DNA from: a virus
Reading direction: 5' to 3' (one strand)
Virus record (IMG/VR): IMGVR_UViG_3300007345_000070
Span: 1 to 46,715 of that record
DNA length: 46,715 nucleotides
In this document: in pieces, positions 1 through 46,715 of the stretch
How the letters are laid out: each line of letters starts with the position of its first letter
Numbering within the stretch: the first letter of the stretch is position 1
Made by a program: the position numbers and the translations under genes
Notes under the pieces: generated by a model
What the model was told of the DNA's origin: nothing
What the model saw: only the letters and a program-made list of their open reading frames with translations
Database searches by the model: none

Positions 1-1
1 A

Positions 2-178
2 CATGATGATAGCAATAGTGGAAAAAATGGAGTCGGAGGATCATCCAATACACACAAAGATGTTGCTAAGCCTAGCTCTACACGAAAGCGCACAAGCAAT
101 GCAAACTCATCAAGCAAAGATCTTGATAATGCAGTAAATCGACAAAAAGATTTCTTAAAGGGATTTGTTAAGGATTAA
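2..178 (+). CDS. C-terminal end of an unknown protein, cut by the left edge
   Basis: An open frame enters from the left edge and ends at TAA 176-178, giving the last 58 residues of a longer protein. The visible part is hydrophilic and low in complexity: Ser, Asn, Gly and Lys dominate, with a basic STRKR patch, and it ends in a short amphipathic stretch (NRQKDFLKGFVKD). No domain is recognisable. The reading as a real gene end rests on the uninterrupted frame from the edge and on its stop lying 2 bases from the end of a convergent minus-strand gene, which is tight phage packing. The function is unknown. A flexible basic tail would suit a structural or DNA-contacting protein, but that is a guess. 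Confidence 0.6.
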   Translation, partial: HDDSNSGKNGVGGSSNTHKDVAKPSSTRKRTSNANSSSKDLDNAVNRQKDFLKGFVKD

Positions 179-180
179 TA

Positions 181-1011
181 TTATAATGTTCTTTGGGCAT
201 TAGCATAATATTCTACACCATATTTTCTGGCTTTTTCTAATTGTATTCTAGCCGCGTCTTGATATAATTTAGTTTTTTTATAATTTTTACCTAAAAGTTG
301 TTTAAGAACATCTACAGTAACTTTACCCTTAGTAATATCTGCTAATAATGGTTTAGTTATATCTTTTAATAACGCAGATATAGTTATATCACCACGCATA
401 GCAGCACTTCTCAATTGTTTTAATAATTCTTTTTCTTCTTTTGTTGAAGCTTTAACTAATGTTTCAAAGCTTTGTTTTCCTGATAAATAAGTCATTAACT
501 CTATTAAAGCTCCTTCTTGTTTATCTTTTTGGTTGCCCCGAACTAATCTTATGAATGGTTTACCTCCAGAAATGATAAATTTAAATAATATGTCATAAAC
601 TGGAAATGCCTTTTGTAATATCTTACTTGTTCTTAATCCAACATATTCCCCTTTTCCTCCTTTCCATATCAATCTAAATAATCCTGGACCTAATAGTACT
701 CCTAATGCAATCATTAAGTTAGTTAGTTCGTAACCGAAGATTTTCGAATTCTCACCCTCATCACCAAGACTATATATAGCACCGTCATCAGTATCTTGGC
801 CAAGCCCCCCGGATTCTATACTACCTAACCACCATTCTGTATATCCATATTCATTGTAAGCGTTTTCTTTAGTCATAGAAGGTTTATTTTCATCTGCCCA
901 CGCATCAAATGATTGTTTTTGTTTTTCTGTTAATTTATCATACGTAACTGGGAAATCTTTATCATCTTCAGTTAGAAATCGTTTCCATTCTGTTAAATAT
1001 TTTCTTTCCAT
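181..1011 (-). CDS. Unknown protein with capsid-targeting-like N-terminus, candidate head-internal protein
   Basis: A 276-residue protein of unknown family. The N-terminus carries two L-T-E tripeptides (residues 6-8 and 13-15) in an amphipathic start (KYLTEWKRFLTE). T4 prohead protease gp21 cleaves after (I/L)-x-E, and T4 internal head proteins begin with similar short targeting peptides, so this may be packaged in the prohead and trimmed. A hydrophobic segment near residues 95-115 (LMIALGVLLGPGLFRLIW) could be a membrane helix. The C-terminal half is Lys-rich and helical. It is the second gene of a minus-strand pair, starting 4 bases after the stop of the 451-residue protein upstream, so the two are probably co-transcribed. 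The open frame is secure; the head location is inference. Confidence 0.65.
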   Translation of the reverse strand: MERKYLTEWKRFLTEDDKDFPVTYDKLTEKQKQSFDAWADENKPSMTKENAYNEYGYTEWWLGSIESGGLGQDTDDGAIYSLGDEGENSKIFGYELTNLMIALGVLLGPGLFRLIWKGGKGEYVGLRTSKILQKAFPVYDILFKFIISGGKPFIRLVRGNQKDKQEGALIELMTYLSGKQSFETLVKASTKEEKELLKQLRSAAMRGDITISALLKDITKPLLADITKGKVTVDVLKQLLGKNYKKTKLYQDAARIQLEKARKYGVEYYANAQRTL

Positions 1012-1015
1012 AATA

Positions 1016-2371
1016 TTACTTTTGTTTTTTTATTTGTTTTTTATTAATTAAATTGGCAATAGTTGTAATAAATTTAGGACCAGGGCCTATTTTATCACCA
1101 ATTGGTAAGCCAGCATTTTTTAGTTTGTTAAACAATAATTTAAATGATCCCTTTCCTTGTATAGGTTGCCCATTGTATTTTGCAACACCTCCAAAAAAGT
1201 ATTTACCAAATGCCTCAGCTGTTGTGTCGCCAAATGACCAATCCTTTTTTTGTTTGTAAAATCCATTGTCTATTAGAAATTGTTGTATATCCCCGGCATT
1301 TGAAGTTACGAGATCAACTTCTAATTGTTTAACTAATGGAATCGCATCAAGTGATTTTTTTGAATATGTTGGTATTTTTTGTTTTTGATTCATTAACTTG
1401 TCTAATTCATTTTCAACTTCAGTGTAACTCATATTTTTAATGTCATCACTTACATTAGCGTCTTCCAATGCTTGTGCGCATGCAATTGCTATTTCTTTGC
1501 TTTCTATTGTTGCATTGAAATCTTTTTTATCTAATCCCAGGTAATAATAAATTTTTATCCATGCTTCAGTTAAATCTTTTTTAATCACTGACTCGGTACC
1601 AAAAAACATTCCCAACGTTAACGCGCCTTTACCTAACGCTGTAATAACTTGTTGAATTGTAATTAATCCTTTTTTTAATGCGTACTGTATATAAAATATT
1701 GCCATTGCAGCTCGGCCTGATGTTACTTTGGATACTAACGCAGAAAATGATTTGCTAAAATACTTTTTTACCTGATCTGTTGTTGCTGCAACAGTTGCTT
1801 TAGTAAAAATTGTCTGTACAGATTTAGGATTTGATATGATGTATTCAACTGCTTGTTTTTCTTGTCGTGTTAATTGCTGTAATGCTTTTTTCTGAATATT
1901 TTTAGTGTTTTTAACATTTTTAAAATAACTTAAAACTTTATTCCAAGATTGTTTTCCTAATTTTAATACAACTGGTGCATATGCATCTATAAATCTCATT
2001 GCTCCTAACATTGCTAATGTCTCAACAACTGATACCCCGGCTTTATAATAGTCTTTGTCGTCAAATACATATACTGCGGCATCTAATAATCCTAATAGTC
2101 CATATGCTAAATATCCTGGTCCACCTGGTATAAAAATAGCAATCATTTGTGCTGCTTGTATTATTTCATGTGGGTGATTTACTACAAAATCTGCTAAATC
2201 TTTTCTTGCTTGTGATTGTTTTTCTGCATTACGCACAAGTTCAGCTGCAGTGTAATTGCCAGATAATCCGTAGTCAGATTGACCCGGCATTAAATTATCT
2301 GGTTTTTGTTCTTGAACAAAGTTTAATTCTTCTCGTATAATCGATTCTAGTAAATTTGCGGATTCTTGCAT
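1016..2371 (-). CDS. Unknown protein, candidate head-internal protein with hydrophobic segments
   Basis: A 451-residue protein, family not recognised. The first 15 residues contain L-L-E (7-9) and I-R-E (12-14), both fitting the (I/L)-x-E specificity of T4-type prohead protease. Residues of about 70-125 are strongly hydrophobic and Gly-rich (AAQMIAIFIPGGPGYLAYG, then LAMLGAMRF). A further hydrophobic stretch lies near 225-260. The C-terminal 100 residues (IQQFLIDNGFYK, then FGDTTAEAFGKYF) loosely resemble a peptidoglycan-binding-type repeat, but this is weak. The gene is first of a minus-strand pair, and the ATATTTAT motif lies 4 bases before its ATG. Hydrophobic helices with a possible packaging signal could suit a protein ejected with DNA into the cell envelope. 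That is inference. Confidence 0.65.
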   Translation of the reverse strand: MQESANLLESIIREELNFVQEQKPDNLMPGQSDYGLSGNYTAAELVRNAEKQSQARKDLADFVVNHPHEIIQAAQMIAIFIPGGPGYLAYGLLGLLDAAVYVFDDKDYYKAGVSVVETLAMLGAMRFIDAYAPVVLKLGKQSWNKVLSYFKNVKNTKNIQKKALQQLTRQEKQAVEYIISNPKSVQTIFTKATVAATTDQVKKYFSKSFSALVSKVTSGRAAMAIFYIQYALKKGLITIQQVITALGKGALTLGMFFGTESVIKKDLTEAWIKIYYYLGLDKKDFNATIESKEIAIACAQALEDANVSDDIKNMSYTEVENELDKLMNQKQKIPTYSKKSLDAIPLVKQLEVDLVTSNAGDIQQFLIDNGFYKQKKDWSFGDTTAEAFGKYFFGGVAKYNGQPIQGKGSFKLLFNKLKNAGLPIGDKIGPGPKFITTIANLINKKQIKKQK

Positions 2372-2375
2372 ATTA

Positions 2376-2383
2376 ATAAATAT
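2376..2383 (-). promoter_or_regulatory. ATATTTAT motif before the 1016-2371 operon (candidate late promoter)
   Basis: Read on the minus strand the sequence is ATATTTAT, 4 bases before the ATG of the minus-strand gene. It has the same orientation relative to its gene as the plus-strand copies. If it is a -10 element, transcription would start at or very near the start codon, giving an almost leaderless mRNA. Confidence 0.45.
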
Positions 2384-2406
2384 CGGTAAAATATAATTCG
2401 TGATTC

Positions 2407-2437
2407 ATTAGGATATATGCAAAATTTTTCTTATATT
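2407..2437 (+). promoter_or_regulatory. Candidate early/middle promoter before the CAP-domain gene
   Basis: This 31-base block matches 4948-4978 (before uvdE) at 26 of 31 positions without gaps. Shared parts are ATTAGGAT, TGCA three bases later, and TTTTTCTTATATT. Nothing similar in coding function links the two genes, so the conservation points to a shared promoter or activator site. The ATATTTATA motif (2433-2441) overlaps its right end, so this gene may also be transcribed late. Confidence 0.5.
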
Positions 2438-2441
2438 TATA
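2433..2441 (+). promoter_or_regulatory. ATATTTATA motif, overlapping the early-type promoter block
   Basis: An exact ATATTTATA lies 30 bases before the ATG at 2472. It overlaps the TTCTTATATT end of the block conserved upstream of uvdE, where the equivalent bases are ATATTAATA, so this copy may be incidental to that other promoter type. Confidence 0.35.
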
Positions 2442-2471
2442 TTATAATTAAATAGTTAAACAATTAAAGTT

Positions 2472-2987
2472 ATGAAAAAGTTATTATTATTATCTGTGTC
2501 GTTATTGATTACCGCTGTGAGTTTTTCACAAATGTCAGAATCAGATCCAATGTTAAATTTCTTTATATCAAAGAATAAAAAAACAATAAAAAAATATTCA
2601 ATTGATTCTATAGAATTAACAATTGTTAATCAGATTAACAAACTTCGTAAATCTAATGGATTAAATGAACTAGAAATTGATATTAATTTAAATACATATT
2701 GTAGCGCACATTCGCAAAATCAATTAGTATCTAATGAAATATATCATAGTGATATACAATCTAATAGTATTACGTCTGAAAATTGTTATATATTAAAAGT
2801 GTTTGGAGGCTGGTGGCCGTTGGATTTAAAACAGTTATCTTCAAAGATATATGATAGTTGGATTACTTCTAAACTTCACACTAGAAATATGTTAGTTAGT
2901 GGTAATACTATAGGTATAGCAATAGAATTATACCCAATTAATTCAGGTGCTGGATATGATATTTCGTCTACCATGGTAATACGATAA
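2472..2987 (+). CDS. Secreted CAP/SCP-domain protein
   Basis: A 171-residue protein with a clear Sec signal peptide (MKKLLLLSVSLLITAVSFSQ; likely cleavage near Ser19/Gln20). The ...FSQ ending is typical of Bacteroidota exported proteins. The mature part reads as a CAP (SCP/PR-1) domain: a helix with INKLRKSNGLNELEID, then CSAHSQNQ, YHSD, SENC, and W..SKLHTRNML followed by the G..IGIAIELY strand. His in YHSD, Glu in SENC and His in SKLHT match the CAP cavity residues. CAP proteins are secreted or periplasmic, with roles from sterol binding to wall or protein interactions; the activity here cannot be predicted. It lies alone between two minus-strand blocks and ends 3 bases from the end of the convergent gene, which looks like an inserted accessory gene. 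Confidence 0.8.
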   Translation: MKKLLLLSVSLLITAVSFSQMSESDPMLNFFISKNKKTIKKYSIDSIELTIVNQINKLRKSNGLNELEIDINLNTYCSAHSQNQLVSNEIYHSDIQSNSITSENCYILKVFGGWWPLDLKQLSSKIYDSWITSKLHTRNMLVSGNTIGIAIELYPINSGAGYDISSTMVIR

Positions 2988-2990
2988 CAA

Positions 2991-4892
2991 TTATCCCCAA
3001 CTTGGACAGCCGGTCGATCTACCTTTAAATACAGGCATAGGAGCTCCTCCCGATCGGCTTCCTCCACCCATTTTCTTAATACCAGTCCCAATCTTTTTAA
3101 CACCTCGTTTAAATTTACGTTTCATTCCTGTCCAATCTACTCCTGCGGGGAATTGAACATCTATTAACATTTCTGGTGTACCACCTACTAGAAAATCTTG
3201 TATTACTTCTTGTTTAGCAAGTAACTCCGGTATTCGTAATTGTATTGTAAACGCACATGTAGATTGCCGATATTTGGCATATACTGATTCATATTCTTGT
3301 TTTAATTGAGGGGTCGATCGAAGACCATAAAAACGTTGAGGAGTAATTTTTGGATCACGAGCATATGCTTGTTGAAACAATGGACCATAATCCTTTATAG
3401 TAATTTGTGTGCCATCTGGTAACTTACCTCCAACACTCATCCATTCAGGACCAACATTTGGATATAAAAATTGTTCCGATGGACCTTCAACGTCAAACTC
3501 ATTCAATGTGTCATTGTTTTCAATTAATTCTTTCATTTTAGCAATCATTGCATTGTATCTACCTGTTGCCAATGGTATATTGTTAGCTTTATTAGATCTT
3601 CTACGTTTATCGCCATATGTAGTATTTACTGTGCTAGTAGAACTATATGCTGAGTATTGAAATGATATTATTTCCATATCCGGCACATCGGTATTTACTT
3701 GAGCTTTAATTGCTTCCACTTTTTGTTGATATTCTTGTATAAATGCTGCAGCTGCTTGAATTTGTGCATTCAATGCAGTTTCTGCTTGTGATGATACACT
3801 TATACTATTGTCAGCAAACATAGATCTACCCATGGCATTACGCTGTTCGCCTTGTGGAATGTTTAATGGCGGAAAACAAAATATTGGAGAACTAATATCA
3901 CTCATGGTAGCTTCCTTCGTTATCTCGGTGTATTCAGACCAACCTGATTTTATTTCTGACATTTGATTTGTTATCGAAATACTCTTTGCAGCCATTATTG
4001 CTTTTGAAAAGTTACTCAATGCTTTTTTACCTTCTGCATCTATTACAGATTTTTGTAATGATGAAATGACATTTGTTTTAATTTGTGATAAATTAGCACC
4101 TGACTTAGTCATATCAACTTTTAAGTCACCACCATCCGTATCAACCGTCAAAATTTTAGCTAATCCTGCATCTTCACCACTAAATATATCAACAAAATAT
4201 TCTAATATTTCTTTTACTGAACTATAATATTCAGCGTCTTCCCAAAAACTATCTCCAGCTTTATCCAGTTTAACATTTGTATTTGAACTATTTTTAATTT
4301 TGTTAATTACAATTTTAACATCACTTCCAATTAACATTAACTGTTTAATAAAGTCACGTACATCATCGGAGTCAGTAAACGACAATCCTTTTGCATTATA
4401 TGCTTTTATTTCTTGTTGTAATTGTTGAATATATTTTTTTAAATTATTAGCTATATTTGTGTCACTATATAATTGAGGCACGGTAATTATTTGTTCTAAG
4501 TTTGTTAATGCTTGACTAATTGTTCCTAAATCTTCTTTCTGATCTTTTTTCTTTACTTTAGGTTGCTTGGCGCCACCAAATACAATATTATCAAATACCC
4601 ATGCTTTGAGAGATGCTCTAGTTTCTTTAGAATCGTTTTTTGCAAACCAAGCCATCATAGCTTCATACTCAGGCATATTTAAAAAAGATCCTCCAGATTT
4701 AGCATCTACTTCTTTGACAAATTTAATTATCAATTCAAACTTAGCTTTTTCCCAAGTCTTTTTTCCGCCTTCAGACCAATCAGTTAAATCTTCATTTTGT
4801 TCTGTTAAGAGTTGTAATATATTATTAACATTGGATTCGGTTAAATTCTTAACCCCAAATCTAAGCATATTTTCTGCTAAAATACTTTTCAT
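2991..4892 (-). CDS. Large unknown protein with capsid-targeting-like N-terminus
   Basis: A 633-residue protein with no recognised family. It begins MKSILAENMLRF, with L-A-E at residues 5-7 and further L-T-E tripeptides at 17-19 and 29-31, so several prohead-protease-type sites are available. The middle is long, polar and helical (NLEQIITVPQL..., QQLQQEIKAYNAK, QIQAAAAFIQEYQQKVEAIK), and the end is a short basic Gly-rich tail (KKIGTGIKKMGGGSRSGGAP). It is alone on the minus strand, with an ATATTTATA motif 24 bases before its ATG, which suggests late expression. A virion or head-internal protein is the best guess. Nothing in it indicates an enzyme. Confidence 0.65.
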   Translation of the reverse strand: MKSILAENMLRFGVKNLTESNVNNILQLLTEQNEDLTDWSEGGKKTWEKAKFELIIKFVKEVDAKSGGSFLNMPEYEAMMAWFAKNDSKETRASLKAWVFDNIVFGGAKQPKVKKKDQKEDLGTISQALTNLEQIITVPQLYSDTNIANNLKKYIQQLQQEIKAYNAKGLSFTDSDDVRDFIKQLMLIGSDVKIVINKIKNSSNTNVKLDKAGDSFWEDAEYYSSVKEILEYFVDIFSGEDAGLAKILTVDTDGGDLKVDMTKSGANLSQIKTNVISSLQKSVIDAEGKKALSNFSKAIMAAKSISITNQMSEIKSGWSEYTEITKEATMSDISSPIFCFPPLNIPQGEQRNAMGRSMFADNSISVSSQAETALNAQIQAAAAFIQEYQQKVEAIKAQVNTDVPDMEIISFQYSAYSSTSTVNTTYGDKRRRSNKANNIPLATGRYNAMIAKMKELIENNDTLNEFDVEGPSEQFLYPNVGPEWMSVGGKLPDGTQITIKDYGPLFQQAYARDPKITPQRFYGLRSTPQLKQEYESVYAKYRQSTCAFTIQLRIPELLAKQEVIQDFLVGGTPEMLIDVQFPAGVDWTGMKRKFKRGVKKIGTGIKKMGGGSRSGGAPMPVFKGRSTGCPSWG

Positions 4893-4916
4893 TTATTTCC
4901 TATTAAGTTTCTTTTA

Positions 4917-4925
4917 TATAAATAT
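4917..4925 (-). promoter_or_regulatory. ATATTTATA motif before the 633-residue protein gene (candidate late promoter)
   Basis: The minus strand reads ATATTTATATAAAAG, the same extended form as plus-strand copies, 24 bases upstream of the minus-strand ATG. This copy is important evidence that the motif is directional rather than general A/T richness. Confidence 0.55.
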
Positions 4926-4947
4926 AACTGTTTACTAAAACCGATCT

Positions 4948-4978
4948 ATTAGGATTTCTGCATTTTTTTTCTTATATT
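4948..4978 (+). promoter_or_regulatory. Candidate early/middle promoter before uvdE
   Basis: The block contains ATTAGGAT, TGCA and TTTTTCTTATATT with exactly the spacing seen at 2407-2437. A weaker copy with GGAT, 12 bases, TTTCTTAT lies before the primase gene. The ATG of uvdE follows 21 bases after the block. Confidence 0.5.
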
Positions 4979-4999
4979 AATAATATAAAATTAAAAGTT

Positions 5000-6022
5000 A
5001 TGATTAGATTTGGTTATGCATGTAACAACATGACATTAGGCAAGGCAGGTATTCGCACCGGCCGGACAATGATTCAACGCATCTTCGAAAAAGGTGGTAT
5101 GCCTTTAGCAAGCGAGCGCAGTCTGCTTAACGCAGAAGATTTACTCCCTATACTCAAATGGAATTTAGCCCATGGCATTCGACTCTTTCGCATAGGCAGT
5201 GAAATGTTTCCTCGTTGGAATCATTACGAGATCAAGGACTTGCCTGACTATGATCGTATCTGTGAGGTGTTGCAAGAAGCTGGCGACTTTGCTCGCGAGC
5301 ATGGTATTCGACTTACTACGCATCCTGGTCCTTTCCATATATTAGGTAGCCCCGATCCGGTTGTGGTTGACAATAGTATTCTCGGCCTCGAACGTCATAG
5401 CGAAATGTTTGATATGCTTGGCTATGCTCCTAGCTTCGACAACAAGATCAATATTCATATAGGTGCCGCTTACAATGATAAGCCGGCTACTATTGCACGA
5501 TGGATCAAGAATTATTATAGACTATCAGAATCGTGTCGTGCTCGTCTTGTTATTGAGAATGACGACAAGGCATCTATGTATTCCGTTCGCGACTTATACG
5601 AGATGGTGCATTCTGCTACTGGTATTCCTATTACTTTTGACTATTGGCATCATACTTTCAATACCGGTGACTTATCTGAGGAGGAGGCATTCTTCATGGC
5701 TCGTGAAACTTGGCAGAAGCATGGTGTTACTCAATGCACTCATTACAGCGAGTCTCGCAGACGTGAGCAGCAACGAATTATAGAAGGCATTTGCGAGAAG
5801 CACAATATTGCTTGGGACGATCTCCCACAATGGCCTACCTTTGCTAAGGCATACAAAGAGTTCAGCAAGATCAAAGAGCAAGCTCATGCAGATTATATAT
5901 TGACTACTCCTAATACTTATGGCGTAGACAGCCTGGATGTTGTGGTTGAAGCTAAGGCAAAAGAATTGGCTTTGCAAAATATCAATGTAGAGTGTTGTCA
6001 AACACCATTAATCCTAGACTAA
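5000..6022 (+). CDS. uvdE: UV damage endonuclease (UvdE/UVDE family)
   Basis: A 340-residue protein matching the UVDE family along its length. UVDE enzymes are TIM-barrel, metal-dependent endonucleases that nick DNA 5' to UV photoproducts. Visible family blocks are the N-terminal RFGYACNNMTLG, LFRIGSEMFP, the metal-ligand region TTHPGPFHILGSP, NIHIGAAYNDK, LVIENDDK, ITFDYWHH and THYSESR. The acidic and His ligands are all present, so it should be active. In a phage it would repair UV-damaged DNA, useful in surface waters. The codon usage is clearly richer in G+C than its A+T-rich neighbours (many CGC, GGC, GAG, AAG codons), which suggests recent acquisition. It has its own early-type promoter block and is followed by an ATATTTATA motif. 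Confidence 0.92.
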   Translation: MIRFGYACNNMTLGKAGIRTGRTMIQRIFEKGGMPLASERSLLNAEDLLPILKWNLAHGIRLFRIGSEMFPRWNHYEIKDLPDYDRICEVLQEAGDFAREHGIRLTTHPGPFHILGSPDPVVVDNSILGLERHSEMFDMLGYAPSFDNKINIHIGAAYNDKPATIARWIKNYYRLSESCRARLVIENDDKASMYSVRDLYEMVHSATGIPITFDYWHHTFNTGDLSEEEAFFMARETWQKHGVTQCTHYSESRRREQQRIIEGICEKHNIAWDDLPQWPTFAKAYKEFSKIKEQAHADYILTTPNTYGVDSLDVVVEAKAKELALQNINVECCQTPLILD

Positions 6023-6023
6023 C

Positions 6024-6032
6024 ATATTTATA
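6024..6032 (+). promoter_or_regulatory. ATATTTATA motif (candidate late promoter)
   Basis: ATATTTATATTAAA lies 2 bases after the uvdE stop and 32 bases before the ATG at 6065. It probably serves the 6065-7363 group. Confidence 0.5.
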
Positions 6033-6064
6033 TTAAATAGTATTAATATTATAAAAAGGTCACA

Positions 6065-6244
6065 ATGGCAGAATTTCGTTACAAAAACAAACTAACTGAT
6101 GACATCGAAGATGCAAAGGAAATGGTTAGAACAACAGGCAAAATGCTAATGGAAGGTAAAATTGATAAAAAATCAGCAGTTGATAATTTAGCAAGAGCAT
6201 TCCGTAAATTAGAATCAGCAAAGTATTATATCGACAGATCATAA
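6065..6244 (+). CDS. Small helical protein of unknown function
   Basis: A 59-residue protein (MAEFRYKNKLTDDIEDAKEM...) ending in RKLESAKYYIDRS. It is charged and predicted wholly helical, with no known motif. An AAAAGG stretch precedes the ATG at a workable distance. Its stop overlaps the start of the next gene (TAATG at 6242-6246), which indicates translational coupling to the membrane protein downstream. The frame, coupling and upstream motif make it a real gene; its role is unknown. Confidence 0.65.
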   Translation: MAEFRYKNKLTDDIEDAKEMVRTTGKMLMEGKIDKKSAVDNLARAFRKLESAKYYIDRS

Positions 6245-7197
6245 TGAAACGCTTTTTTCCATATGTTGTATTCTCAGCATCCATAGGTTTAGCCGGAACG
6301 GCTGCATATTACAGTGTATTTGGACTTAGCAAATTATTTTCAGCTCAAGCAACCGCGGTTATTATAATGGCTTCAATATTAGAAGTTAGCAAATTAATAA
6401 CCGCTTCTTATCTACACCAACAATGGAAATCCGTATCCGTGCTTTTAAAGAGCTATCTGGTAACAGCTGTATTCATATTGATGTGTATCACTTCATTGGG
6501 TATATATGGCTTTTTAGTTTCTGCATATCAGGAAACAGCATATGAACTTGCAAATCAAGAATCTCAAATTTCAGTTTTACAATTAAAGAAGCAAAGATAT
6601 CAAACCGCGGCCAATGATATTAGAACTGAAAAGGAATCATTAAATAAAAATATTACAGAATTGACATCTGGATTATCTAATAACGTTATACAATATACTA
6701 ATGCTGATGGGGAAGTTATAACAACAACTAGCTCAGCAACCAGAAGAGTATTAGAAAAACAATTAGATCAGACAATATCTAGAAGAGACACATTATACAG
6801 CCGAGAAATTGCATATTCTGACTCAGTTAGCAACTTAGATCAACAGGTGCTCAAAATACAAACTCAGAGCAAAGTTTCGGCCGAAGTAGGCCCTATTAAA
6901 TATGTAGCACAACGTGTAAACCAACCAGTTGATAGTGTTGTGAATTGGTTTATACTACTTTTTATATTTGTATTTGACCCATTAGCAGTTATGTTATTAA
7001 TTGCATCAAATCGATTATTTTCAACAAAAGACCCCCTGTCTGAGGTGATACCAGAAGTTGCAGAGGAGGAGAGTAAAGCCGAGTGGGTTAAAGCCCCAAC
7101 TCCTCCAACTTCGCCAACTATAGACACACCAGAAGATTTATATCAAGAAAAACAAAAAGAAAAACAAAAACGAGTTATAAGATCAGAAATAAAATAA
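6244..7197 (+). CDS. Multi-pass membrane protein with a central coiled coil
   Basis: A 317-residue protein with hydrophobic helices at about residues 5-29, 35-57 and 68-92. A long polar coiled-coil region follows (about 98-210, rich in Gln, Leu, Lys and Glu heptads), then a fourth membrane helix near 235-257 (FILLFIFVFDPLAVMLLIAS) and a Pro/Lys-rich cytoplasmic tail. The topology puts the coiled coil between the third and fourth helices on one side of the inner membrane. No enzymatic motif is seen. Candidate roles are envelope remodelling, superinfection exclusion or lysis timing, none shown by the sequence. It is translationally coupled to the 59-residue protein and is followed within 5 bases by a zinc-ribbon gene. 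Confidence 0.7.
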   Translation: MKRFFPYVVFSASIGLAGTAAYYSVFGLSKLFSAQATAVIIMASILEVSKLITASYLHQQWKSVSVLLKSYLVTAVFILMCITSLGIYGFLVSAYQETAYELANQESQISVLQLKKQRYQTAANDIRTEKESLNKNITELTSGLSNNVIQYTNADGEVITTTSSATRRVLEKQLDQTISRRDTLYSREIAYSDSVSNLDQQVLKIQTQSKVSAEVGPIKYVAQRVNQPVDSVVNWFILLFIFVFDPLAVMLLIASNRLFSTKDPLSEVIPEVAEEESKAEWVKAPTPPTSPTIDTPEDLYQEKQKEKQKRVIRSEIK

Positions 7198-7201
7198 AAA
7201 A

Positions 7202-7363
7202 ATGAAAAGAAACAAAGTTACAAAAAATAATGGTTATAAAAAATTACAGTGTAAATACTGTGATCGAATATGTCAAAGAGTTGATGTTAATGCTACTAAA
7301 GTTACATGTTGGAAATGCACTAGTGATCTAGTAAATGGCAAAGTATTGGAATTACGAAAATAA
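7202..7363 (+). CDS. Small zinc-ribbon protein
   Basis: A 53-residue protein with two CxxC pairs: C17-K-Y-C20 and C36-W-K-C39, 15 residues apart, with an additional C24. This is the classic spacing of a zinc ribbon. The N-terminus is basic (MKRNKVTKNNGYKK). Zinc ribbons of this size usually bind nucleic acid or a protein partner such as RNA polymerase or the ribosome; which applies here is unknown. It starts 4 bases after the membrane protein stop. Confidence 0.7.
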   Translation: MKRNKVTKNNGYKKLQCKYCDRICQRVDVNATKVTCWKCTSDLVNGKVLELRK

Positions 7364-7380
7364 TTTAATATTATAATAAT

Positions 7381-8151
7381 ATGTTAGAAGCAAATCAAAT
7401 AAAAGAAAATTGGGAAAACTTTCGAGAAGAAATCGATTTACAGTTTCCTACAAGAGCCAAACAAATTCACAAAATGTATGATGACTTTGAAGAACGAATC
7501 GCAATGATGCCGGCGTCTTCGATAGCACATTATCATAACGCATTTGCAGGAGGTTACATAGACCATGTACTTCGTGTAATGAATTGCACTCATGAATTAT
7601 ATAACTTATGGAAGAAACTAGGTTCAGATATGTCAGGTTATACATTGGAAGAATTAATGTTTGCAGCAATGCATCATGACTTAGGCAAAATAGGATTTCC
7701 AGGAGATGGTAATGAAGTTTACCAAGTAGAGACTTCGGATTGGCACAGAAAGAATATGGGTCGAATGTATAAGCACAATGAAAATATTCCTTTCTCAATG
7801 GTACCGGATCTTTCTGTATGGCTTCTACAAAAATATGAAATACCAATGTCTTGGAACGAATATCAAGCTATTAAAATTCATGATGGAATGTATGATGAAG
7901 CTAATAAACCATATTTCGTTGCAAGAAGTGCTCAAGCTAAATTGAAAACCAATATGGCTGTTGTTTTACATCATGGTGATCATATGGCTGCTCAGATAGA
8001 GTATGAGCGATGGAAAAATCATAAAGCAGGAACTCCTACCAAAGTATCCGAAAAAAGCAAAGCAACTAAAAGCACAGCTATAAAAAACTTAGCAGAGAAT
8101 AATCCAAATATAGGAAGTTCGATTGCGGATATTTTTAAGGATATATCATGA
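7381..8151 (+). CDS. HD-domain metal-dependent phosphohydrolase
   Basis: A 256-residue protein with an HD-domain pattern: His near the start of the domain (AHYHNAFAGG), DH at 61-62, the defining HD pair in MHHDLGKIG (H98-H99-D100), and a later HHGDHMA (Asp200) that supplies the last metal ligand. HD hydrolases cleave phosphate esters of nucleotides or cyclic nucleotides. A nucleotide-pool or signalling-nucleotide role is likely, and the substrate cannot be read from sequence. The C-terminus is a Lys/Ser-rich tail. The end overlaps the start of the next gene (ATGA), so the genes 7381-9123 appear translationally coupled. Confidence 0.8.
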   Translation: MLEANQIKENWENFREEIDLQFPTRAKQIHKMYDDFEERIAMMPASSIAHYHNAFAGGYIDHVLRVMNCTHELYNLWKKLGSDMSGYTLEELMFAAMHHDLGKIGFPGDGNEVYQVETSDWHRKNMGRMYKHNENIPFSMVPDLSVWLLQKYEIPMSWNEYQAIKIHDGMYDEANKPYFVARSAQAKLKTNMAVVLHHGDHMAAQIEYERWKNHKAGTPTKVSEKSKATKSTAIKNLAENNPNIGSSIADIFKDIS

Positions 8152-8444
8152 TACCATTTATTATATTAAGTGTATTGTTTTTAGGAACAACTGCATATTT
8201 TGCTTATCGAGCTTTTGTATTAGCAGGAGTTTTAGCAGATCAAGAAGAATATTACGAAACCGTTTCACAGACAAATGAATATATGTTTATGAGAATTCGA
8301 CAAACTCATGAAGCAATGCAACGCATTGATCGGTTAGGTGCATTTGAAAAAGATGATGAAACAGGATCTACTTTTGAATTATTAAAACAAGTAGTAGACG
8401 AACTAAAAGAGGAATTTGATGCCCCGGAAGAAAAAGAAGAGTAA
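8148..8444 (+). CDS. Small single-pass membrane protein
   Basis: A 98-residue protein. Residues 2-24 form one membrane helix (IPFIILSVLFLGTTAYFAYR). The rest is a charged helical domain with the stretch RIRQTHEAMQRIDRLGAFE and an acidic end (DAPEEKEE). From memory, similar small proteins (membrane anchor plus a RIDxLGAFE-like segment) recur in T4-type marine phages, though their function is not established. It overlaps the HD hydrolase by 4 bases and the late sigma factor by 26 bases, so it is expressed with them. Confidence 0.7.
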   Translation: MIPFIILSVLFLGTTAYFAYRAFVLAGVLADQEEYYETVSQTNEYMFMRIRQTHEAMQRIDRLGAFEKDDETGSTFELLKQVVDELKEEFDAPEEKEE

Positions 8445-9123
8445 CGCATATTATACACGTATTCAAGACGTAGCTATTTGTGCTTATAATAAATCAGATA
8501 GTGCAGCACAGCGAGAAAAGATATATAGAAGATTTATATATCCACCATTTATGAAGCTTACAGAAAATTTAATTAACAAAGTAAAGCCAACATATGTATT
8601 ACAAAAATGTTCATTTCAAGATTTACAAACAGATATAGTTACATACCTAACTGCACGTTTAGAAAAATTTAAACCTGAGTCAGGTAAATCATATTCATAT
8701 TACACTCGAACAACTTTTAATTATCTTATTGCTGAAAATCAAAAAGCATATGTTAAAGTAAAACAAAATAGAGAGCCAATTGATTTAGATGAACAAAGAA
8801 ATATTCCTACTGAAATGCATAATGATGATATGACAACAGTACTAAAGTATTTTATGGATGAATATATAGAATATTGTTATGACAATCTAAATTCAATCTT
8901 TACTAATCCAACCGATATTCATGTTGCCGACTCTATATTGCATTTATTTGAAGAACGTGTTAACATTGAAAATTATAATAAAAAAGCACTTTATATCTAT
9001 ATTCGTGAACGTACTGGTCTTCAAACTAATAACATTACCAAAGTAATCAAAGTTTTAAAAAATCTTTACGAAACAAAATTTAAACAATACGCCGATACCG
9101 AATTCATAAAATTACCTTTTTGA
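8419..9123 (+). CDS. gp55: Late-transcription sigma factor, gp55-like
   Basis: A 234-residue protein resembling T4 gp55, the sigma-family factor that directs host RNA polymerase to late promoters. Recognisable stretches are YPPFMKLTENLINK, the FQDLQTDIVTYLTARLEKF helix (sigma region 2 core-binding type), and the aromatic block SYYTRTTFNYLIAENQKAY expected to contact the melted promoter. The N-terminus is basic (MPRKKKKS). I chose the ATG at 8419; a TTG codon directly before it would add one residue. The gene overlaps the preceding membrane-protein gene. Its product is the natural reader of the ATATTTATA motifs found through the window. No gp33 coactivator is certain, but the next gene is a positional candidate. 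Confidence 0.8.
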   Translation: MPRKKKKSNAYYTRIQDVAICAYNKSDSAAQREKIYRRFIYPPFMKLTENLINKVKPTYVLQKCSFQDLQTDIVTYLTARLEKFKPESGKSYSYYTRTTFNYLIAENQKAYVKVKQNREPIDLDEQRNIPTEMHNDDMTTVLKYFMDEYIEYCYDNLNSIFTNPTDIHVADSILHLFEERVNIENYNKKALYIYIRERTGLQTNNITKVIKVLKNLYETKFKQYADTEFIKLPF

Positions 9124-9131
9124 TATTTATT
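9123..9131 (+). promoter_or_regulatory. ATATTTATT motif (candidate late promoter)
   Basis: It overlaps the stop codon of the sigma factor gene and lies 16 bases before the ATG at 9148. It is followed by an AAAGGA Shine-Dalgarno-like stretch. It would drive the baseplate gene group. Confidence 0.5.
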
Positions 9132-9147
9132 ATTAAAGGATTCATGT

Positions 9148-9585
9148 ATGGACAAGAATGAAGAAATATTCAAAGGTACCAGTTTTGCTGACCTAATGCA
9201 TGACGTTTATCACAATTCAAAAAAGAAAGATCGACAGATCAATCAACTCATATCACAACTACAACCGTTAATTCGCAATGCGTCGGATGCTACTATTATA
9301 GTTCCACTTATTAAAGAATACTTAGATGTAGCAGTTAAAAATGACGATCATTTAGTTAAATTAACAGCGATTGTTCAACGGTATATATCTACTAGTCAAA
9401 CAATTTCAGGTACAGATTCATTGTTATCAGATGAAGAAAAACAACAATTAATTAAAATTGCAGAGACTACATTAACACACGAACTTGAAGATGAATTAGA
9501 AAAAATTGAAGAAGAGGATCGTGAGATAAACCAAAAAATTGCAGAAGCAAAATCCAAGTTAAAGGATAACGATGTCACATCATGA
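9148..9585 (+). CDS. Conserved-looking helical protein of unknown function
   Basis: A 145-residue, acidic, all-helical protein. It begins with a FKGTSFADLMHDVYHN segment, and its last third is a Glu-rich coiled coil (LEDELEKIEEEDREINQKIAE). It has no catalytic motif. It sits directly after the gp55-like gene and overlaps the next gene (the OB-fold baseplate protein) by 14 bases. By position it could be a late-transcription coactivator like T4 gp33 or a tail assembly factor, but no sequence feature decides this. An AAAGGA Shine-Dalgarno precedes the ATG. Confidence 0.6.
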   Translation: MDKNEEIFKGTSFADLMHDVYHNSKKKDRQINQLISQLQPLIRNASDATIIVPLIKEYLDVAVKNDDHLVKLTAIVQRYISTSQTISGTDSLLSDEEKQQLIKIAETTLTHELEDELEKIEEEDREINQKIAEAKSKLKDNDVTS

Positions 9586-10603
9586 TAACGAAAATGTACA
9601 GTTTGAAATTGCCGAAGTAATAGAAATTAACAATGCATTTAAATGGGATAAAGGTATAGCTGCAGGAGCAACTATGTTTATGTGTCGAGCTCGTTCATGT
9701 ACTACATATACAGATACATATGAATATGATGTAGTTCCGATGAGTAACAGAAAAAGTGAAATTCCAGTAGTTGGGGAAATAATACTAATATGTCGTACTG
9801 TTAATCGAGCGTTACGAAGAAAAAAAGATAAAGCTGAATCTTGGTATTATATTCAAACATTGGATTTACAAGATGGTGTAAATAATAATCGTTCTACTGG
9901 TATGACTGCTACTGCGCAGGAAATTGCAAAAAATGATCCACAATATATTCCTGCCGGCACAAATTTTGTTGATACGAAGATATCACATCTTCAACCATAT
10001 GAAGGAGATATTATATATCAAGGACGTTGGGGTAACAGTATTAGATTTGGTAGCACTATATCTACAATACCAGACGATGCTTATTATCATAAATCACCAA
10101 CATGGACAGGAGATATAAATGGTGCTCCTATTACAATATTATCAAATGGTCGGGTAAATTTAGATAATAAAGAGTTTGTTGTTGAAGATATTGAAAAAGA
10201 TAATTCGTCTTTATATTTAACAAGTACCCAAAAAGTAAATAATATAACATTTAGCACAGTGGCTCCAAAACAATTTAATTCATTTGCTGGTTCTAATTTT
10301 ATCGGCATTGCAGATAGAGTAATGTTACGGGCTAAGACTGATCGTGCAGTTATTGATTCACAAAAAGACATATTATTGAATACACCAAATCGTGTTAATA
10401 TAGGCGGAGATACTAATTTAGCTCCAATACCGCAAGGAGATATTTTGCGGGATATATTAATGGATATAGCTCAGATATTACAATCAGGACATATAGTTCA
10501 AGGTTCATTAGCTACTCCATTAGCACAAAGTAAAATAACAGGATTACTATCAAAAATATTTAAAATGAATAGTACTAATTATTCAATAAAAAAGAATACA
10601 TAA
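9572..10603 (+). CDS. Baseplate hub/spike-like protein with OB-fold segment
   Basis: A 343-residue protein. The N-terminal 100 residues form a beta-rich domain (EIAEVIEINNAFKW..., VPVVGEIILICRTVN-like strand pattern) typical of an OB-fold hub domain. The centre has QPYEGDIIYQGRWGNSIRFGS, a pattern I associate with gp5-type hub or spike proteins of T4-related phages. The C-terminal third (NSFAGSNFIGIADRVMLRAKTDRAVIDSQKDIL) looks like short beta-helix strands. A lysozyme domain, present in T4 gp5, is not seen. Its place just before gp25 and gp6 fits a baseplate hub. It is one base ahead of the next gene. Another OB-fold virion protein cannot be excluded. Confidence 0.6.
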   Translation: MSHHDNENVQFEIAEVIEINNAFKWDKGIAAGATMFMCRARSCTTYTDTYEYDVVPMSNRKSEIPVVGEIILICRTVNRALRRKKDKAESWYYIQTLDLQDGVNNNRSTGMTATAQEIAKNDPQYIPAGTNFVDTKISHLQPYEGDIIYQGRWGNSIRFGSTISTIPDDAYYHKSPTWTGDINGAPITILSNGRVNLDNKEFVVEDIEKDNSSLYLTSTQKVNNITFSTVAPKQFNSFAGSNFIGIADRVMLRAKTDRAVIDSQKDILLNTPNRVNIGGDTNLAPIPQGDILRDILMDIAQILQSGHIVQGSLATPLAQSKITGLLSKIFKMNSTNYSIKKNT

Positions 10604-10604
10604 C

Positions 10605-11441
10605 ATGGCATTAACACCCCCTTTCGATCAAGCAGTCAAACCTATACTAAATTTATTTGGAGAAATGAATGGTAAAGTAGGTGAGCTTCAAAGTAAATTG
10701 CTTGATCAGTTAACTGAGTTACAAAGCAAAGTAACTGATTTGCCTGACGACATTAAATGTAGCGATCCTAGGATCAATGATATAAAGCAAGACATACAAC
10801 GTGTTAACGACACAATATCAGATATACAAACAATGTTTAATAACATACAAAACGTAGTAAACATACTATTAATTATTGCAACAATTTCTGCAGTTGTAAT
10901 ATCATTAGCATTAATTAATGTCATACCAATACCAGAAGCTGCAGCAAAGGGAATTGAAGTAGCATCATTTGTTGTGGCTACCATATTAGGAATTTTAGGA
11001 GCTATAACTGGATTGATTGCCTTTGCACAATCAATGTTATCTAATGTATCATCGGCTTTAGGTCCTATATTAAATAAATTAGGAAGTATTTGTAATAATG
11101 AAACATTTGTTGTTAATACTGATACTGCTAATTCTATTTTAAATGACATATCAAAACAAACTGCAGGATATGGAGATATGACAGAAACAGAATTTTATCG
11201 AAATGTTAATGTGTCTGAAGATGACTTGCAAGATCGACAACAAAAAATAGAACAATTATTAGAACAACAAAGAAATTTAATTGATAACTTAATAGAAGCT
11301 CCTAGCCAAGTTATTAATGATGTTGGTGTACCTAGCACTGATATTGGTAATATTGGTGATTATTATATAGACGAAACAAACAAAAATATATATGGACCAA
11401 AAATATCCGATACGGATTGGGGAACACCAGTAAATTACTAA
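10605..11441 (+). CDS. Virion protein with coiled coil and two hydrophobic helices
   Basis: A 278-residue protein. Residues 15-90 are coiled-coil heptads (LQSKLLDQLTELQSKV..., INDIKQDIQRVNDTISDIQ). Two strongly hydrophobic helices follow at about 87-110 (VVNILLIIATISAVVISLAL) and 120-148 (VASFVVATILGILGAITGLIAF). A second coiled coil lies near 205-225, and a short C-terminal domain contains GNIGDYYIDETNKNIYGP. That end resembles the G-DYYIDT-IYGPK segment common in phage and bacterial tail/adhesin proteins. Sandwiched between the hub-like protein and gp25, it is probably part of the baseplate or tail tube tip. The hydrophobic hairpin could insert in a membrane during DNA injection, which is inference. 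Confidence 0.6.
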   Translation: MALTPPFDQAVKPILNLFGEMNGKVGELQSKLLDQLTELQSKVTDLPDDIKCSDPRINDIKQDIQRVNDTISDIQTMFNNIQNVVNILLIIATISAVVISLALINVIPIPEAAAKGIEVASFVVATILGILGAITGLIAFAQSMLSNVSSALGPILNKLGSICNNETFVVNTDTANSILNDISKQTAGYGDMTETEFYRNVNVSEDDLQDRQQKIEQLLEQQRNLIDNLIEAPSQVINDVGVPSTDIGNIGDYYIDETNKNIYGPKISDTDWGTPVNY

Positions 11442-11446
11442 TACAT

Positions 11447-11455
11447 ATATTTATA
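11447..11455 (+). promoter_or_regulatory. ATATTTATA motif (candidate late promoter)
   Basis: ATATTTATAATAAA begins 5 bases after the previous stop and ends 16 bases before the ATG at 11472. It would serve the gp25-gp6 group. Confidence 0.55.
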
Positions 11456-11471
11456 ATAAAAAAGAATACCT

Positions 11472-11939
11472 ATGGAAACTAAAGCACTTGTAAAAGCACT
11501 TAAAACAGCCGTACGTGAGGTTATTAAGGAAGAATTAACAGAAATTCTTCGTGAAGGATTACAATCCACAGTTACAGAATTACAAACAGAAACAAAACAA
11601 CCAGGAAATACTCCAGTTGCACCTAAAACAAAAAAACGCAAAGAAACCATGTATGCGCGCAATAAGTTTGCAGATGTATTAAATGACACTGACAGTTTGC
11701 GTGAACAAGGATCATATGCTGATTTAATGAAAGAAGGAATGCCGGAAATGTCGTTTACTTCAAATGATGCTCAGGGATTTGGAATGATGCGAAATAATTC
11801 AGCACCACAAATAATGGAAGATCCTGAAACGGGTAAAAACATGAAAGTCGACCCAGTAATTGCAGATGTAATGAATCGTGATTATTCTGCATTAATGAAA
11901 GCAATAGATAAAAAGAAAAATAAAGGCGGTGCATTGTAA
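11472..11939 (+). CDS. Small unknown protein upstream of gp25
   Basis: A 155-residue protein. The N-terminal 40 residues form an amphipathic helix with alternating charges (KALVKALKTAVREVIKEE, LTEILREGL). The middle is a Pro/Thr/Lys linker. The C-terminal part is polar with two Met-rich stretches (FGMMRNN) and a basic Gly-rich end. I recall small proteins with the same kind of VxREVIKEEL start beside gp25 in T4-like marine phages, but I know no function. Its stop overlaps the gp25 start (TAATG at 11937-11941), implying translational coupling, so a baseplate assembly role is plausible. Confidence 0.6.
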   Translation: METKALVKALKTAVREVIKEELTEILREGLQSTVTELQTETKQPGNTPVAPKTKKRKETMYARNKFADVLNDTDSLREQGSYADLMKEGMPEMSFTSNDAQGFGMMRNNSAPQIMEDPETGKNMKVDPVIADVMNRDYSALMKAIDKKKNKGGAL

Positions 11940-12388
11940 TGGCATATCGAGTTATTTCGCCAGATGAAATAAATACCAATCAAACAGGATTAGGTATATC
12001 ATATAATGGCGGAAGTTCTCGTGTATTTAAATCTATACGAATTACAAATACGCAAGCGTTAGAAAATTTAAAAAATTTATTATTAACAAGAATAGGAGAA
12101 CGTTATCTTCAACCTAATTTTGGAAGTCAACTATTAAATATATTATTCGAACCTGCAGTAAACGATTTAAAACCAGAAATTGAAGATATAATTACAGAGC
12201 CTATAAATTATTGGTTACCATATATCAATATCGAAGCACTTGATATTATTACAGTTGAAGATGAACCTTCTTTGCCACATAACGTTAAAATAACATTAGG
12301 ATTTTCTGTGAATGGTTTTGAAAGACAAAATATTACATTAGCAGCTAATGAAAATGGAACTATAGAAATAGGAGACTCGGATGAATAA
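11939..12388 (+). CDS. gp25: Baseplate wedge protein gp25
   Basis: A 149-residue protein of the gp25/GPW lysozyme-like baseplate family. The diagnostic block is LLLTRIGERYLQPNFGSQLLNILFEP (residues of about 46-71), containing the GER..P.FG..L...FE signature. It forms part of the inner baseplate wedge that initiates sheath assembly. The length is usual for the family. The start is fixed by overlap with the preceding stop, and the end overlaps the gp6 start by 8 bases. The order gp25 then gp6 is found across contractile-tail phages and related injection systems. Confidence 0.93.
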   Translation: MAYRVISPDEINTNQTGLGISYNGGSSRVFKSIRITNTQALENLKNLLLTRIGERYLQPNFGSQLLNILFEPAVNDLKPEIEDIITEPINYWLPYINIEALDIITVEDEPSLPHNVKITLGFSVNGFERQNITLAANENGTIEIGDSDE

Positions 12389-14261
12389 TACTAAAGATGT
12401 ATCATATATTGGTAAAGATTATAATCAATTTAAAACAAATTTAATTGAATTTACAAAACAATATTTTCCGGATACATATACAGATTTTAATGAATCGTCT
12501 CCTGGTACTATTTTTTTAGAAATGGCTGCATACGTAGGAGATGTACTGTCTTTTTATGCTGACGATAATCTTAAAGAATCATTATTAGAACAAGCTTCTG
12601 AACGTGGTAATATATATGATTTAGCAAAAACATTAGGTTATAAAGCAAATAATTCAGTTCCTGCTTATGTTGATTTAAGTGTTTTTCAATTAGTACCTGC
12701 TACTGGGACTGGTGATAATGTACGTCCAAATTTTGATTATACATTATCAATTAAACCAGGAATGCGAGTCAGGCAAAGTAATGGAGCTTCAACATTTAGA
12801 ACATTAGACTCAATTGATTTTGGATTTTCATCATCGATTGATACTACCGAAGTTACCATATATGAAACAGACTCGTCTACTAATCTTCCTACATATTATC
12901 TTTTAAAGAAAACAGCAAAAGCAGTTTCCGGAGATGTAAAAACAGCAAGATTTACTTTTAATAGTCCGATTGCATATGATAAAATTGTATTATCTGAATC
13001 TAATGTTATTGATATAATTTCAGTTACGGAATCAGATGGTGATAATTGGTATGAAGTTCCATATTTAGCACAAGATACTGTATTTGAAAGTGTTCCTAAT
13101 TTATTAGAAAACGATCCAGATTTTGTTCAATATCGATCTAGCTCGCCTAGTTTATTAAAATTAAGAAAATCATCAAAAAGATTTATTACGAGATTACGTA
13201 GCGATAACCGATTAGAATTACAATTTGGTGCTGGTATATCTGATAATAATGATGAAGAGATTGTTCCTAATCCAGATAACGTAGGAAATGGATTAGCAGG
13301 ATTTCGTCGAGGAATCGATGTAGATATAGATCCATCAAATTTTTTATATACTAGAACATATGGACAAGCACCAGCAAATACAACATTAACAGTAACATAT
13401 ACAGTTGGAAATGGAATAACAGATAATGTTGCTGCTGGCGAGTTAACTAAATTAGATTTTATTGAGTATGACGAAGATGTTAATAGTACTAATAATATTG
13501 GTATTGTAAACTTTGTTAAAAATAGTATAGCAATTAATAATAATAATCCTGCAATTGGTGCAAAAACAAATGATTCATTACAAGACATTAAAAATAATGC
13601 ATTAGGTAATTTTGCAACACAGAATAGATTAGTAACAAGAGAAGACTATATTATTAGATCATATTCTATGCCAGCAAAATTTGGTAGTATAGCAAAAGCA
13701 TACATTGTACCTGATGATCAGATTGCTCAACAAGACTTAATTGAAACTAGAATTGCTAATCCATTAGCAATGAATATGTATGTTCTAGGATTTAATTCTT
13801 CTAAACAATTAACCGAATTAAATGATGCAGTAAAAAATAATTTAAAAACATATCTAGAATATTACAGAATGCTTACTGATGCTATTAATATAAAAGATGC
13901 ATTTATTATTAATATGGCATTACGATTTGAAATATCAGTATTATCAAATTATAATAGCAATGAAGTTTTATTGCAATGTGTTAATTCATTAAAAACATAT
14001 TTTGATATAGATCGTTGGCAAATTAATCAACCTATAATAAAATCCGAAGTTCAAAATCTAATAGGAAATGTTCCAGGTGTATTATCAGTAGTTAATGTTT
14101 ATTTTGAAAATAAGTTTGATTCTGATCAAGGTTATTCTGGTAATGCATATGATTTAGCATCAGCTACTAGAAACGGAGTAATCTATCCTTCTTTAGATCC
14201 TAGTATATTCGAAGTAAAATTTCCTAATCAAGATATCCGAGGTAGAGTCGTAAGTTCTTAA
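12381..14261 (+). CDS. gp6: Baseplate wedge protein gp6 (J-like)
   Basis: A 626-residue protein. The N-terminal block DYNQFKTNLIEFTKQYFPDTY, the block ESSPGTIFLEMAAYVGDVLSFYADD, and then ASERGNIYDLAKTLGYKANNSVPA are the conserved start of gp6/gpJ-type baseplate proteins. The middle is a beta-rich domain. Near residues 400-450 lies NRLVTREDYIIRSYSMP, typical of this family. gp6 dimers join wedges into the baseplate ring. The gene overlaps gp25 by 8 bases. The length is close to T4 gp6 (660 residues). Confidence 0.92.
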   Translation: MNNTKDVSYIGKDYNQFKTNLIEFTKQYFPDTYTDFNESSPGTIFLEMAAYVGDVLSFYADDNLKESLLEQASERGNIYDLAKTLGYKANNSVPAYVDLSVFQLVPATGTGDNVRPNFDYTLSIKPGMRVRQSNGASTFRTLDSIDFGFSSSIDTTEVTIYETDSSTNLPTYYLLKKTAKAVSGDVKTARFTFNSPIAYDKIVLSESNVIDIISVTESDGDNWYEVPYLAQDTVFESVPNLLENDPDFVQYRSSSPSLLKLRKSSKRFITRLRSDNRLELQFGAGISDNNDEEIVPNPDNVGNGLAGFRRGIDVDIDPSNFLYTRTYGQAPANTTLTVTYTVGNGITDNVAAGELTKLDFIEYDEDVNSTNNIGIVNFVKNSIAINNNNPAIGAKTNDSLQDIKNNALGNFATQNRLVTREDYIIRSYSMPAKFGSIAKAYIVPDDQIAQQDLIETRIANPLAMNMYVLGFNSSKQLTELNDAVKNNLKTYLEYYRMLTDAINIKDAFIINMALRFEISVLSNYNSNEVLLQCVNSLKTYFDIDRWQINQPIIKSEVQNLIGNVPGVLSVVNVYFENKFDSDQGYSGNAYDLASATRNGVIYPSLDPSIFEVKFPNQDIRGRVVSS

Positions 14262-14268
14262 TATCATT

Positions 14269-14277
14269 ATATTTATA
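14269..14277 (+). promoter_or_regulatory. ATATTTATA motif (candidate late promoter)
   Basis: ATATTTATACTAAA lies 7 bases after the gp6 stop and 16 bases before the ATG at 14294. An AAGGA Shine-Dalgarno (14282-14286) lies between them. Confidence 0.55.
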
Positions 14278-14293
14278 CTAAAAGGACTATGAA

Positions 14294-14716
14294 ATGGGCG
14301 TAATACGAAATAATCGCACAAATATTGTAGCTGGTGGATTAATATCAGCAAGTTATGTATCTGATGTATATGATGTGTTAACTGCAAATGCTGTGGAAGA
14401 TATAGTATTATCTGGATCATTAGGTGTTAGTGGAAGTTTAACTGCAAATTTAACTGGTACTGCTGATACAGCTTCATATGTAACTTTGGCTCAGACCGCA
14501 TCTTATGTAACTACTGCACAAACTTCTTCATATGTAGTTAATGCAATTTCAAGTTCATATATGTCAGGATCGACTATGTCTGCAACATCTGCTTCAATCG
14601 AAAGATTAGATGTACAATCTGGAATTGTATTTATTACAGGATCATTACCAACATCAGATCCAAGCAACCCAGGACAATTATGGCGTAGTGGTAGTTATTT
14701 AATGATTAGTATTTAA
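14294..14716 (+). CDS. Small repeat-containing tail/fiber-like protein
   Basis: A 140-residue protein, rich in Ser, Thr, Ala and Val. Residues of about 53-85 contain three imperfect repeats of roughly ten residues built on TA(D/Q)T(A/S)SYV, followed by SSSYMSGS. Such repeats are typical of triple-stranded beta fibres and of chaperone-like fibre tails in Bacteroidota-associated phages. The C-terminus (DPSNPGQLWRSGSYLMIS) resembles the end of fibre subunits. It has an AAGGA Shine-Dalgarno and a candidate late promoter. A structural tail protein is likely; its place in the particle is not known. Confidence 0.65.
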   Translation: MGVIRNNRTNIVAGGLISASYVSDVYDVLTANAVEDIVLSGSLGVSGSLTANLTGTADTASYVTLAQTASYVTTAQTSSYVVNAISSSYMSGSTMSATSASIERLDVQSGIVFITGSLPTSDPSNPGQLWRSGSYLMISI

Positions 14717-14723
14717 GGTAATT

Positions 14724-15926
14724 ATGTTTAGAATATTTTATGCAGATAGCGATGCAACAATGTATGAGGCTAGTAGCCTTATAAATTCTAATACTGGGTT
14801 AGATGAGATTTTAGAAGTTGGTAAGCAATTGGATACTGATGGAGAAACATTAGTAAAAAGTAGATTTGTCGTTAAATTCGATATGTCTGAAATTACTAAA
14901 ACTCTTACTAAGTATTCTGCAGATTTAAATTCTTGTAAATTTATGTTACAATTATTTACAACCCATGCAAAAAATTTACCTGCAGCATATACATTAGATG
15001 CAAAATTAATGGGGCAACCATGGACTAATGGAACTGGATTTGAAAATGATTCAACTGCTACTACGAATGGTATAGCTTGGGCTACGCCTTTTGATTCGTG
15101 GTCATTTACTCCAAGTGGCTCTAACACATTATCTGGTTCATCTTGGATATCCAGTAGTCAAGCTATTAATACTGGTGCACCTAGTTTATATATTTCTGGA
15201 AGTGGTAGTGGTGGAAGTTGGTTGTGGCAATCAGGAAGTGGCTTTTTTGATACTTCTTCTTTTGACTCGGTATATTTTTATCAGCCAGGTTTAGACGAAG
15301 ACGAAACATTTAGTTACCGTCCAACTGATATTAACATGGATGTAACTGGTGCAATCAAAACTTGGATATCAGGTAGTGGAGGCGAAACTGTAGAAAATAA
15401 TGGATTCTTGCTTAAATTTTCTGAAGCAGATGAAGCTGATGGAACTAAGACCGGGATCATTAGATTTTTTAGTCGTGAAACTCATACTATATATGTGCCT
15501 AGATTAACTATGTACTGGGATAACAGCACTTTTACAACAGGATCGTTGTCGTCGGTAGATTTAGAGTCATATTTAACATATAGCAAAACAAAACCAACGT
15601 ATAAAGATACTGAGATAACTAAGGTTAGAATATATGCTCGAGATAAATATCCACAAAAATCTCCAACAAATTTATTTCCTACACAAACAGTTAAACATTT
15701 ACCTTCGACTACTTATTATGCAATACGGGATGCGGCTACAGATGAGTACATAATTCCGTTTGATAATATTTATAATAAAGTAAGTTGCGATAGCACAAGT
15801 AATTTTATCTATGTAGACATGAATAGTTTTATGCCGGAGCGTTATTACCGCATAGAATTAAAAGTAATAGACGGATTTACAGAAGAATATATCGACGACC
15901 AAATTTATTTTAAAGTAGTTAGATAA
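14724..15926 (+). CDS. Tail structural protein with jelly-roll-like N-terminal domain
   Basis: A 400-residue, beta-rich, Ser/Gly-rich protein. The first 210 residues follow the pattern of DNRLRE-type jelly rolls: DATMYEASSLINSNTG, then LVKSRFVVKFDMSEI, then an alternating strand LNSCKFMLQLFTTHA and WTNGTG. These domains often bind glycans or stabilise surface proteins. A Ser-Gly-rich linker (SGSGSGGSWLWQSGSG) follows. The C-terminal part (TKVRIYARDKYPQKSPTNLF, then FMPERYYRIELKVIDG) resembles a fibronectin-like strand pattern. Its stop overlaps the next start (TAATG). It is probably a baseplate or fibre component. The domain call is by eye only. Confidence 0.6.
   Translation: MFRIFYADSDATMYEASSLINSNTGLDEILEVGKQLDTDGETLVKSRFVVKFDMSEITKTLTKYSADLNSCKFMLQLFTTHAKNLPAAYTLDAKLMGQPWTNGTGFENDSTATTNGIAWATPFDSWSFTPSGSNTLSGSSWISSSQAINTGAPSLYISGSGSGGSWLWQSGSGFFDTSSFDSVYFYQPGLDEDETFSYRPTDINMDVTGAIKTWISGSGGETVENNGFLLKFSEADEADGTKTGIIRFFSRETHTIYVPRLTMYWDNSTFTTGSLSSVDLESYLTYSKTKPTYKDTEITKVRIYARDKYPQKSPTNLFPTQTVKHLPSTTYYAIRDAATDEYIIPFDNIYNKVSCDSTSNFIYVDMNSFMPERYYRIELKVIDGFTEEYIDDQIYFKVVR
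15766..15774 (+). promoter_or_regulatory. ATATTTATA motif inside a gene
   Basis: ATATTTATAATAAAG lies within the coding sequence of 14724-15926, 151 bases before the start at 15926. It could be an internal promoter or a chance match in A/T-rich DNA. It is recorded because it tempers the intergenic pattern. Confidence 0.25.
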
Positions 15927-16795
15927 TGGCAATTAACAAAGAAAAATTATTAGATCCTATAGATTTAGAATTACAAGCTAAATATCAAGAACAGGGTATT
16001 ACATATATATCAAATAATGATTCTGTTGTTAATAGAGATAATGCTGGTAATGTTATTTTAAAAGAAGGTGAGCAAAATCAATTATTAATAGTACAACCAG
16101 TAACTACTAAAATTGTTAATTCATCTGTAATAAAAGTTATTGATACTCAGTTTAAATATTTTAAATTTCCTGCTAAAATTGTTGAAGTCGACAATCAAGA
16201 TTTAGATTTCGATATCAGTGGATTGGAACAAGATTCTGTATTTGCTAGATATAAACCAACTGACAATGTACGATTACAAGATGATGGTGGTCCAAATCAG
16301 TCCGATGTAGTACGGCCGGTACTAATACCATTTGATCGTGTAGTTAGGGGTAATATTCAAGAAAACACAAGCAAATATACCATTAATGAAGAAATTAAGA
16401 ATTCTGGTGTTGATTTGCGTTTTGACATTAAAATACAACATCGATTTGATGCAGTAGATCCACAAGGAATTGGCGTATCATATTTTTATATATCACGCGA
16501 AGGACCTGATAAGTCTATACAAAAAAATTATTTAGGACCATTTGCAAATACATCTGATAAAGCACCAGATACATTTGGTAGTATAGGTACATATCAAGTT
16601 CAAACATTAAATATAAATAGAATTATAACTAATGATCAATTTGAAATTGGAGATACGTTTTTTATATCTGCAATAGGTGATCCAAATGAAAATACATCTA
16701 ATACAGATTTTCATACTGTGAATAGTGAACAAACATATTGGGTAATATCAGATGCTTCAAAAAATGTAGATGATTGGAATCAGGAAATTGAATAA
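15926..16795 (+). CDS. Unknown tail/baseplate protein
   Basis: A 289-residue protein with no recognised domain. It starts with a helical stretch (LLDPIDLELQAKYQEQGITY), and the remainder is predicted beta-rich (QLLIVQPVTTKIVNSSVIKV, FDIKIQHRFDAVDPQGIGVSYF). It is tightly coupled on both sides, with TAATG overlaps to the 400-residue protein and to the 1181-residue protein. All three are likely made together in similar amounts and could form one wedge or fibre-attachment subassembly. In T4 the corresponding place holds gp7 and gp8, but I see no direct similarity to gp8. Confidence 0.6.
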   Translation: MAINKEKLLDPIDLELQAKYQEQGITYISNNDSVVNRDNAGNVILKEGEQNQLLIVQPVTTKIVNSSVIKVIDTQFKYFKFPAKIVEVDNQDLDFDISGLEQDSVFARYKPTDNVRLQDDGGPNQSDVVRPVLIPFDRVVRGNIQENTSKYTINEEIKNSGVDLRFDIKIQHRFDAVDPQGIGVSYFYISREGPDKSIQKNYLGPFANTSDKAPDTFGSIGTYQVQTLNINRIITNDQFEIGDTFFISAIGDPNENTSNTDFHTVNSEQTYWVISDASKNVDDWNQEIE

Positions 16796-19700
16796 TGTTA
16801 ACGCAATATAAAAATATCGATCAAATTAAAACGTCTACAAAGTCATTGCAGGCTTCTAGATTTTTAAAGTCTAAAACTGATTTATTTACATATGTGTCAA
16901 ATCAAACAGTTGTTCCTAATACTGAAATTTTAAATGATACTATTGATAATCGAATTGAGCTACATGTATATTCTGATGAAGCATGGATTAGTGGCAATCA
17001 TAAAATACAATTTCAAGATACCATTCCAGAATTTAGAGATAAAAATACCAATTCTATAATAAACGTTAATAAAGCAATTGGGTTTGATTTATATAAACAG
17101 TTTGAAGATCTACAAATAACATCTGGAAATTTTAGATTTGTTTTAAACTTTTTTAAAAATTTAATAGGAAGTTTTGAACAACAACATTTACGGATTGATG
17201 AAATATCTCCAGATCGCACCGAAATTAGATTACGAGCCATTGACTCAGATAACCCGGAGTTTTTAACACAGATAACAAATTTTATTCAGAATGTAGATCA
17301 AACTAATGATTCTGTATTATATAAAACGTATTTATTAAACTTTAGTCGAAATCAATGTGTTCAATTTGTTAATAGTGTTGTTATTGGCGAATATGTATAT
17401 GTAAAATTACAAGATGCATTACCAGACGAATTTCAAGAAGATTTTAAATGTTGGATTGTAGAAGAACAAAAAAATCCATATATTGATCGTGTTAATATAT
17501 TAGCACAGGAAATTAAAAAAACGTTTAATCAATTATCTAACCCGAATTGGCAAGCAAATTATTCGTATAATACATCAACAGAGACAGGATTAAAAAATTG
17601 GACAGACTTATTAGGTTCTTCAATTCAAACGTCACAACAATTAGTTGATCATTATTTTTCTGGTAGTTTATCTGGAATGACTTTAAATATAGATTATTCT
17701 GATTTTAATAATTTTGTATTTTATAGTTCAGCTACAGAACGTTTAGAAAATTTTAAATATAAATTAGAATTAATTGAATATTATACGTCGCAAAGTATTG
17801 TAGTATCTGGTATATCTGGTAGTGTAGCTACGACAAATCAGTCTGATTTTAATAAACTTAAAACTAATTTAATTGGTGGATTTGATAACTTTGAACATTA
17901 TCTTTATTATGAATCATCTTCGAAACTAACAACACATGATATTCCAATAATAAATGCAACAGTACCACAAGTTACTGGAAGTTATATACAACCAGTACCT
18001 AAAACAAATTCTACGGTACCTTATGCATTATATTCAACTACCAGTAGCTTATTTAAAGATTGGTATAATGCAATACAGGTGAGTGCATCATTATATGATA
18101 ATTTAAATAGAAATTCATTAATATATGCAGTTCCAGAACATATAAATCTAAACCCAGTATATTCGCAAGTTAGCACGTTTGTTTATATGTTAGGCCAACA
18201 CTTTGATGTATTATATACATATATTAATAATATGACTCGAATTAACAGTCGAGAAGAGAATCCAAAATTAGGAATGCCTAATGAATTGTTATATTCCGTA
18301 GCTAAACAGTTTGGTTGGAATTTAACCGACGGACATCAATATCAGGATTTATGGGAGTATGCGTTAGGTGTAAATGAATCTGGAATTCCTATTACTGGAT
18401 CTAATACAGTTGGTGATCCTTCTGTTTCTGGTAAAAATATGACTTATACTGTTTGGAGGCGTATTGTAAATAATCTTCCATTATTATTAAAGTCTAAAGG
18501 GACAAAAAGAAGTATAAGAGCATTACTTTCATGTTATGGAATTCCTCAATCATTTATAACAATTAATGAATATGGTGGTCCTAGACTTGAACGAGCACCT
18601 ATATATGAAAAATTAAATTTTGATTACGCATTAGATTTAATTACAAATACAGCTGGTACAGTTACTGTTAATTATGATCAACCTATAGAATCAGTAGAAC
18701 TTCGTTTCCGTACGGATGATGTTATAAAAAATCCTACAATGCCTAGTACTATGAATTTATTTACTATAGGCAGTAACACAGTTACATTAGATTATACAAG
18801 TGGTACTTTAGGTACTATACAAATTAATGGTAATAGTAGTAGCAATATAGAATTATTCGATGGTGGTTGGTTAACTGCATTATTAAGAAAAGATGGATCT
18901 AATTTAGAAATTGTTGCAAAAAAATCTAAATACGGTAAAATTATAGCAGCAGTTAGTGCGTCAGATGTAACATCATTTGCAAGTAGTGGCACGTTAACAT
19001 TAGGTGGTACTACAGGCGGTAGTCGTTTACAAGGACAACTTCAAGAATTGAGACTATGGACTAGTAGTTTACAAGATTCTGCTTTTAACAATCATGTGTC
19101 TGCACCAGCAGCGTATGATGGAAATGTTTCTGCATATGATGAATTGGTATTTAGAACGCCATTAACTCAAAAAATTAATCATGCTACAACAAGTAGTTTA
19201 ACAGGTGTTGAACCTAATAATTCTGGTATATCGGCTTCATTTGCAAGTTGGACTAATAATACCCCATATGATTCACTTGAAGAAACATATTATTATGACG
19301 GTATATCATTAGGAGCAGGAACGTTAGATGATAATAAAATACGTTTAGAAAATAATGAACTTATTGGAAATTTAGATGTAACTACTAGAGCTGAACGTAG
19401 TCAATTTGATAAAGCCCCATTGGATAGTAATAAGTTAGGAGTATATTTTTCTCCACAAACAATGATTGATGAGGATATAATTGCTCAATTAGGATTTACG
19501 AGTTTAGATGATTATATAGGAGATCCAGGTAGTTTAAACGAAAAGTCATATCCAGATTTAATTCAACGAGCGAGAGATTACTGGAAAAAATATAGCGAGT
19601 CAAATGATGTTAATGCTTATATTAATATGTTTACATTGTTTGATTTATCATTTTTTAAACAATTGGAACAATTACTTCCAGCACGTGCTAATAAATTAAC

Positions 19701-20340
19701 TGGTATTTTAATTCAGCCGAATATATTAGAACGAAGCAAAGACACTATATTACCTACAATTAAAAAATTTAACGACGCTTATAATGTAACAATACAAAAT
19801 ATGGATCCTACTGCTAGTGCGGATTATCCATATTATATTGGAAGTGTTGAAGGTAAAATTGCAACTTTAGATGCAATAGATGATGATCAATATCAAATGT
19901 ATTTAACTGCGTCAGAAGCAGAAAAATATAATGGAACTACGTATTCATATGATTATTTAATTAGATCTGGAAGCACATATACAACCGCATCATCTCCGTA
20001 TTGGAGAAGTGAAGGGCTGAACCCAACTATATTAGATTCGGTGTTATCTGAAATAAAAGAAATAGTTGCAGTACCACCAGGTGTATATGGTGGATATTCA
20101 TATGGAGCTGCAAGTTATGGTCAAACTGGATCTATGCAATTTGCACAAGTCCAAGACTATTTACCAACCGGCGTATTTCGTCAAAGGTATGCTGGGTCAA
20201 AATTAACTAGTGCAGATTTTAATATAGTTTCAAGTCAAACTGTTGATAATGGAGCACCTGTAGAAGTTAGAAGTGCAAATCCAAATCAACTAATATATCA
20301 GGATAATGGGGAACAAGGAAGTTTTGTGTTAGTTCGTTAA
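16795..20340 (+). CDS. Large baseplate/tail protein with tail-protein-I-like and LamG-like domains
   Basis: A 1181-residue protein, the largest in the window. The N-terminal half is mixed helical and beta. Near residues 495-605 comes a block with GMPNELLYSVAKQFGWNLTD, VWRRIVNNLPLLLKSKGTKR and SIRALLSCYGIPQSFI, matching the pattern of P2 gpI-type tail proteins, which link baseplate to fibres. Residues of about 615-790 form a concanavalin/LamG-like sandwich (TIQINGNSSSNIELFDGG, then GQLQELRLWTSSLQDS). The end is Gly/Tyr-rich (YGGYSYGAASYGQTG). Position after gp25 and gp6 and size suggest the role of T4 gp7 (1032 residues) with an added sugar-binding-type domain. That equivalence is inference. 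Confidence 0.7.
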   Translation: MLTQYKNIDQIKTSTKSLQASRFLKSKTDLFTYVSNQTVVPNTEILNDTIDNRIELHVYSDEAWISGNHKIQFQDTIPEFRDKNTNSIINVNKAIGFDLYKQFEDLQITSGNFRFVLNFFKNLIGSFEQQHLRIDEISPDRTEIRLRAIDSDNPEFLTQITNFIQNVDQTNDSVLYKTYLLNFSRNQCVQFVNSVVIGEYVYVKLQDALPDEFQEDFKCWIVEEQKNPYIDRVNILAQEIKKTFNQLSNPNWQANYSYNTSTETGLKNWTDLLGSSIQTSQQLVDHYFSGSLSGMTLNIDYSDFNNFVFYSSATERLENFKYKLELIEYYTSQSIVVSGISGSVATTNQSDFNKLKTNLIGGFDNFEHYLYYESSSKLTTHDIPIINATVPQVTGSYIQPVPKTNSTVPYALYSTTSSLFKDWYNAIQVSASLYDNLNRNSLIYAVPEHINLNPVYSQVSTFVYMLGQHFDVLYTYINNMTRINSREENPKLGMPNELLYSVAKQFGWNLTDGHQYQDLWEYALGVNESGIPITGSNTVGDPSVSGKNMTYTVWRRIVNNLPLLLKSKGTKRSIRALLSCYGIPQSFITINEYGGPRLERAPIYEKLNFDYALDLITNTAGTVTVNYDQPIESVELRFRTDDVIKNPTMPSTMNLFTIGSNTVTLDYTSGTLGTIQINGNSSSNIELFDGGWLTALLRKDGSNLEIVAKKSKYGKIIAAVSASDVTSFASSGTLTLGGTTGGSRLQGQLQELRLWTSSLQDSAFNNHVSAPAAYDGNVSAYDELVFRTPLTQKINHATTSSLTGVEPNNSGISASFASWTNNTPYDSLEETYYYDGISLGAGTLDDNKIRLENNELIGNLDVTTRAERSQFDKAPLDSNKLGVYFSPQTMIDEDIIAQLGFTSLDDYIGDPGSLNEKSYPDLIQRARDYWKKYSESNDVNAYINMFTLFDLSFFKQLEQLLPARANKLTGILIQPNILERSKDTILPTIKKFNDAYNVTIQNMDPTASADYPYYIGSVEGKIATLDAIDDDQYQMYLTASEAEKYNGTTYSYDYLIRSGSTYTTASSPYWRSEGLNPTILDSVLSEIKEIVAVPPGVYGGYSYGAASYGQTGSMQFAQVQDYLPTGVFRQRYAGSKLTSADFNIVSSQTVDNGAPVEVRSANPNQLIYQDNGEQGSFVLVR

Positions 20341-20365
20341 ATTAACATCAAAAATAACATTAGCA

Positions 20366-20374
20366 ATATTTATA
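20366..20374 (+). promoter_or_regulatory. ATATTTATA motif (candidate late promoter)
   Basis: ATATTTATATAAAA lies 19 bases before the ATG at 20394, in the 53-base gap after the 1181-residue protein. An AAGG stretch lies nearer the start. Confidence 0.55.
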
Positions 20375-20393
20375 TAAAATTAAGGTAAACAAT

Positions 20394-21053
20394 ATGGGAT
20401 ATTTAGACAATTCAAGTGTAACAGTAGATGCTATACTAACATTAAAAGGCCGGGAGCTATTAGCAAAGGGTGGTAATGCATTTAATATTACACAATTTGC
20501 AGTCGGAGATGATGAAATAGATTATTCATTATGGAATCCAGCTGATGCTCGTGGAACTAATTATTATGGTAGTATTATAGAAAATATGCCAGTAACAGAG
20601 GCAATACCTGATGAAACTCAGGCATTAAAATATAAATTAGTAACACTTCCAAAACAAACAACTAACTTACCAGTAGTAAGTGTAGGTAATAGTTCGTTAA
20701 CATTGAGTGGAGGTGAAAGTGCAATTATATCTCCAAATACTACAAATATTAAAGGCGGTAATGCTAATTTAGGATATACATTTATATTATCAGACTCAAC
20801 AATAGCAAGTTTACAAGTTGATAGAGCTTTACAAAATTCAGTTCTCCCAACTACTCCTAGATTTATTGGAGATAATGAAGATGCACAAACTGTTGCGGTA
20901 ACTGGATTTAGTATAACTGTTATAGCTAAAGATTTGTTAAATAGAAATGGTCTAGGAACAATTACGGTAATTGGTAATGAAACAGGTGGTGCGACAACTA
21001 TTAATTTAACTGTTAATCAAATTACTGCAGTACAAGCTCAGTCAGCTTCTTAA
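20394..21053 (+). CDS. Tail structural protein with Ig-like C-terminal region
   Basis: A 219-residue protein. The N-terminus (MGYLDNSSVTVDAILTLKG, then RELLAKGGNAFNITQFAVGD) has the look of a recurring tail-protein start in phages of Bacteroidota and marine bacteria, known to me only as structural. The C-terminal two thirds are Ser/Thr/Val-rich strands (SVGNSSLTLSGGESAIISP, VTGFSITVIAKDLLNRNG, TTINLTVNQITAVQ) consistent with an Ig-like domain. It has a candidate late promoter and is followed 5 bases later by the next tail gene. A fibre or neck-appendage protein is likely. Confidence 0.65.
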   Translation: MGYLDNSSVTVDAILTLKGRELLAKGGNAFNITQFAVGDDEIDYSLWNPADARGTNYYGSIIENMPVTEAIPDETQALKYKLVTLPKQTTNLPVVSVGNSSLTLSGGESAIISPNTTNIKGGNANLGYTFILSDSTIASLQVDRALQNSVLPTTPRFIGDNEDAQTVAVTGFSITVIAKDLLNRNGLGTITVIGNETGGATTINLTVNQITAVQAQSAS

Positions 21054-21058
21054 AAAAG

Positions 21059-22354
21059 ATGAATATGAAAACAATTGAACAATTAAAACAACAACAACGA
21101 TTAGGCGGTACTCCTCCGAGAGCTAATTCAAGATTACCAATTCAGAGTATATCGACTGGGAGAGACTCAGTATCAGACGCTTCTGCTACAAATTTAATTA
21201 ATCAACAAGTGCAACAATTGGCACAGGAGTTAGCTAATCAAATTGTTGCTGAACAACAGCAAGCACAAATACTTGCAAGAAACGGAAGAACGTTTACAAA
21301 ATTTGATTCGGTTAATGATATTGTTGATAATCAAACAGAAACGGTAACTGCGGGATTGTGGAGTGATAATGTTGCTAGTTTAACAACATATTTTACTAGT
21401 TCTACACAAACAAATGATCAACGTAGATATTATGTAGATGTATTTCAAAAAGCTCCCGCAGCAACTGGTAGTGCTGTTCAATTTTCTGCAGCATATGGCC
21501 ACGCTTTAGGTAGTGGTTCTGATTCTTCTGGTGTAAATAGTAATATTGCATCGAAAGCAGTTTATTCACAATATAGACAACTTTTATTAAACCCAACCGA
21601 TACAAGATTTACTACTGCTGGATCTGGTAGTACTGATTCTATATACGTTGTAAACTTTAAGCGTAACAGATTAAAAGAACGTTTAGATGCTGGTAATTTT
21701 GAATTACCTTTAAGATTTATGTCTGCTTCATTGGATGCTAATGCAACTGGTAGTAATGTAGCAGTTAGTAGTAGTGTTGTTGTGTCTTTAATTGATGATT
21801 CAGGATTAGCAGACGCAAGTGTTACTGATGCTGGTAAAGTTTATAACATTGTATCTGGTTCGATTGCAGGAGGTATTTATAATTCATCTGCTCCTATATA
21901 TTACGGATTAGCATATCCAGATTACGGAACATTGATACTTGACGGTAAAATGTTAGATCAACAATTAAACTTCCAAACTAATACAGGTTCGGATTCAGAA
22001 GGTAATAATCATTTCCGATTGTTCCATTCAGTTTCTGGTTCAGCTTTAATTACAAATCCAGCAACAAGTGACCCATATGGGTTTTTAGCACGTAATTCTG
22101 AAAAGATAACTAGTACGCATTATTTTGTAAGAATTAAAAATGCAGAATATAATTTTTCAAATAATCCTTCATATGTTACTGGTAGTGTAGGAGAAATTGC
22201 TCAAACCACATTTGTCGGCGATCCAAAAACATATATTACCACTGTAGGTTTATATAATGATTCACAAGAATTATTAGCAGTAGCAAAATTATCTAAACCA
22301 CTATTGAAATCATTCCAGCGTGAAGCATTAATAAGAGTCAAGTTAGACTTTTAA
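21059..22354 (+). CDS. Tail protein sharing a C-terminal domain with its downstream neighbour
   Basis: A 431-residue protein. The first 80 residues are Gln-rich and helical (QQVQQLAQELANQIVAEQQQ). The rest is Ser/Thr/Gly-rich and beta. The last 35 residues (YITTVGLYNDSQELLAVAKL, then SKPLLKS) closely match the end of the next protein (YITTIGLYNDAGQLLAIGKL, then AQPIKK), so both carry the same terminal module, probably a trimerisation or attachment domain. Translation could start at 21059 or at the second Met at 21065. It is followed by a terminator hairpin, so it ends a transcription unit. No enzymatic motif is seen. Confidence 0.7.
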   Translation: MNMKTIEQLKQQQRLGGTPPRANSRLPIQSISTGRDSVSDASATNLINQQVQQLAQELANQIVAEQQQAQILARNGRTFTKFDSVNDIVDNQTETVTAGLWSDNVASLTTYFTSSTQTNDQRRYYVDVFQKAPAATGSAVQFSAAYGHALGSGSDSSGVNSNIASKAVYSQYRQLLLNPTDTRFTTAGSGSTDSIYVVNFKRNRLKERLDAGNFELPLRFMSASLDANATGSNVAVSSSVVVSLIDDSGLADASVTDAGKVYNIVSGSIAGGIYNSSAPIYYGLAYPDYGTLILDGKMLDQQLNFQTNTGSDSEGNNHFRLFHSVSGSALITNPATSDPYGFLARNSEKITSTHYFVRIKNAEYNFSNNPSYVTGSVGEIAQTTFVGDPKTYITTVGLYNDSQELLAVAKLSKPLLKSFQREALIRVKLDF

Positions 22355-22371
22355 TAAAACCATAAGATTCT

Positions 22372-22410
22372 AGCCCTGATATATTTATTATAAATGTCTT
22401 GGGGCTTTTT
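22372..22410 (+). terminator. Rho-independent terminator whose loop holds a promoter motif
   Basis: AGCCCTGA (22372-22379) pairs with TTGGGGCT (22399-22406) to give an 8-pair stem, two pairs being G-T, and T residues follow through 22410. The 19-base loop contains ATATTTATT (22381-22389). This would stop transcripts from 21059-22354 while allowing a new start for the next gene. Confidence 0.65.
22381..22389 (+). promoter_or_regulatory. ATATTTATT motif inside the terminator loop (candidate late promoter)
   Basis: The motif lies 27 bases before the ATG at 22417 and entirely within the loop of the terminator hairpin. A transcript starting about 7 bases downstream would lack the 5' arm and so would not form the terminator. 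Confidence 0.5.
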
Positions 22411-22416
22411 ACTATT

Positions 22417-23991
22417 ATGGCACAAATCAAAAGCAAAATAAAAGAAACACCGTATGAGAATGCATATCCAACTGTATTTAAACGTGTAGATCAACAAGAC
22501 ATTCGGATTACTCCGTTTGCAGCAAATAAATCATTTCAAATTTTATCAGGTAGTGCTACTAGTAGTGGATTACCTTTAAAGGCAATATATACCGACGTTA
22601 CTAATTTACCAGCTATTGGATCTGAATTAACATATAATGATGCTGCAAATATAGATGGTAGTTTACAAAGTGTAACGTATTTTTCTGTTAATCATTTATA
22701 TTATAAACGAAAAAAACAACCAGCAAATACATTTGGCCCAACAAATTTAAATCGAACAAAAAAATTCTTATATGAATCTGCGTCTATTTTGTCTATACCA
22801 CAAAATAAAGTAGGGGAAGGAATTAAACCAGCTTCATTTGAATTTACAAGTAGTGTATCTGGAAGTTTTAATTCTGATATATATGGAAATATAATTGACT
22901 CTTCATTTAATACATCTTCTATTATTACTGATGTAAAATGGTATGAAGGTTTCAATGAATATTTTGACACTACTAGAATTAAATATAAGAGTGATGGAAT
23001 AACATATATCGACGGTGTACCTACAAGTAATGGTAGACAATTACCATTAGGATTATCTGCAAAATTTTCTGAAGCTGGTTATATTCAAGATGAGCTTCCA
23101 GGTGAATATAATCGTAATACTGATTATGCAATTTCATTTTTCATTAGCGGATCAAATACAGGAACATCTAATCAATTAGTTGCAACAAAATCTACTAGCT
23201 CACTAACACCACAATATCCATTTAAAATAGAATTGAGTGGCAGCAATCAATTAAATTTTAGTGCAGCAGGAAGCACAGAATTTATTACAATGATTACTTC
23301 ATCAGCTGATGTGTCTAGTTCATGGACTCATGTTGTTTGTCAAAAAACTGGCAGTGAAATACAAATGTATATTGATGGAACTATTCATGCTTCTGGATCT
23401 AGTATATTGCTACAAGATATAGAATCTCCCTTTACTGCTTCTGCTCGTATTGACAATGATCAGTTGTTAAGTATCGGTGGATATTCTACTACTAGTTATA
23501 ATATGCAAGGTCAATTAGATGAAATGCGAATATATAATAAAGCTTTATCTGCAACTGAAGTAAGCTATTTATCGAATCGTACCGAAGGTGGTACTGCATT
23601 ACAAACACAATTTGTAGGCAATGTATTTGGTAAACATGGAATTGTGGTATTTTCGTCTGCAGACTATCGAGTAAATGATTTATTGGAAACACCATTTACT
23701 GCATCTTATAAAAGCACAGTTACTATACATGAATTAGGCGTAACTACAAGATTAGATGCAGGTGATTTTAATATGTCTAACAATGTAACATTAACAAAAG
23801 ATAATAATCAAACATATAGAGGATTTGTTTCTGGTAGTGATTTTGCACCGTATATAACAACGATTGGGTTATATAATGATGCTGGCCAATTATTAGCTAT
23901 TGGTAAATTAGCTCAGCCAATTAAAAAACGTAGTGATGTTGATATGAATTTTTTAATACGTGTTGATTTAGATAAAAAGCCAATTAAATGA
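22417..23991 (+). CDS. Tail protein with LamG/concanavalin-like domain
   Basis: A 524-residue protein from the ATG at 22417; a TTG at 22399 would add six residues but lies in the terminator stem, so I reject it. Residues of about 230-390 form a LamG-like sandwich: YAISFFISGSNTGTSNQLV, SSSWTHVVCQKTGSEIQMYI, DGTIHASGS, and the closing GQLDEMRIYNKALSATEVSYL. Such domains bind sugars or cap fibres. The C-terminal end (YITTIGLYNDAGQLLAIGKL) repeats the end of the upstream protein. It probably forms a receptor-contacting or decorating tail appendage. Its stop overlaps the next start by 4 bases (ATGA). Confidence 0.75.
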   Translation: MAQIKSKIKETPYENAYPTVFKRVDQQDIRITPFAANKSFQILSGSATSSGLPLKAIYTDVTNLPAIGSELTYNDAANIDGSLQSVTYFSVNHLYYKRKKQPANTFGPTNLNRTKKFLYESASILSIPQNKVGEGIKPASFEFTSSVSGSFNSDIYGNIIDSSFNTSSIITDVKWYEGFNEYFDTTRIKYKSDGITYIDGVPTSNGRQLPLGLSAKFSEAGYIQDELPGEYNRNTDYAISFFISGSNTGTSNQLVATKSTSSLTPQYPFKIELSGSNQLNFSAAGSTEFITMITSSADVSSSWTHVVCQKTGSEIQMYIDGTIHASGSSILLQDIESPFTASARIDNDQLLSIGGYSTTSYNMQGQLDEMRIYNKALSATEVSYLSNRTEGGTALQTQFVGNVFGKHGIVVFSSADYRVNDLLETPFTASYKSTVTIHELGVTTRLDAGDFNMSNNVTLTKDNNQTYRGFVSGSDFAPYITTIGLYNDAGQLLAIGKLAQPIKKRSDVDMNFLIRVDLDKKPIK

Positions 23992-24533
23992 TACGACTTA
24001 AACAAATATTAACAGAATTATCAAATGATGAATTATCTGTGTTATTACGAAAAATTCAAAACAATGAATTTCGTTTTTTTGATCAAGGAGATAATGGTCG
24101 TGTGTATGAAATTGACGGAGAAGACAAACTTTTTAAAATTACAACTGAGTCAGAAGAATTTGAAGTTGCCGAAGTTATAGTTGGACGTAAAGGAGAATTT
24201 AGTGCGTTTATTCCAATATATTATGTAAATGAAAAAAAATTATTATACATAATGTCAAAAGCAGATCAATTATCAGGTAATGACAAACAAAATATAGAAC
24301 AATTTTTACAAGGATATAAATCATATGCCCGGGAAATGGGAGGAGAAGTTTCTATATTTGATTATTTAAGTGATGATGGTGCTCGAGATTTAGATCAAGA
24401 AATAGTTTCATTTTTAAGATCATTACAAACAGAAATTAAAAAAATGGGTATTGTAGACTTAGAATTAAATTTAGATTTTAAAACAGATAATGTTATGCGT
24501 TGGCAAGGACGTTTGGTACTAATTGATTGGTAG
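23988..24533 (+). CDS. Miniature protein-kinase-like protein with capsid-targeting-like start
   Basis: A 181-residue protein combining two features. The first ten residues (MIRLKQILTE) end in L-T-E, matching prohead-protease cleavage sites of T4 internal head proteins. The rest follows the order of protein-kinase motifs: a Gly-rich loop GDNGRVYEI (34-42), Lys50 in KLFKIT, acidic helix residues near 54-62, the catalytic-loop pattern D163-F-K-T-D-N168 (D-x-K-x-x-N), and a DFG-like Asp180 in VLIDW, which ends the protein. It is very short for a kinase and lacks everything after the DFG position, so it may be a minimal or atypical kinase or nucleotide-binding pseudokinase. A packaged and injected effector, as T4 Alt is, is a reasonable hypothesis. 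Confidence 0.7.
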   Translation: MIRLKQILTELSNDELSVLLRKIQNNEFRFFDQGDNGRVYEIDGEDKLFKITTESEEFEVAEVIVGRKGEFSAFIPIYYVNEKKLLYIMSKADQLSGNDKQNIEQFLQGYKSYAREMGGEVSIFDYLSDDGARDLDQEIVSFLRSLQTEIKKMGIVDLELNLDFKTDNVMRWQGRLVLIDW

Positions 24534-24542
24534 ATATTTATA
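24534..24542 (+). promoter_or_regulatory. ATATTTATA motif (candidate late promoter)
   Basis: ATATTTATATATAG directly follows the TAG of the kinase-like gene and ends 6 bases before the ATG at 24549. If used as a promoter, the message would be nearly leaderless. Confidence 0.45.
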
Positions 24543-24548
24543 TATAGA

Positions 24549-25391
24549 ATGAGTAACTTATTAGAACATATTATACGAAATGCTTTATTTGAGTCTAGAA
24601 GCCCAAAATATAAATTAAAGTCAGCATCTATACAAGATTTTAATAATGCTAGACGCGTTGGTGCGGTAATGTCGTTTATGATTAAATCTAAAAACCCAGA
24701 AAGTAGTCGCCCGGATTATTATAAAAATAAAACGTTACCGCAATTTATTTGGGTACAAAATGATGTAGTAAAATTTTTACAAAAACATTATAATAACTAT
24801 CCGTCAATTAAAAAATATACAACATCTGATTATATTTTTTTAATGGGTAATATAGCAGAAGCATCTAAAAAGAATAAAATATTATTTTGGATTGTTCCTA
24901 CCAAAACATTATATACTAATTCCAAATTTCGTGATACTAAAGAACAAATTAAGTTTGATACTAACCCTGATTTATTCCTTGATGACGTATTAGTACGACG
25001 AAATTTTGCTATGTTAGGAGATGCTCCTATAATGCGTTGGAGTCAATATACTAATATATTTATACCTTTAGAAAAATGGAATGCAATTAATAAAGGTATA
25101 GAATCACCTATCGATCGATCGAAACAAGATAACAATATTATAGAATACCCATATGCAATTTCAGGCAATGTAAATATATATACATTACCAGATGATAAAA
25201 TGGTTTATAAATTGACAGAACCTGATGAAAATGGCTTTACATTTTGGAATTATATGAGTAAAGAAATATTTGAAATAGATAAATTTTTTGAGCCCCAAGG
25301 ATTTTTAATAACGCGCGAACCTAATCAATTACGAAAAATTAAAGCGTTAAATAATTTATCAACAACAGGGCAAGCAACGGATTTTAATTAA
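24549..25391 (+). CDS. Unknown protein with capsid-targeting-like start
   Basis: A 280-residue protein. The N-terminus MSNLLEHIIRNALFES contains L-L-E (4-6) and L-F-E (13-15), both prohead-protease-type sites in an amphipathic helix. The rest is a globular alpha/beta sequence rich in Lys, Asn and aromatic residues (KTLPQFIWVQNDVVKFLQK, KNKILFWIVPTKTLYTN, FIPLEKWNAINKG), with no motif I recognise. Its position directly after the kinase-like gene, with the same kind of N-terminus, suggests a pair of packaged proteins. Whether it is an enzyme is unknown. A further ATATTTATA (25056-25064) falls inside the coding region and is probably chance. Confidence 0.65.
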   Translation: MSNLLEHIIRNALFESRSPKYKLKSASIQDFNNARRVGAVMSFMIKSKNPESSRPDYYKNKTLPQFIWVQNDVVKFLQKHYNNYPSIKKYTTSDYIFLMGNIAEASKKNKILFWIVPTKTLYTNSKFRDTKEQIKFDTNPDLFLDDVLVRRNFAMLGDAPIMRWSQYTNIFIPLEKWNAINKGIESPIDRSKQDNNIIEYPYAISGNVNIYTLPDDKMVYKLTEPDENGFTFWNYMSKEIFEIDKFFEPQGFLITREPNQLRKIKALNNLSTTGQATDFN

Positions 25392-25408
25392 AATAAAGTT
25401 ATAATATT

Positions 25409-25891
25409 ATGAAAAAAAATCATTGGCATACTGCTGGTAGTAAAAAACGACAAGCAGCTTATAAATACGGTTATAAATCAGGATTAGAATTAACTGTAGC
25501 AGAACAAATCAAATCAAACGATTACGATGTAAATTATGAAACTGAAACTATTCATTATACTGTTCCAGAATCTAAACATAAATATACACCGGACTTTGTG
25601 TTTACAAAAAAGAACGGAGAATTAATGTATATAGAAACAAAAGGCCGGTGGACTGCAACAGACCGTAAAAAAATGAAACATGTATTGCAATGTAATCCTG
25701 ATATGGATATAAGAATGGTGTTTCAAAATCCAAATCAAAAAATATCAAAAGCTAGCAAAACTACATATGAAGTGTATGCAAATAAGATGGGTATTGCTAA
25801 TGTAGCAAAAAAAGAAATACCGACGGAATGGATGGCGGAATGTTTAAAGCCAGGCGAAAAAGCACAAGATCCGAAACGTTTTTTTGTATAA
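25409..25891 (+). CDS. Holliday-junction endonuclease, T7 endonuclease I family
   Basis: A 160-residue protein with the full T7 endonuclease I pattern: SGLE (Glu27), a Glu in YETE (Glu44), TPDF (Asp62) and the IETKG pair Glu76/Lys78, matching T7 residues Glu20, Glu35, Asp55, Glu65 and Lys67. The family-typical DRKKMKHVLQCNPDMDIRMVF and IPTEWM stretches follow. It resolves four-way and branched DNA, needed before packaging. T4 uses the unrelated endonuclease VII (gp49) for this, so this phage may have a different resolvase. It sits at the edge of the DNA metabolism cluster, before a 187-base gap. Confidence 0.92.
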   Translation: MKKNHWHTAGSKKRQAAYKYGYKSGLELTVAEQIKSNDYDVNYETETIHYTVPESKHKYTPDFVFTKKNGELMYIETKGRWTATDRKKMKHVLQCNPDMDIRMVFQNPNQKISKASKTTYEVYANKMGIANVAKKEIPTEWMAECLKPGEKAQDPKRFFV

Positions 25892-26078
25892 GGTTTGATT
25901 TGTGAAAAAAAAATAATATATTCATTAAAATGATGTTAATTATTTAAAATGATTGATTCAGACTTGAATCGATCGTTGGACCATATATGTAATATATGTG
26001 TCTGACTATAATTAATTATAATAATATTATTAATTGGATTAATTGGATTAATTACAGTTATTTCTTATTATATAATAT
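25892..26078. other. Structured A/T-rich intergenic region before the primase gene
   Basis: This 187-base gap contains no convincing gene. It holds a hairpin GATTCA-gact-TGAATC (25955-25970) and a stronger one centred on CATATAT-gta-ATATATG (25982-25998), extended by GGAC/GTCT with a single bulge (25978-26003). TCAGAC (25958-25963) could instead pair with GTCTGA (26000-26005), which would exclude both hairpins. Two tandem AATTGGATT units follow (26032-26049), then a promoter-like TTTCTTATTATATAAT. It may combine an end of the upstream transcript with a regulated start for the primase and recombination genes. Confidence 0.4.
26041..26071 (+). promoter_or_regulatory. Candidate early/middle promoter before primase
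   Basis: AATTGGAT (26041-26048), 12 bases, then TTTCTTATTAT matches the spacing of the blocks before the CAP and uvdE genes, although TGCA is absent. The ATG of the primase follows 7 bases after the block. Confidence 0.4.
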
Positions 26079-27023
26079 ATGCAAAATCTTAAATTACTAC
26101 AGTTACTGGAATCTGTCTTAGGTAAAGGTAAATCTACATCAGGTAATAACGTTGCATTTTTCTCACCATTTACTTCACATTATAAACCCAAATTAGAAAT
26201 AGATATCAATACAACTAGCGAAGGTCAAAATGCTTGGCACTGTTGGATATCTGATAAAAAAGGCAGAAGTATAAACAGTTTATTTAAACAAATGAACTTA
26301 GGTAAACAATATTTTGAACAACTGTCTAAAATAATAAAGTCAGCAAAATATAAAAACTTTGACAATGAAGTTAAACATGTAGAAACAATATCATTGCCTG
26401 AAGAATATATTCCATTGTGGAAACATAAAAAGACTCCTGACTTTCGTAATGCTATATCATATTTGAAAAAACGTGGAGTCACTATATTTGATATCTTGAA
26501 GTATCGAATTGGTTATTGTGAAAGAGGAGAATATAGTGGTAAAATAATTATTCCTAGTTATGATTGCCACGGCCAACTGAATTATTTTGTAAGTAGAGCA
26601 TATTATAGTGCCGATAAATATAAACACAAGAATCCAAAAGTAAGCAAAGACATCATAGGATTTGATTTGCTTATTAATTGGGAAGAGCCAATTATACTTT
26701 GTGAAGGATCATTTGACGCAATTGCAATAAAAAGAAATGCAATACCATTATTTGGTAAAATCATACAACCACAACTACAGAAAAAGATTATTGAAAAACG
26801 AGTCAAAGACATTTATATATGTTTAGATGCTGACGCTATTCGCAATGCATTGAGTATTGCAGAACGTTTTATGGGTGAAGGGTTAAATGTATATTTTATA
26901 GAATTAAAAGACAAAGATGCATCCGATTTAGGATTTCATCGTATAACAGAAATTATAGAACAAACTGGAGTAATGACATTTGAACAACTAATGCAACTCC
27001 GAATGGGTATTTTATGGAAATAA
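26079..27023 (+). CDS. gp61: DNA primase, gp61-like, with Toprim domain
   Basis: A 314-residue protein. The N-terminal 100 residues have the layout of a T4 gp61-type primase (FFSPFTSHYKPKLEID, then AWHCWISDKKGRSINSLFK). The catalytic Toprim domain follows, with the Glu motif ILCEGSFDAIA (Glu209) and the Asp motif ICLDADA (Asp250, Asp252). It makes the RNA primers for lagging-strand synthesis with the phage helicase, which is not in this window. The length is close to T4 gp61 (342 residues). Its end overlaps the start of the Mre11-Rad50 fusion gene by 10 bases, so the two are coupled. Confidence 0.85.
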   Translation: MQNLKLLQLLESVLGKGKSTSGNNVAFFSPFTSHYKPKLEIDINTTSEGQNAWHCWISDKKGRSINSLFKQMNLGKQYFEQLSKIIKSAKYKNFDNEVKHVETISLPEEYIPLWKHKKTPDFRNAISYLKKRGVTIFDILKYRIGYCERGEYSGKIIIPSYDCHGQLNYFVSRAYYSADKYKHKNPKVSKDIIGFDLLINWEEPIILCEGSFDAIAIKRNAIPLFGKIIQPQLQKKIIEKRVKDIYICLDADAIRNALSIAERFMGEGLNVYFIELKDKDASDLGFHRITEIIEQTGVMTFEQLMQLRMGILWK

Positions 27024-30000
27024 CAAAAGCAGATAAAATTTATCATATATCTGACGTGCATATTCGTACGTTAAAACGACATAAAGAGTATCGCCATGTA
27101 TTCGAAAACATGTTTGATTACATTAATAAAACTAAAACTGAAAATAGTATAGCAGTAGTTACTGGAGACATAGTTCATAGTAAATTGGATATGTCCCCAG
27201 AGTTAGTTAGAATGCTTACTGATTTTTTTAGAGGATTCAATATTCCTACGATTGTTATTCTTGGTAATCATGACATGAATCTAAACAATTTATATCGTGA
27301 AGATGCGTTGTCTCCGGTATTAGACATGATTGCTAATGATAACATTGTTTTTATAAAAGATAATGGTACCTTTGACTTTGCTGGAATAACTTGGAATCAT
27401 ATGGCTGTTGATGTTGAGCCTGCTCAATACGTAAAAGGAGAAGACATTGTAACAGACAACTTGAAGATTGCATTACACCATGGTGCCGTGCATTCTGCTA
27501 AAACAGATATAGGATATGAAATATCCAATGAGCATGTTACTACTGACTTGTTTTCCGGACACGACTTAACACTACTAGGTGACATTCATAAACCGGCTCA
27601 ATTCTTAACTGAAACTATTGCATACCCTGGCTCACTTATACAACAAAATCATGGCGAAGCATTAGATCATGGAATACTTGTTTGGGATGTAGAAACAAGA
27701 AAAGCTGAATTTGTAGAAATACACAATGATTACGGATATGTAACTATAGAAACAGAAGGCTCTCAAATTGTCAAGTCACCACATCGTATGCCTAACAAGC
27801 CTAGAATAAGAATCAAGTTCAATGAAACCAGTGCAGCAGATATGAAACGATTGGTTACTATGATTCGTAAAAAATACAATGTTCAAGATATTACCATACA
27901 ACGAACCATATCTGCACAAAATAATGCTGAGTCTGGAACTATTACAATTGGCAATGTTCGAGACGTTGAATATCAAAATACATTATTAACTGACTTTATT
28001 AACACTAAATTTCCGCAAGCAACTACCGATGAGTTAGATGCAATAAGACATATTAATCGATCTATTAATTCTAAACTCCCAGCAGTTGAATCAGTACGTC
28101 ATATAACATGGCATCCGGTATCATTCGAATTTGATAATATGTTTTCATATGGAGAAGGTAACCGAGTAGACTTTAATAAAATGAGTGATGTGTGTGGTTT
28201 ATTTGCTGCAAATACAAGTGGTAAGTCAAGTTTATTAGATGCTATAACATATACTATATTTGACAAATGTAGTAAAACAAGCAAAGCCCATGAAGTGTTA
28301 AACAATAAAAAGTCTGGATTTCGTGGAGTGTTTAAATTTAAAATGAATGATGTTCTTTATACAATTGAACGTGTTGGTACTAAGAAAAAAGACAACCATG
28401 TAAAAGTAGACGTTAACTTTTATACTGAATCAGAAAATTTAAATGGTGATGAGCGAAGTGATACAAATAAAAGTATACGTCGTTATTTAGGAACATACAA
28501 TGATTTTATTTTAACTGCATTTTCACTTCAAGCAGATAATAATAATTTTATAGAAAAGTCACAGCGAGAAAGAAAAGACTTATTATCTCAATTTTTAGAC
28601 ATCACGGTATTTGAACAACTTTATCATTTAGCAACAGATGAAATAAAAGAAACAGCTGGTCGCCTTAAAGCATTTAAGAAAACTGATTTTGCAGAAACAA
28701 TAACATCTGCAGACGCTGTTATTAATAACAATGAAAAATTAATTGCTGACACTAACAAAAAAGAATCAGACAAACAAACTAAAAGAAATCAATTACAAGA
28801 TTCTATAGTACAACTAATTGAAACAAAAAAACCTACAAGTTATGAAGGTGATGATATTAAAACGTTACAAGATACTGAAGTTGATTTAACTGAAAAAATA
28901 GAAAAGCTTCAAGAAACAATTGAAGAAACAGAACAAACAATTTCAGAATATCAAGATAAAATTGATAATATAGAACAGACAATTGCAATACAAAATTACA
29001 ATGTTGATAACTTAAAAGACAAAGACAAACAATTAACGGATACCGAATTTAAAATTGATGGTTTACGGGAAGAATTAAAAAAACAACAAAGAATAGTAAA
29101 TGATAAGCAAACAAAAATTGAACATCTTGAGACGCACAAATATGACCCAAATTGTGAATACTGTGTGTCTAACGTTTTCGTGCAAGATGCAATACAAGCC
29201 AAGAACGACATTGATCAAGATAGAAAAGTATTAACAGGTATTGAAGATGATATCGAATTAAGTAAAAGTTTACAAGATAGTTTAACTGTATATAAAACGC
29301 AACTTAACGATTATAATACTGCAATCGATAATATCGACACATATAAAAATAAAATTGAAATTGCTGAGTTACAACTTCAGATTCATGAAAATGATCTGCA
29401 AACCAAAGAAACAGAATTAGAAAACAACATAGAAAGACAAGAATCGTTTAAACGAAATGAGTCTGCTATTATTTGGAATAAAGATATTGATAAAAATATT
29501 AATGATTGTAAAGGTAAAATTGATACAATTTCTGGTCAAATAAAAACACTTCAAGATCAAATTAAAACCAATCATGGAGAAATACAAGTTGCTAAAACAA
29601 AAAAGAAAACAGCATTAGAGCAATTAGAAACATATCAGCAATTAGAAACAGAATATAAAGCATATGAATATTATTTAAAATCTGTTAAACGAGATGGTAT
29701 TCCGTATGAATTAATATCCAAGGCAATTCCTAAAATAGAATCAGAAATAAACAATGTTTTAAATCAAGTAGTAGATTTTAACATGGTTATGAATACTGAT
29801 GGTAAAAATATTAACGGATATATTATATATGATCAAGACAATTATTGGCCATTAGAATTAACGAGCGGCATGGAAAGATTTATATCTAGTTTAGCAATAC
29901 GCATAGCACTTATCAATGTTTCAGCATTACCACGTCCTAATTTTATAGCAATCGACGAAGGTTGGGGTAGTTTAGATGCAGAACATATTTCTGCAGTTGC

Positions 30001-30136
30001 AAATTTATTTGATTATTTTAGAACTAAATTTGATTTCTCAATTATTATATCTCACGTAGACACAATGAGAGATATGGTAGATAATTTAATTGAAGTAAAT
30101 AAAAATGACGGATACAGCCAGATTCTTCATGTTTGA
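27014..30136 (+). CDS. gp47-gp46: Fused Mre11-Rad50 recombination nuclease (gp47-gp46 in one chain)
   Basis: One uninterrupted frame of 1040 residues holds both halves of the SbcCD-type complex. Residues 1-340 are the Mre11/gp47 phosphoesterase: ISDVHIR (Asp14, His16), VVTGDIVHS, ILGNHDM, ALHHGAVHS and LLGDIHKP. From residue 366 (WHPVSFEFDNMFSYGEG) begins the Rad50/gp46 ATPase: AANTSGKSS (398-406), a long split coiled coil, the zinc hook C714-E-Y-C717, the signature LTSGMERF (949-956) and Walker B FIAIDEG with Asp981-Glu982. In T4 these are separate genes. The complex resects DNA ends for recombination-dependent replication and host DNA breakdown. The first Walker A glycine is replaced by Ala398. 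The upstream primase overlaps it by 10 bases. Confidence 0.92.
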   Translation: MEITKADKIYHISDVHIRTLKRHKEYRHVFENMFDYINKTKTENSIAVVTGDIVHSKLDMSPELVRMLTDFFRGFNIPTIVILGNHDMNLNNLYREDALSPVLDMIANDNIVFIKDNGTFDFAGITWNHMAVDVEPAQYVKGEDIVTDNLKIALHHGAVHSAKTDIGYEISNEHVTTDLFSGHDLTLLGDIHKPAQFLTETIAYPGSLIQQNHGEALDHGILVWDVETRKAEFVEIHNDYGYVTIETEGSQIVKSPHRMPNKPRIRIKFNETSAADMKRLVTMIRKKYNVQDITIQRTISAQNNAESGTITIGNVRDVEYQNTLLTDFINTKFPQATTDELDAIRHINRSINSKLPAVESVRHITWHPVSFEFDNMFSYGEGNRVDFNKMSDVCGLFAANTSGKSSLLDAITYTIFDKCSKTSKAHEVLNNKKSGFRGVFKFKMNDVLYTIERVGTKKKDNHVKVDVNFYTESENLNGDERSDTNKSIRRYLGTYNDFILTAFSLQADNNNFIEKSQRERKDLLSQFLDITVFEQLYHLATDEIKETAGRLKAFKKTDFAETITSADAVINNNEKLIADTNKKESDKQTKRNQLQDSIVQLIETKKPTSYEGDDIKTLQDTEVDLTEKIEKLQETIEETEQTISEYQDKIDNIEQTIAIQNYNVDNLKDKDKQLTDTEFKIDGLREELKKQQRIVNDKQTKIEHLETHKYDPNCEYCVSNVFVQDAIQAKNDIDQDRKVLTGIEDDIELSKSLQDSLTVYKTQLNDYNTAIDNIDTYKNKIEIAELQLQIHENDLQTKETELENNIERQESFKRNESAIIWNKDIDKNINDCKGKIDTISGQIKTLQDQIKTNHGEIQVAKTKKKTALEQLETYQQLETEYKAYEYYLKSVKRDGIPYELISKAIPKIESEINNVLNQVVDFNMVMNTDGKNINGYIIYDQDNYWPLELTSGMERFISSLAIRIALINVSALPRPNFIAIDEGWGSLDAEHISAVANLFDYFRTKFDFSIIISHVDTMRDMVDNLIEVNKNDGYSQILHV

Positions 30137-30144
30137 TATTTATA
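30136..30144 (+). promoter_or_regulatory. ATATTTATA motif (candidate late promoter)
   Basis: ATATTTATATAAAA overlaps the last base of the fusion gene's stop codon and ends 18 bases before the ATG at 30163. It marks the change from DNA metabolism to late tail genes. Confidence 0.55.
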
Positions 30145-30162
30145 TAAAAAGTGTAATTATCA

Positions 30163-32874
30163 ATGGAACGCAAACAAGCAGTCTATAAAGGTTTAGAATT
30201 TATTCCAGTTTTATATGAAGATGATTCATTAACATCTCCAGACTATTTTCAGATATCCGAATTTCCATTACGACTTACTGCTGGTAAAAATCTTTTTAAA
30301 CTTCGAGGTCATCCTACTAATTTACGAGTTGGTGGTGCACTAGGAATTGAAGTATTAGATTATAACGGTGATCCTATATATACTGAAGTAGTAGATTATA
30401 TTGACGAAGATAAAAGTCGTGTTATAGCAATTTATATATATGAAGACACATCACCTGGAGATTGTACTATTACCTTAGTAGCTGAAGCTACAACAATCGA
30501 AAATAATCCAGTGCCGATTGATTGGCAAGGCAAAGTAAATTTAAGATGGAAGCGCACAGTACCTGTAAACCCAATGGTAGCAAACGTTTCTGAAATAATA
30601 TTTGATAAATTACCCGTAGTAACAGTTCAAGAACAAATTGGAGTTCAATTAGATCGACAATATGCTACAACCCAATTTCCTACTTATAACACCGGGACTG
30701 TTCGTTTCTTTTCACAAAACGGACAACCAGCTATTGAATTAACCGGCGGAGAATTTGAATCTGATATGAAAACTGGAACTATTACTGTTTCGTCGCCTAC
30801 AAATCCTACGCCTACACCTGCGTATCCGATTGTTAGCACACCTTATGTGTCTACAATTAAAAAGATATTAACTCCAACTACTGCATTGTTAGATCAAGAC
30901 TATACGGTGTATAGTAGCGAAAGTATATTTCCACACACATACAATGAATTTGAAAATAGTTCATATTCGTTATCATATGAATCTACACCAGTATATATAG
31001 AAACTGAAAACTCACAATCATTTGCATATATACAAATAGAAGGATTAGAACCAGCTACTGGTGATGTTAGTCGAACTAAGGTTTATACTAATAATAAAGG
31101 AACAGTTGGCACATGGGAATTAGTTAATGATGTAGAATTAGAAGAAACAGAAATATTTGTACCTAGCACATCATCATTATTACCAGACGTTAGCATTGGA
31201 ACATTTGTAACACAGAGCACTATTGATACATATTGGGAAGCACATTCATATCAAGGAAAATCAGAAGGCACTGCTCCAACATTAACATGGACTACTGAAT
31301 CATTAGATCGAGCTACATTAATAGATAGTTCTATAGACATAACTGCAAATAATAGCGTATTAACATTTCAAAATAAAGATGCATATAAAGGTGTATTTAT
31401 TGCTACGAGTTCATATAAAGTAACATTAGATGCATTAGGAACTCGTAGCAGTGTTAGTAGTAACAATGATCCGGTAATTAGTATTTATATATCCGGAAGT
31501 GCATTTGATTATGATACTACAGATTTATTTAATCAAGATTTACCAAAAACATTAGGAAAACGAATTGGTGAGCTTCGTGTTACTGGAGACTCTCAAAGAT
31601 TTGATGACGAAACATTTAGTTTTGAAACTAATAGTGCAGGCCATGGAAGTATAATATTAGTAGTAGAAAGTGGAATTTGGCAAGTTGCTGATATTCGAAC
31701 TACAACAGACAATGATGCAGGATATACTCCAAATTATACCAGGATAAAAACATTTGTAGAAACTACACATAAAATAGACAATCAAATATCTTTTAAAGTA
31801 GAATATTACAATGTAGACGGTGTAGCTAGTAAACAAATAACATATGTATATGATAAGAATTGGGAAGGCGGAAATCGTTATGTAGACGGTGATTTTTCAA
31901 TGCTTACTGGATCTTTATATGTAGCAGATTCATTAAATAGTGGTGTAGCTATAACTGGTAATAGTGGTACGGGATTTGTTAGATCATTGGGATATGATGG
32001 GTTTGAATCTGGATATCCCGGATTTTTATTGTGGAGTGGATCTGCACTACCTGGTTTTAATACTAAAGGCGGAGTTCCATATAGTGGTGTAGGATTAGAA
32101 TTATATTTAGATAATAATAGTTATTTTAGATATTCTACTACAGATGATGAAATATATATAGCAACACAAAATTTCTTTTTAGGAGATCCAAATACTGCGT
32201 TTATAAGTGGTAGTGATAGCAACATAGAAATATCTGCAAGTGGATTTCATTTAACACCAGAAGGAGATGTTACTGCATCTAGCTTTATCGCTCAGCAAGG
32301 AGGAAACACATTATTTGATAGTAACAATGAATTTGTAGATGGAAAAAATATAGGCCGAGTAGTTTATTTTGATAGAGATGAATTTACACATACCGGAAAT
32401 ATTGGAACAAGTGGAGGAACTCCAGTAACGGCATCGGTATTTGAAACGTTTATACTACCTGGAGAAACAAGAATGCAATTATCATGTATGCTTGAATTTA
32501 GGAACTCAGCTGGGTCAAATAAAAGTTTACAAACAGCTGTATATATACAATCTGCTAGCTATACATCATCAATATCAGATGATACTGCAGATCATTACGA
32601 TTCTTGGAGTAATTCTACTTTATTAAGTACTACAACATTATTATCAGTGATTGGAGCTGGAGATACCGGATCGACTGGTCGTACTACTGAACTCGTTACG
32701 GGAAATAATTTAGATAATTTTCAAGGTACATTTGTTAAAGTTTTTTTAATAGTACAACATCCAGGCGCAGGACACCTAGATTCATTATTAAAAATGAAAA
32801 ATTTTGTATTTAGAACAAGTAGAACAGTTGGTGGAGCAACAACGCCACCTTTAGCACCACTACCACCAGGATAA
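30163..32874 (+). CDS. Large tail fiber/tail-tip structural protein
   Basis: A 903-residue beta-rich protein. The N-terminal 150 residues (FQISEFPLRLTAGKNLFKLRG, then GGALGIEVLDYNGDPIYTEV, then WQGKVNLRWKRTVPVNP) look like an attachment domain made of Ig-like strands. The centre is Ser/Thr-rich. Residues of about 660-720 contain the fibre-type stretch FFLGDPNTAFISGSDSNIE, ISASGFHLTPEGDVTAS, seen in tail-tip and fibre proteins of many phages. The C-terminal 150 residues form another beta domain (DEFTHTGNIGTSGGTPVTAS) and end in a Pro-rich tail. It is alone behind its own motif. Receptor contact is likely, though unproven. Confidence 0.65.
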   Translation: MERKQAVYKGLEFIPVLYEDDSLTSPDYFQISEFPLRLTAGKNLFKLRGHPTNLRVGGALGIEVLDYNGDPIYTEVVDYIDEDKSRVIAIYIYEDTSPGDCTITLVAEATTIENNPVPIDWQGKVNLRWKRTVPVNPMVANVSEIIFDKLPVVTVQEQIGVQLDRQYATTQFPTYNTGTVRFFSQNGQPAIELTGGEFESDMKTGTITVSSPTNPTPTPAYPIVSTPYVSTIKKILTPTTALLDQDYTVYSSESIFPHTYNEFENSSYSLSYESTPVYIETENSQSFAYIQIEGLEPATGDVSRTKVYTNNKGTVGTWELVNDVELEETEIFVPSTSSLLPDVSIGTFVTQSTIDTYWEAHSYQGKSEGTAPTLTWTTESLDRATLIDSSIDITANNSVLTFQNKDAYKGVFIATSSYKVTLDALGTRSSVSSNNDPVISIYISGSAFDYDTTDLFNQDLPKTLGKRIGELRVTGDSQRFDDETFSFETNSAGHGSIILVVESGIWQVADIRTTTDNDAGYTPNYTRIKTFVETTHKIDNQISFKVEYYNVDGVASKQITYVYDKNWEGGNRYVDGDFSMLTGSLYVADSLNSGVAITGNSGTGFVRSLGYDGFESGYPGFLLWSGSALPGFNTKGGVPYSGVGLELYLDNNSYFRYSTTDDEIYIATQNFFLGDPNTAFISGSDSNIEISASGFHLTPEGDVTASSFIAQQGGNTLFDSNNEFVDGKNIGRVVYFDRDEFTHTGNIGTSGGTPVTASVFETFILPGETRMQLSCMLEFRNSAGSNKSLQTAVYIQSASYTSSISDDTADHYDSWSNSTLLSTTTLLSVIGAGDTGSTGRTTELVTGNNLDNFQGTFVKVFLIVQHPGAGHLDSLLKMKNFVFRTSRTVGGATTPPLAPLPPG

Positions 32875-32885
32875 TTTAATTAAAC

Positions 32886-32894
32886 ATATTTATA
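32886..32894 (+). promoter_or_regulatory. ATATTTATA motif (candidate late promoter)
   Basis: ATATTTATATAAA lies only 4 bases before the ATG at 32899. The start is well fixed by the nucleotidyltransferase motif at residues 8-19, so a promoter here implies a leaderless or nearly leaderless message. Confidence 0.45.
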
Positions 32895-32898
32895 TAAA

Positions 32899-35361
32899 AT
32901 GAATAAAACTACAGTACTTTTTCCAGGCGGGTTTAAACCATTAACAGGTGCCCATTTAACATTAGCACAACGCTATGCAAATTCTTCCAATGTAGAACGA
33001 GTAATAATGCTCATCGGTCCAAAAGAACGAGATGGGGTAAGTCGTCAAGACAGCGAAGAAATATTTCGATTAATTAACACTAATCCTAAAATAGAAATAC
33101 GTCCTACAGACTTTAACAGTCCAATAATGGCTGCGTATGAATTTTTATTTGCACTGCCAGAAGATGATATGGGAACATATGCAATGGCTGCATCTAAAAA
33201 AGGAGATGATTACGCTAGGACATTGAGTTTTGCAGGAAACGTAGAAAAATATAAAACTGTCGGAGACAAAAAAGGCAGAAAAATCCCGGCCGGCGTAGAA
33301 GTGAATCCATTAGAGATAGATGTTGAACCATTAACATATAGTAACGGCGATCCTATTTCAGCCAGCACTATACGACAAGCAATTGCTAATAATGACTATG
33401 AAACATTTGCAGCATCATATCCTGGAACAAAAGAAGCCGTTCTTAAAAATATATGGCAAATGCTAACCGGAGTGCAGGAGTCAATATTTAGCAAATCGTG
33501 GTGGGGCAATCAATTAGCAGAAGATATAGACGAAGTAGCAGAAGGATATCAAACTCCTAAATTAGCTCGAGCTCACGATAAAAAAATAAAAAAACTAAGA
33601 AAACATTTAGATCGAAGTCGCGGAGAAGAATTTGTATATGATTTTGCTAATTTTGGTAAAACTGTGTTTGGTGCACCATTATATGAAAATTATATTACGC
33701 GTGACGAATTAAAATCTATAGAACCAACCGTAGACAGATTCTTTAAGCGTTACGGTATTGATGTAGACTTTCAAGGATATGCAACGCATTTTATGGACCG
33801 ATTAAATGATCCTAGAAATGAAGGAACAATTACACTTGACGATTTAGAAAATTTATTTTTAGATTTATCATCAGAGTATGGCGAAGAAATAGTCCAACAA
33901 GTAATGAGAGGCAATCCATCAGCAGTAACATCAGACTATCAATTTGACGTTCCCATTCATATGCCATTTCAATTACATTTTGATCAGAGTTTAGGACAAA
34001 TAAAATTGATTCCTAGAACAGTTAAATCACAACGACGTCCATGGAGATCAAATAATCCGTCTGATAAAATATATACAATAGAAAATGTATTAACAGAAGG
34101 CGGCGCAGCAGGACATATGAATCATCCTTATGACTCTCATGGATTAACTTTCAATGACATGAAAGAAATAGTATCCAGAGCATTAGAAGGACGACTTGAC
34201 ATGGAAGAAGCCGTTACTGAAAAGACAGACGGACAGAACATTCAAGTAACTTGGAAAAACGGACAACCAGGTTTTGCTAGGGGAATAAAAACTAGAAAAG
34301 ATCCATTAACACCTGCAGAAATTGTTGCTGAATTTGAAGCAAAATATCAAAAGTCAGTTGAAGCTAATGGAGTTAAAGGGGCAGAAGGATATAAATTAGT
34401 AGTAGACGCATTTCGTGCAACAGCAGAAGATTTAACGGCATCTTTAAGCAAATTATCTAAAGAGACACTTATGCGTATATTTAAAAACGGTAAAGTGTTT
34501 GCAAACATGGAAATTATATATCCTGCTACTACCAATGTTATTGCTTATGAGCAAGCAGTGCTTCAATTTCATAATCTAGTTGAATATGACGAAAATGGAA
34601 AAGTAGTAGAAACAGATGTAACTGGTGGCACTATGCTTCAACAAGTAATACAAGATGCTAATGCACATATGCAAAAGACATTTTCATTTATTCCGCCTAA
34701 CAAATTAAAATTGGGTCGTATAGAAGATTTTGAAGATCAACAAGCAGCATTCTTTGCTGAAATAGATAGTTTAAAAAATCAATTTGGTCTTAAAGAAACT
34801 GATCGTGTATCTGAATATCACAGAGCATGGTGGAAAGACGTCGTACGAGAAAAAGCATATCAATTAGATTATGCTATACCACAAGATGTATTAGAAATAC
34901 TAACTAACCGTTGGGCATTCAATGATAAGTCTACAAGAATAAATAACGTAGTTAAAATGATAGACAATGAATCTTTTTCTGCATGGGTTTCGGCCTTTGA
35001 TAAAAAAGATTTTAAAGCATACCAAAAACAAAATATAGAACCTTTTGAATCTATATTTTTAAAACTTGGTGCGGTAGTGTTAAAAAACATAAAAAACTAT
35101 TTAGCAGTTAGTCCAGATAAAGCAGTTCGTCAAATTAAAAAAGACTTGATGTCATTGATTAAAGACTTACAAACATCAGATAATCCTGACACACTTAAAA
35201 AATTAGAAACACAATTAAAAAAAATAGAACGAATAGGTGGCTTTGATACTATAGTACCAATTGAAGGTATTGTATTTACATATGGTGGTAACACATATAA
35301 GCTAACAGGTTCATTTGCTCCAGTAAATCAGATACTAGGAGTGTTAAAATACGCAAGGTAA
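32899..35361 (+). CDS. Nucleotidyltransferase fused to a nucleic-acid-ligase-like domain
   Basis: An 820-residue, apparently bifunctional protein. Residues 1-200 follow the HxGH cytidylyl/adenylyltransferase fold: FPGGFKPLTGAHLTLA (8-23; the HxGH position reads T-G-A-H) and ISASTIRQA (153-161, the ISSTxxR motif), as in NMN or pantetheine-phosphate adenylyltransferases. Residues 200-395 are unassigned. From about 400 comes a ligase/RNA-ligase-like adenylation domain with motif I E-K442-T-D-G445 and a later strand FANMEIIYP. At the junction, VLTEGGAAGHM (397-407) contains L398-T-E400 followed by Gly, which resembles a prohead protease site. Possible roles are NAD metabolism, RNA repair or DNA end joining; the substrate is unknown. 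It is expressed among late genes. Confidence 0.7.
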   Translation: MNKTTVLFPGGFKPLTGAHLTLAQRYANSSNVERVIMLIGPKERDGVSRQDSEEIFRLINTNPKIEIRPTDFNSPIMAAYEFLFALPEDDMGTYAMAASKKGDDYARTLSFAGNVEKYKTVGDKKGRKIPAGVEVNPLEIDVEPLTYSNGDPISASTIRQAIANNDYETFAASYPGTKEAVLKNIWQMLTGVQESIFSKSWWGNQLAEDIDEVAEGYQTPKLARAHDKKIKKLRKHLDRSRGEEFVYDFANFGKTVFGAPLYENYITRDELKSIEPTVDRFFKRYGIDVDFQGYATHFMDRLNDPRNEGTITLDDLENLFLDLSSEYGEEIVQQVMRGNPSAVTSDYQFDVPIHMPFQLHFDQSLGQIKLIPRTVKSQRRPWRSNNPSDKIYTIENVLTEGGAAGHMNHPYDSHGLTFNDMKEIVSRALEGRLDMEEAVTEKTDGQNIQVTWKNGQPGFARGIKTRKDPLTPAEIVAEFEAKYQKSVEANGVKGAEGYKLVVDAFRATAEDLTASLSKLSKETLMRIFKNGKVFANMEIIYPATTNVIAYEQAVLQFHNLVEYDENGKVVETDVTGGTMLQQVIQDANAHMQKTFSFIPPNKLKLGRIEDFEDQQAAFFAEIDSLKNQFGLKETDRVSEYHRAWWKDVVREKAYQLDYAIPQDVLEILTNRWAFNDKSTRINNVVKMIDNESFSAWVSAFDKKDFKAYQKQNIEPFESIFLKLGAVVLKNIKNYLAVSPDKAVRQIKKDLMSLIKDLQTSDNPDTLKKLETQLKKIERIGGFDTIVPIEGIVFTYGGNTYKLTGSFAPVNQILGVLKYAR

Positions 35362-35369
35362 TATTTATA
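35361..35369 (+). promoter_or_regulatory. ATATTTATA motif (candidate late promoter)
   Basis: ATATTTATATTAAA begins at the last base of the TAA stop of the ligase-like gene and ends 20 bases before the ATG at 35390. Confidence 0.55.
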
Positions 35370-35389
35370 TTAAATAAACGGATAAAAGC

Positions 35390-36262
35390 ATGGCAAAAAA
35401 CGAAACAAAGCATAAAAGCAAATACACTGCGCCTAAAGATATGGCAAAGTCTCAAAAACCAGAAGTACGGTCTGATCTTAAAGATTATATTAAAGACATA
35501 GTTAGAGACTGTATGTGGGAAGTTTCTGGAGAAATTCAACCAGGTATTAGAAAAGATGATAAATGGGATAAAGACGCAAAATCATATCCATTTGTTCACA
35601 ACAATGCAGACGGAAAAGATGAAGCTCCAGACATGGTTCCAGATCGCAAAGATGCTGACAATGCATATCCGATTAAAATGATGCAAGATGGCGATCCTAA
35701 AATGGCAGCACATGCAAAAAAAGCTTTTGAAAAAAATATTGAAAAAGACACAGAAGATTATTTAGAAGCCATGGCTCAACGTAACACCGGTGAAAAATTA
35801 AAAGAAGATATTAAAAAATTATCTGAATCACAAAAAGAGCAACTCGTACGAAAGTATATACGAAATAAAATTGTTAAAGTATTACAAGAACAAACTGAAA
35901 TAGAGCCAACCGAAATGCCTGGTGCAGAAACGCCACCTGCCGAAGCACCTGCAGCCGAAGCACCAGCAGCTGAAGCACCACCTGCTCCTGAAGTCGAAGC
36001 CGACCCAGAAATTGACAGTGAAGATGCAAAAAAAGAAAAATTAAAAAACATACAAAAGTCTCCGGAATATTTTAAAGATTATTTAGAAATACACAAAGAC
36101 AGTATGAATATACCTAAATTAATAAAAGTTGGTCTCGATCCATTACTAGACACATTACAATCATTAGATGGAGATCAGAAGAAATTAGCAATGCGAATGA
36201 TAATGCAGACTGTAGCTCGTTCTAAACAAGATTATGCTGCAGCTGATTTAGAAATAACATAA
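35390..36262 (+). CDS. Unknown hydrophilic protein with Pro/Ala/Glu linker
   Basis: A 290-residue protein. The first 140 residues are charged and helical (SDLKDYIKDIVRDCMWEVSG). A helix rich in Lys and Gln follows (SESQKEQLVRKYIRNKIVKV). A low-complexity linker at about 180-205 repeats PAEAPAAEAP, and the C-terminal 80 residues are a compact helical domain (FKDYLEIHKDSMNIPKLIKV, then MRMIMQTVARSK). The layout of two helical domains tethered by a flexible acidic linker suits an assembly or scaffold factor. It lies ahead of the terminase group, but no family is recognised. Confidence 0.6.
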   Translation: MAKNETKHKSKYTAPKDMAKSQKPEVRSDLKDYIKDIVRDCMWEVSGEIQPGIRKDDKWDKDAKSYPFVHNNADGKDEAPDMVPDRKDADNAYPIKMMQDGDPKMAAHAKKAFEKNIEKDTEDYLEAMAQRNTGEKLKEDIKKLSESQKEQLVRKYIRNKIVKVLQEQTEIEPTEMPGAETPPAEAPAAEAPAAEAPPAPEVEADPEIDSEDAKKEKLKNIQKSPEYFKDYLEIHKDSMNIPKLIKVGLDPLLDTLQSLDGDQKKLAMRMIMQTVARSKQDYAAADLEIT

Positions 36263-36269
36263 AAAACAT

Positions 36270-36938
36270 ATGGGAAAAAATAAGTTACAAAACATCAAAG
36301 CTATCGAAAAAATGCTCGATGGCACACACAAGTTTCAAACCAAAAAAACTATAGGATTTAGTGATACTGAGTCAACGTCTAAACAAAATGAACGACATGA
36401 AATTGGGGACATTTGGGAAGACGTCGATGCTAATGGCAATATATATGTCATAGAACAACACGATGGATTTCGAACACGTAAACCAAAAAATTCTGAAGTA
36501 TTAAGTGAAGTTCGAGAAGAATTGAGATCATTTGCAAATTGTCCAAAAGAAACATGCACTTGTGATCCAACATATCATCTCAACAAAAAAATGAGAGCTA
36601 TACACGGAATGTGTTTTGATTGTGTTATTGACATGGAACATGAACTTAAAAAACAAGGAAAGTTTGAAAATTATGCTCGAGAAAAAATGCGAGCTAATGC
36701 ATTAGCATGGTTACAAAAAGCAGAACAAGACGTTGATATGCTCCGTGAGGCATATACTAAAGCATCTAAACTAGTTATCAATGGTCAAGGTGATACCGAG
36801 TCATGGGCAGCACAGATGACGCCAGAAGAGTTCGAAGAAAAAGTTACAAACGGATTTGAAAAATACAAAGAAGATTTTTTAAATAAATTAGATAAACACA
36901 CAAACGGAGAAAATAATGAAAATTTGGAACAAGATTAA
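36270..36938 (+). CDS. Unknown protein with a cysteine cluster, probable metal-binding
   Basis: A 222-residue protein. The N-terminal 90 residues contain a small beta unit (GDIWEDVDANGNIYVIEQHD). A cysteine-rich segment follows at about 106-136: CPKETCTCDPTYHLNKK, then GMCFDCVIDME, giving C-x4-C-x-C and C-x2-C groups likely to bind zinc. The C-terminal half is helical and acidic (MRANALAWLQKAEQDVDMLR). The position two genes before the large terminase might suggest a packaging-related role such as small terminase, but I see no gp16 signature. It overlaps the next gene by 23 bases. Confidence 0.6.
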   Translation: MGKNKLQNIKAIEKMLDGTHKFQTKKTIGFSDTESTSKQNERHEIGDIWEDVDANGNIYVIEQHDGFRTRKPKNSEVLSEVREELRSFANCPKETCTCDPTYHLNKKMRAIHGMCFDCVIDMEHELKKQGKFENYAREKMRANALAWLQKAEQDVDMLREAYTKASKLVINGQGDTESWAAQMTPEEFEEKVTNGFEKYKEDFLNKLDKHTNGENNENLEQD

Positions 36939-37266
36939 ATCATCAGTATTATGGATAGGAATTGCTATAGTTGGACTATTAGGACTTATAGCAGCATTTG
37001 GTCGATTATTTACAAAACACACAAAAAAGAATATTCAGAAAAAAATTGACAACAACGAAAAAAAGATTGAACGAGTCAAAGGTAAAGAAGATCAATTAAA
37101 AACACAGAAGCGACAAGTTAAAAAAGAATTAACTGATTTAAAAGAAACAGTTAAGAAAACTAAAACCGTAAAACGTAAACCGGCACCAAAAAAAGTTCCT
37201 GCAAAAAAGAAAAATACTAGTTCAGCAAAGAAAAATATTGTTTCTAAAACAAAAAGAAAAAAATGA
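36916..37266 (+). CDS. Small membrane-anchored coiled-coil protein, spanin-like
   Basis: A 116-residue protein. One N-terminal membrane helix (residues of about 9-32, SVLWIGIAIVGLLGLIAAFG) is followed by a Lys-rich coiled coil (KKIDNNEKKIERVKGKEDQL) and a very basic tail with KKVPAKKK repeats. A GGAG Shine-Dalgarno lies 6 bases before the ATG. The arrangement of inner-membrane anchor plus periplasmic coiled coil is that of an i-spanin, and the overlapping next gene encodes an exported coiled-coil protein. The highly basic tail is not typical of known spanins, so DNA or wall binding is an alternative. Confidence 0.55.
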   Translation: MKIWNKIKSSVLWIGIAIVGLLGLIAAFGRLFTKHTKKNIQKKIDNNEKKIERVKGKEDQLKTQKRQVKKELTDLKETVKKTKTVKRKPAPKKVPAKKKNTSSAKKNIVSKTKRKK

Positions 37267-37643
37267 AACAAATAATTTTTATATTATTATTTCCAATAAC
37301 ATTATTCGGACAAACCGTAACTGATACGTGTTTTACAGAACAACAGATACACGACATATCAGAAACATTAGATGAATTATATTATCAAGATTCAGTTAAT
37401 AATGCATTAATAACACAGCAAGAAGCAGTTATAGAAAAACAAGATGAATTACTTCGTTTAGATTCTTTACAATTAGAATACAAACAACAACAGATTAATT
37501 TACTTGAAGAAAATATAGATTTATACGTAAAGCAACAAAAAAGGTTACAACCTAAATGGTATAATCATAAAGCTTTATGGTTCGGTAGTGGTATATTAAC
37601 TACGATATTAACTGGTAAATTAATAGTAGGGGCAATTCAATAA
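37263..37643 (+). CDS. Exported coiled-coil protein with C-terminal membrane helix, spanin-like
   Basis: A 126-residue protein. It starts with a signal peptide (MKQIIFILLFPITLFGQ), has a coiled coil at about 45-95 (QQEAVIEKQDELLRLDSLQL, then QQQINLLEENIDLYVKQQK), and ends with a hydrophobic helix (ALWFGSGILTTILTGKLIVG). The first Cys is six residues after the Gln, so a standard lipobox is not clear. A cleaved signal followed by a periplasmic coiled coil and a terminal membrane helix resembles unimolecular spanins. The ...LFGQ ending points to a Bacteroidota host. It overlaps the previous gene (ATGA) and the terminase start, so it may be part of a lysis pair placed before gene 17. Confidence 0.6.
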   Translation: MKQIIFILLFPITLFGQTVTDTCFTEQQIHDISETLDELYYQDSVNNALITQQEAVIEKQDELLRLDSLQLEYKQQQINLLEENIDLYVKQQKRLQPKWYNHKALWFGSGILTTILTGKLIVGAIQ

Positions 37644-39223
37644 TGGCTAATCCTAACATAAAACAAATAATTCAACAGCAATATCAAATGTGTGCTGCTG
37701 ACCCTGTTTTTTTTATGCGTCAATATTGTTATATACAACATCCTAAACGAGGTAAAATTAAATTTAATTTGTTTGACTTTCAAGAAACGTCATTAACACA
37801 ATTACAAAATAATAGATACAGTGTTATATTGAAATCTAGGCAATTAGGTATATCAACACTGTCTGCAGGATTTGCTTTATGGAGCATGTTATTTAAAGAA
37901 GACTTTAACGTGTTAGTTATTGCAACCACACAAGAAGTAGCAAAAAACTTAGTAACTAAAGTTCGGGTAATGCATGATAACTTACCAAGTTGGCTCAAGG
38001 GGTCAATTGAAGCAGACAATAAATTATCTTTAAAATTTCGTAATGGCTCACAAATAAAAGCCGTATCATCAGCAACTACCGGTGCACGTTCAGAAGCACT
38101 ATCTTTACTAATAATTGATGAGGCTGCCTTTATTAGAAATATTGAAGAAATATGGATAGCATCACAAGCAACCTTATCTACTGGTGGTGGTGCAATAGTA
38201 TTATCTACACCAAATGGTATTGGTAACTGGTTTCATAAAACATGGGTTGATGGTGAAACAAATCCACAAACACAATGGCACAACATAATGCTTCATTGGA
38301 CAGTTCATCCAGATAGAGATACTGAATGGAGAAATGAACAAACACAATTATTGGGTGAACGGGGAGCAGCACAAGAGTGTGATTGTGACTTTGTTAGTTC
38401 AGGACATACTGTAGTTGATGGTAAAATATTAGCAGAATATGAATCTAAATGTTCAGAGCCATTAGAAAAACGTGGTTTTGATAACGGTTATTGGGTTTGG
38501 GAATATCCTGATTATTCAAAAAATTATATAATTGTAGCTGATGTTGCTCGTGGTGATAGTGCCGACTGGTCTGCATTTCATGTTATTGACGTCGAAACAG
38601 TTACTCAAGTAGCCGAATATAAAGGTAAACTACCTCCTAAAGATTTTGGAAATATGTTAGTTACCGTAGCTACGGAATGGAACAACGCGTTGCTAGCAAT
38701 TGAAAATGCTAATATTGGTTGGGCAGCAATTCAACCAGCATTAGATAGAAACTATGAAAATTTATTTTATACATATAAAGATGACGGATATGTTGATGTT
38801 GATATTCAATTACAAAAAGGATACGACATGAAAGATAAAACTAAAATGGTTCCTGGAGTATCGACAACAAGTAGAACAAGACCACTAATGATATCTGCAT
38901 TAGAAATGTATATGCGAGAAAATACACCAGTTATACGCAGTAAACGACTCATACAAGAACTATTTGTCTTTCAGTGGTTAAATGGCAAAGCACAAGCACA
39001 AGTAGGTTATAATGATGACTTGGTAATGAGTTTTTGTATTGGCCTTTGGCTCAGAGATACATCTTTAAAACTAAGACAGCAAGGTATCGATCTAAATAAA
39101 AGAGCATTATCTCAATTTCAAAAAACAGATAGTGTTATTTATACTGGAAAAAACAAACCAAGAGACTCCGGATGGGATTGGCACAACGGCCAAAACGATG
39201 AAGGTTTAACATGGTTATTGTAA
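37643..39223 (+). CDS. gp17: Large terminase subunit gp17
   Basis: A 526-residue protein with both enzymatic domains. The packaging ATPase has a Walker A-type loop SRQLGIST (65-72) and Walker B LLIIDEAAF with Asp159-Glu160. The SATTGARSEALS stretch and the coupling motif STPNG follow. The C-terminal nuclease begins at ADVARGDSADWSAFHVID with Asp300 and has later acidic residues near GYNDDLVMS. It pumps DNA into the prohead through the portal and cuts concatemers. The length is slightly shorter than T4 gp17 (610 residues). The start overlaps the preceding stop by one base (TAATG). Confidence 0.95.
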   Translation: MANPNIKQIIQQQYQMCAADPVFFMRQYCYIQHPKRGKIKFNLFDFQETSLTQLQNNRYSVILKSRQLGISTLSAGFALWSMLFKEDFNVLVIATTQEVAKNLVTKVRVMHDNLPSWLKGSIEADNKLSLKFRNGSQIKAVSSATTGARSEALSLLIIDEAAFIRNIEEIWIASQATLSTGGGAIVLSTPNGIGNWFHKTWVDGETNPQTQWHNIMLHWTVHPDRDTEWRNEQTQLLGERGAAQECDCDFVSSGHTVVDGKILAEYESKCSEPLEKRGFDNGYWVWEYPDYSKNYIIVADVARGDSADWSAFHVIDVETVTQVAEYKGKLPPKDFGNMLVTVATEWNNALLAIENANIGWAAIQPALDRNYENLFYTYKDDGYVDVDIQLQKGYDMKDKTKMVPGVSTTSRTRPLMISALEMYMRENTPVIRSKRLIQELFVFQWLNGKAQAQVGYNDDLVMSFCIGLWLRDTSLKLRQQGIDLNKRALSQFQKTDSVIYTGKNKPRDSGWDWHNGQNDEGLTWLL

Positions 39224-39249
39224 AAAATTGCTTGGATCTTTAACATGTT

Positions 39250-39258
39250 ATATTTATA
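39250..39258 (+). promoter_or_regulatory. ATATTTATA motif (candidate late promoter)
   Basis: ATATTTATAATAAAAG lies 16 bases before the portal ATG in the 51-base gap after the terminase gene. Confidence 0.55.
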
Positions 39259-39274
39259 ATAAAAGAAATACTAT

Positions 39275-41104
39275 ATGGCATCTTTAAGAAAACGTTTACA
39301 GAACTTGTTCAGCACCAATGTTATTGTTCGTGCATATGGCAAAGATAAACTAAAAGTTGTTGATACAAACAAACTTCAATCAGTTGGAAACTTAGCACAA
39401 ACTAAATTAGCAGACCGATATACTAGGCTACATGGCTCTAATAAACATAAAGTAGGGGGCATACATGGAGGCTATGACTCTAATTACTATATGCATCAAA
39501 ATCGTATACAATTGTATACTGATTATGAAATGATGGACCGAGACCCGATTATACATTCGGCATTAGATATATACTCAGATGAGTCTACACTTGAAGATCA
39601 ATTCGGTGATATACTCACTATCAAGACCAATAACACCAAGATACAAAAAATACTTTATAATTTATATTATGACATCCTTAACATTGATTTTAATATGTGG
39701 GCATGGATTCGTAACATAACAAAGTATGGTGATTTCTTTTTAAAATTAGACATTGCAGATGAAATTGGAATCATCAATGCCAGACCATTTTCTAGTTATG
39801 AAATAGAACGTTATGAAGAATATGATGAGGTTACTGGTGAATATGATATAAAATTCAAACACATTGGCGGCTATGATGAATCATATGAAGTATTTGAAAT
39901 AGCACACTTTCGTTTGTTATCTGACTCAAACTTTTTACCATATGGTCGTTCTATGCTCGAAGGGGCAAGACAAGAATTTCAAAAACTAACAATGCTTGAA
40001 GACGCAATGCTCATACACAGAATAATGAGAGCACCAGAGAAGCGTATATTCAAGATAGACATAGGTAACATACCACCTAACGAAGTTGATACATTCATGG
40101 AACAGATTATCAACAAGATGAAAAAAATTCAACACGTTGATCAACAAACTGGTAATTATAATCTTAAGTTCAATCTAAATAATATGCTTGAAGATTACTT
40201 TTTACCTGTTAGGGGCGGACAGTCATCAACACAGATAGACACACTACCAGGAATGACATGGACTGGTACTGAAGATATTGAGTATGTGAAAAACAAAATG
40301 ATGGCAGCTCTTAAGATACCGAAGCCATTTTTAGGTTTTGATGAGGGGGTTGAAGGTAAAACTACATTAGCGTCAATGGATATTCGATTTGCTAGAACCA
40401 TTGAACGAATACAAAAAATAGTAATTTCTGAATTATATAAAATTGGTATTGTTCATTTAGCAACACAAGGTTATGAAGGTGAAGATCTTATTGGTTTTGA
40501 CCTATCATTGACACCACCATCGATAATCTACGATCAACAGAAAGTTGCATTGATGAATGAAAAAATAAATTTAGCTAACACCATGAAAGACAGCAAATTG
40601 GTGTCAGATAAATATATATATGAATTCATATTTAATATGTCCGAAGAACAGTGGCTACAAGAACGTGTTAATGTGATTGAAGATCTTAAGCTTAGATTCC
40701 GTCAAAATCAAATTGAACAAGAAGGTAATGATCCTACTATAACAGGTGTCTCATATGGTACGCCACACGACCTAGCTTCAATGCATATGAGCACTGATGA
40801 AGTTGAAGACAAAGATGTAGGGGGTCGACCTAAAGAAGGAATTAAATACGGACAACATGCAAATGAATTTGGATGGGATCCAACTGGTAAGAAAACTATA
40901 GATCAAGCATTTAATCCTGAAAATCAAAAGACTGCTTTTCAACCTAATCCTAGGAGGCGAAAGGTAACTATGACTCAAGAATCTCAAAATGTTTTAAATT
41001 ATTATAGAAAACAAAAAGGACAAAAAATTATAACAGAAACGTTTAATTCTTCATCTAAAGATAATGATTTAGGAACAATGTTAGATGAAAACAATATTTT
41101 ATAG
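39275..41104 (+). CDS. gp20: Portal vertex protein gp20
   Basis: A 609-residue protein of the T4 gp20 portal family. Typical stretches are YEMMDRDPIIHSALDIYSDE, WIRNITKYGDFFLKLDI, AHFRLLSDSNFLPYGRSMLE, APEKRIFKIDIGNIPPNEVD and the tunnel-helix region KNKMMAALKIPKPFLGFDEG. Twelve copies form the ring at the head vertex where DNA enters. The length is close to T4 gp20 (524 residues) with an extended polar C-terminus (NPENQKTAFQPNPRRRK). It is followed by core and protease genes in T4 order. Confidence 0.95.
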   Translation: MASLRKRLQNLFSTNVIVRAYGKDKLKVVDTNKLQSVGNLAQTKLADRYTRLHGSNKHKVGGIHGGYDSNYYMHQNRIQLYTDYEMMDRDPIIHSALDIYSDESTLEDQFGDILTIKTNNTKIQKILYNLYYDILNIDFNMWAWIRNITKYGDFFLKLDIADEIGIINARPFSSYEIERYEEYDEVTGEYDIKFKHIGGYDESYEVFEIAHFRLLSDSNFLPYGRSMLEGARQEFQKLTMLEDAMLIHRIMRAPEKRIFKIDIGNIPPNEVDTFMEQIINKMKKIQHVDQQTGNYNLKFNLNNMLEDYFLPVRGGQSSTQIDTLPGMTWTGTEDIEYVKNKMMAALKIPKPFLGFDEGVEGKTTLASMDIRFARTIERIQKIVISELYKIGIVHLATQGYEGEDLIGFDLSLTPPSIIYDQQKVALMNEKINLANTMKDSKLVSDKYIYEFIFNMSEEQWLQERVNVIEDLKLRFRQNQIEQEGNDPTITGVSYGTPHDLASMHMSTDEVEDKDVGGRPKEGIKYGQHANEFGWDPTGKKTIDQAFNPENQKTAFQPNPRRRKVTMTQESQNVLNYYRKQKGQKIITETFNSSSKDNDLGTMLDENNIL

Positions 41105-41112
41105 ATTCGTCC

Positions 41113-41121
41113 ATATTTATT
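41113..41121 (+). promoter_or_regulatory. ATATTTATT motif (candidate late promoter)
   Basis: ATATTTATTAATAAAG lies 8 bases after the portal stop and 25 bases before the ATG at 41147. It would serve the head-core and protease group 41147-43678. Confidence 0.5.
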
Positions 41122-41146
41122 AATAAAGAAAACTACTGGCTGCAGT

Positions 41147-41998
41147 ATGAAAAAATTAAAACATTCAAAATACAAGAATACCGGGATTCTTTTCGAGATG
41201 CTTGTAAGAAAGCTAACATCAGAAACAATGTCTTCTGACAAAACAGTAACCGTCGATATAATTAAAAAATATTTTGGTAAAAATACTGAATTAGCAAAAG
41301 AATTAAATTTATATAATTCGATAATTAAAGAACAACACAAATCAGAAGCTCGAGCGTTAGAATATATACGAACTATTAGAGAAGCATATACACGTCTTAA
41401 TCAAAGTACTTTGAAACGTCAACGATATAATTTAGTAAAAGAAATATCTGAAAATTTTGTATTTGAACGAGTATCGAAAATACATATAAACAATTACAAA
41501 GCATTAGCATCGATATACATGTTGTTTGAATATAAAGATTCAGACAATCCAAAAAGATTAATGGAATGTAAAAATGCAGTATTAGAACACACATTGTTAA
41601 CAGAAAAAGCAATGCTTCCAAAAGATGAGTTGTTAGAAACATTTTCTAAACAAGAAAAGGATACAAGATTATTAGCATATAAATTAATGATAGATAAATT
41701 TAACAACAAATATTCAGTACTTTCAGAATCACAGAAACAGTTGTTAAACAAGTACATTACCAATGTTAATGACACAGAAGCATTACGCGAATATATTAGC
41801 AATGTTATTCCTACATTAAAAACACGTTTAGCAGAACATTCAAAACATATAACAGATAATGTTACAAGAATAAAAGTTGAACGACTATCAGAAATGCTTT
41901 GCAATGTAGAAACAATGAAAAAATTAAAAGAATCACATATAGTGTCTTTAATGCGTTATATGGATTTAATTGATGAATTAAATAGGATACATAAATGA
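41147..41998 (+). CDS. Unknown helical protein in the head-core position
   Basis: A 283-residue, fully helical protein. It begins MKKLKHSKYKNTGILFEML, with L-F-E at 15-17. From memory, similar starts (KHxKxKNTGILFELLVRxxT) occur next to the portal gene in other T4-like marine phages, but I know of no defined role. The region between genes 20 and 21 in T4 encodes prohead core proteins gp67 and gp68, so a core or vertex assembly role is likely. The last codons overlap the next start by 4 bases (ATGA), so it is coupled to the core-like protein downstream. Confidence 0.65.
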   Translation: MKKLKHSKYKNTGILFEMLVRKLTSETMSSDKTVTVDIIKKYFGKNTELAKELNLYNSIIKEQHKSEARALEYIRTIREAYTRLNQSTLKRQRYNLVKEISENFVFERVSKIHINNYKALASIYMLFEYKDSDNPKRLMECKNAVLEHTLLTEKAMLPKDELLETFSKQEKDTRLLAYKLMIDKFNNKYSVLSESQKQLLNKYITNVNDTEALREYISNVIPTLKTRLAEHSKHITDNVTRIKVERLSEMLCNVETMKKLKESHIVSLMRYMDLIDELNRIHK

Positions 41999-42642
41999 AA
42001 TCATTCTTAAAACAAATAAACGAAAGTTTTCATGCACTTGACGAAAAAGCAGCAAAACCTGATTATTTAGATTTTGATGGCGATGGTGATAAAAAAGAAC
42101 CAATGAGAAAAGCGTTAAAAGATAAAGAACAAAATGAAGCAGTAGATCAAGATAACGATGGTAACAATGATTTTGATGATGTTAAAATTGCAAGAATGAT
42201 GGCATCGGGTATGTCAAAAGAAGATGCACTTAAAAAAGTTCAAGAAGAAAAAGAAATAGACGAAGCATCTACTTCTGCAGGCGCAGGTTCATATATGACT
42301 CCAAAAGCTTTTGGTAAAGCAGATGATGATACTGTTGAAGCCATGGGATATAAACGAGTTCAAGAAGCAATGGATCAAAAGTATGAACAACTTATTGAAG
42401 GCTATAAGCATTTTGCTCTAGGAGAAAATAATTCTTCACCAACACAAACAGTAAATCGAGCTATTAGAGAAGTAGCAAAACAGTTAAAATCAATTGAAGA
42501 AACTGTTAAATACACAAGCAGATTAAAAACAGAATCTGGAATATCACATTCAGGATTTAGTAGCGGAACACATAATGCTTTAAGAAAAATATCAGAGCGA
42601 TTAATTAAAATATCAGAGAGAGTTAGATCATTAGGAGAGTAA
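41995..42642 (+). CDS. Prohead core-like protein with Asp-rich EF-hand-like loops
   Basis: A 215-residue acidic, helical protein. The start MKSFLKQINESF contains I-N-E (8-10), a possible prohead-protease site. Two Asp-rich loops, DFDGDGDKKE and DQDNDGNNDFDD, resemble EF-hand or dockerin calcium loops; such loops recur in core proteins of this phage group. A STSAGAGSYMTPKAF segment and a basic helical end (ALRKISERLIKISERVRSLG) follow. It lies between the portal and protease genes, where T4 has gp67/gp68. It is probably an internal core protein that is degraded or trimmed on maturation. Confidence 0.65.
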   Translation: MKSFLKQINESFHALDEKAAKPDYLDFDGDGDKKEPMRKALKDKEQNEAVDQDNDGNNDFDDVKIARMMASGMSKEDALKKVQEEKEIDEASTSAGAGSYMTPKAFGKADDDTVEAMGYKRVQEAMDQKYEQLIEGYKHFALGENNSSPTQTVNRAIREVAKQLKSIEETVKYTSRLKTESGISHSGFSSGTHNALRKISERLIKISERVRSLGE

Positions 42643-42645
42643 GAT

Positions 42646-43266
42646 ATGTCAAAGCCATTATTAGTAGAATATATGAAGTTTAATCCAATTGGGTCACTCA
42701 ATGAGTCAAATGGTGCAAAATATGGAATTCCAGGTGGATTTGTAGTTCAAGGCATACTACAACGTAGTGGCGCAAAGAATCAAAATGGACGTGTATATCC
42801 TAAAAATATATTAATGCGAGAATGTCAACGATATCAAAAAGAATATATAGATCAAAACAGAGCTTTAGGTGAATTAGATCATCCAGAGTCAAGTGTTGTC
42901 AATTTAAACAATGTGTCTCATAATGTTTTAAAAATATGGTGGGAAGGCGATGATCTTAAAGGCGTAGTTCAAGTATTAGATACGCCGTCTGGTAAAATAT
43001 TAAAGTCTTTATTCAAAGAAGGTATAACACTAGGAATATCTAGTAGAGGTTTAGGTAGTGTTAAAGAATTAAGAAATGAAGGCGTTGTAGAAGTTCAAGA
43101 TGATTTTGAATTGATTTGTTGGGACTTTGTTAGCAATCCATCAACACATGGAGCTTTTATGGGAATGATGAAAGAATCGGTTGAAAAAAATAAAACAAAT
43201 AAATACGGAAAAGTTAATGATCTAATCACATCAATATTGTGTGAAGATGGTAAATGTAGGATATAA
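42646..43266 (+). CDS. gp21: Prohead maturation protease gp21
   Basis: A 206-residue serine protease of the T4 gp21 (herpesvirus-protease-like) family. The catalytic His is in GELDHPESS (His79), and the Ser is in GITLGISSRGLGS (Ser132 or Ser133), with spacing very similar to T4 gp21 (His85, Ser140). The conserved QNGRVYPKNIL lies before the His and ELICWDFVSNPSTHGAFM after the Ser. It also carries L-V-E (6-8), consistent with self-cleavage. It digests the core and trims head proteins after (I/L)-x-E. The GTG codon at 43241 inside its end is not a likely start for the next gene. Confidence 0.93.
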   Translation: MSKPLLVEYMKFNPIGSLNESNGAKYGIPGGFVVQGILQRSGAKNQNGRVYPKNILMRECQRYQKEYIDQNRALGELDHPESSVVNLNNVSHNVLKIWWEGDDLKGVVQVLDTPSGKILKSLFKEGITLGISSRGLGSVKELRNEGVVEVQDDFELICWDFVSNPSTHGAFMGMMKESVEKNKTNKYGKVNDLITSILCEDGKCRI

Positions 43267-43267
43267 T

Positions 43268-43678
43268 ATGAAATTTGAAAATAAACGATTGAAAATAATA
43301 AGAGATCTTGTTAATGAAGATGCATCTAAACAAACAGTATTTAGTGAAGGACCAGCACCATTAACTACAGAACAAAAAAGACAATTTGTAGAAGCATGTA
43401 AAACATTTTCGCATATGGGAGAAAGTGTATATGGATCTGGTAAATTAAAAGAGATTGTAGAACGTATTACTAGTATTGTAGAAATTGGCTCACAACTTGT
43501 CACTGAAAAAGAAGATATAGTAGACAGTGTTTCAGCAAGTCGTCATATGAAAGGTATGGGTGTTGCTCTTAAAGAATTTCAAAAATCTGCAAATGAAGTA
43601 ATGATTCACGAACGCAGAATGGAAGCTGCATTTGAAGATATTGCAGAAGGTATTCAAAAATATTTCGATGTAGGATAA
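43268..43678 (+). CDS. Small helical protein in the head module
   Basis: A 136-residue protein from the ATG at 43268; a GTG at 43241 would add nine residues within gp21 and is less likely. It is all helical, with an N-terminus (KRLKIIRDLVNEDASK) that resembles the targeting peptides of its neighbours, although the tripeptide is V-N-E rather than (I/L)-x-E. The rest is charged heptads (GKLKEIVERITSIVEIGSQL, then ERRMEAAFEDIAEGIQKYF). It lies one base after gp21 and is probably a minor core or head protein. Confidence 0.6.
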   Translation: MKFENKRLKIIRDLVNEDASKQTVFSEGPAPLTTEQKRQFVEACKTFSHMGESVYGSGKLKEIVERITSIVEIGSQLVTEKEDIVDSVSASRHMKGMGVALKEFQKSANEVMIHERRMEAAFEDIAEGIQKYFDVG

Positions 43679-43691
43679 TTTGGACATTTAA

Positions 43692-43700
43692 ATATTTATT
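43692..43700 (+). promoter_or_regulatory. ATATTTATT motif (candidate late promoter)
   Basis: ATATTTATTTATATAA lies in the 38-base gap before the ATG at 43717, 16 bases from it. It would drive the 43717-44434 pair including bS21. Confidence 0.5.
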
Positions 43701-43716
43701 TATATAATATAAAAGA

Positions 43717-44184
43717 ATGATAATGAGTAAGTTTAAAAAAATGTATAAAGACTTTTTTAGTTTAAAAGAACAAAAAGTAACATATTCTGATGACGAAGTA
43801 GCTAATTTAACAAAAGCTGCAGATGAAGCAGAACGTTTAAAACAAGCTATTACATCTGAAGAACTTATAGACGAAGCTCAACTAGTAAACAACTTAACAG
43901 ACTATGCAGGACATGTTATATATCAATTACGTGACCCGCAAGAAGCTAACGCAGTAGCCAAAGAAATACAACGATGGACTACTAAAAAGGGGTTTACTAT
44001 TATTGCTCATAAAAAATCCAAATCAGGTCGCACAGGATATTTTTATTTCAGAGTAGGAGAAGATCCAGGATCGGAATCACAAAAGATTCAAGGATATTTT
44101 GCACAACTACCCGAGCTTAACAAATTTGCATTTAAAGCCCCTAGAAGCAAAGCCCCAAGAAGAAGACCAAGTAGAAAATTTTAA
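43717..44184 (+). CDS. Small protein with basic tail and prohead-protease-type sites
   Basis: A 155-residue protein; the start may be 43717 (MIMSKFKK) or 43723 (MSKFKK). It has L-K-E near residue 17 (FFSLKEQ) and I-D-E followed by Ala near residue 52 (EELIDEAQ), both prohead-protease-type sites. Residues of about 60-130 form an alpha/beta unit (AVAKEIQRWTTKKGFTIIAH, then GRTGYFYFRVGE), and the tail is strongly basic and Pro-rich (APRSKAPRRRPSRKF). A basic tail on a protein made in the head module suggests an internal DNA-bound head protein, by analogy with T4 IP proteins. Confidence 0.6.
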   Translation: MIMSKFKKMYKDFFSLKEQKVTYSDDEVANLTKAADEAERLKQAITSEELIDEAQLVNNLTDYAGHVIYQLRDPQEANAVAKEIQRWTTKKGFTIIAHKKSKSGRTGYFYFRVGEDPGSESQKIQGYFAQLPELNKFAFKAPRSKAPRRRPSRKF

Positions 44185-44194
44185 AACAAGTTAT

Positions 44195-44434
44195 ATGAGT
44201 AAAAAACAAAAACACCACAAAAGTATCGTAGCCGGTACACCATCAGCTATTGCAGTAGTAGACAGAGACATTTCATTTGCATTGAGATCATTTAAAAGAA
44301 AAATGAAACAACTAGGAGTATTAGACGCATTAAAAGAAAATAGAACTTTTACTAAACCTAGTGTAAAACGTAGAGCTCAATTAATTAATGCAAAATATAT
44401 GCAGAAAATTAGAGATATACATCAATACGATTAA
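44195..44434 (+). CDS. rpsU: Ribosomal protein bS21 homologue
   Basis: A 79-residue basic protein from the ATG at 44195; a longer frame from 44099 overlaps the previous gene and lacks support. Residues 27-73 follow ribosomal protein bS21: ISFALRSFKRKMKQLGVLDA, then RTFTKPSVKRRAQLINAKYM. The FTKPSVKRR block is the form found in Bacteroidota bS21, which supports the host inference. The N-terminal extension (KHHKSIVAGTPS) is extra. bS21 sits by the 3' end of 16S rRNA and in Bacteroidota helps block anti-Shine-Dalgarno pairing. A phage copy could replace host bS21 or alter start selection. It is last before a strong terminator, just upstream of the Shine-Dalgarno-led scaffold and capsid genes. 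Confidence 0.82.
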   Translation: MSKKQKHHKSIVAGTPSAIAVVDRDISFALRSFKRKMKQLGVLDALKENRTFTKPSVKRRAQLINAKYMQKIRDIHQYD

Positions 44435-44455
44435 TAAATAAATAATTTTTTTATG

Positions 44456-44484
44456 AGTCCTAGCAGAAATGTTAGGACTTTTTT
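44456..44484 (+). terminator. Strong rho-independent terminator after bS21
   Basis: AGTCCTAGC (44456-44464) pairs with GTTAGGACT (44471-44479), giving nine pairs with one G-T, and a 6-base loop AGAAAT. A run of six T follows (44479-44484). It separates the bS21 group from the scaffold-capsid operon. Confidence 0.85.
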
Positions 44485-44504
44485 ACTGTTTTTGTACTAG
44501 CCTT

Positions 44505-44513
44505 ATATTTATA
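44505..44513 (+). promoter_or_regulatory. ATATTTATA motif before the scaffold-capsid operon (candidate late promoter)
   Basis: ATATTTATATTGG lies 20 bases after the terminator and 99 bases before the gp22-like ATG. It is the only copy with a long leader downstream. Confidence 0.55.
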
Positions 44514-44588
44514 TTGGAAATACGCTATCTCTATATAGTGTCTATAAAAATAATATTCTATTAAGATTTCAAATAATCTTATTTCCAA
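44514..44588 (+). promoter_or_regulatory. Structured leader of the scaffold-capsid mRNA
   Basis: TTGGAAATA (44514-44522) is the exact inverse of TATTTCCAA (44580-44588), so the two could close a stem around the leader. Inside lie a self-complementary CTATATAG and a hairpin AAGATT-tcaaat-AATCTT (44563-44580). The Shine-Dalgarno AAGGAG (44600-44605) follows 11 bases after the structure, 7 bases from the ATG, and stays unpaired. This may stabilise the message or enhance its translation. Confidence 0.4.
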
Positions 44589-44612
44589 AAAACAAATTTA
44601 AGGAGAAAACAA

Positions 44613-45698
44613 ATGGCAAAAACAGATTTGCTAAAAGAAGCAATTGCTGACGCTAAGGCCGTTAAAGAAACTGCATTAGCAAACGCAAAGATTGCGCTTG
44701 AAGAAGCTTTCGCTCCAAGAATCCAAAGCATGTTATCTGCTAAGCTATCCGAAGAACTCATGGATGAACAAGATGAGTTAGAAGATGCTGAATTAGATAT
44801 GGCTGCTGGTGAAGAAGGTGATGTACCTGCTGAACTAGATGGCGACATGGCTATGGATGATATGGGTGACGAAGGTGAACCAATGGATGTTGGTGATATC
44901 GAACTCGATACTGACATGGATGGTGAAATTGACTTTACTGGTGACATAATGTCAAAACCAGGAACGGAAGCCGAACCAGCTATAGACGACATGGGTGAAC
45001 CAGAAATGGATGCAGTTGATGCAGAATTAGACGGTCCGTCGGACGAAATGGGTATTGAAGAGATCATCAGAGAGTTAGAAGAAGATTTAGACGAAGGTGA
45101 AGGACATTATGCTGAAGAAGAAGAACCTGTAATGGGCGAAAATTATTCAGAAGAAAATAATGGAACTGACGAAGGACAAGTTTTAGAATCAACTGATAAA
45201 TCTATTGACGAACTTATCGAAGCAATCTTAGCTGAAGAAGAAGAAGAGAAAGAAGAAGAGAAAGAAGAAGAAACAGTTGATGAATCAAATTGTGGCGGTA
45301 CTCGTAAGAAAAACGAAGAGATGAAAGAAGCTCTCGAAGAAGCTTATGATACTGTAGGACATCTTAAATCAGTAATCAACGAAGTTAATCTTTTAAATGC
45401 AAAACTTCTTTACACAAACAAATTGTTCCGAAATTTTGAGTTGAACGAATCACAAAAAATGAAAGTGATTGAAAACTTTGACAGAGCTGGTAACACCAGA
45501 GAAGCAAAATTGGTATTTGCAACTTTAGCAGAATCATTCCATAAGCCTAGCAGAGGAAAAAAAGTAGTTAAAGAATCAAGATCAATGGCATCTAAGCCTG
45601 TTGCAACAACTGCTCCAAGCAAAGAGACAACTCAAGTATTAACTGAAGGCTTTGAACAAGCCAACCGTTGGAAGAAACTAGCGGGTTTAATTAAATAA
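44613..45698 (+). CDS. gp22: Prohead scaffold/core protein, gp22-like
   Basis: A 361-residue, extremely acidic helical protein in the gp22 position between the protease and the capsid gene. It begins MAKTDLLKEAIADAKAVKET with L-K-E at 7-9. It has a Glu/Asp-rich middle with DMAMDDMGDEGEPMD-type repeats and EEEEEKEEEKEEE, and a helical Lys/Gln-containing end (FEQANRWKKLAGLIK) of the kind that binds the capsid lattice. Numerous L-x-E tripeptides fit complete digestion by gp21 after assembly. A perfect AAGGAG Shine-Dalgarno sits 7 bases before the ATG, unusual in this window. It is longer than T4 gp22 (269 residues). Confidence 0.82.
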   Translation: MAKTDLLKEAIADAKAVKETALANAKIALEEAFAPRIQSMLSAKLSEELMDEQDELEDAELDMAAGEEGDVPAELDGDMAMDDMGDEGEPMDVGDIELDTDMDGEIDFTGDIMSKPGTEAEPAIDDMGEPEMDAVDAELDGPSDEMGIEEIIRELEEDLDEGEGHYAEEEEPVMGENYSEENNGTDEGQVLESTDKSIDELIEAILAEEEEEKEEEKEEETVDESNCGGTRKKNEEMKEALEEAYDTVGHLKSVINEVNLLNAKLLYTNKLFRNFELNESQKMKVIENFDRAGNTREAKLVFATLAESFHKPSRGKKVVKESRSMASKPVATTAPSKETTQVLTEGFEQANRWKKLAGLIK

Positions 45699-45722
45699 CT
45701 TTAAAACAAAGGAAACGAAAAA

Positions 45723-46715
45723 ATGAGTTTAAATTCATTATTACAAAGTCCTGATGCCTCTCAAAGAAATGCTGTTAAAGCACACGTTTCTAAATGGGAG
45801 AAAACAGGTCTTTTAGAAGGTCTATCTAATGAGACTGAAAAAGCCGGTATGGCTACTTTGCTTGAAAACCAAGCAAGACAATTAGTAAAAGAAGCAAATG
45901 CTACAGGTACAGCAGCTGGTTCTGAGGAATGGGCAGGAGTTGCTCTTCCATTAGTAAGAAGAATCTTTGCTGAATTTGCAGCTAAAGAATTCGTATCAGT
46001 ACAACCAATGAACTTACCATCAGGTCTAGTATTTTACTTAGACTTTAAATATGGTACAGCTCGTCCAGGATTTGATGATGATAATGCCGATCCAGTATCA
46101 GCAAACGGTCATCCATTTGGAACTCCAGAAGCTGACGATTCAATGTTTGGTGTTACTAATACATCAGGTGATCCATCAGGTGGTCTTTATGGTGCAGGTA
46201 GATTTGGATATTCAATTCCAAACGCAACTGGCGTTGCCGCAACTGTATCTGCAGGAGCCTCTACAGGTTCAGGAGCTGCTCACACAGCTGCAACTAGTGC
46301 ATCATTGAACTTTGATTCACTTTACACTGCTAATTCTGGTCAGTATTTTAATTTAACAGTACCAGTACCAACTGATGCTGATGCATTAGCAGTTAGATCA
46401 TTTACTTTGATTTCTGGTTCAACTGAAATTATTCCTGTACAAGCATTCTCAACTATTGACGCTAACTTTACAGCATCAATGGTAGTAACTGCTTCATTGG
46501 CAGGCGGTGCAACTGGTATTCAAGTAGCAATCGATAACAATGGCTTGAATGTTAACTATAGCAAAGCTCCAACCGATATTACAAGAGGTGACTTTGAAGA
46601 TGCTAATCCGTTTAAAGGATCTGGTGCTAATACTGGTATCGATGATGGTACAGATATTGACATTCCAGAAGTTAACTTAGAACTTCAGTCTGAGCCAATC
46701 GTTGCTAAGACTCGT
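45723..46715 (+). CDS. gp23: Major capsid protein gp23, cut by the right edge
   Basis: The first 331 residues of the T4 gp23 family run to the right edge without a stop. Diagnostic stretches are KWEKTGLLEGLSNE, MATLLENQARQLVKEAN, GVALPLVRRIFAEFAAKEFV and SVQPMNLPSGLVFYLDFKYG. The N-terminus contains possible prohead cleavage sites (L-L-E followed by Gly near residues 30-33; V-K-E followed by Ala near 56-59), as expected for a gp23 that is trimmed during maturation. An AAAGGA Shine-Dalgarno lies 9 bases before the ATG. Base composition is slightly richer in G+C than the tail genes, in line with very high expression. Confidence 0.95.
   Translation, partial: MSLNSLLQSPDASQRNAVKAHVSKWEKTGLLEGLSNETEKAGMATLLENQARQLVKEANATGTAAGSEEWAGVALPLVRRIFAEFAAKEFVSVQPMNLPSGLVFYLDFKYGTARPGFDDDNADPVSANGHPFGTPEADDSMFGVTNTSGDPSGGLYGAGRFGYSIPNATGVAATVSAGASTGSGAAHTAATSASLNFDSLYTANSGQYFNLTVPVPTDADALAVRSFTLISGSTEIIPVQAFSTIDANFTASMVVTASLAGGATGIQVAIDNNGLNVNYSKAPTDITRGDFEDANPFKGSGANTGIDDGTDIDIPEVNLELQSEPIVAKTR

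Follow-up and report, generated by a model that had tools for sequence, protein, structure and literature searches.

The closest described systems to the locus analysed here are packaged phage proteins of several kinds and the RNA ligases. The internal proteins of bacteriophage T4 (IPI, IPII, IPIII and Alt) are single packaged proteins that carry a capsid targeting sequence (CTS) and lose short propeptides; the first 10 residues of the CTS suffice to package IPIII and are removed by gp21, which cleaves after L/I-x-E (PMC9026906). Polyvalent proteins have been likened to polyproteins, with embedded peptidases described as releasing their domains (PMC5512222). Phage P1 DdrB and the N4 virion RNA polymerase are large packaged proteins of which one is processed; in P1 this is attributed to an embedded metallopeptidase, and in N4 it is absent (PMC5512222). 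NMNAT-like proteins have been found in the virion proteomes of several cyanomyoviruses (PMC9602691, PMC10665884), among them S-SCSM1, S-CBWM1 and S-CREM2. T4 RNA ligases 1 and 2, Naegleria RNA ligase and fungal Trl1 have in common the KxDG motif, the arginine of motif Ia, the glutamates of motifs III and IV, the lysine of motif V and their fold.

Here we describe an open reading frame of 820 residues in a virus record of 46,715 bases, the whole of which was analysed and is called the window below. It probably encodes a head-packaged polyprotein that is processed by the prohead protease and delivers RNA-repair enzymes. The locus resembles the T4 internal proteins in its late head genes, S77 protease and L/I-x-E cut motif, in the short leader of its stand-alone relatives and in the proposed delivery of enzymes with the DNA, for which Alt is a precedent. 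Whereas the T4 proteins lose short propeptides and carry a CTS, the candidate sites here separate the enzyme modules of a single chain, which in the window protein lacks an N-terminal leader. With the polyvalent proteins (PMC5512222) it shares shuffled modules, a late-gene context and the union of several unrelated enzyme domains in a protein presumably linked to the virion; their peptidases are embedded, while here we propose the head protease, acting at [IL]xE, or an internal start. We found no RNA ligase reported as a polyvalent-protein module in PMC5512222. The likeness to P1 DdrB and the N4 polymerase would be that of a large packaged protein, and the domains are different. The cyanophage virion NMNAT-like proteins belong to the HIGH superfamily, as does module 1 of our protein; that of S-CBWM1, which matches phrog_395, is by contrast a single domain with no ligase, no CTS-like leader and no known processing, and thus on its own lends no weight to the leader argument developed below. 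The preliminary description of this DNA, made from its letters, knew of no established function for such a fusion; related pieces were already known in the polyvalent proteins and the virion-borne NMNAT-like proteins.

Architecture of the Precursor

The precursor is composed of three modules with two candidate cut sites, after E263 and E400 (Table 1; in motifs, an arrow marks the predicted scissile bond). The preliminary description had recognized two domains and one junction. Both domains and the E400 site stand, to which must be added a middle module and the PLYE263↓N site that precedes it. Six relatives (L003, L004, L008, L011, L016 and L041) have an identical arrangement of modules. The linker is predicted with pLDDT below 50 over residues 194-219 and 253-264 in the AlphaFold2 (AF2) model, and at its end the relatives read KLxE[SN]x[IL]xEN↓YITR. 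The AF2 model of the N-terminal part has a pTM of 0.50, and its middle-module portion is too weak for a fold to be named; in the Methylophilales phage Melnitz this middle domain is encoded as a gene of its own. Neither the window protein nor any of 36 longer relatives has a match to a peptidase family; in polyvalent proteins (PMC5512222) an embedded peptidase is common, not universal. Like a polyvalent protein, the window protein combines at least two unrelated effector domains in a late-gene context, with a presumed link to the virion.

Table 1. Features of the precursor gene and of the head-gene block in the window. Residue numbers refer to the 820-residue protein.
Feature	Position	Strand	Evidence
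Whole precursor ORF	32899..35361	+	ATG start, intact, 820 aa
Module 1, HIGH-superfamily nucleotidyltransferase, residues 1-192	32899..33474	+	PGGFKPLTGAH, ISASTIR; phrog_395; AF2 fold
Linker, residues 194-264	33478..33690	+	Ends at predicted cut site 1, L261-Y-E263↓N264
Module 2, small middle domain, residues ~265-375	33691..34023	+	phrog_14518 E 2e-5, phrog_23027 E 9e-7
Predicted cut site 2, L398-T-E400↓G401	34090..34101	+	Conserved [IL]xE in relatives; low model confidence
Module 3, predicted RNA-ligase-fold adenylating domain, residues 401-820, begins GGAAGHMNHPYD	34099..35358	+	AF2 model, fold matches
Ligase motif I, K442-T-D-G, predicted AMP-accepting lysine	34222..34233	+	K, D, G invariant
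Terminase large subunit	37643..39223	+	phrog_2 E 5.5e-44
T4-type portal protein	39275..41104	+	Pfam Portal_T4 E 1.1e-64
Head-cluster protein, capsid-targeting-like leader MKSFLKQINE↓SF	41995..42642	+	Sequence; no family match
Prohead protease, T4 gp21 family, predicted cutting enzyme	42646..43266	+	Pfam Peptidase_S77 E 3.5e-30; phrog_207 E 5e-55
LTE↓G site (VLTE↓G) near C-terminus of scaffold-like protein 44613-45698	45639..45650	+	QVLTE↓GFEQANRWKKLAG
T4-type major capsid protein, truncated by window end	45723..46715	+	Pfam Gp23 E 5.6e-13

Module 1 had been announced as an HxGH/ISSTxxR nucleotidyltransferase, an assignment that is right for the domain, while the motifs are variants: TxAH takes the place of HxGH and ISASTIR that of ISSTxxR. 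With TGAH counted as a variant, it shows the (H/T)xGH and ISxxxxR motifs and the Rossmann-like fold of the HIGH superfamily, and P9, G10, F12, P14, H19, S154 and R159 are invariant in our alignment (A2). Profile support is weak (Pfam CTP_transf_like E 0.022, below the cut-off; phrog_395 cytidyltransferase E 0.0012) and fold support strong, the best rows of VIA-align being CoaD (Z 13.1), NadD (12.2) and NadM (11.7). The AF2 pLDDT over residues 1-190 is mostly 83-95, with one block at 65 and another at 75. CoaD, NadD and NadM score alike, so the fold points to no one substrate, be it NMN, NaMN or another.

The RNA-Ligase-Like Module

Residues 401-820 are a predicted adenylating domain, as the preliminary description had read from K442-T-D-G, with an RNA-ligase fold and the core residues of a ligase. 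K442, D444, G445, R461 and E538 are the same in each of the 46 relatives. Those alignable over the later motifs number 44, and all of them have E789, K801 and T803. With these, the domain has the KxDG, the glutamates of motifs III and IV and the first lysine of motif V that mark the covalent nucleotidyltransferases. The AF2 model of the domain (pLDDT 90.4, pTM 0.87) finds T4 Rnl1 as its top Foldseek match (E 9.7e-4), and RNA ligases fill the leading rows of VIA-align from Z 8.8 to 7.2: Naegleria Rnl (8.8), Trl1 (8.3), T4 Rnl1 (7.9), trypanosome REL1 (7.9) and T4 Rnl2 (7.6). The best of these superpositions (Z 8.8) covers 187 residues at an rmsd of 3.9 Å. In profile searches, which had been recommended for each domain, the nucleotidyltransferase gave the weak match described above and the C-terminal half no significant match in Pfam, PHROG or NCBIfam; a sequence-profile search of the ligase against the PDB returned low-scoring unrelated matches and no RNA ligase. 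The kinship of this module to RNA ligases is thus a prediction from fold and motifs.

The module differs from T4 RNA ligases 1 and 2, Naegleria RNA ligase and Trl1 in two respects that lead us to call it RNA-ligase-like, and not to place it in Rnl1 or Rnl2: motif V reads KxT instead of the usual KxK in 44 of 44 aligned members, and in the model a long helical region is inserted between motifs IIIa and IV. Also unlike known RNA ligases, it has a conserved GHMxHP N-terminus, no sequence-profile match and no Pfam family. The unusual motif V, the large helical insert and the presence of DNA ligases and capping enzymes in the fold list all leave room for a released enzyme whose adenylation target is DNA, protein or a small molecule and not RNA, or that caps ends instead of joining them. 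We regard this as unlikely, though worth keeping in view: the DNA ligases and capping enzymes rank after the RNA ligases (Z 5.0-6.6), and the modules that accompany the ligase in longer relatives are of the kinase-like and tRNA-nucleotidyltransferase kinds. A role in RNA repair, which had been put forward for one of the two enzymes, is favored by the same fold and the same partners.

It had also been suggested that the nucleotidyltransferase supplies NAD to the ligase. In such a system module 1 would make NAD, to be used by the ligase or in the contest with host defences, and both the match of module 1 to NadD and NadM and the NMNAT-like proteins of cyanophage virions (PMC9602691, PMC10665884) would suit it. 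An Ia-like domain confers NAD specificity in bacterial ligases (PMC9503650), but none was seen ahead of this ligase; CoaD fits module 1 as well as NadD and NadM do, and ligases of this family occur alone, with no nucleotidyltransferase attached. We find no support for a supply of NAD to the ligase, and consider an NAD system of either kind very improbable.

Conservation of the Junction

The sequence VLTE400↓GG lies exactly where the preliminary description had placed it, with GGAAG at residues 401-405. Relatives were gathered by patterns that omit the P1 residue and by phage search matches, and were thinned to 46 at 80% identity. The P1 residue before GG is glutamate in 38 of these 46 non-redundant relatives and the junction reads [IL]xE in 37, with P2 free. 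An isolated relative, Microcystis phage Mel-JY01, encodes a member (P0001) that has IIAE↓GG. What stands upstream varies from a bare linker (L017, L043) to the middle domain (the window protein, L032), a Zn-ribbon-like piece (L072-L074) or long multi-module chains. In the linkers between nucleotidyltransferase and ligase, from which the final GG junction was taken out, we counted 73 [IL]xE[GASN] motifs against 21.3 +/- 4.6 expected from shuffled linkers (a 3.4-fold enrichment, in tests that count relatives as independent, with some kinship left after thinning at 80% identity). Control motifs, with D, K or Q for the glutamate or [FYW] or [KR] for [IL], had ratios of 0.64-1.29. The overlapping [IL]E, one residue shorter, was enriched 2.1-fold, for which the frequent L or I at P2 is the probable reason. 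At least one [IL]xE[GASN] is present in 30 of 36 linkers, and within the domains the motif is depleted (ratio 0.58). The LTE↓GG junction is thus, on comparative evidence, beyond chance: [IL]xE is kept while the upstream part differs, and the linkers are enriched in it while the control motifs are not. A chance motif is ruled out by this enrichment over controls together with the exchange of the site for internal starts described below. Against the reading as cut sites stands the ease with which short L/I-x-E motifs arise. In two relatives with LLVC↓GG (L063, L071) we considered an intein; their insert contains a nuclease-like stretch and has no intein-like end, for which reasons we treat it as an inserted endonuclease-like segment.

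The conservation also covers the GG and GHM(xHP) after the site, nearly everywhere, so the conservation of the junction may in part belong to the ligase. This is the main attraction of a reading in which the precursor works uncut, as a multidomain enzyme, and LTE↓GG is no more than a flexible stretch at which the ligase domain begins; one relative (L085) has indeed kept the fusion with EGG missing at the junction. We hold this to be quite unlikely. Residues 392-404 are unfolded in the model (pLDDT below 50), the enrichment in linkers is limited to [IL]xE-type motifs and extends to places away from the ligase, and a number of genes encode the ligase separately from at or near the GG, or exchange the glutamate for an internal start (see below).

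A Head Protease in the Same Window

The precursor gene lies upstream of the late head-gene block (Table 1), with a DNA primase gene and a fused SbcCD-like gene farther out on its upstream side. T4 gp21 cleaves after L/I-x-E (PMC9026906), and the claim of a gp21-type site is borne out at the level of the motif, as the precursor holds L/I-x-E and the same phage encodes an S77 protease. Proteases of the gp21 type may be active only within the prohead. A second presumed substrate stands in the same block. The 361-residue product of 44613-45698, for which we found no family match and which by its position would be the scaffold, contains eight [IL]xE[GASN] sites, and near its C-terminus it shares VLTE↓G with the junction of the precursor; at that place the window has QVLTE↓GF and relatives have QVLSE↓GF and PIITE↓GF. 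For comparison, the 903-residue protein preceding the precursor has no [IL]xE[GASN] site and the 1040-residue SbcCD-like protein has two.

Alternative Gene Forms That May Free the Ligase

In a further set of relatives the ligase is a gene of its own, which we defined by a stop within 60 codons upstream of the ligase. All 17 non-redundant stand-alone genes begin with a leader of 12-48 residues that ends in xE↓GG, with L, I, V or M at P3, as in MKKFSEYFKLIAE↓GG, MKTLLNYTEFLIEKWNQQYPDIILE↓GG and MLDFKHYFLLKE↓GG. Most of these genes were gathered by a scan whose pattern included the glutamate codon, so the glutamate in their leaders is not independent evidence, while the leaders themselves are; LR756500, which was not retrieved by that pattern, has the leader MKFLKSYEEFLNENLILE↓GG. 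By our analysis most of these leaders appear similar to the capsid targeting sequences of T4. No such leader is present on the window protein, whose module 1 begins at about residue 4, and for this reason we do not class it as a CTS protein but as one that may work like one.

In other relatives the cut site gives way to a start codon. Five of the 46 have methionine in place of the glutamate (LLLM↓GG), and in all five a Shine-Dalgarno sequence (GGAG or AAGGAG) precedes it by 9-10 nt, as compared with 3 of 38 glutamate variants and 46 of 878 other internal Met codons; these rates come from the unbiased set only, and a separate Met set, gathered with GGAG in the pattern, and a Glu set, gathered with glutamate, were left unused. 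The ligase can therefore start by translation at the same residue. Parsimony on the ligase tree gives five changes between the glutamate and methionine states, and three methionine variants (L185, L224 and L231) each stand beside a glutamate variant with support of at least 95, an exchange that possibly came about through recombination. The L235 gene as a whole begins at MGGVAGGM, with AAGGAG ahead. An internal start yields a ligase that has no leader, and packaging may accordingly not be universal among these proteins.

A split-gene form at the junction had been named as something to look for among homologues, and one exists, in a Lak-like megaphage pair. L234, on a Lak-like contig of 410 kb, encodes nucleotidyltransferase and ligase as two genes, with protease and capsid genes adjoining, while L236 has one fused gene that is 58% identical to L234 in the nucleotidyltransferase and 63% in the ligase. 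The linker of L236 holds a start-like MSLRDYVFE, as if a leader had turned internal. Altogether L235, L234, L084 and the 17 leader genes encode the ligase as a separate chain from at or near the GG. The stand-alone, internal-start and split or fused forms suggest, as far as gene structure can, that the ligase is meant to be its own chain from the GG onward.

Extra Modules in Longer Relatives

The longer relatives reach 1909 residues, and many open with a leader such as MNKLTEWL...LxE. Their added modules also begin at [IL]xE-like sites: a kinase-like module at xxE↓G[VI]ND, a tRNA nucleotidyltransferase at INE↓NKI or ISE↓NKI, and a "DDGPPTFY" module after LLKE↓GS, LLKE↓AS, LLSE↓GS and similar sequences. 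Among 36 longer chains, the HIGH nucleotidyltransferase is present in 24, a kinase-like P-loop domain (AAA_33/zeta; PNK-like in L163 and L176) in seven, a tRNA nucleotidyltransferase in five or six and an HD domain in four; GNAT or plastocyanin domains are single cases.

Some relatives carry ART-like, GNAT or zeta-toxin/kinase-like modules, and polyvalent proteins have mostly been interpreted as effectors (PMC5512222). The pieces released from our precursor might likewise be directed against the host, with its RNA or translation as possible targets, instead of repairing damage. We think this improbable, because repair suits a set made up of ligase, tRNA nucleotidyltransferase and PNK-like kinase, and the catalytic residues are intact throughout. 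With ligase, kinase-like and tRNA-nucleotidyltransferase modules together, RNA repair is the role indicated, and its simplest targets would be tRNAs that host RNases have cut.

Proposed Mechanism and Significance

The reading we favor is that of a packaged polyprotein that serves RNA repair. Its parts observed in the DNA or predicted from it are the modules, their catalytic residues and the ligase fold, the conservation of the sites, the protease gene, the exchange of site for start, and the split and fused genes. That one polypeptide may be packaged and then split at E400, as first suggested from this single stretch, is well supported by comparison across relatives, in which sites, leaders, starts, the split/fused pair and the protease all argue in the same direction.

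In this mechanism, the precursor would be built into the prohead core together with the scaffold. The S77 (gp21-type) protease would cut after [IL]xE at the module boundaries, here E263 and E400, and scaffold, capsid protein and precursor would be cut in one maturation step. The products would be the nucleotidyltransferase, the small middle protein and, bearing the new N-terminus GGAAGHM, the RNA-ligase-like enzyme. Once freed, the enzymes would remain in the capsid and pass into the host along with the DNA, to work there immediately; their most likely task would be the repair of RNA (tRNA) against host RNases. In this scheme packaging, cleavage and injection are inferred, as are the activity of the ligase and its substrate. 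The missing leader is a weak point of the window protein; an internal packaging signal within the linkers would be our guess.

Whether the same holds more widely is, in our judgment, evenly balanced: many T4-like and megaphage lineages would then carry an RNA repair kit in the capsid as a modular polyprotein, cut at [IL]xE at the starts of modules, and in some lineages an internal ribosome-binding site would stand in for the cut site at that very residue. A literature search, conducted mostly outside subscription papers, returned no report of a virion-carried RNA ligase or of a head protease that releases several enzymes from one chain. As far as that search showed, this would be the first RNA ligase found carried in a virion. 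If the proposal is true, head maturation doubles as a polyprotein processing system, and the phage head protease also releases injected enzymes, much as the polyprotein proteases of RNA viruses do. An RNA ligase carried in the capsid would work ahead of all phage gene expression, able to repair cleaved tRNA, and [IL]xE just ahead of a module would provide a simple rule for finding packaged enzymes in uncultured phages.

Variation in the multi-module chains

The chains of the relatives carrying the ligase differ in the modules they hold and in the order of these modules (coordinates below).

Features of the relatives' ligase loci (locus-own coordinates) and of the window
Locus	Coordinates	Feature	Basis
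L063	2054-5260	In-frame insert of ~200 aa at or near ligase junction	
L071	1964-5260	As L063	
L035	2920-5260	Middle module and ligase on two ORFs, frame interrupted between them	
L139	1349-5206	ART/KptA-like stretch GTIYHYTDKKGLAGILKSNSI within precursor, immediately behind ENINE/A	By-eye reading only
L368	1096-3864	Plastocyanin-like copper site HCDPHLGM, upstream of ligase in same chain	
L230	4285-7239	Permuted single chain: ligase (349-758), then nucleotidyltransferase (787-983)	
L235	8007-10415	Reverse order: ligase, then nucleotidyltransferase	
L234	2164-9209	Gene row adjoining prohead protease gene; starts MKSIREYINE, MKSINAYITE, MKSLKQFINE, MKSLIQYISE	
Window	27014-30136	SbcD-like and SbcC-like parts fused in single 1040-aa ORF	phrog_100 at 7-329, phrog_77 at 276-1036
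Window	22399-23991	ORF with concanavalin A-like lectin domain	Laminin_G_3, E 3.3e-17

The L063/L071 insert has a start resembling a zinc finger (CxxC) and includes an HNH endonuclease-like stretch (HLDHKYSI), and the residue before the predicted cut at the ligase junction of both loci is Cys (LLVC/GG). The frame break in L035 reflects either a genuine division of the gene or an artefact of sequencing. Among the 36 longer multi-module relatives screened for domains, one matched Copper-bind (Pfam) and PetE (phrog). L235 lies in a WOR-3 MAG chromosome (2.8 Mb) amid bacterial-looking genes and is possibly a prophage remnant or a case of domestication.

Other genes of the window and of a megaphage relative

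SbcD and SbcC are, as a rule, encoded by two genes in T4-like phages; in the window the SbcD-like and SbcC-like parts form one ORF. The lectin-domain product is probably a tail or fibre protein. L234 is a Lak-like megaphage recorded as a Firmicutes MAG contig, and its row of genes with MKS-type starts is a candidate set of packaged megaphage proteins.

Follow-up and report, generated by a model that had tools for sequence, protein, structure and literature searches.

An arm-bearing phage bS21 and Shine-Dalgarno-led late virion genes in a group of T4-like phages suggest retuning of the ribosome late in infection

Why does a virus carry its own ribosomal protein bS21, placed among the genes of its virion? 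We addressed this question in a window of 46,715 nucleotides, positions 1 to 46,715 of the incomplete virus record IMGVR_UViG_3300007345_000070, which is T4-like as judged from its portal, prohead protease, terminase and Gp23 capsid genes. Whether specialised ribosomes pick particular mRNAs is debated, and the role of phage bS21 bears on that debate. In Flavobacterium johnsoniae, bS21 and the region around its Tyr54, a residue stacked on A1534 in the anti-Shine-Dalgarno (anti-SD) tail, control the access to the anti-SD, and altered ribosomes can favour SD-led messages (McNutt et al. 2023, PMC9976891). The existence of phage bS21, its late expression, ribosome substitution, N-terminal extensions and a preference for phage mRNA have already been proposed or partly shown (PMC6375957, PMC7162821, PMC9723584). 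In the part of the literature covered, we found no report in which phage bS21 is connected with SD-led late genes of Bacteroidota phages.

The phage bS21 and its gene neighbourhood

The gene, the relevant parts of its product and its neighbours are the following.

39275..41104, +, portal protein (T4 Gp20; PF07230, E 1.1e-64), without SD, the within-phage contrast
42646..43266, +, prohead core protease, Peptidase_S77 (PF03420, E 3.5e-30)
43692..43699, +, late-promoter-like motif ATATTTAT, 5' of the gene preceding bS21, from 8-mer enrichment
43717..44184, +, gene of unknown function, 155 residues, directly 5' of bS21, a conserved neighbour
44195..44434, +, phage bS21 gene, 79 aa (PF01165, E 5.2e-11)
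44195..44236, +, N-terminal extension of bS21, residues 1-14, MSKKQKHHKSIVAG, not in F. johnsoniae bS21
44348..44374, +, FTKPSVKRR block, residues 52-60, from alignment to 7jil_z
44396..44398, +, codon of Tyr68, equivalent to F. johnsoniae Tyr54, from alignment to 7jil
44455..44480, +, intrinsic-terminator-like hairpin just 3' of bS21 (11-pair stem and T tail)
44505..44512, +, late-promoter-like motif ATATTTAT for the scaffold-capsid unit
44613..45698, +, prohead scaffold-type gene, by position and relatives
45723..46715, +, major capsid protein, T4 Gp23 family (PF07068, E 5.6e-13), running off the window end

The product of 44195-44434 matched PF01165 with 42.5 bits against a cut-off of 27, and Pfam, PDB and PHROGs agreed on bS21, so that the identity given in the original prediction was correct, as was the presence of the FTKPSVKRR block. 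It is the only bS21 in the record, and a PF01165 match was also obtained in 11 of 12 related records. The best solved relatives were the bS21 of F. johnsoniae (7jil) and then that of one other ribosome, 9i5v. With a bS21 profile the F. johnsoniae protein scored 44, while the best of 299 sampled Pseudomonadota, the only phylum compared, reached 32. A match in a Rhizobium sensor kinase, the sole one in a search of genome contigs, was discarded as spurious.

Relatives of the protein were collected from viral contigs (18 close, about 66 distinct in the wider set), and the conservation figures were calculated with the 54 members of the window clade. The start codon was conserved in these 54 distinct relatives, and residues 1-14 were the most conserved part of the protein, with 68% mean pairwise identity against 42-49% elsewhere; M1, K6, H8 and G14 were invariant and the mean net charge of this arm was about +3.4. 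The extra N-terminal extension that had been postulated is therefore real. In the AlphaFold model (mean pLDDT 76, pTM 0.40) the arm was of low confidence and mostly unstructured, and the three predicted helices (residues 26-40, 42-50 and 55-77) are consistent with the small helical fold expected of bS21.

The residue equivalent to Tyr54 was Tyr in 40, Phe in 12 and His in 2 of the 54 relatives. Considering that an aromatic at this position has been described as unique to Bacteroidia (PMC9976891) and that the best solved relative is the protein of F. johnsoniae, the phage bS21 appears to be of the Bacteroidia type. We also considered that it might simply lack the residue that covers the anti-SD, and rejected this for the window clade, where the aromatic is kept at Tyr68. 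In a sister clade the position is occupied by Arg or Lys, and the extension is present with a different sequence. The Microcystis phage Mel-JY01 has a bS21 in the same slot (L115 5185-5409); its N-terminus differs, and the Tyr54 position is taken by Lys.

The bS21 gene lies downstream of the prohead protease gene and ahead of the scaffold gene. In the window annotation, terminase, portal, protease and capsid are all only a few genes away from it, and all annotated genes at 36-46 kb are on the + strand. Neither the product of 43717..44184 nor that of the scaffold-type gene had a Pfam or PHROG match. The ATATTTAT 8-mer was about 14-fold enriched upstream of genes in the window, and between 4- and 16-fold in almost every related record, bS21-free ones included, and it is likely a shared late promoter element; besides 43692 and 44505, it was seen upstream of genes at 15 further places in the window. 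Taking into account the terminator-like hairpin after bS21 and the separate ATATTTAT motifs, bS21 and scaffold-capsid therefore look like separate, neighbouring late transcription units.

The huge phages described by Chen et al. 2022 (PMC9723584) likewise carry a Bacteroidetes-type bS21 near terminase, portal, protease and capsid, likewise with an aromatic at Tyr54. In those genomes of 293-331 kb the gene is on the opposite strand, whereas in the T4-like group of the window it is co-directional, and the long conserved N-terminal arm of the window group is unlike the huge-phage proteins. Late expression of bS21 was seen in these freshwater Bacteroidetes huge phages and a ribosome substitution favouring phage transcripts was proposed; in the main text of that paper we found no analysis of SDs on phage genes. 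An extension is not peculiar to the window phage, as phage bS21 proteins with basic N-terminal extensions have been known since 2020 (Al-Shayeb et al., PMC7162821), and in the sections of that report covered here they are not tied to SD-led late genes. The bS21 of Pelagibacter phage HTVC008M, virus-encoded too but of Alphaproteobacterial type and from another host lineage, enters E. coli ribosomes, which are then nearly inactive in vitro (Mizuno et al. 2019, PMC6375957).

Shine-Dalgarno motifs and bS21 across the group

The pairing energies of the SD motifs were computed against a Bacteroidota-type 16S tail. Three motifs surround the bS21 gene.

42633..42637, +, SD AGGAG of the prohead protease gene (-7.8 kcal/mol; -4 or stronger in 54/54 clade members)
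44600..44605, +, SD AAGGAG of the scaffold gene (-8.2 kcal/mol; may pair with UUUCC at 44582-44586)
45708..45713, +, SD AAAGGA of the major capsid gene (-6.1 kcal/mol; kept in 53/54 clade members)

The scaffold and capsid motifs had been pointed out before and we found both. The accompanying statement that many genes lack a good SD was true but incomplete: a 4-nt SD core preceded 26% of the window genes and only 6% of in-frame ATGs inside genes, and the idea of a wholly SD-less genome was abandoned. The window is neither SD-less nor SD-rich, and across the phages of the group SD motifs were found on 12-34% of genes. Among relatives, the SDs of capsid, scaffold and protease were strongly kept, and the portal and bS21 leaders were without SD. 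In the window, SDs also precede some baseplate and tail genes. Across six clade records they extend to the sheath, tube and baseplate hub and to several unnamed genes of the tail region, with none on the primase, SbcCD and PhoH genes. A single 1040-residue ORF of the window (27014-30136) matches both SbcD-like and SbcC-like families, as if the nuclease subunits were fused.

The leader of bS21 itself showed no SD (pairing 0.0 kcal/mol), and 0 of 54 distinct relative leaders reached -6 kcal/mol. In F. johnsoniae, ribosomes without bS21 favour the very strong SD of rpsU (< -13 kcal/mol), and a weak SD (AGGA) has no effect even without functional bS21 (PMC9976891). The phage leader does not reach this strong autoregulatory SD, bearing in mind that our energy method differs from that of PMC9976891. 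By comparison with rpsU, the phage bS21 gene is SD-less and the phage late genes have weak SDs, which are of the same weaker class as AGGA. A conserved non-SD motif, (A)CAAGTTAT, abuts the bS21 start codon (44185-44194) in most relatives and is about 20 bases upstream in some.

The presence of bS21 was then compared with that of SDs in 177 loci in which the slot was covered, 117 with bS21 and 60 without; its absence was upheld when entire records of up to 297 kb were examined, and clades were defined on a capsid-plus-protease tree. With starts corrected, the capsid SD was found in 74/77 loci with bS21 against 7/56 without, and the protease SD in 59/63 against 12/54. By clade, all 54 members of the window clade have bS21 and 53 have the capsid SD; the Mel-type clade (15), whose bS21 has Arg or Lys at position 54 in nearly all, has it in 15/15, and a further bS21 clade (15) in 14/15. 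In the immuto clade (46) there is no bS21 and the capsid SD is found in 0/46, and the L299/L302 lineage has neither. The exceptions were L287, with bS21 and no SD, and the L321 clade (7), with no bS21 and the capsid SD in 7/7. A further exception is the huge phage LR756504, which carries bS21 and is without SD genes. In general, SDs are avoided by the relatives that lack bS21 and by other phages of Bacteroidota. The presence of bS21 thus goes with the capsid SD, a rule that a few lineages break; the correlation is based on approximately three independent lineage contrasts, and its Fisher p-values make the case look stronger than it is, because the sequences are related.

The scaffold gene required separate consideration, as its SD is part of a conserved RNA.

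44498..44612, +, conserved scaffold leader RNA, from covariation: hairpins, UUUCC, then the SD
44522-44541, +, hairpin 1
44562-44581, +, hairpin 2
44582-44586, +, UUUCC element, which may pair with the SD AAGGAG (helix 3)

In 67 sequences 98.6% of the cells were paired, and double-change cells numbered 217, compared with 48 in shuffles and no more than 45 in slid controls, figures that are favoured by the fitting of the alignment to the model. The leader is a well-supported structured element in its own right. It was detected 5' of the scaffold gene in every clade, including nearly all bS21-free loci (E up to 1), and it was absent from the unrelated Bacteroidota phages tested and from huge-phage loci. 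No Rfam family was matched at threshold. A sub-threshold match to the freshwater-2 RNA (RF02980) at 44563-44615, on the same strand and ending at the scaffold start codon, was rejected as membership, since it scored 22.5 bits where the gathering score is 49.9, and 20 related loci gave no match to that family. In the literature covered, we found no report of this leader RNA and no paper on freshwater-2 RNA or on Mel-JY01 itself.

Among bS21-free loci, with starts placed by the leader RNA, 20/56 scaffold SDs reached -4 kcal/mol and AAGGAG was present in at least nine, so the use of this SD as a separator of phages with and without bS21 was cut back. Because the leader RNA with its SD also exists in bS21-free clades, the scaffold SD is not specific evidence for a link with bS21, and the RNA accounts for part of its conservation without bS21. 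It could even be proposed that the scaffold motif is primarily structural, the UUUCC-GGAG pairing serving for instance translational control or mRNA stability with no relation to bS21. A covarying RNA in all clades and the joint presence of AAGGAG and UUUCC in at least nine bS21-free relatives (e.g., L233, L239, L248 and L258) agree with this explanation; helix 3, however, is short (4 pairs) and less well supported than helices 1 and 2, and the SDs of capsid, protease, sheath and tube, which do not have this leader, still track bS21. We regard it as very improbable. The original idea is partly supported, by the capsid and protease SDs, which track bS21 in the T4-like group, and by the SDs on late-promoter genes described next, but not by the scaffold SD, which occurs also without bS21.

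Late genes, early genes and the host

The timing of SD-led genes was compared in 14 records of phages with an arm-bearing bS21, taking TTTG...TAnnTTTG or close variants as the Bacteroidota-type promoter. SD cores were found before 128/329 late-motif genes (39%), before 4/58 genes with a Bacteroidota-type promoter (7%), most of these 58 belonging to the Mel-type clade, and before 296/1564 other genes, against 5% of internal ATGs. The comparison of late-motif with Bacteroidota-promoter genes gave a p of 3e-7. In the bS21-free immuto clade, SD cores were found on 0/70 late-motif genes. In T4, whose host uses SDs, 25/42 early and middle genes have them, so T4-like phages do not as a rule have an early class without SDs. 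This placement is the strongest evidence for what would be a late, SD-linked programme. The window alone showed no contrast between late-motif and other genes (SDs on 4/16 and 7/27, respectively), because almost all of its genes belong to the late region.

The host is probably a member of Bacteroidota, judging from relatives. One of them, G007, which has both SDs and bS21 (loci L154-L161), contains at least 17 Bacteroidota-type promoter repeats, TTTGG...GTATATTTG, and 12 Bacteroidota-type promoters were counted in it against 0.2 expected; no such promoter was found in the records of the window clade. Three other relatives (G001, G002 and G003) encode a GroEL whose best match was the ancestral FCB chaperonin, and that of G001 shared 72-74% identity with GroELs from Bacteroidota plasmids and 68% with Rhizobium. 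These FCB-type GroEL genes are located as follows.

L132, 13471-15093
L140, 9298-10926
L153, 1576-3186

As host evidence, tRNA genes gave nothing in the window, which has none, and there are few in relatives. The closest isolates by capsid and portal were immuto, a phage of Flavobacterium, and Mel-JY01, recorded from a cyanobacterium and SD-rich; with the latter among the closest isolates, a host outside Bacteroidota is possible.

The strength of an SD generally tracks expression demand. The host could accordingly be a moderate SD user, or no SD-blind Bacteroidota at all, in which the SDs mark highly expressed genes and the phage bS21 merely replaces the host protein. The SD motifs on 12-34% of the genes of these phages fit this explanation, and so does Mel-JY01, with its recorded host, its many SDs and bS21 in the same slot. 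It does not agree with the SD-less state of the Bacteroidota-promoter genes in the same phages (4/58, unlike the 25/42 of T4), with the affinities of GroEL and bS21, which point to FCB/Bacteroidota, nor with an aromatic at position 54 described as exclusive to Bacteroidia (PMC9976891). We consider such a host unlikely, although its weight is far from negligible.

Possible role of the arm in the ribosome

The coexistence of an arm-bearing bS21 and SD-led late virion genes in this group suggests a late retuning of the ribosome by the virus. The analysis shows the identity and position of the protein, the conservation of its arm, and the placement of the SDs with their correlation to bS21, from which a Bacteroidota host, an incorporation into ribosomes and the steps of a mechanism are deduced. 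Our preferred explanation, which is tentative and to which we give somewhat less than an even chance, is that the phage bS21 is made late and enters the host 30S subunit, that this is coupled to the SDs on late virion genes, and that the arm favours SD-led messages. In such a mechanism, the early genes, behind host-type promoters and SD-less, would be suited to SD-blind host ribosomes. The bS21 message, SD-less as well, could be translated by these same ribosomes and would stay outside the host rpsU circuit. Once made, the protein would most likely exchange into host 30S subunits, and its conserved basic arm, which we infer to lie near the mRNA and the anti-SD, would favour the pairing of SD-led late messages.

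The parallel with F. johnsoniae that was originally drawn does not sustain this mechanism, since it concerns ribosomes without bS21 or its C-terminus, while the phage protein keeps Tyr68 and the phage SDs are of the weak class. The aromatic equivalent to Tyr54 argues against the mechanism, as it predicts that the anti-SD stays covered. Considering that weak SDs do not respond to the loss of bS21 in F. johnsoniae, an active role of the arm would be needed.

The same residue is what would be expected if the phage bS21 were a maintenance part, which refills ribosomes as the supply of host bS21 fails with the loss of host rpsU mRNA and, like the host protein, leaves the anti-SD covered, the SDs of late genes having another purpose. 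It is known that bS21 is an essential protein that binds loosely and can be exchanged (PMC9976891, PMC6375957), and other bS21-bearing Bacteroidota phages have no SDs, both of which are in line with maintenance. Such a role leaves unexplained that the SDs of capsid, protease, sheath and tube track bS21 and that the arm is the most conserved region of the protein, and we take it to be fairly improbable.

Returning to an arm that favours SD-led messages, a translation in two stages in SD-blind Bacteroidota cells can be envisaged, in which the SD-less early genes and bS21 would be read by host ribosomes and the arm-bearing bS21 would then make ribosomes SD-responsive, favouring the virion genes. 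We hold this to be possible, but doubtful. If true, it would represent a virus-made specialised ribosome matched to the coding of its own genome, with a structured scaffold leader RNA in addition. The prediction is that, upon substitution of the arm-bearing phage bS21 for the host protein, SD-led late leaders gain and SD-less early leaders do not. The exceptions provide natural controls for it: bS21 without SDs, SDs without bS21, and bS21 without the arm.
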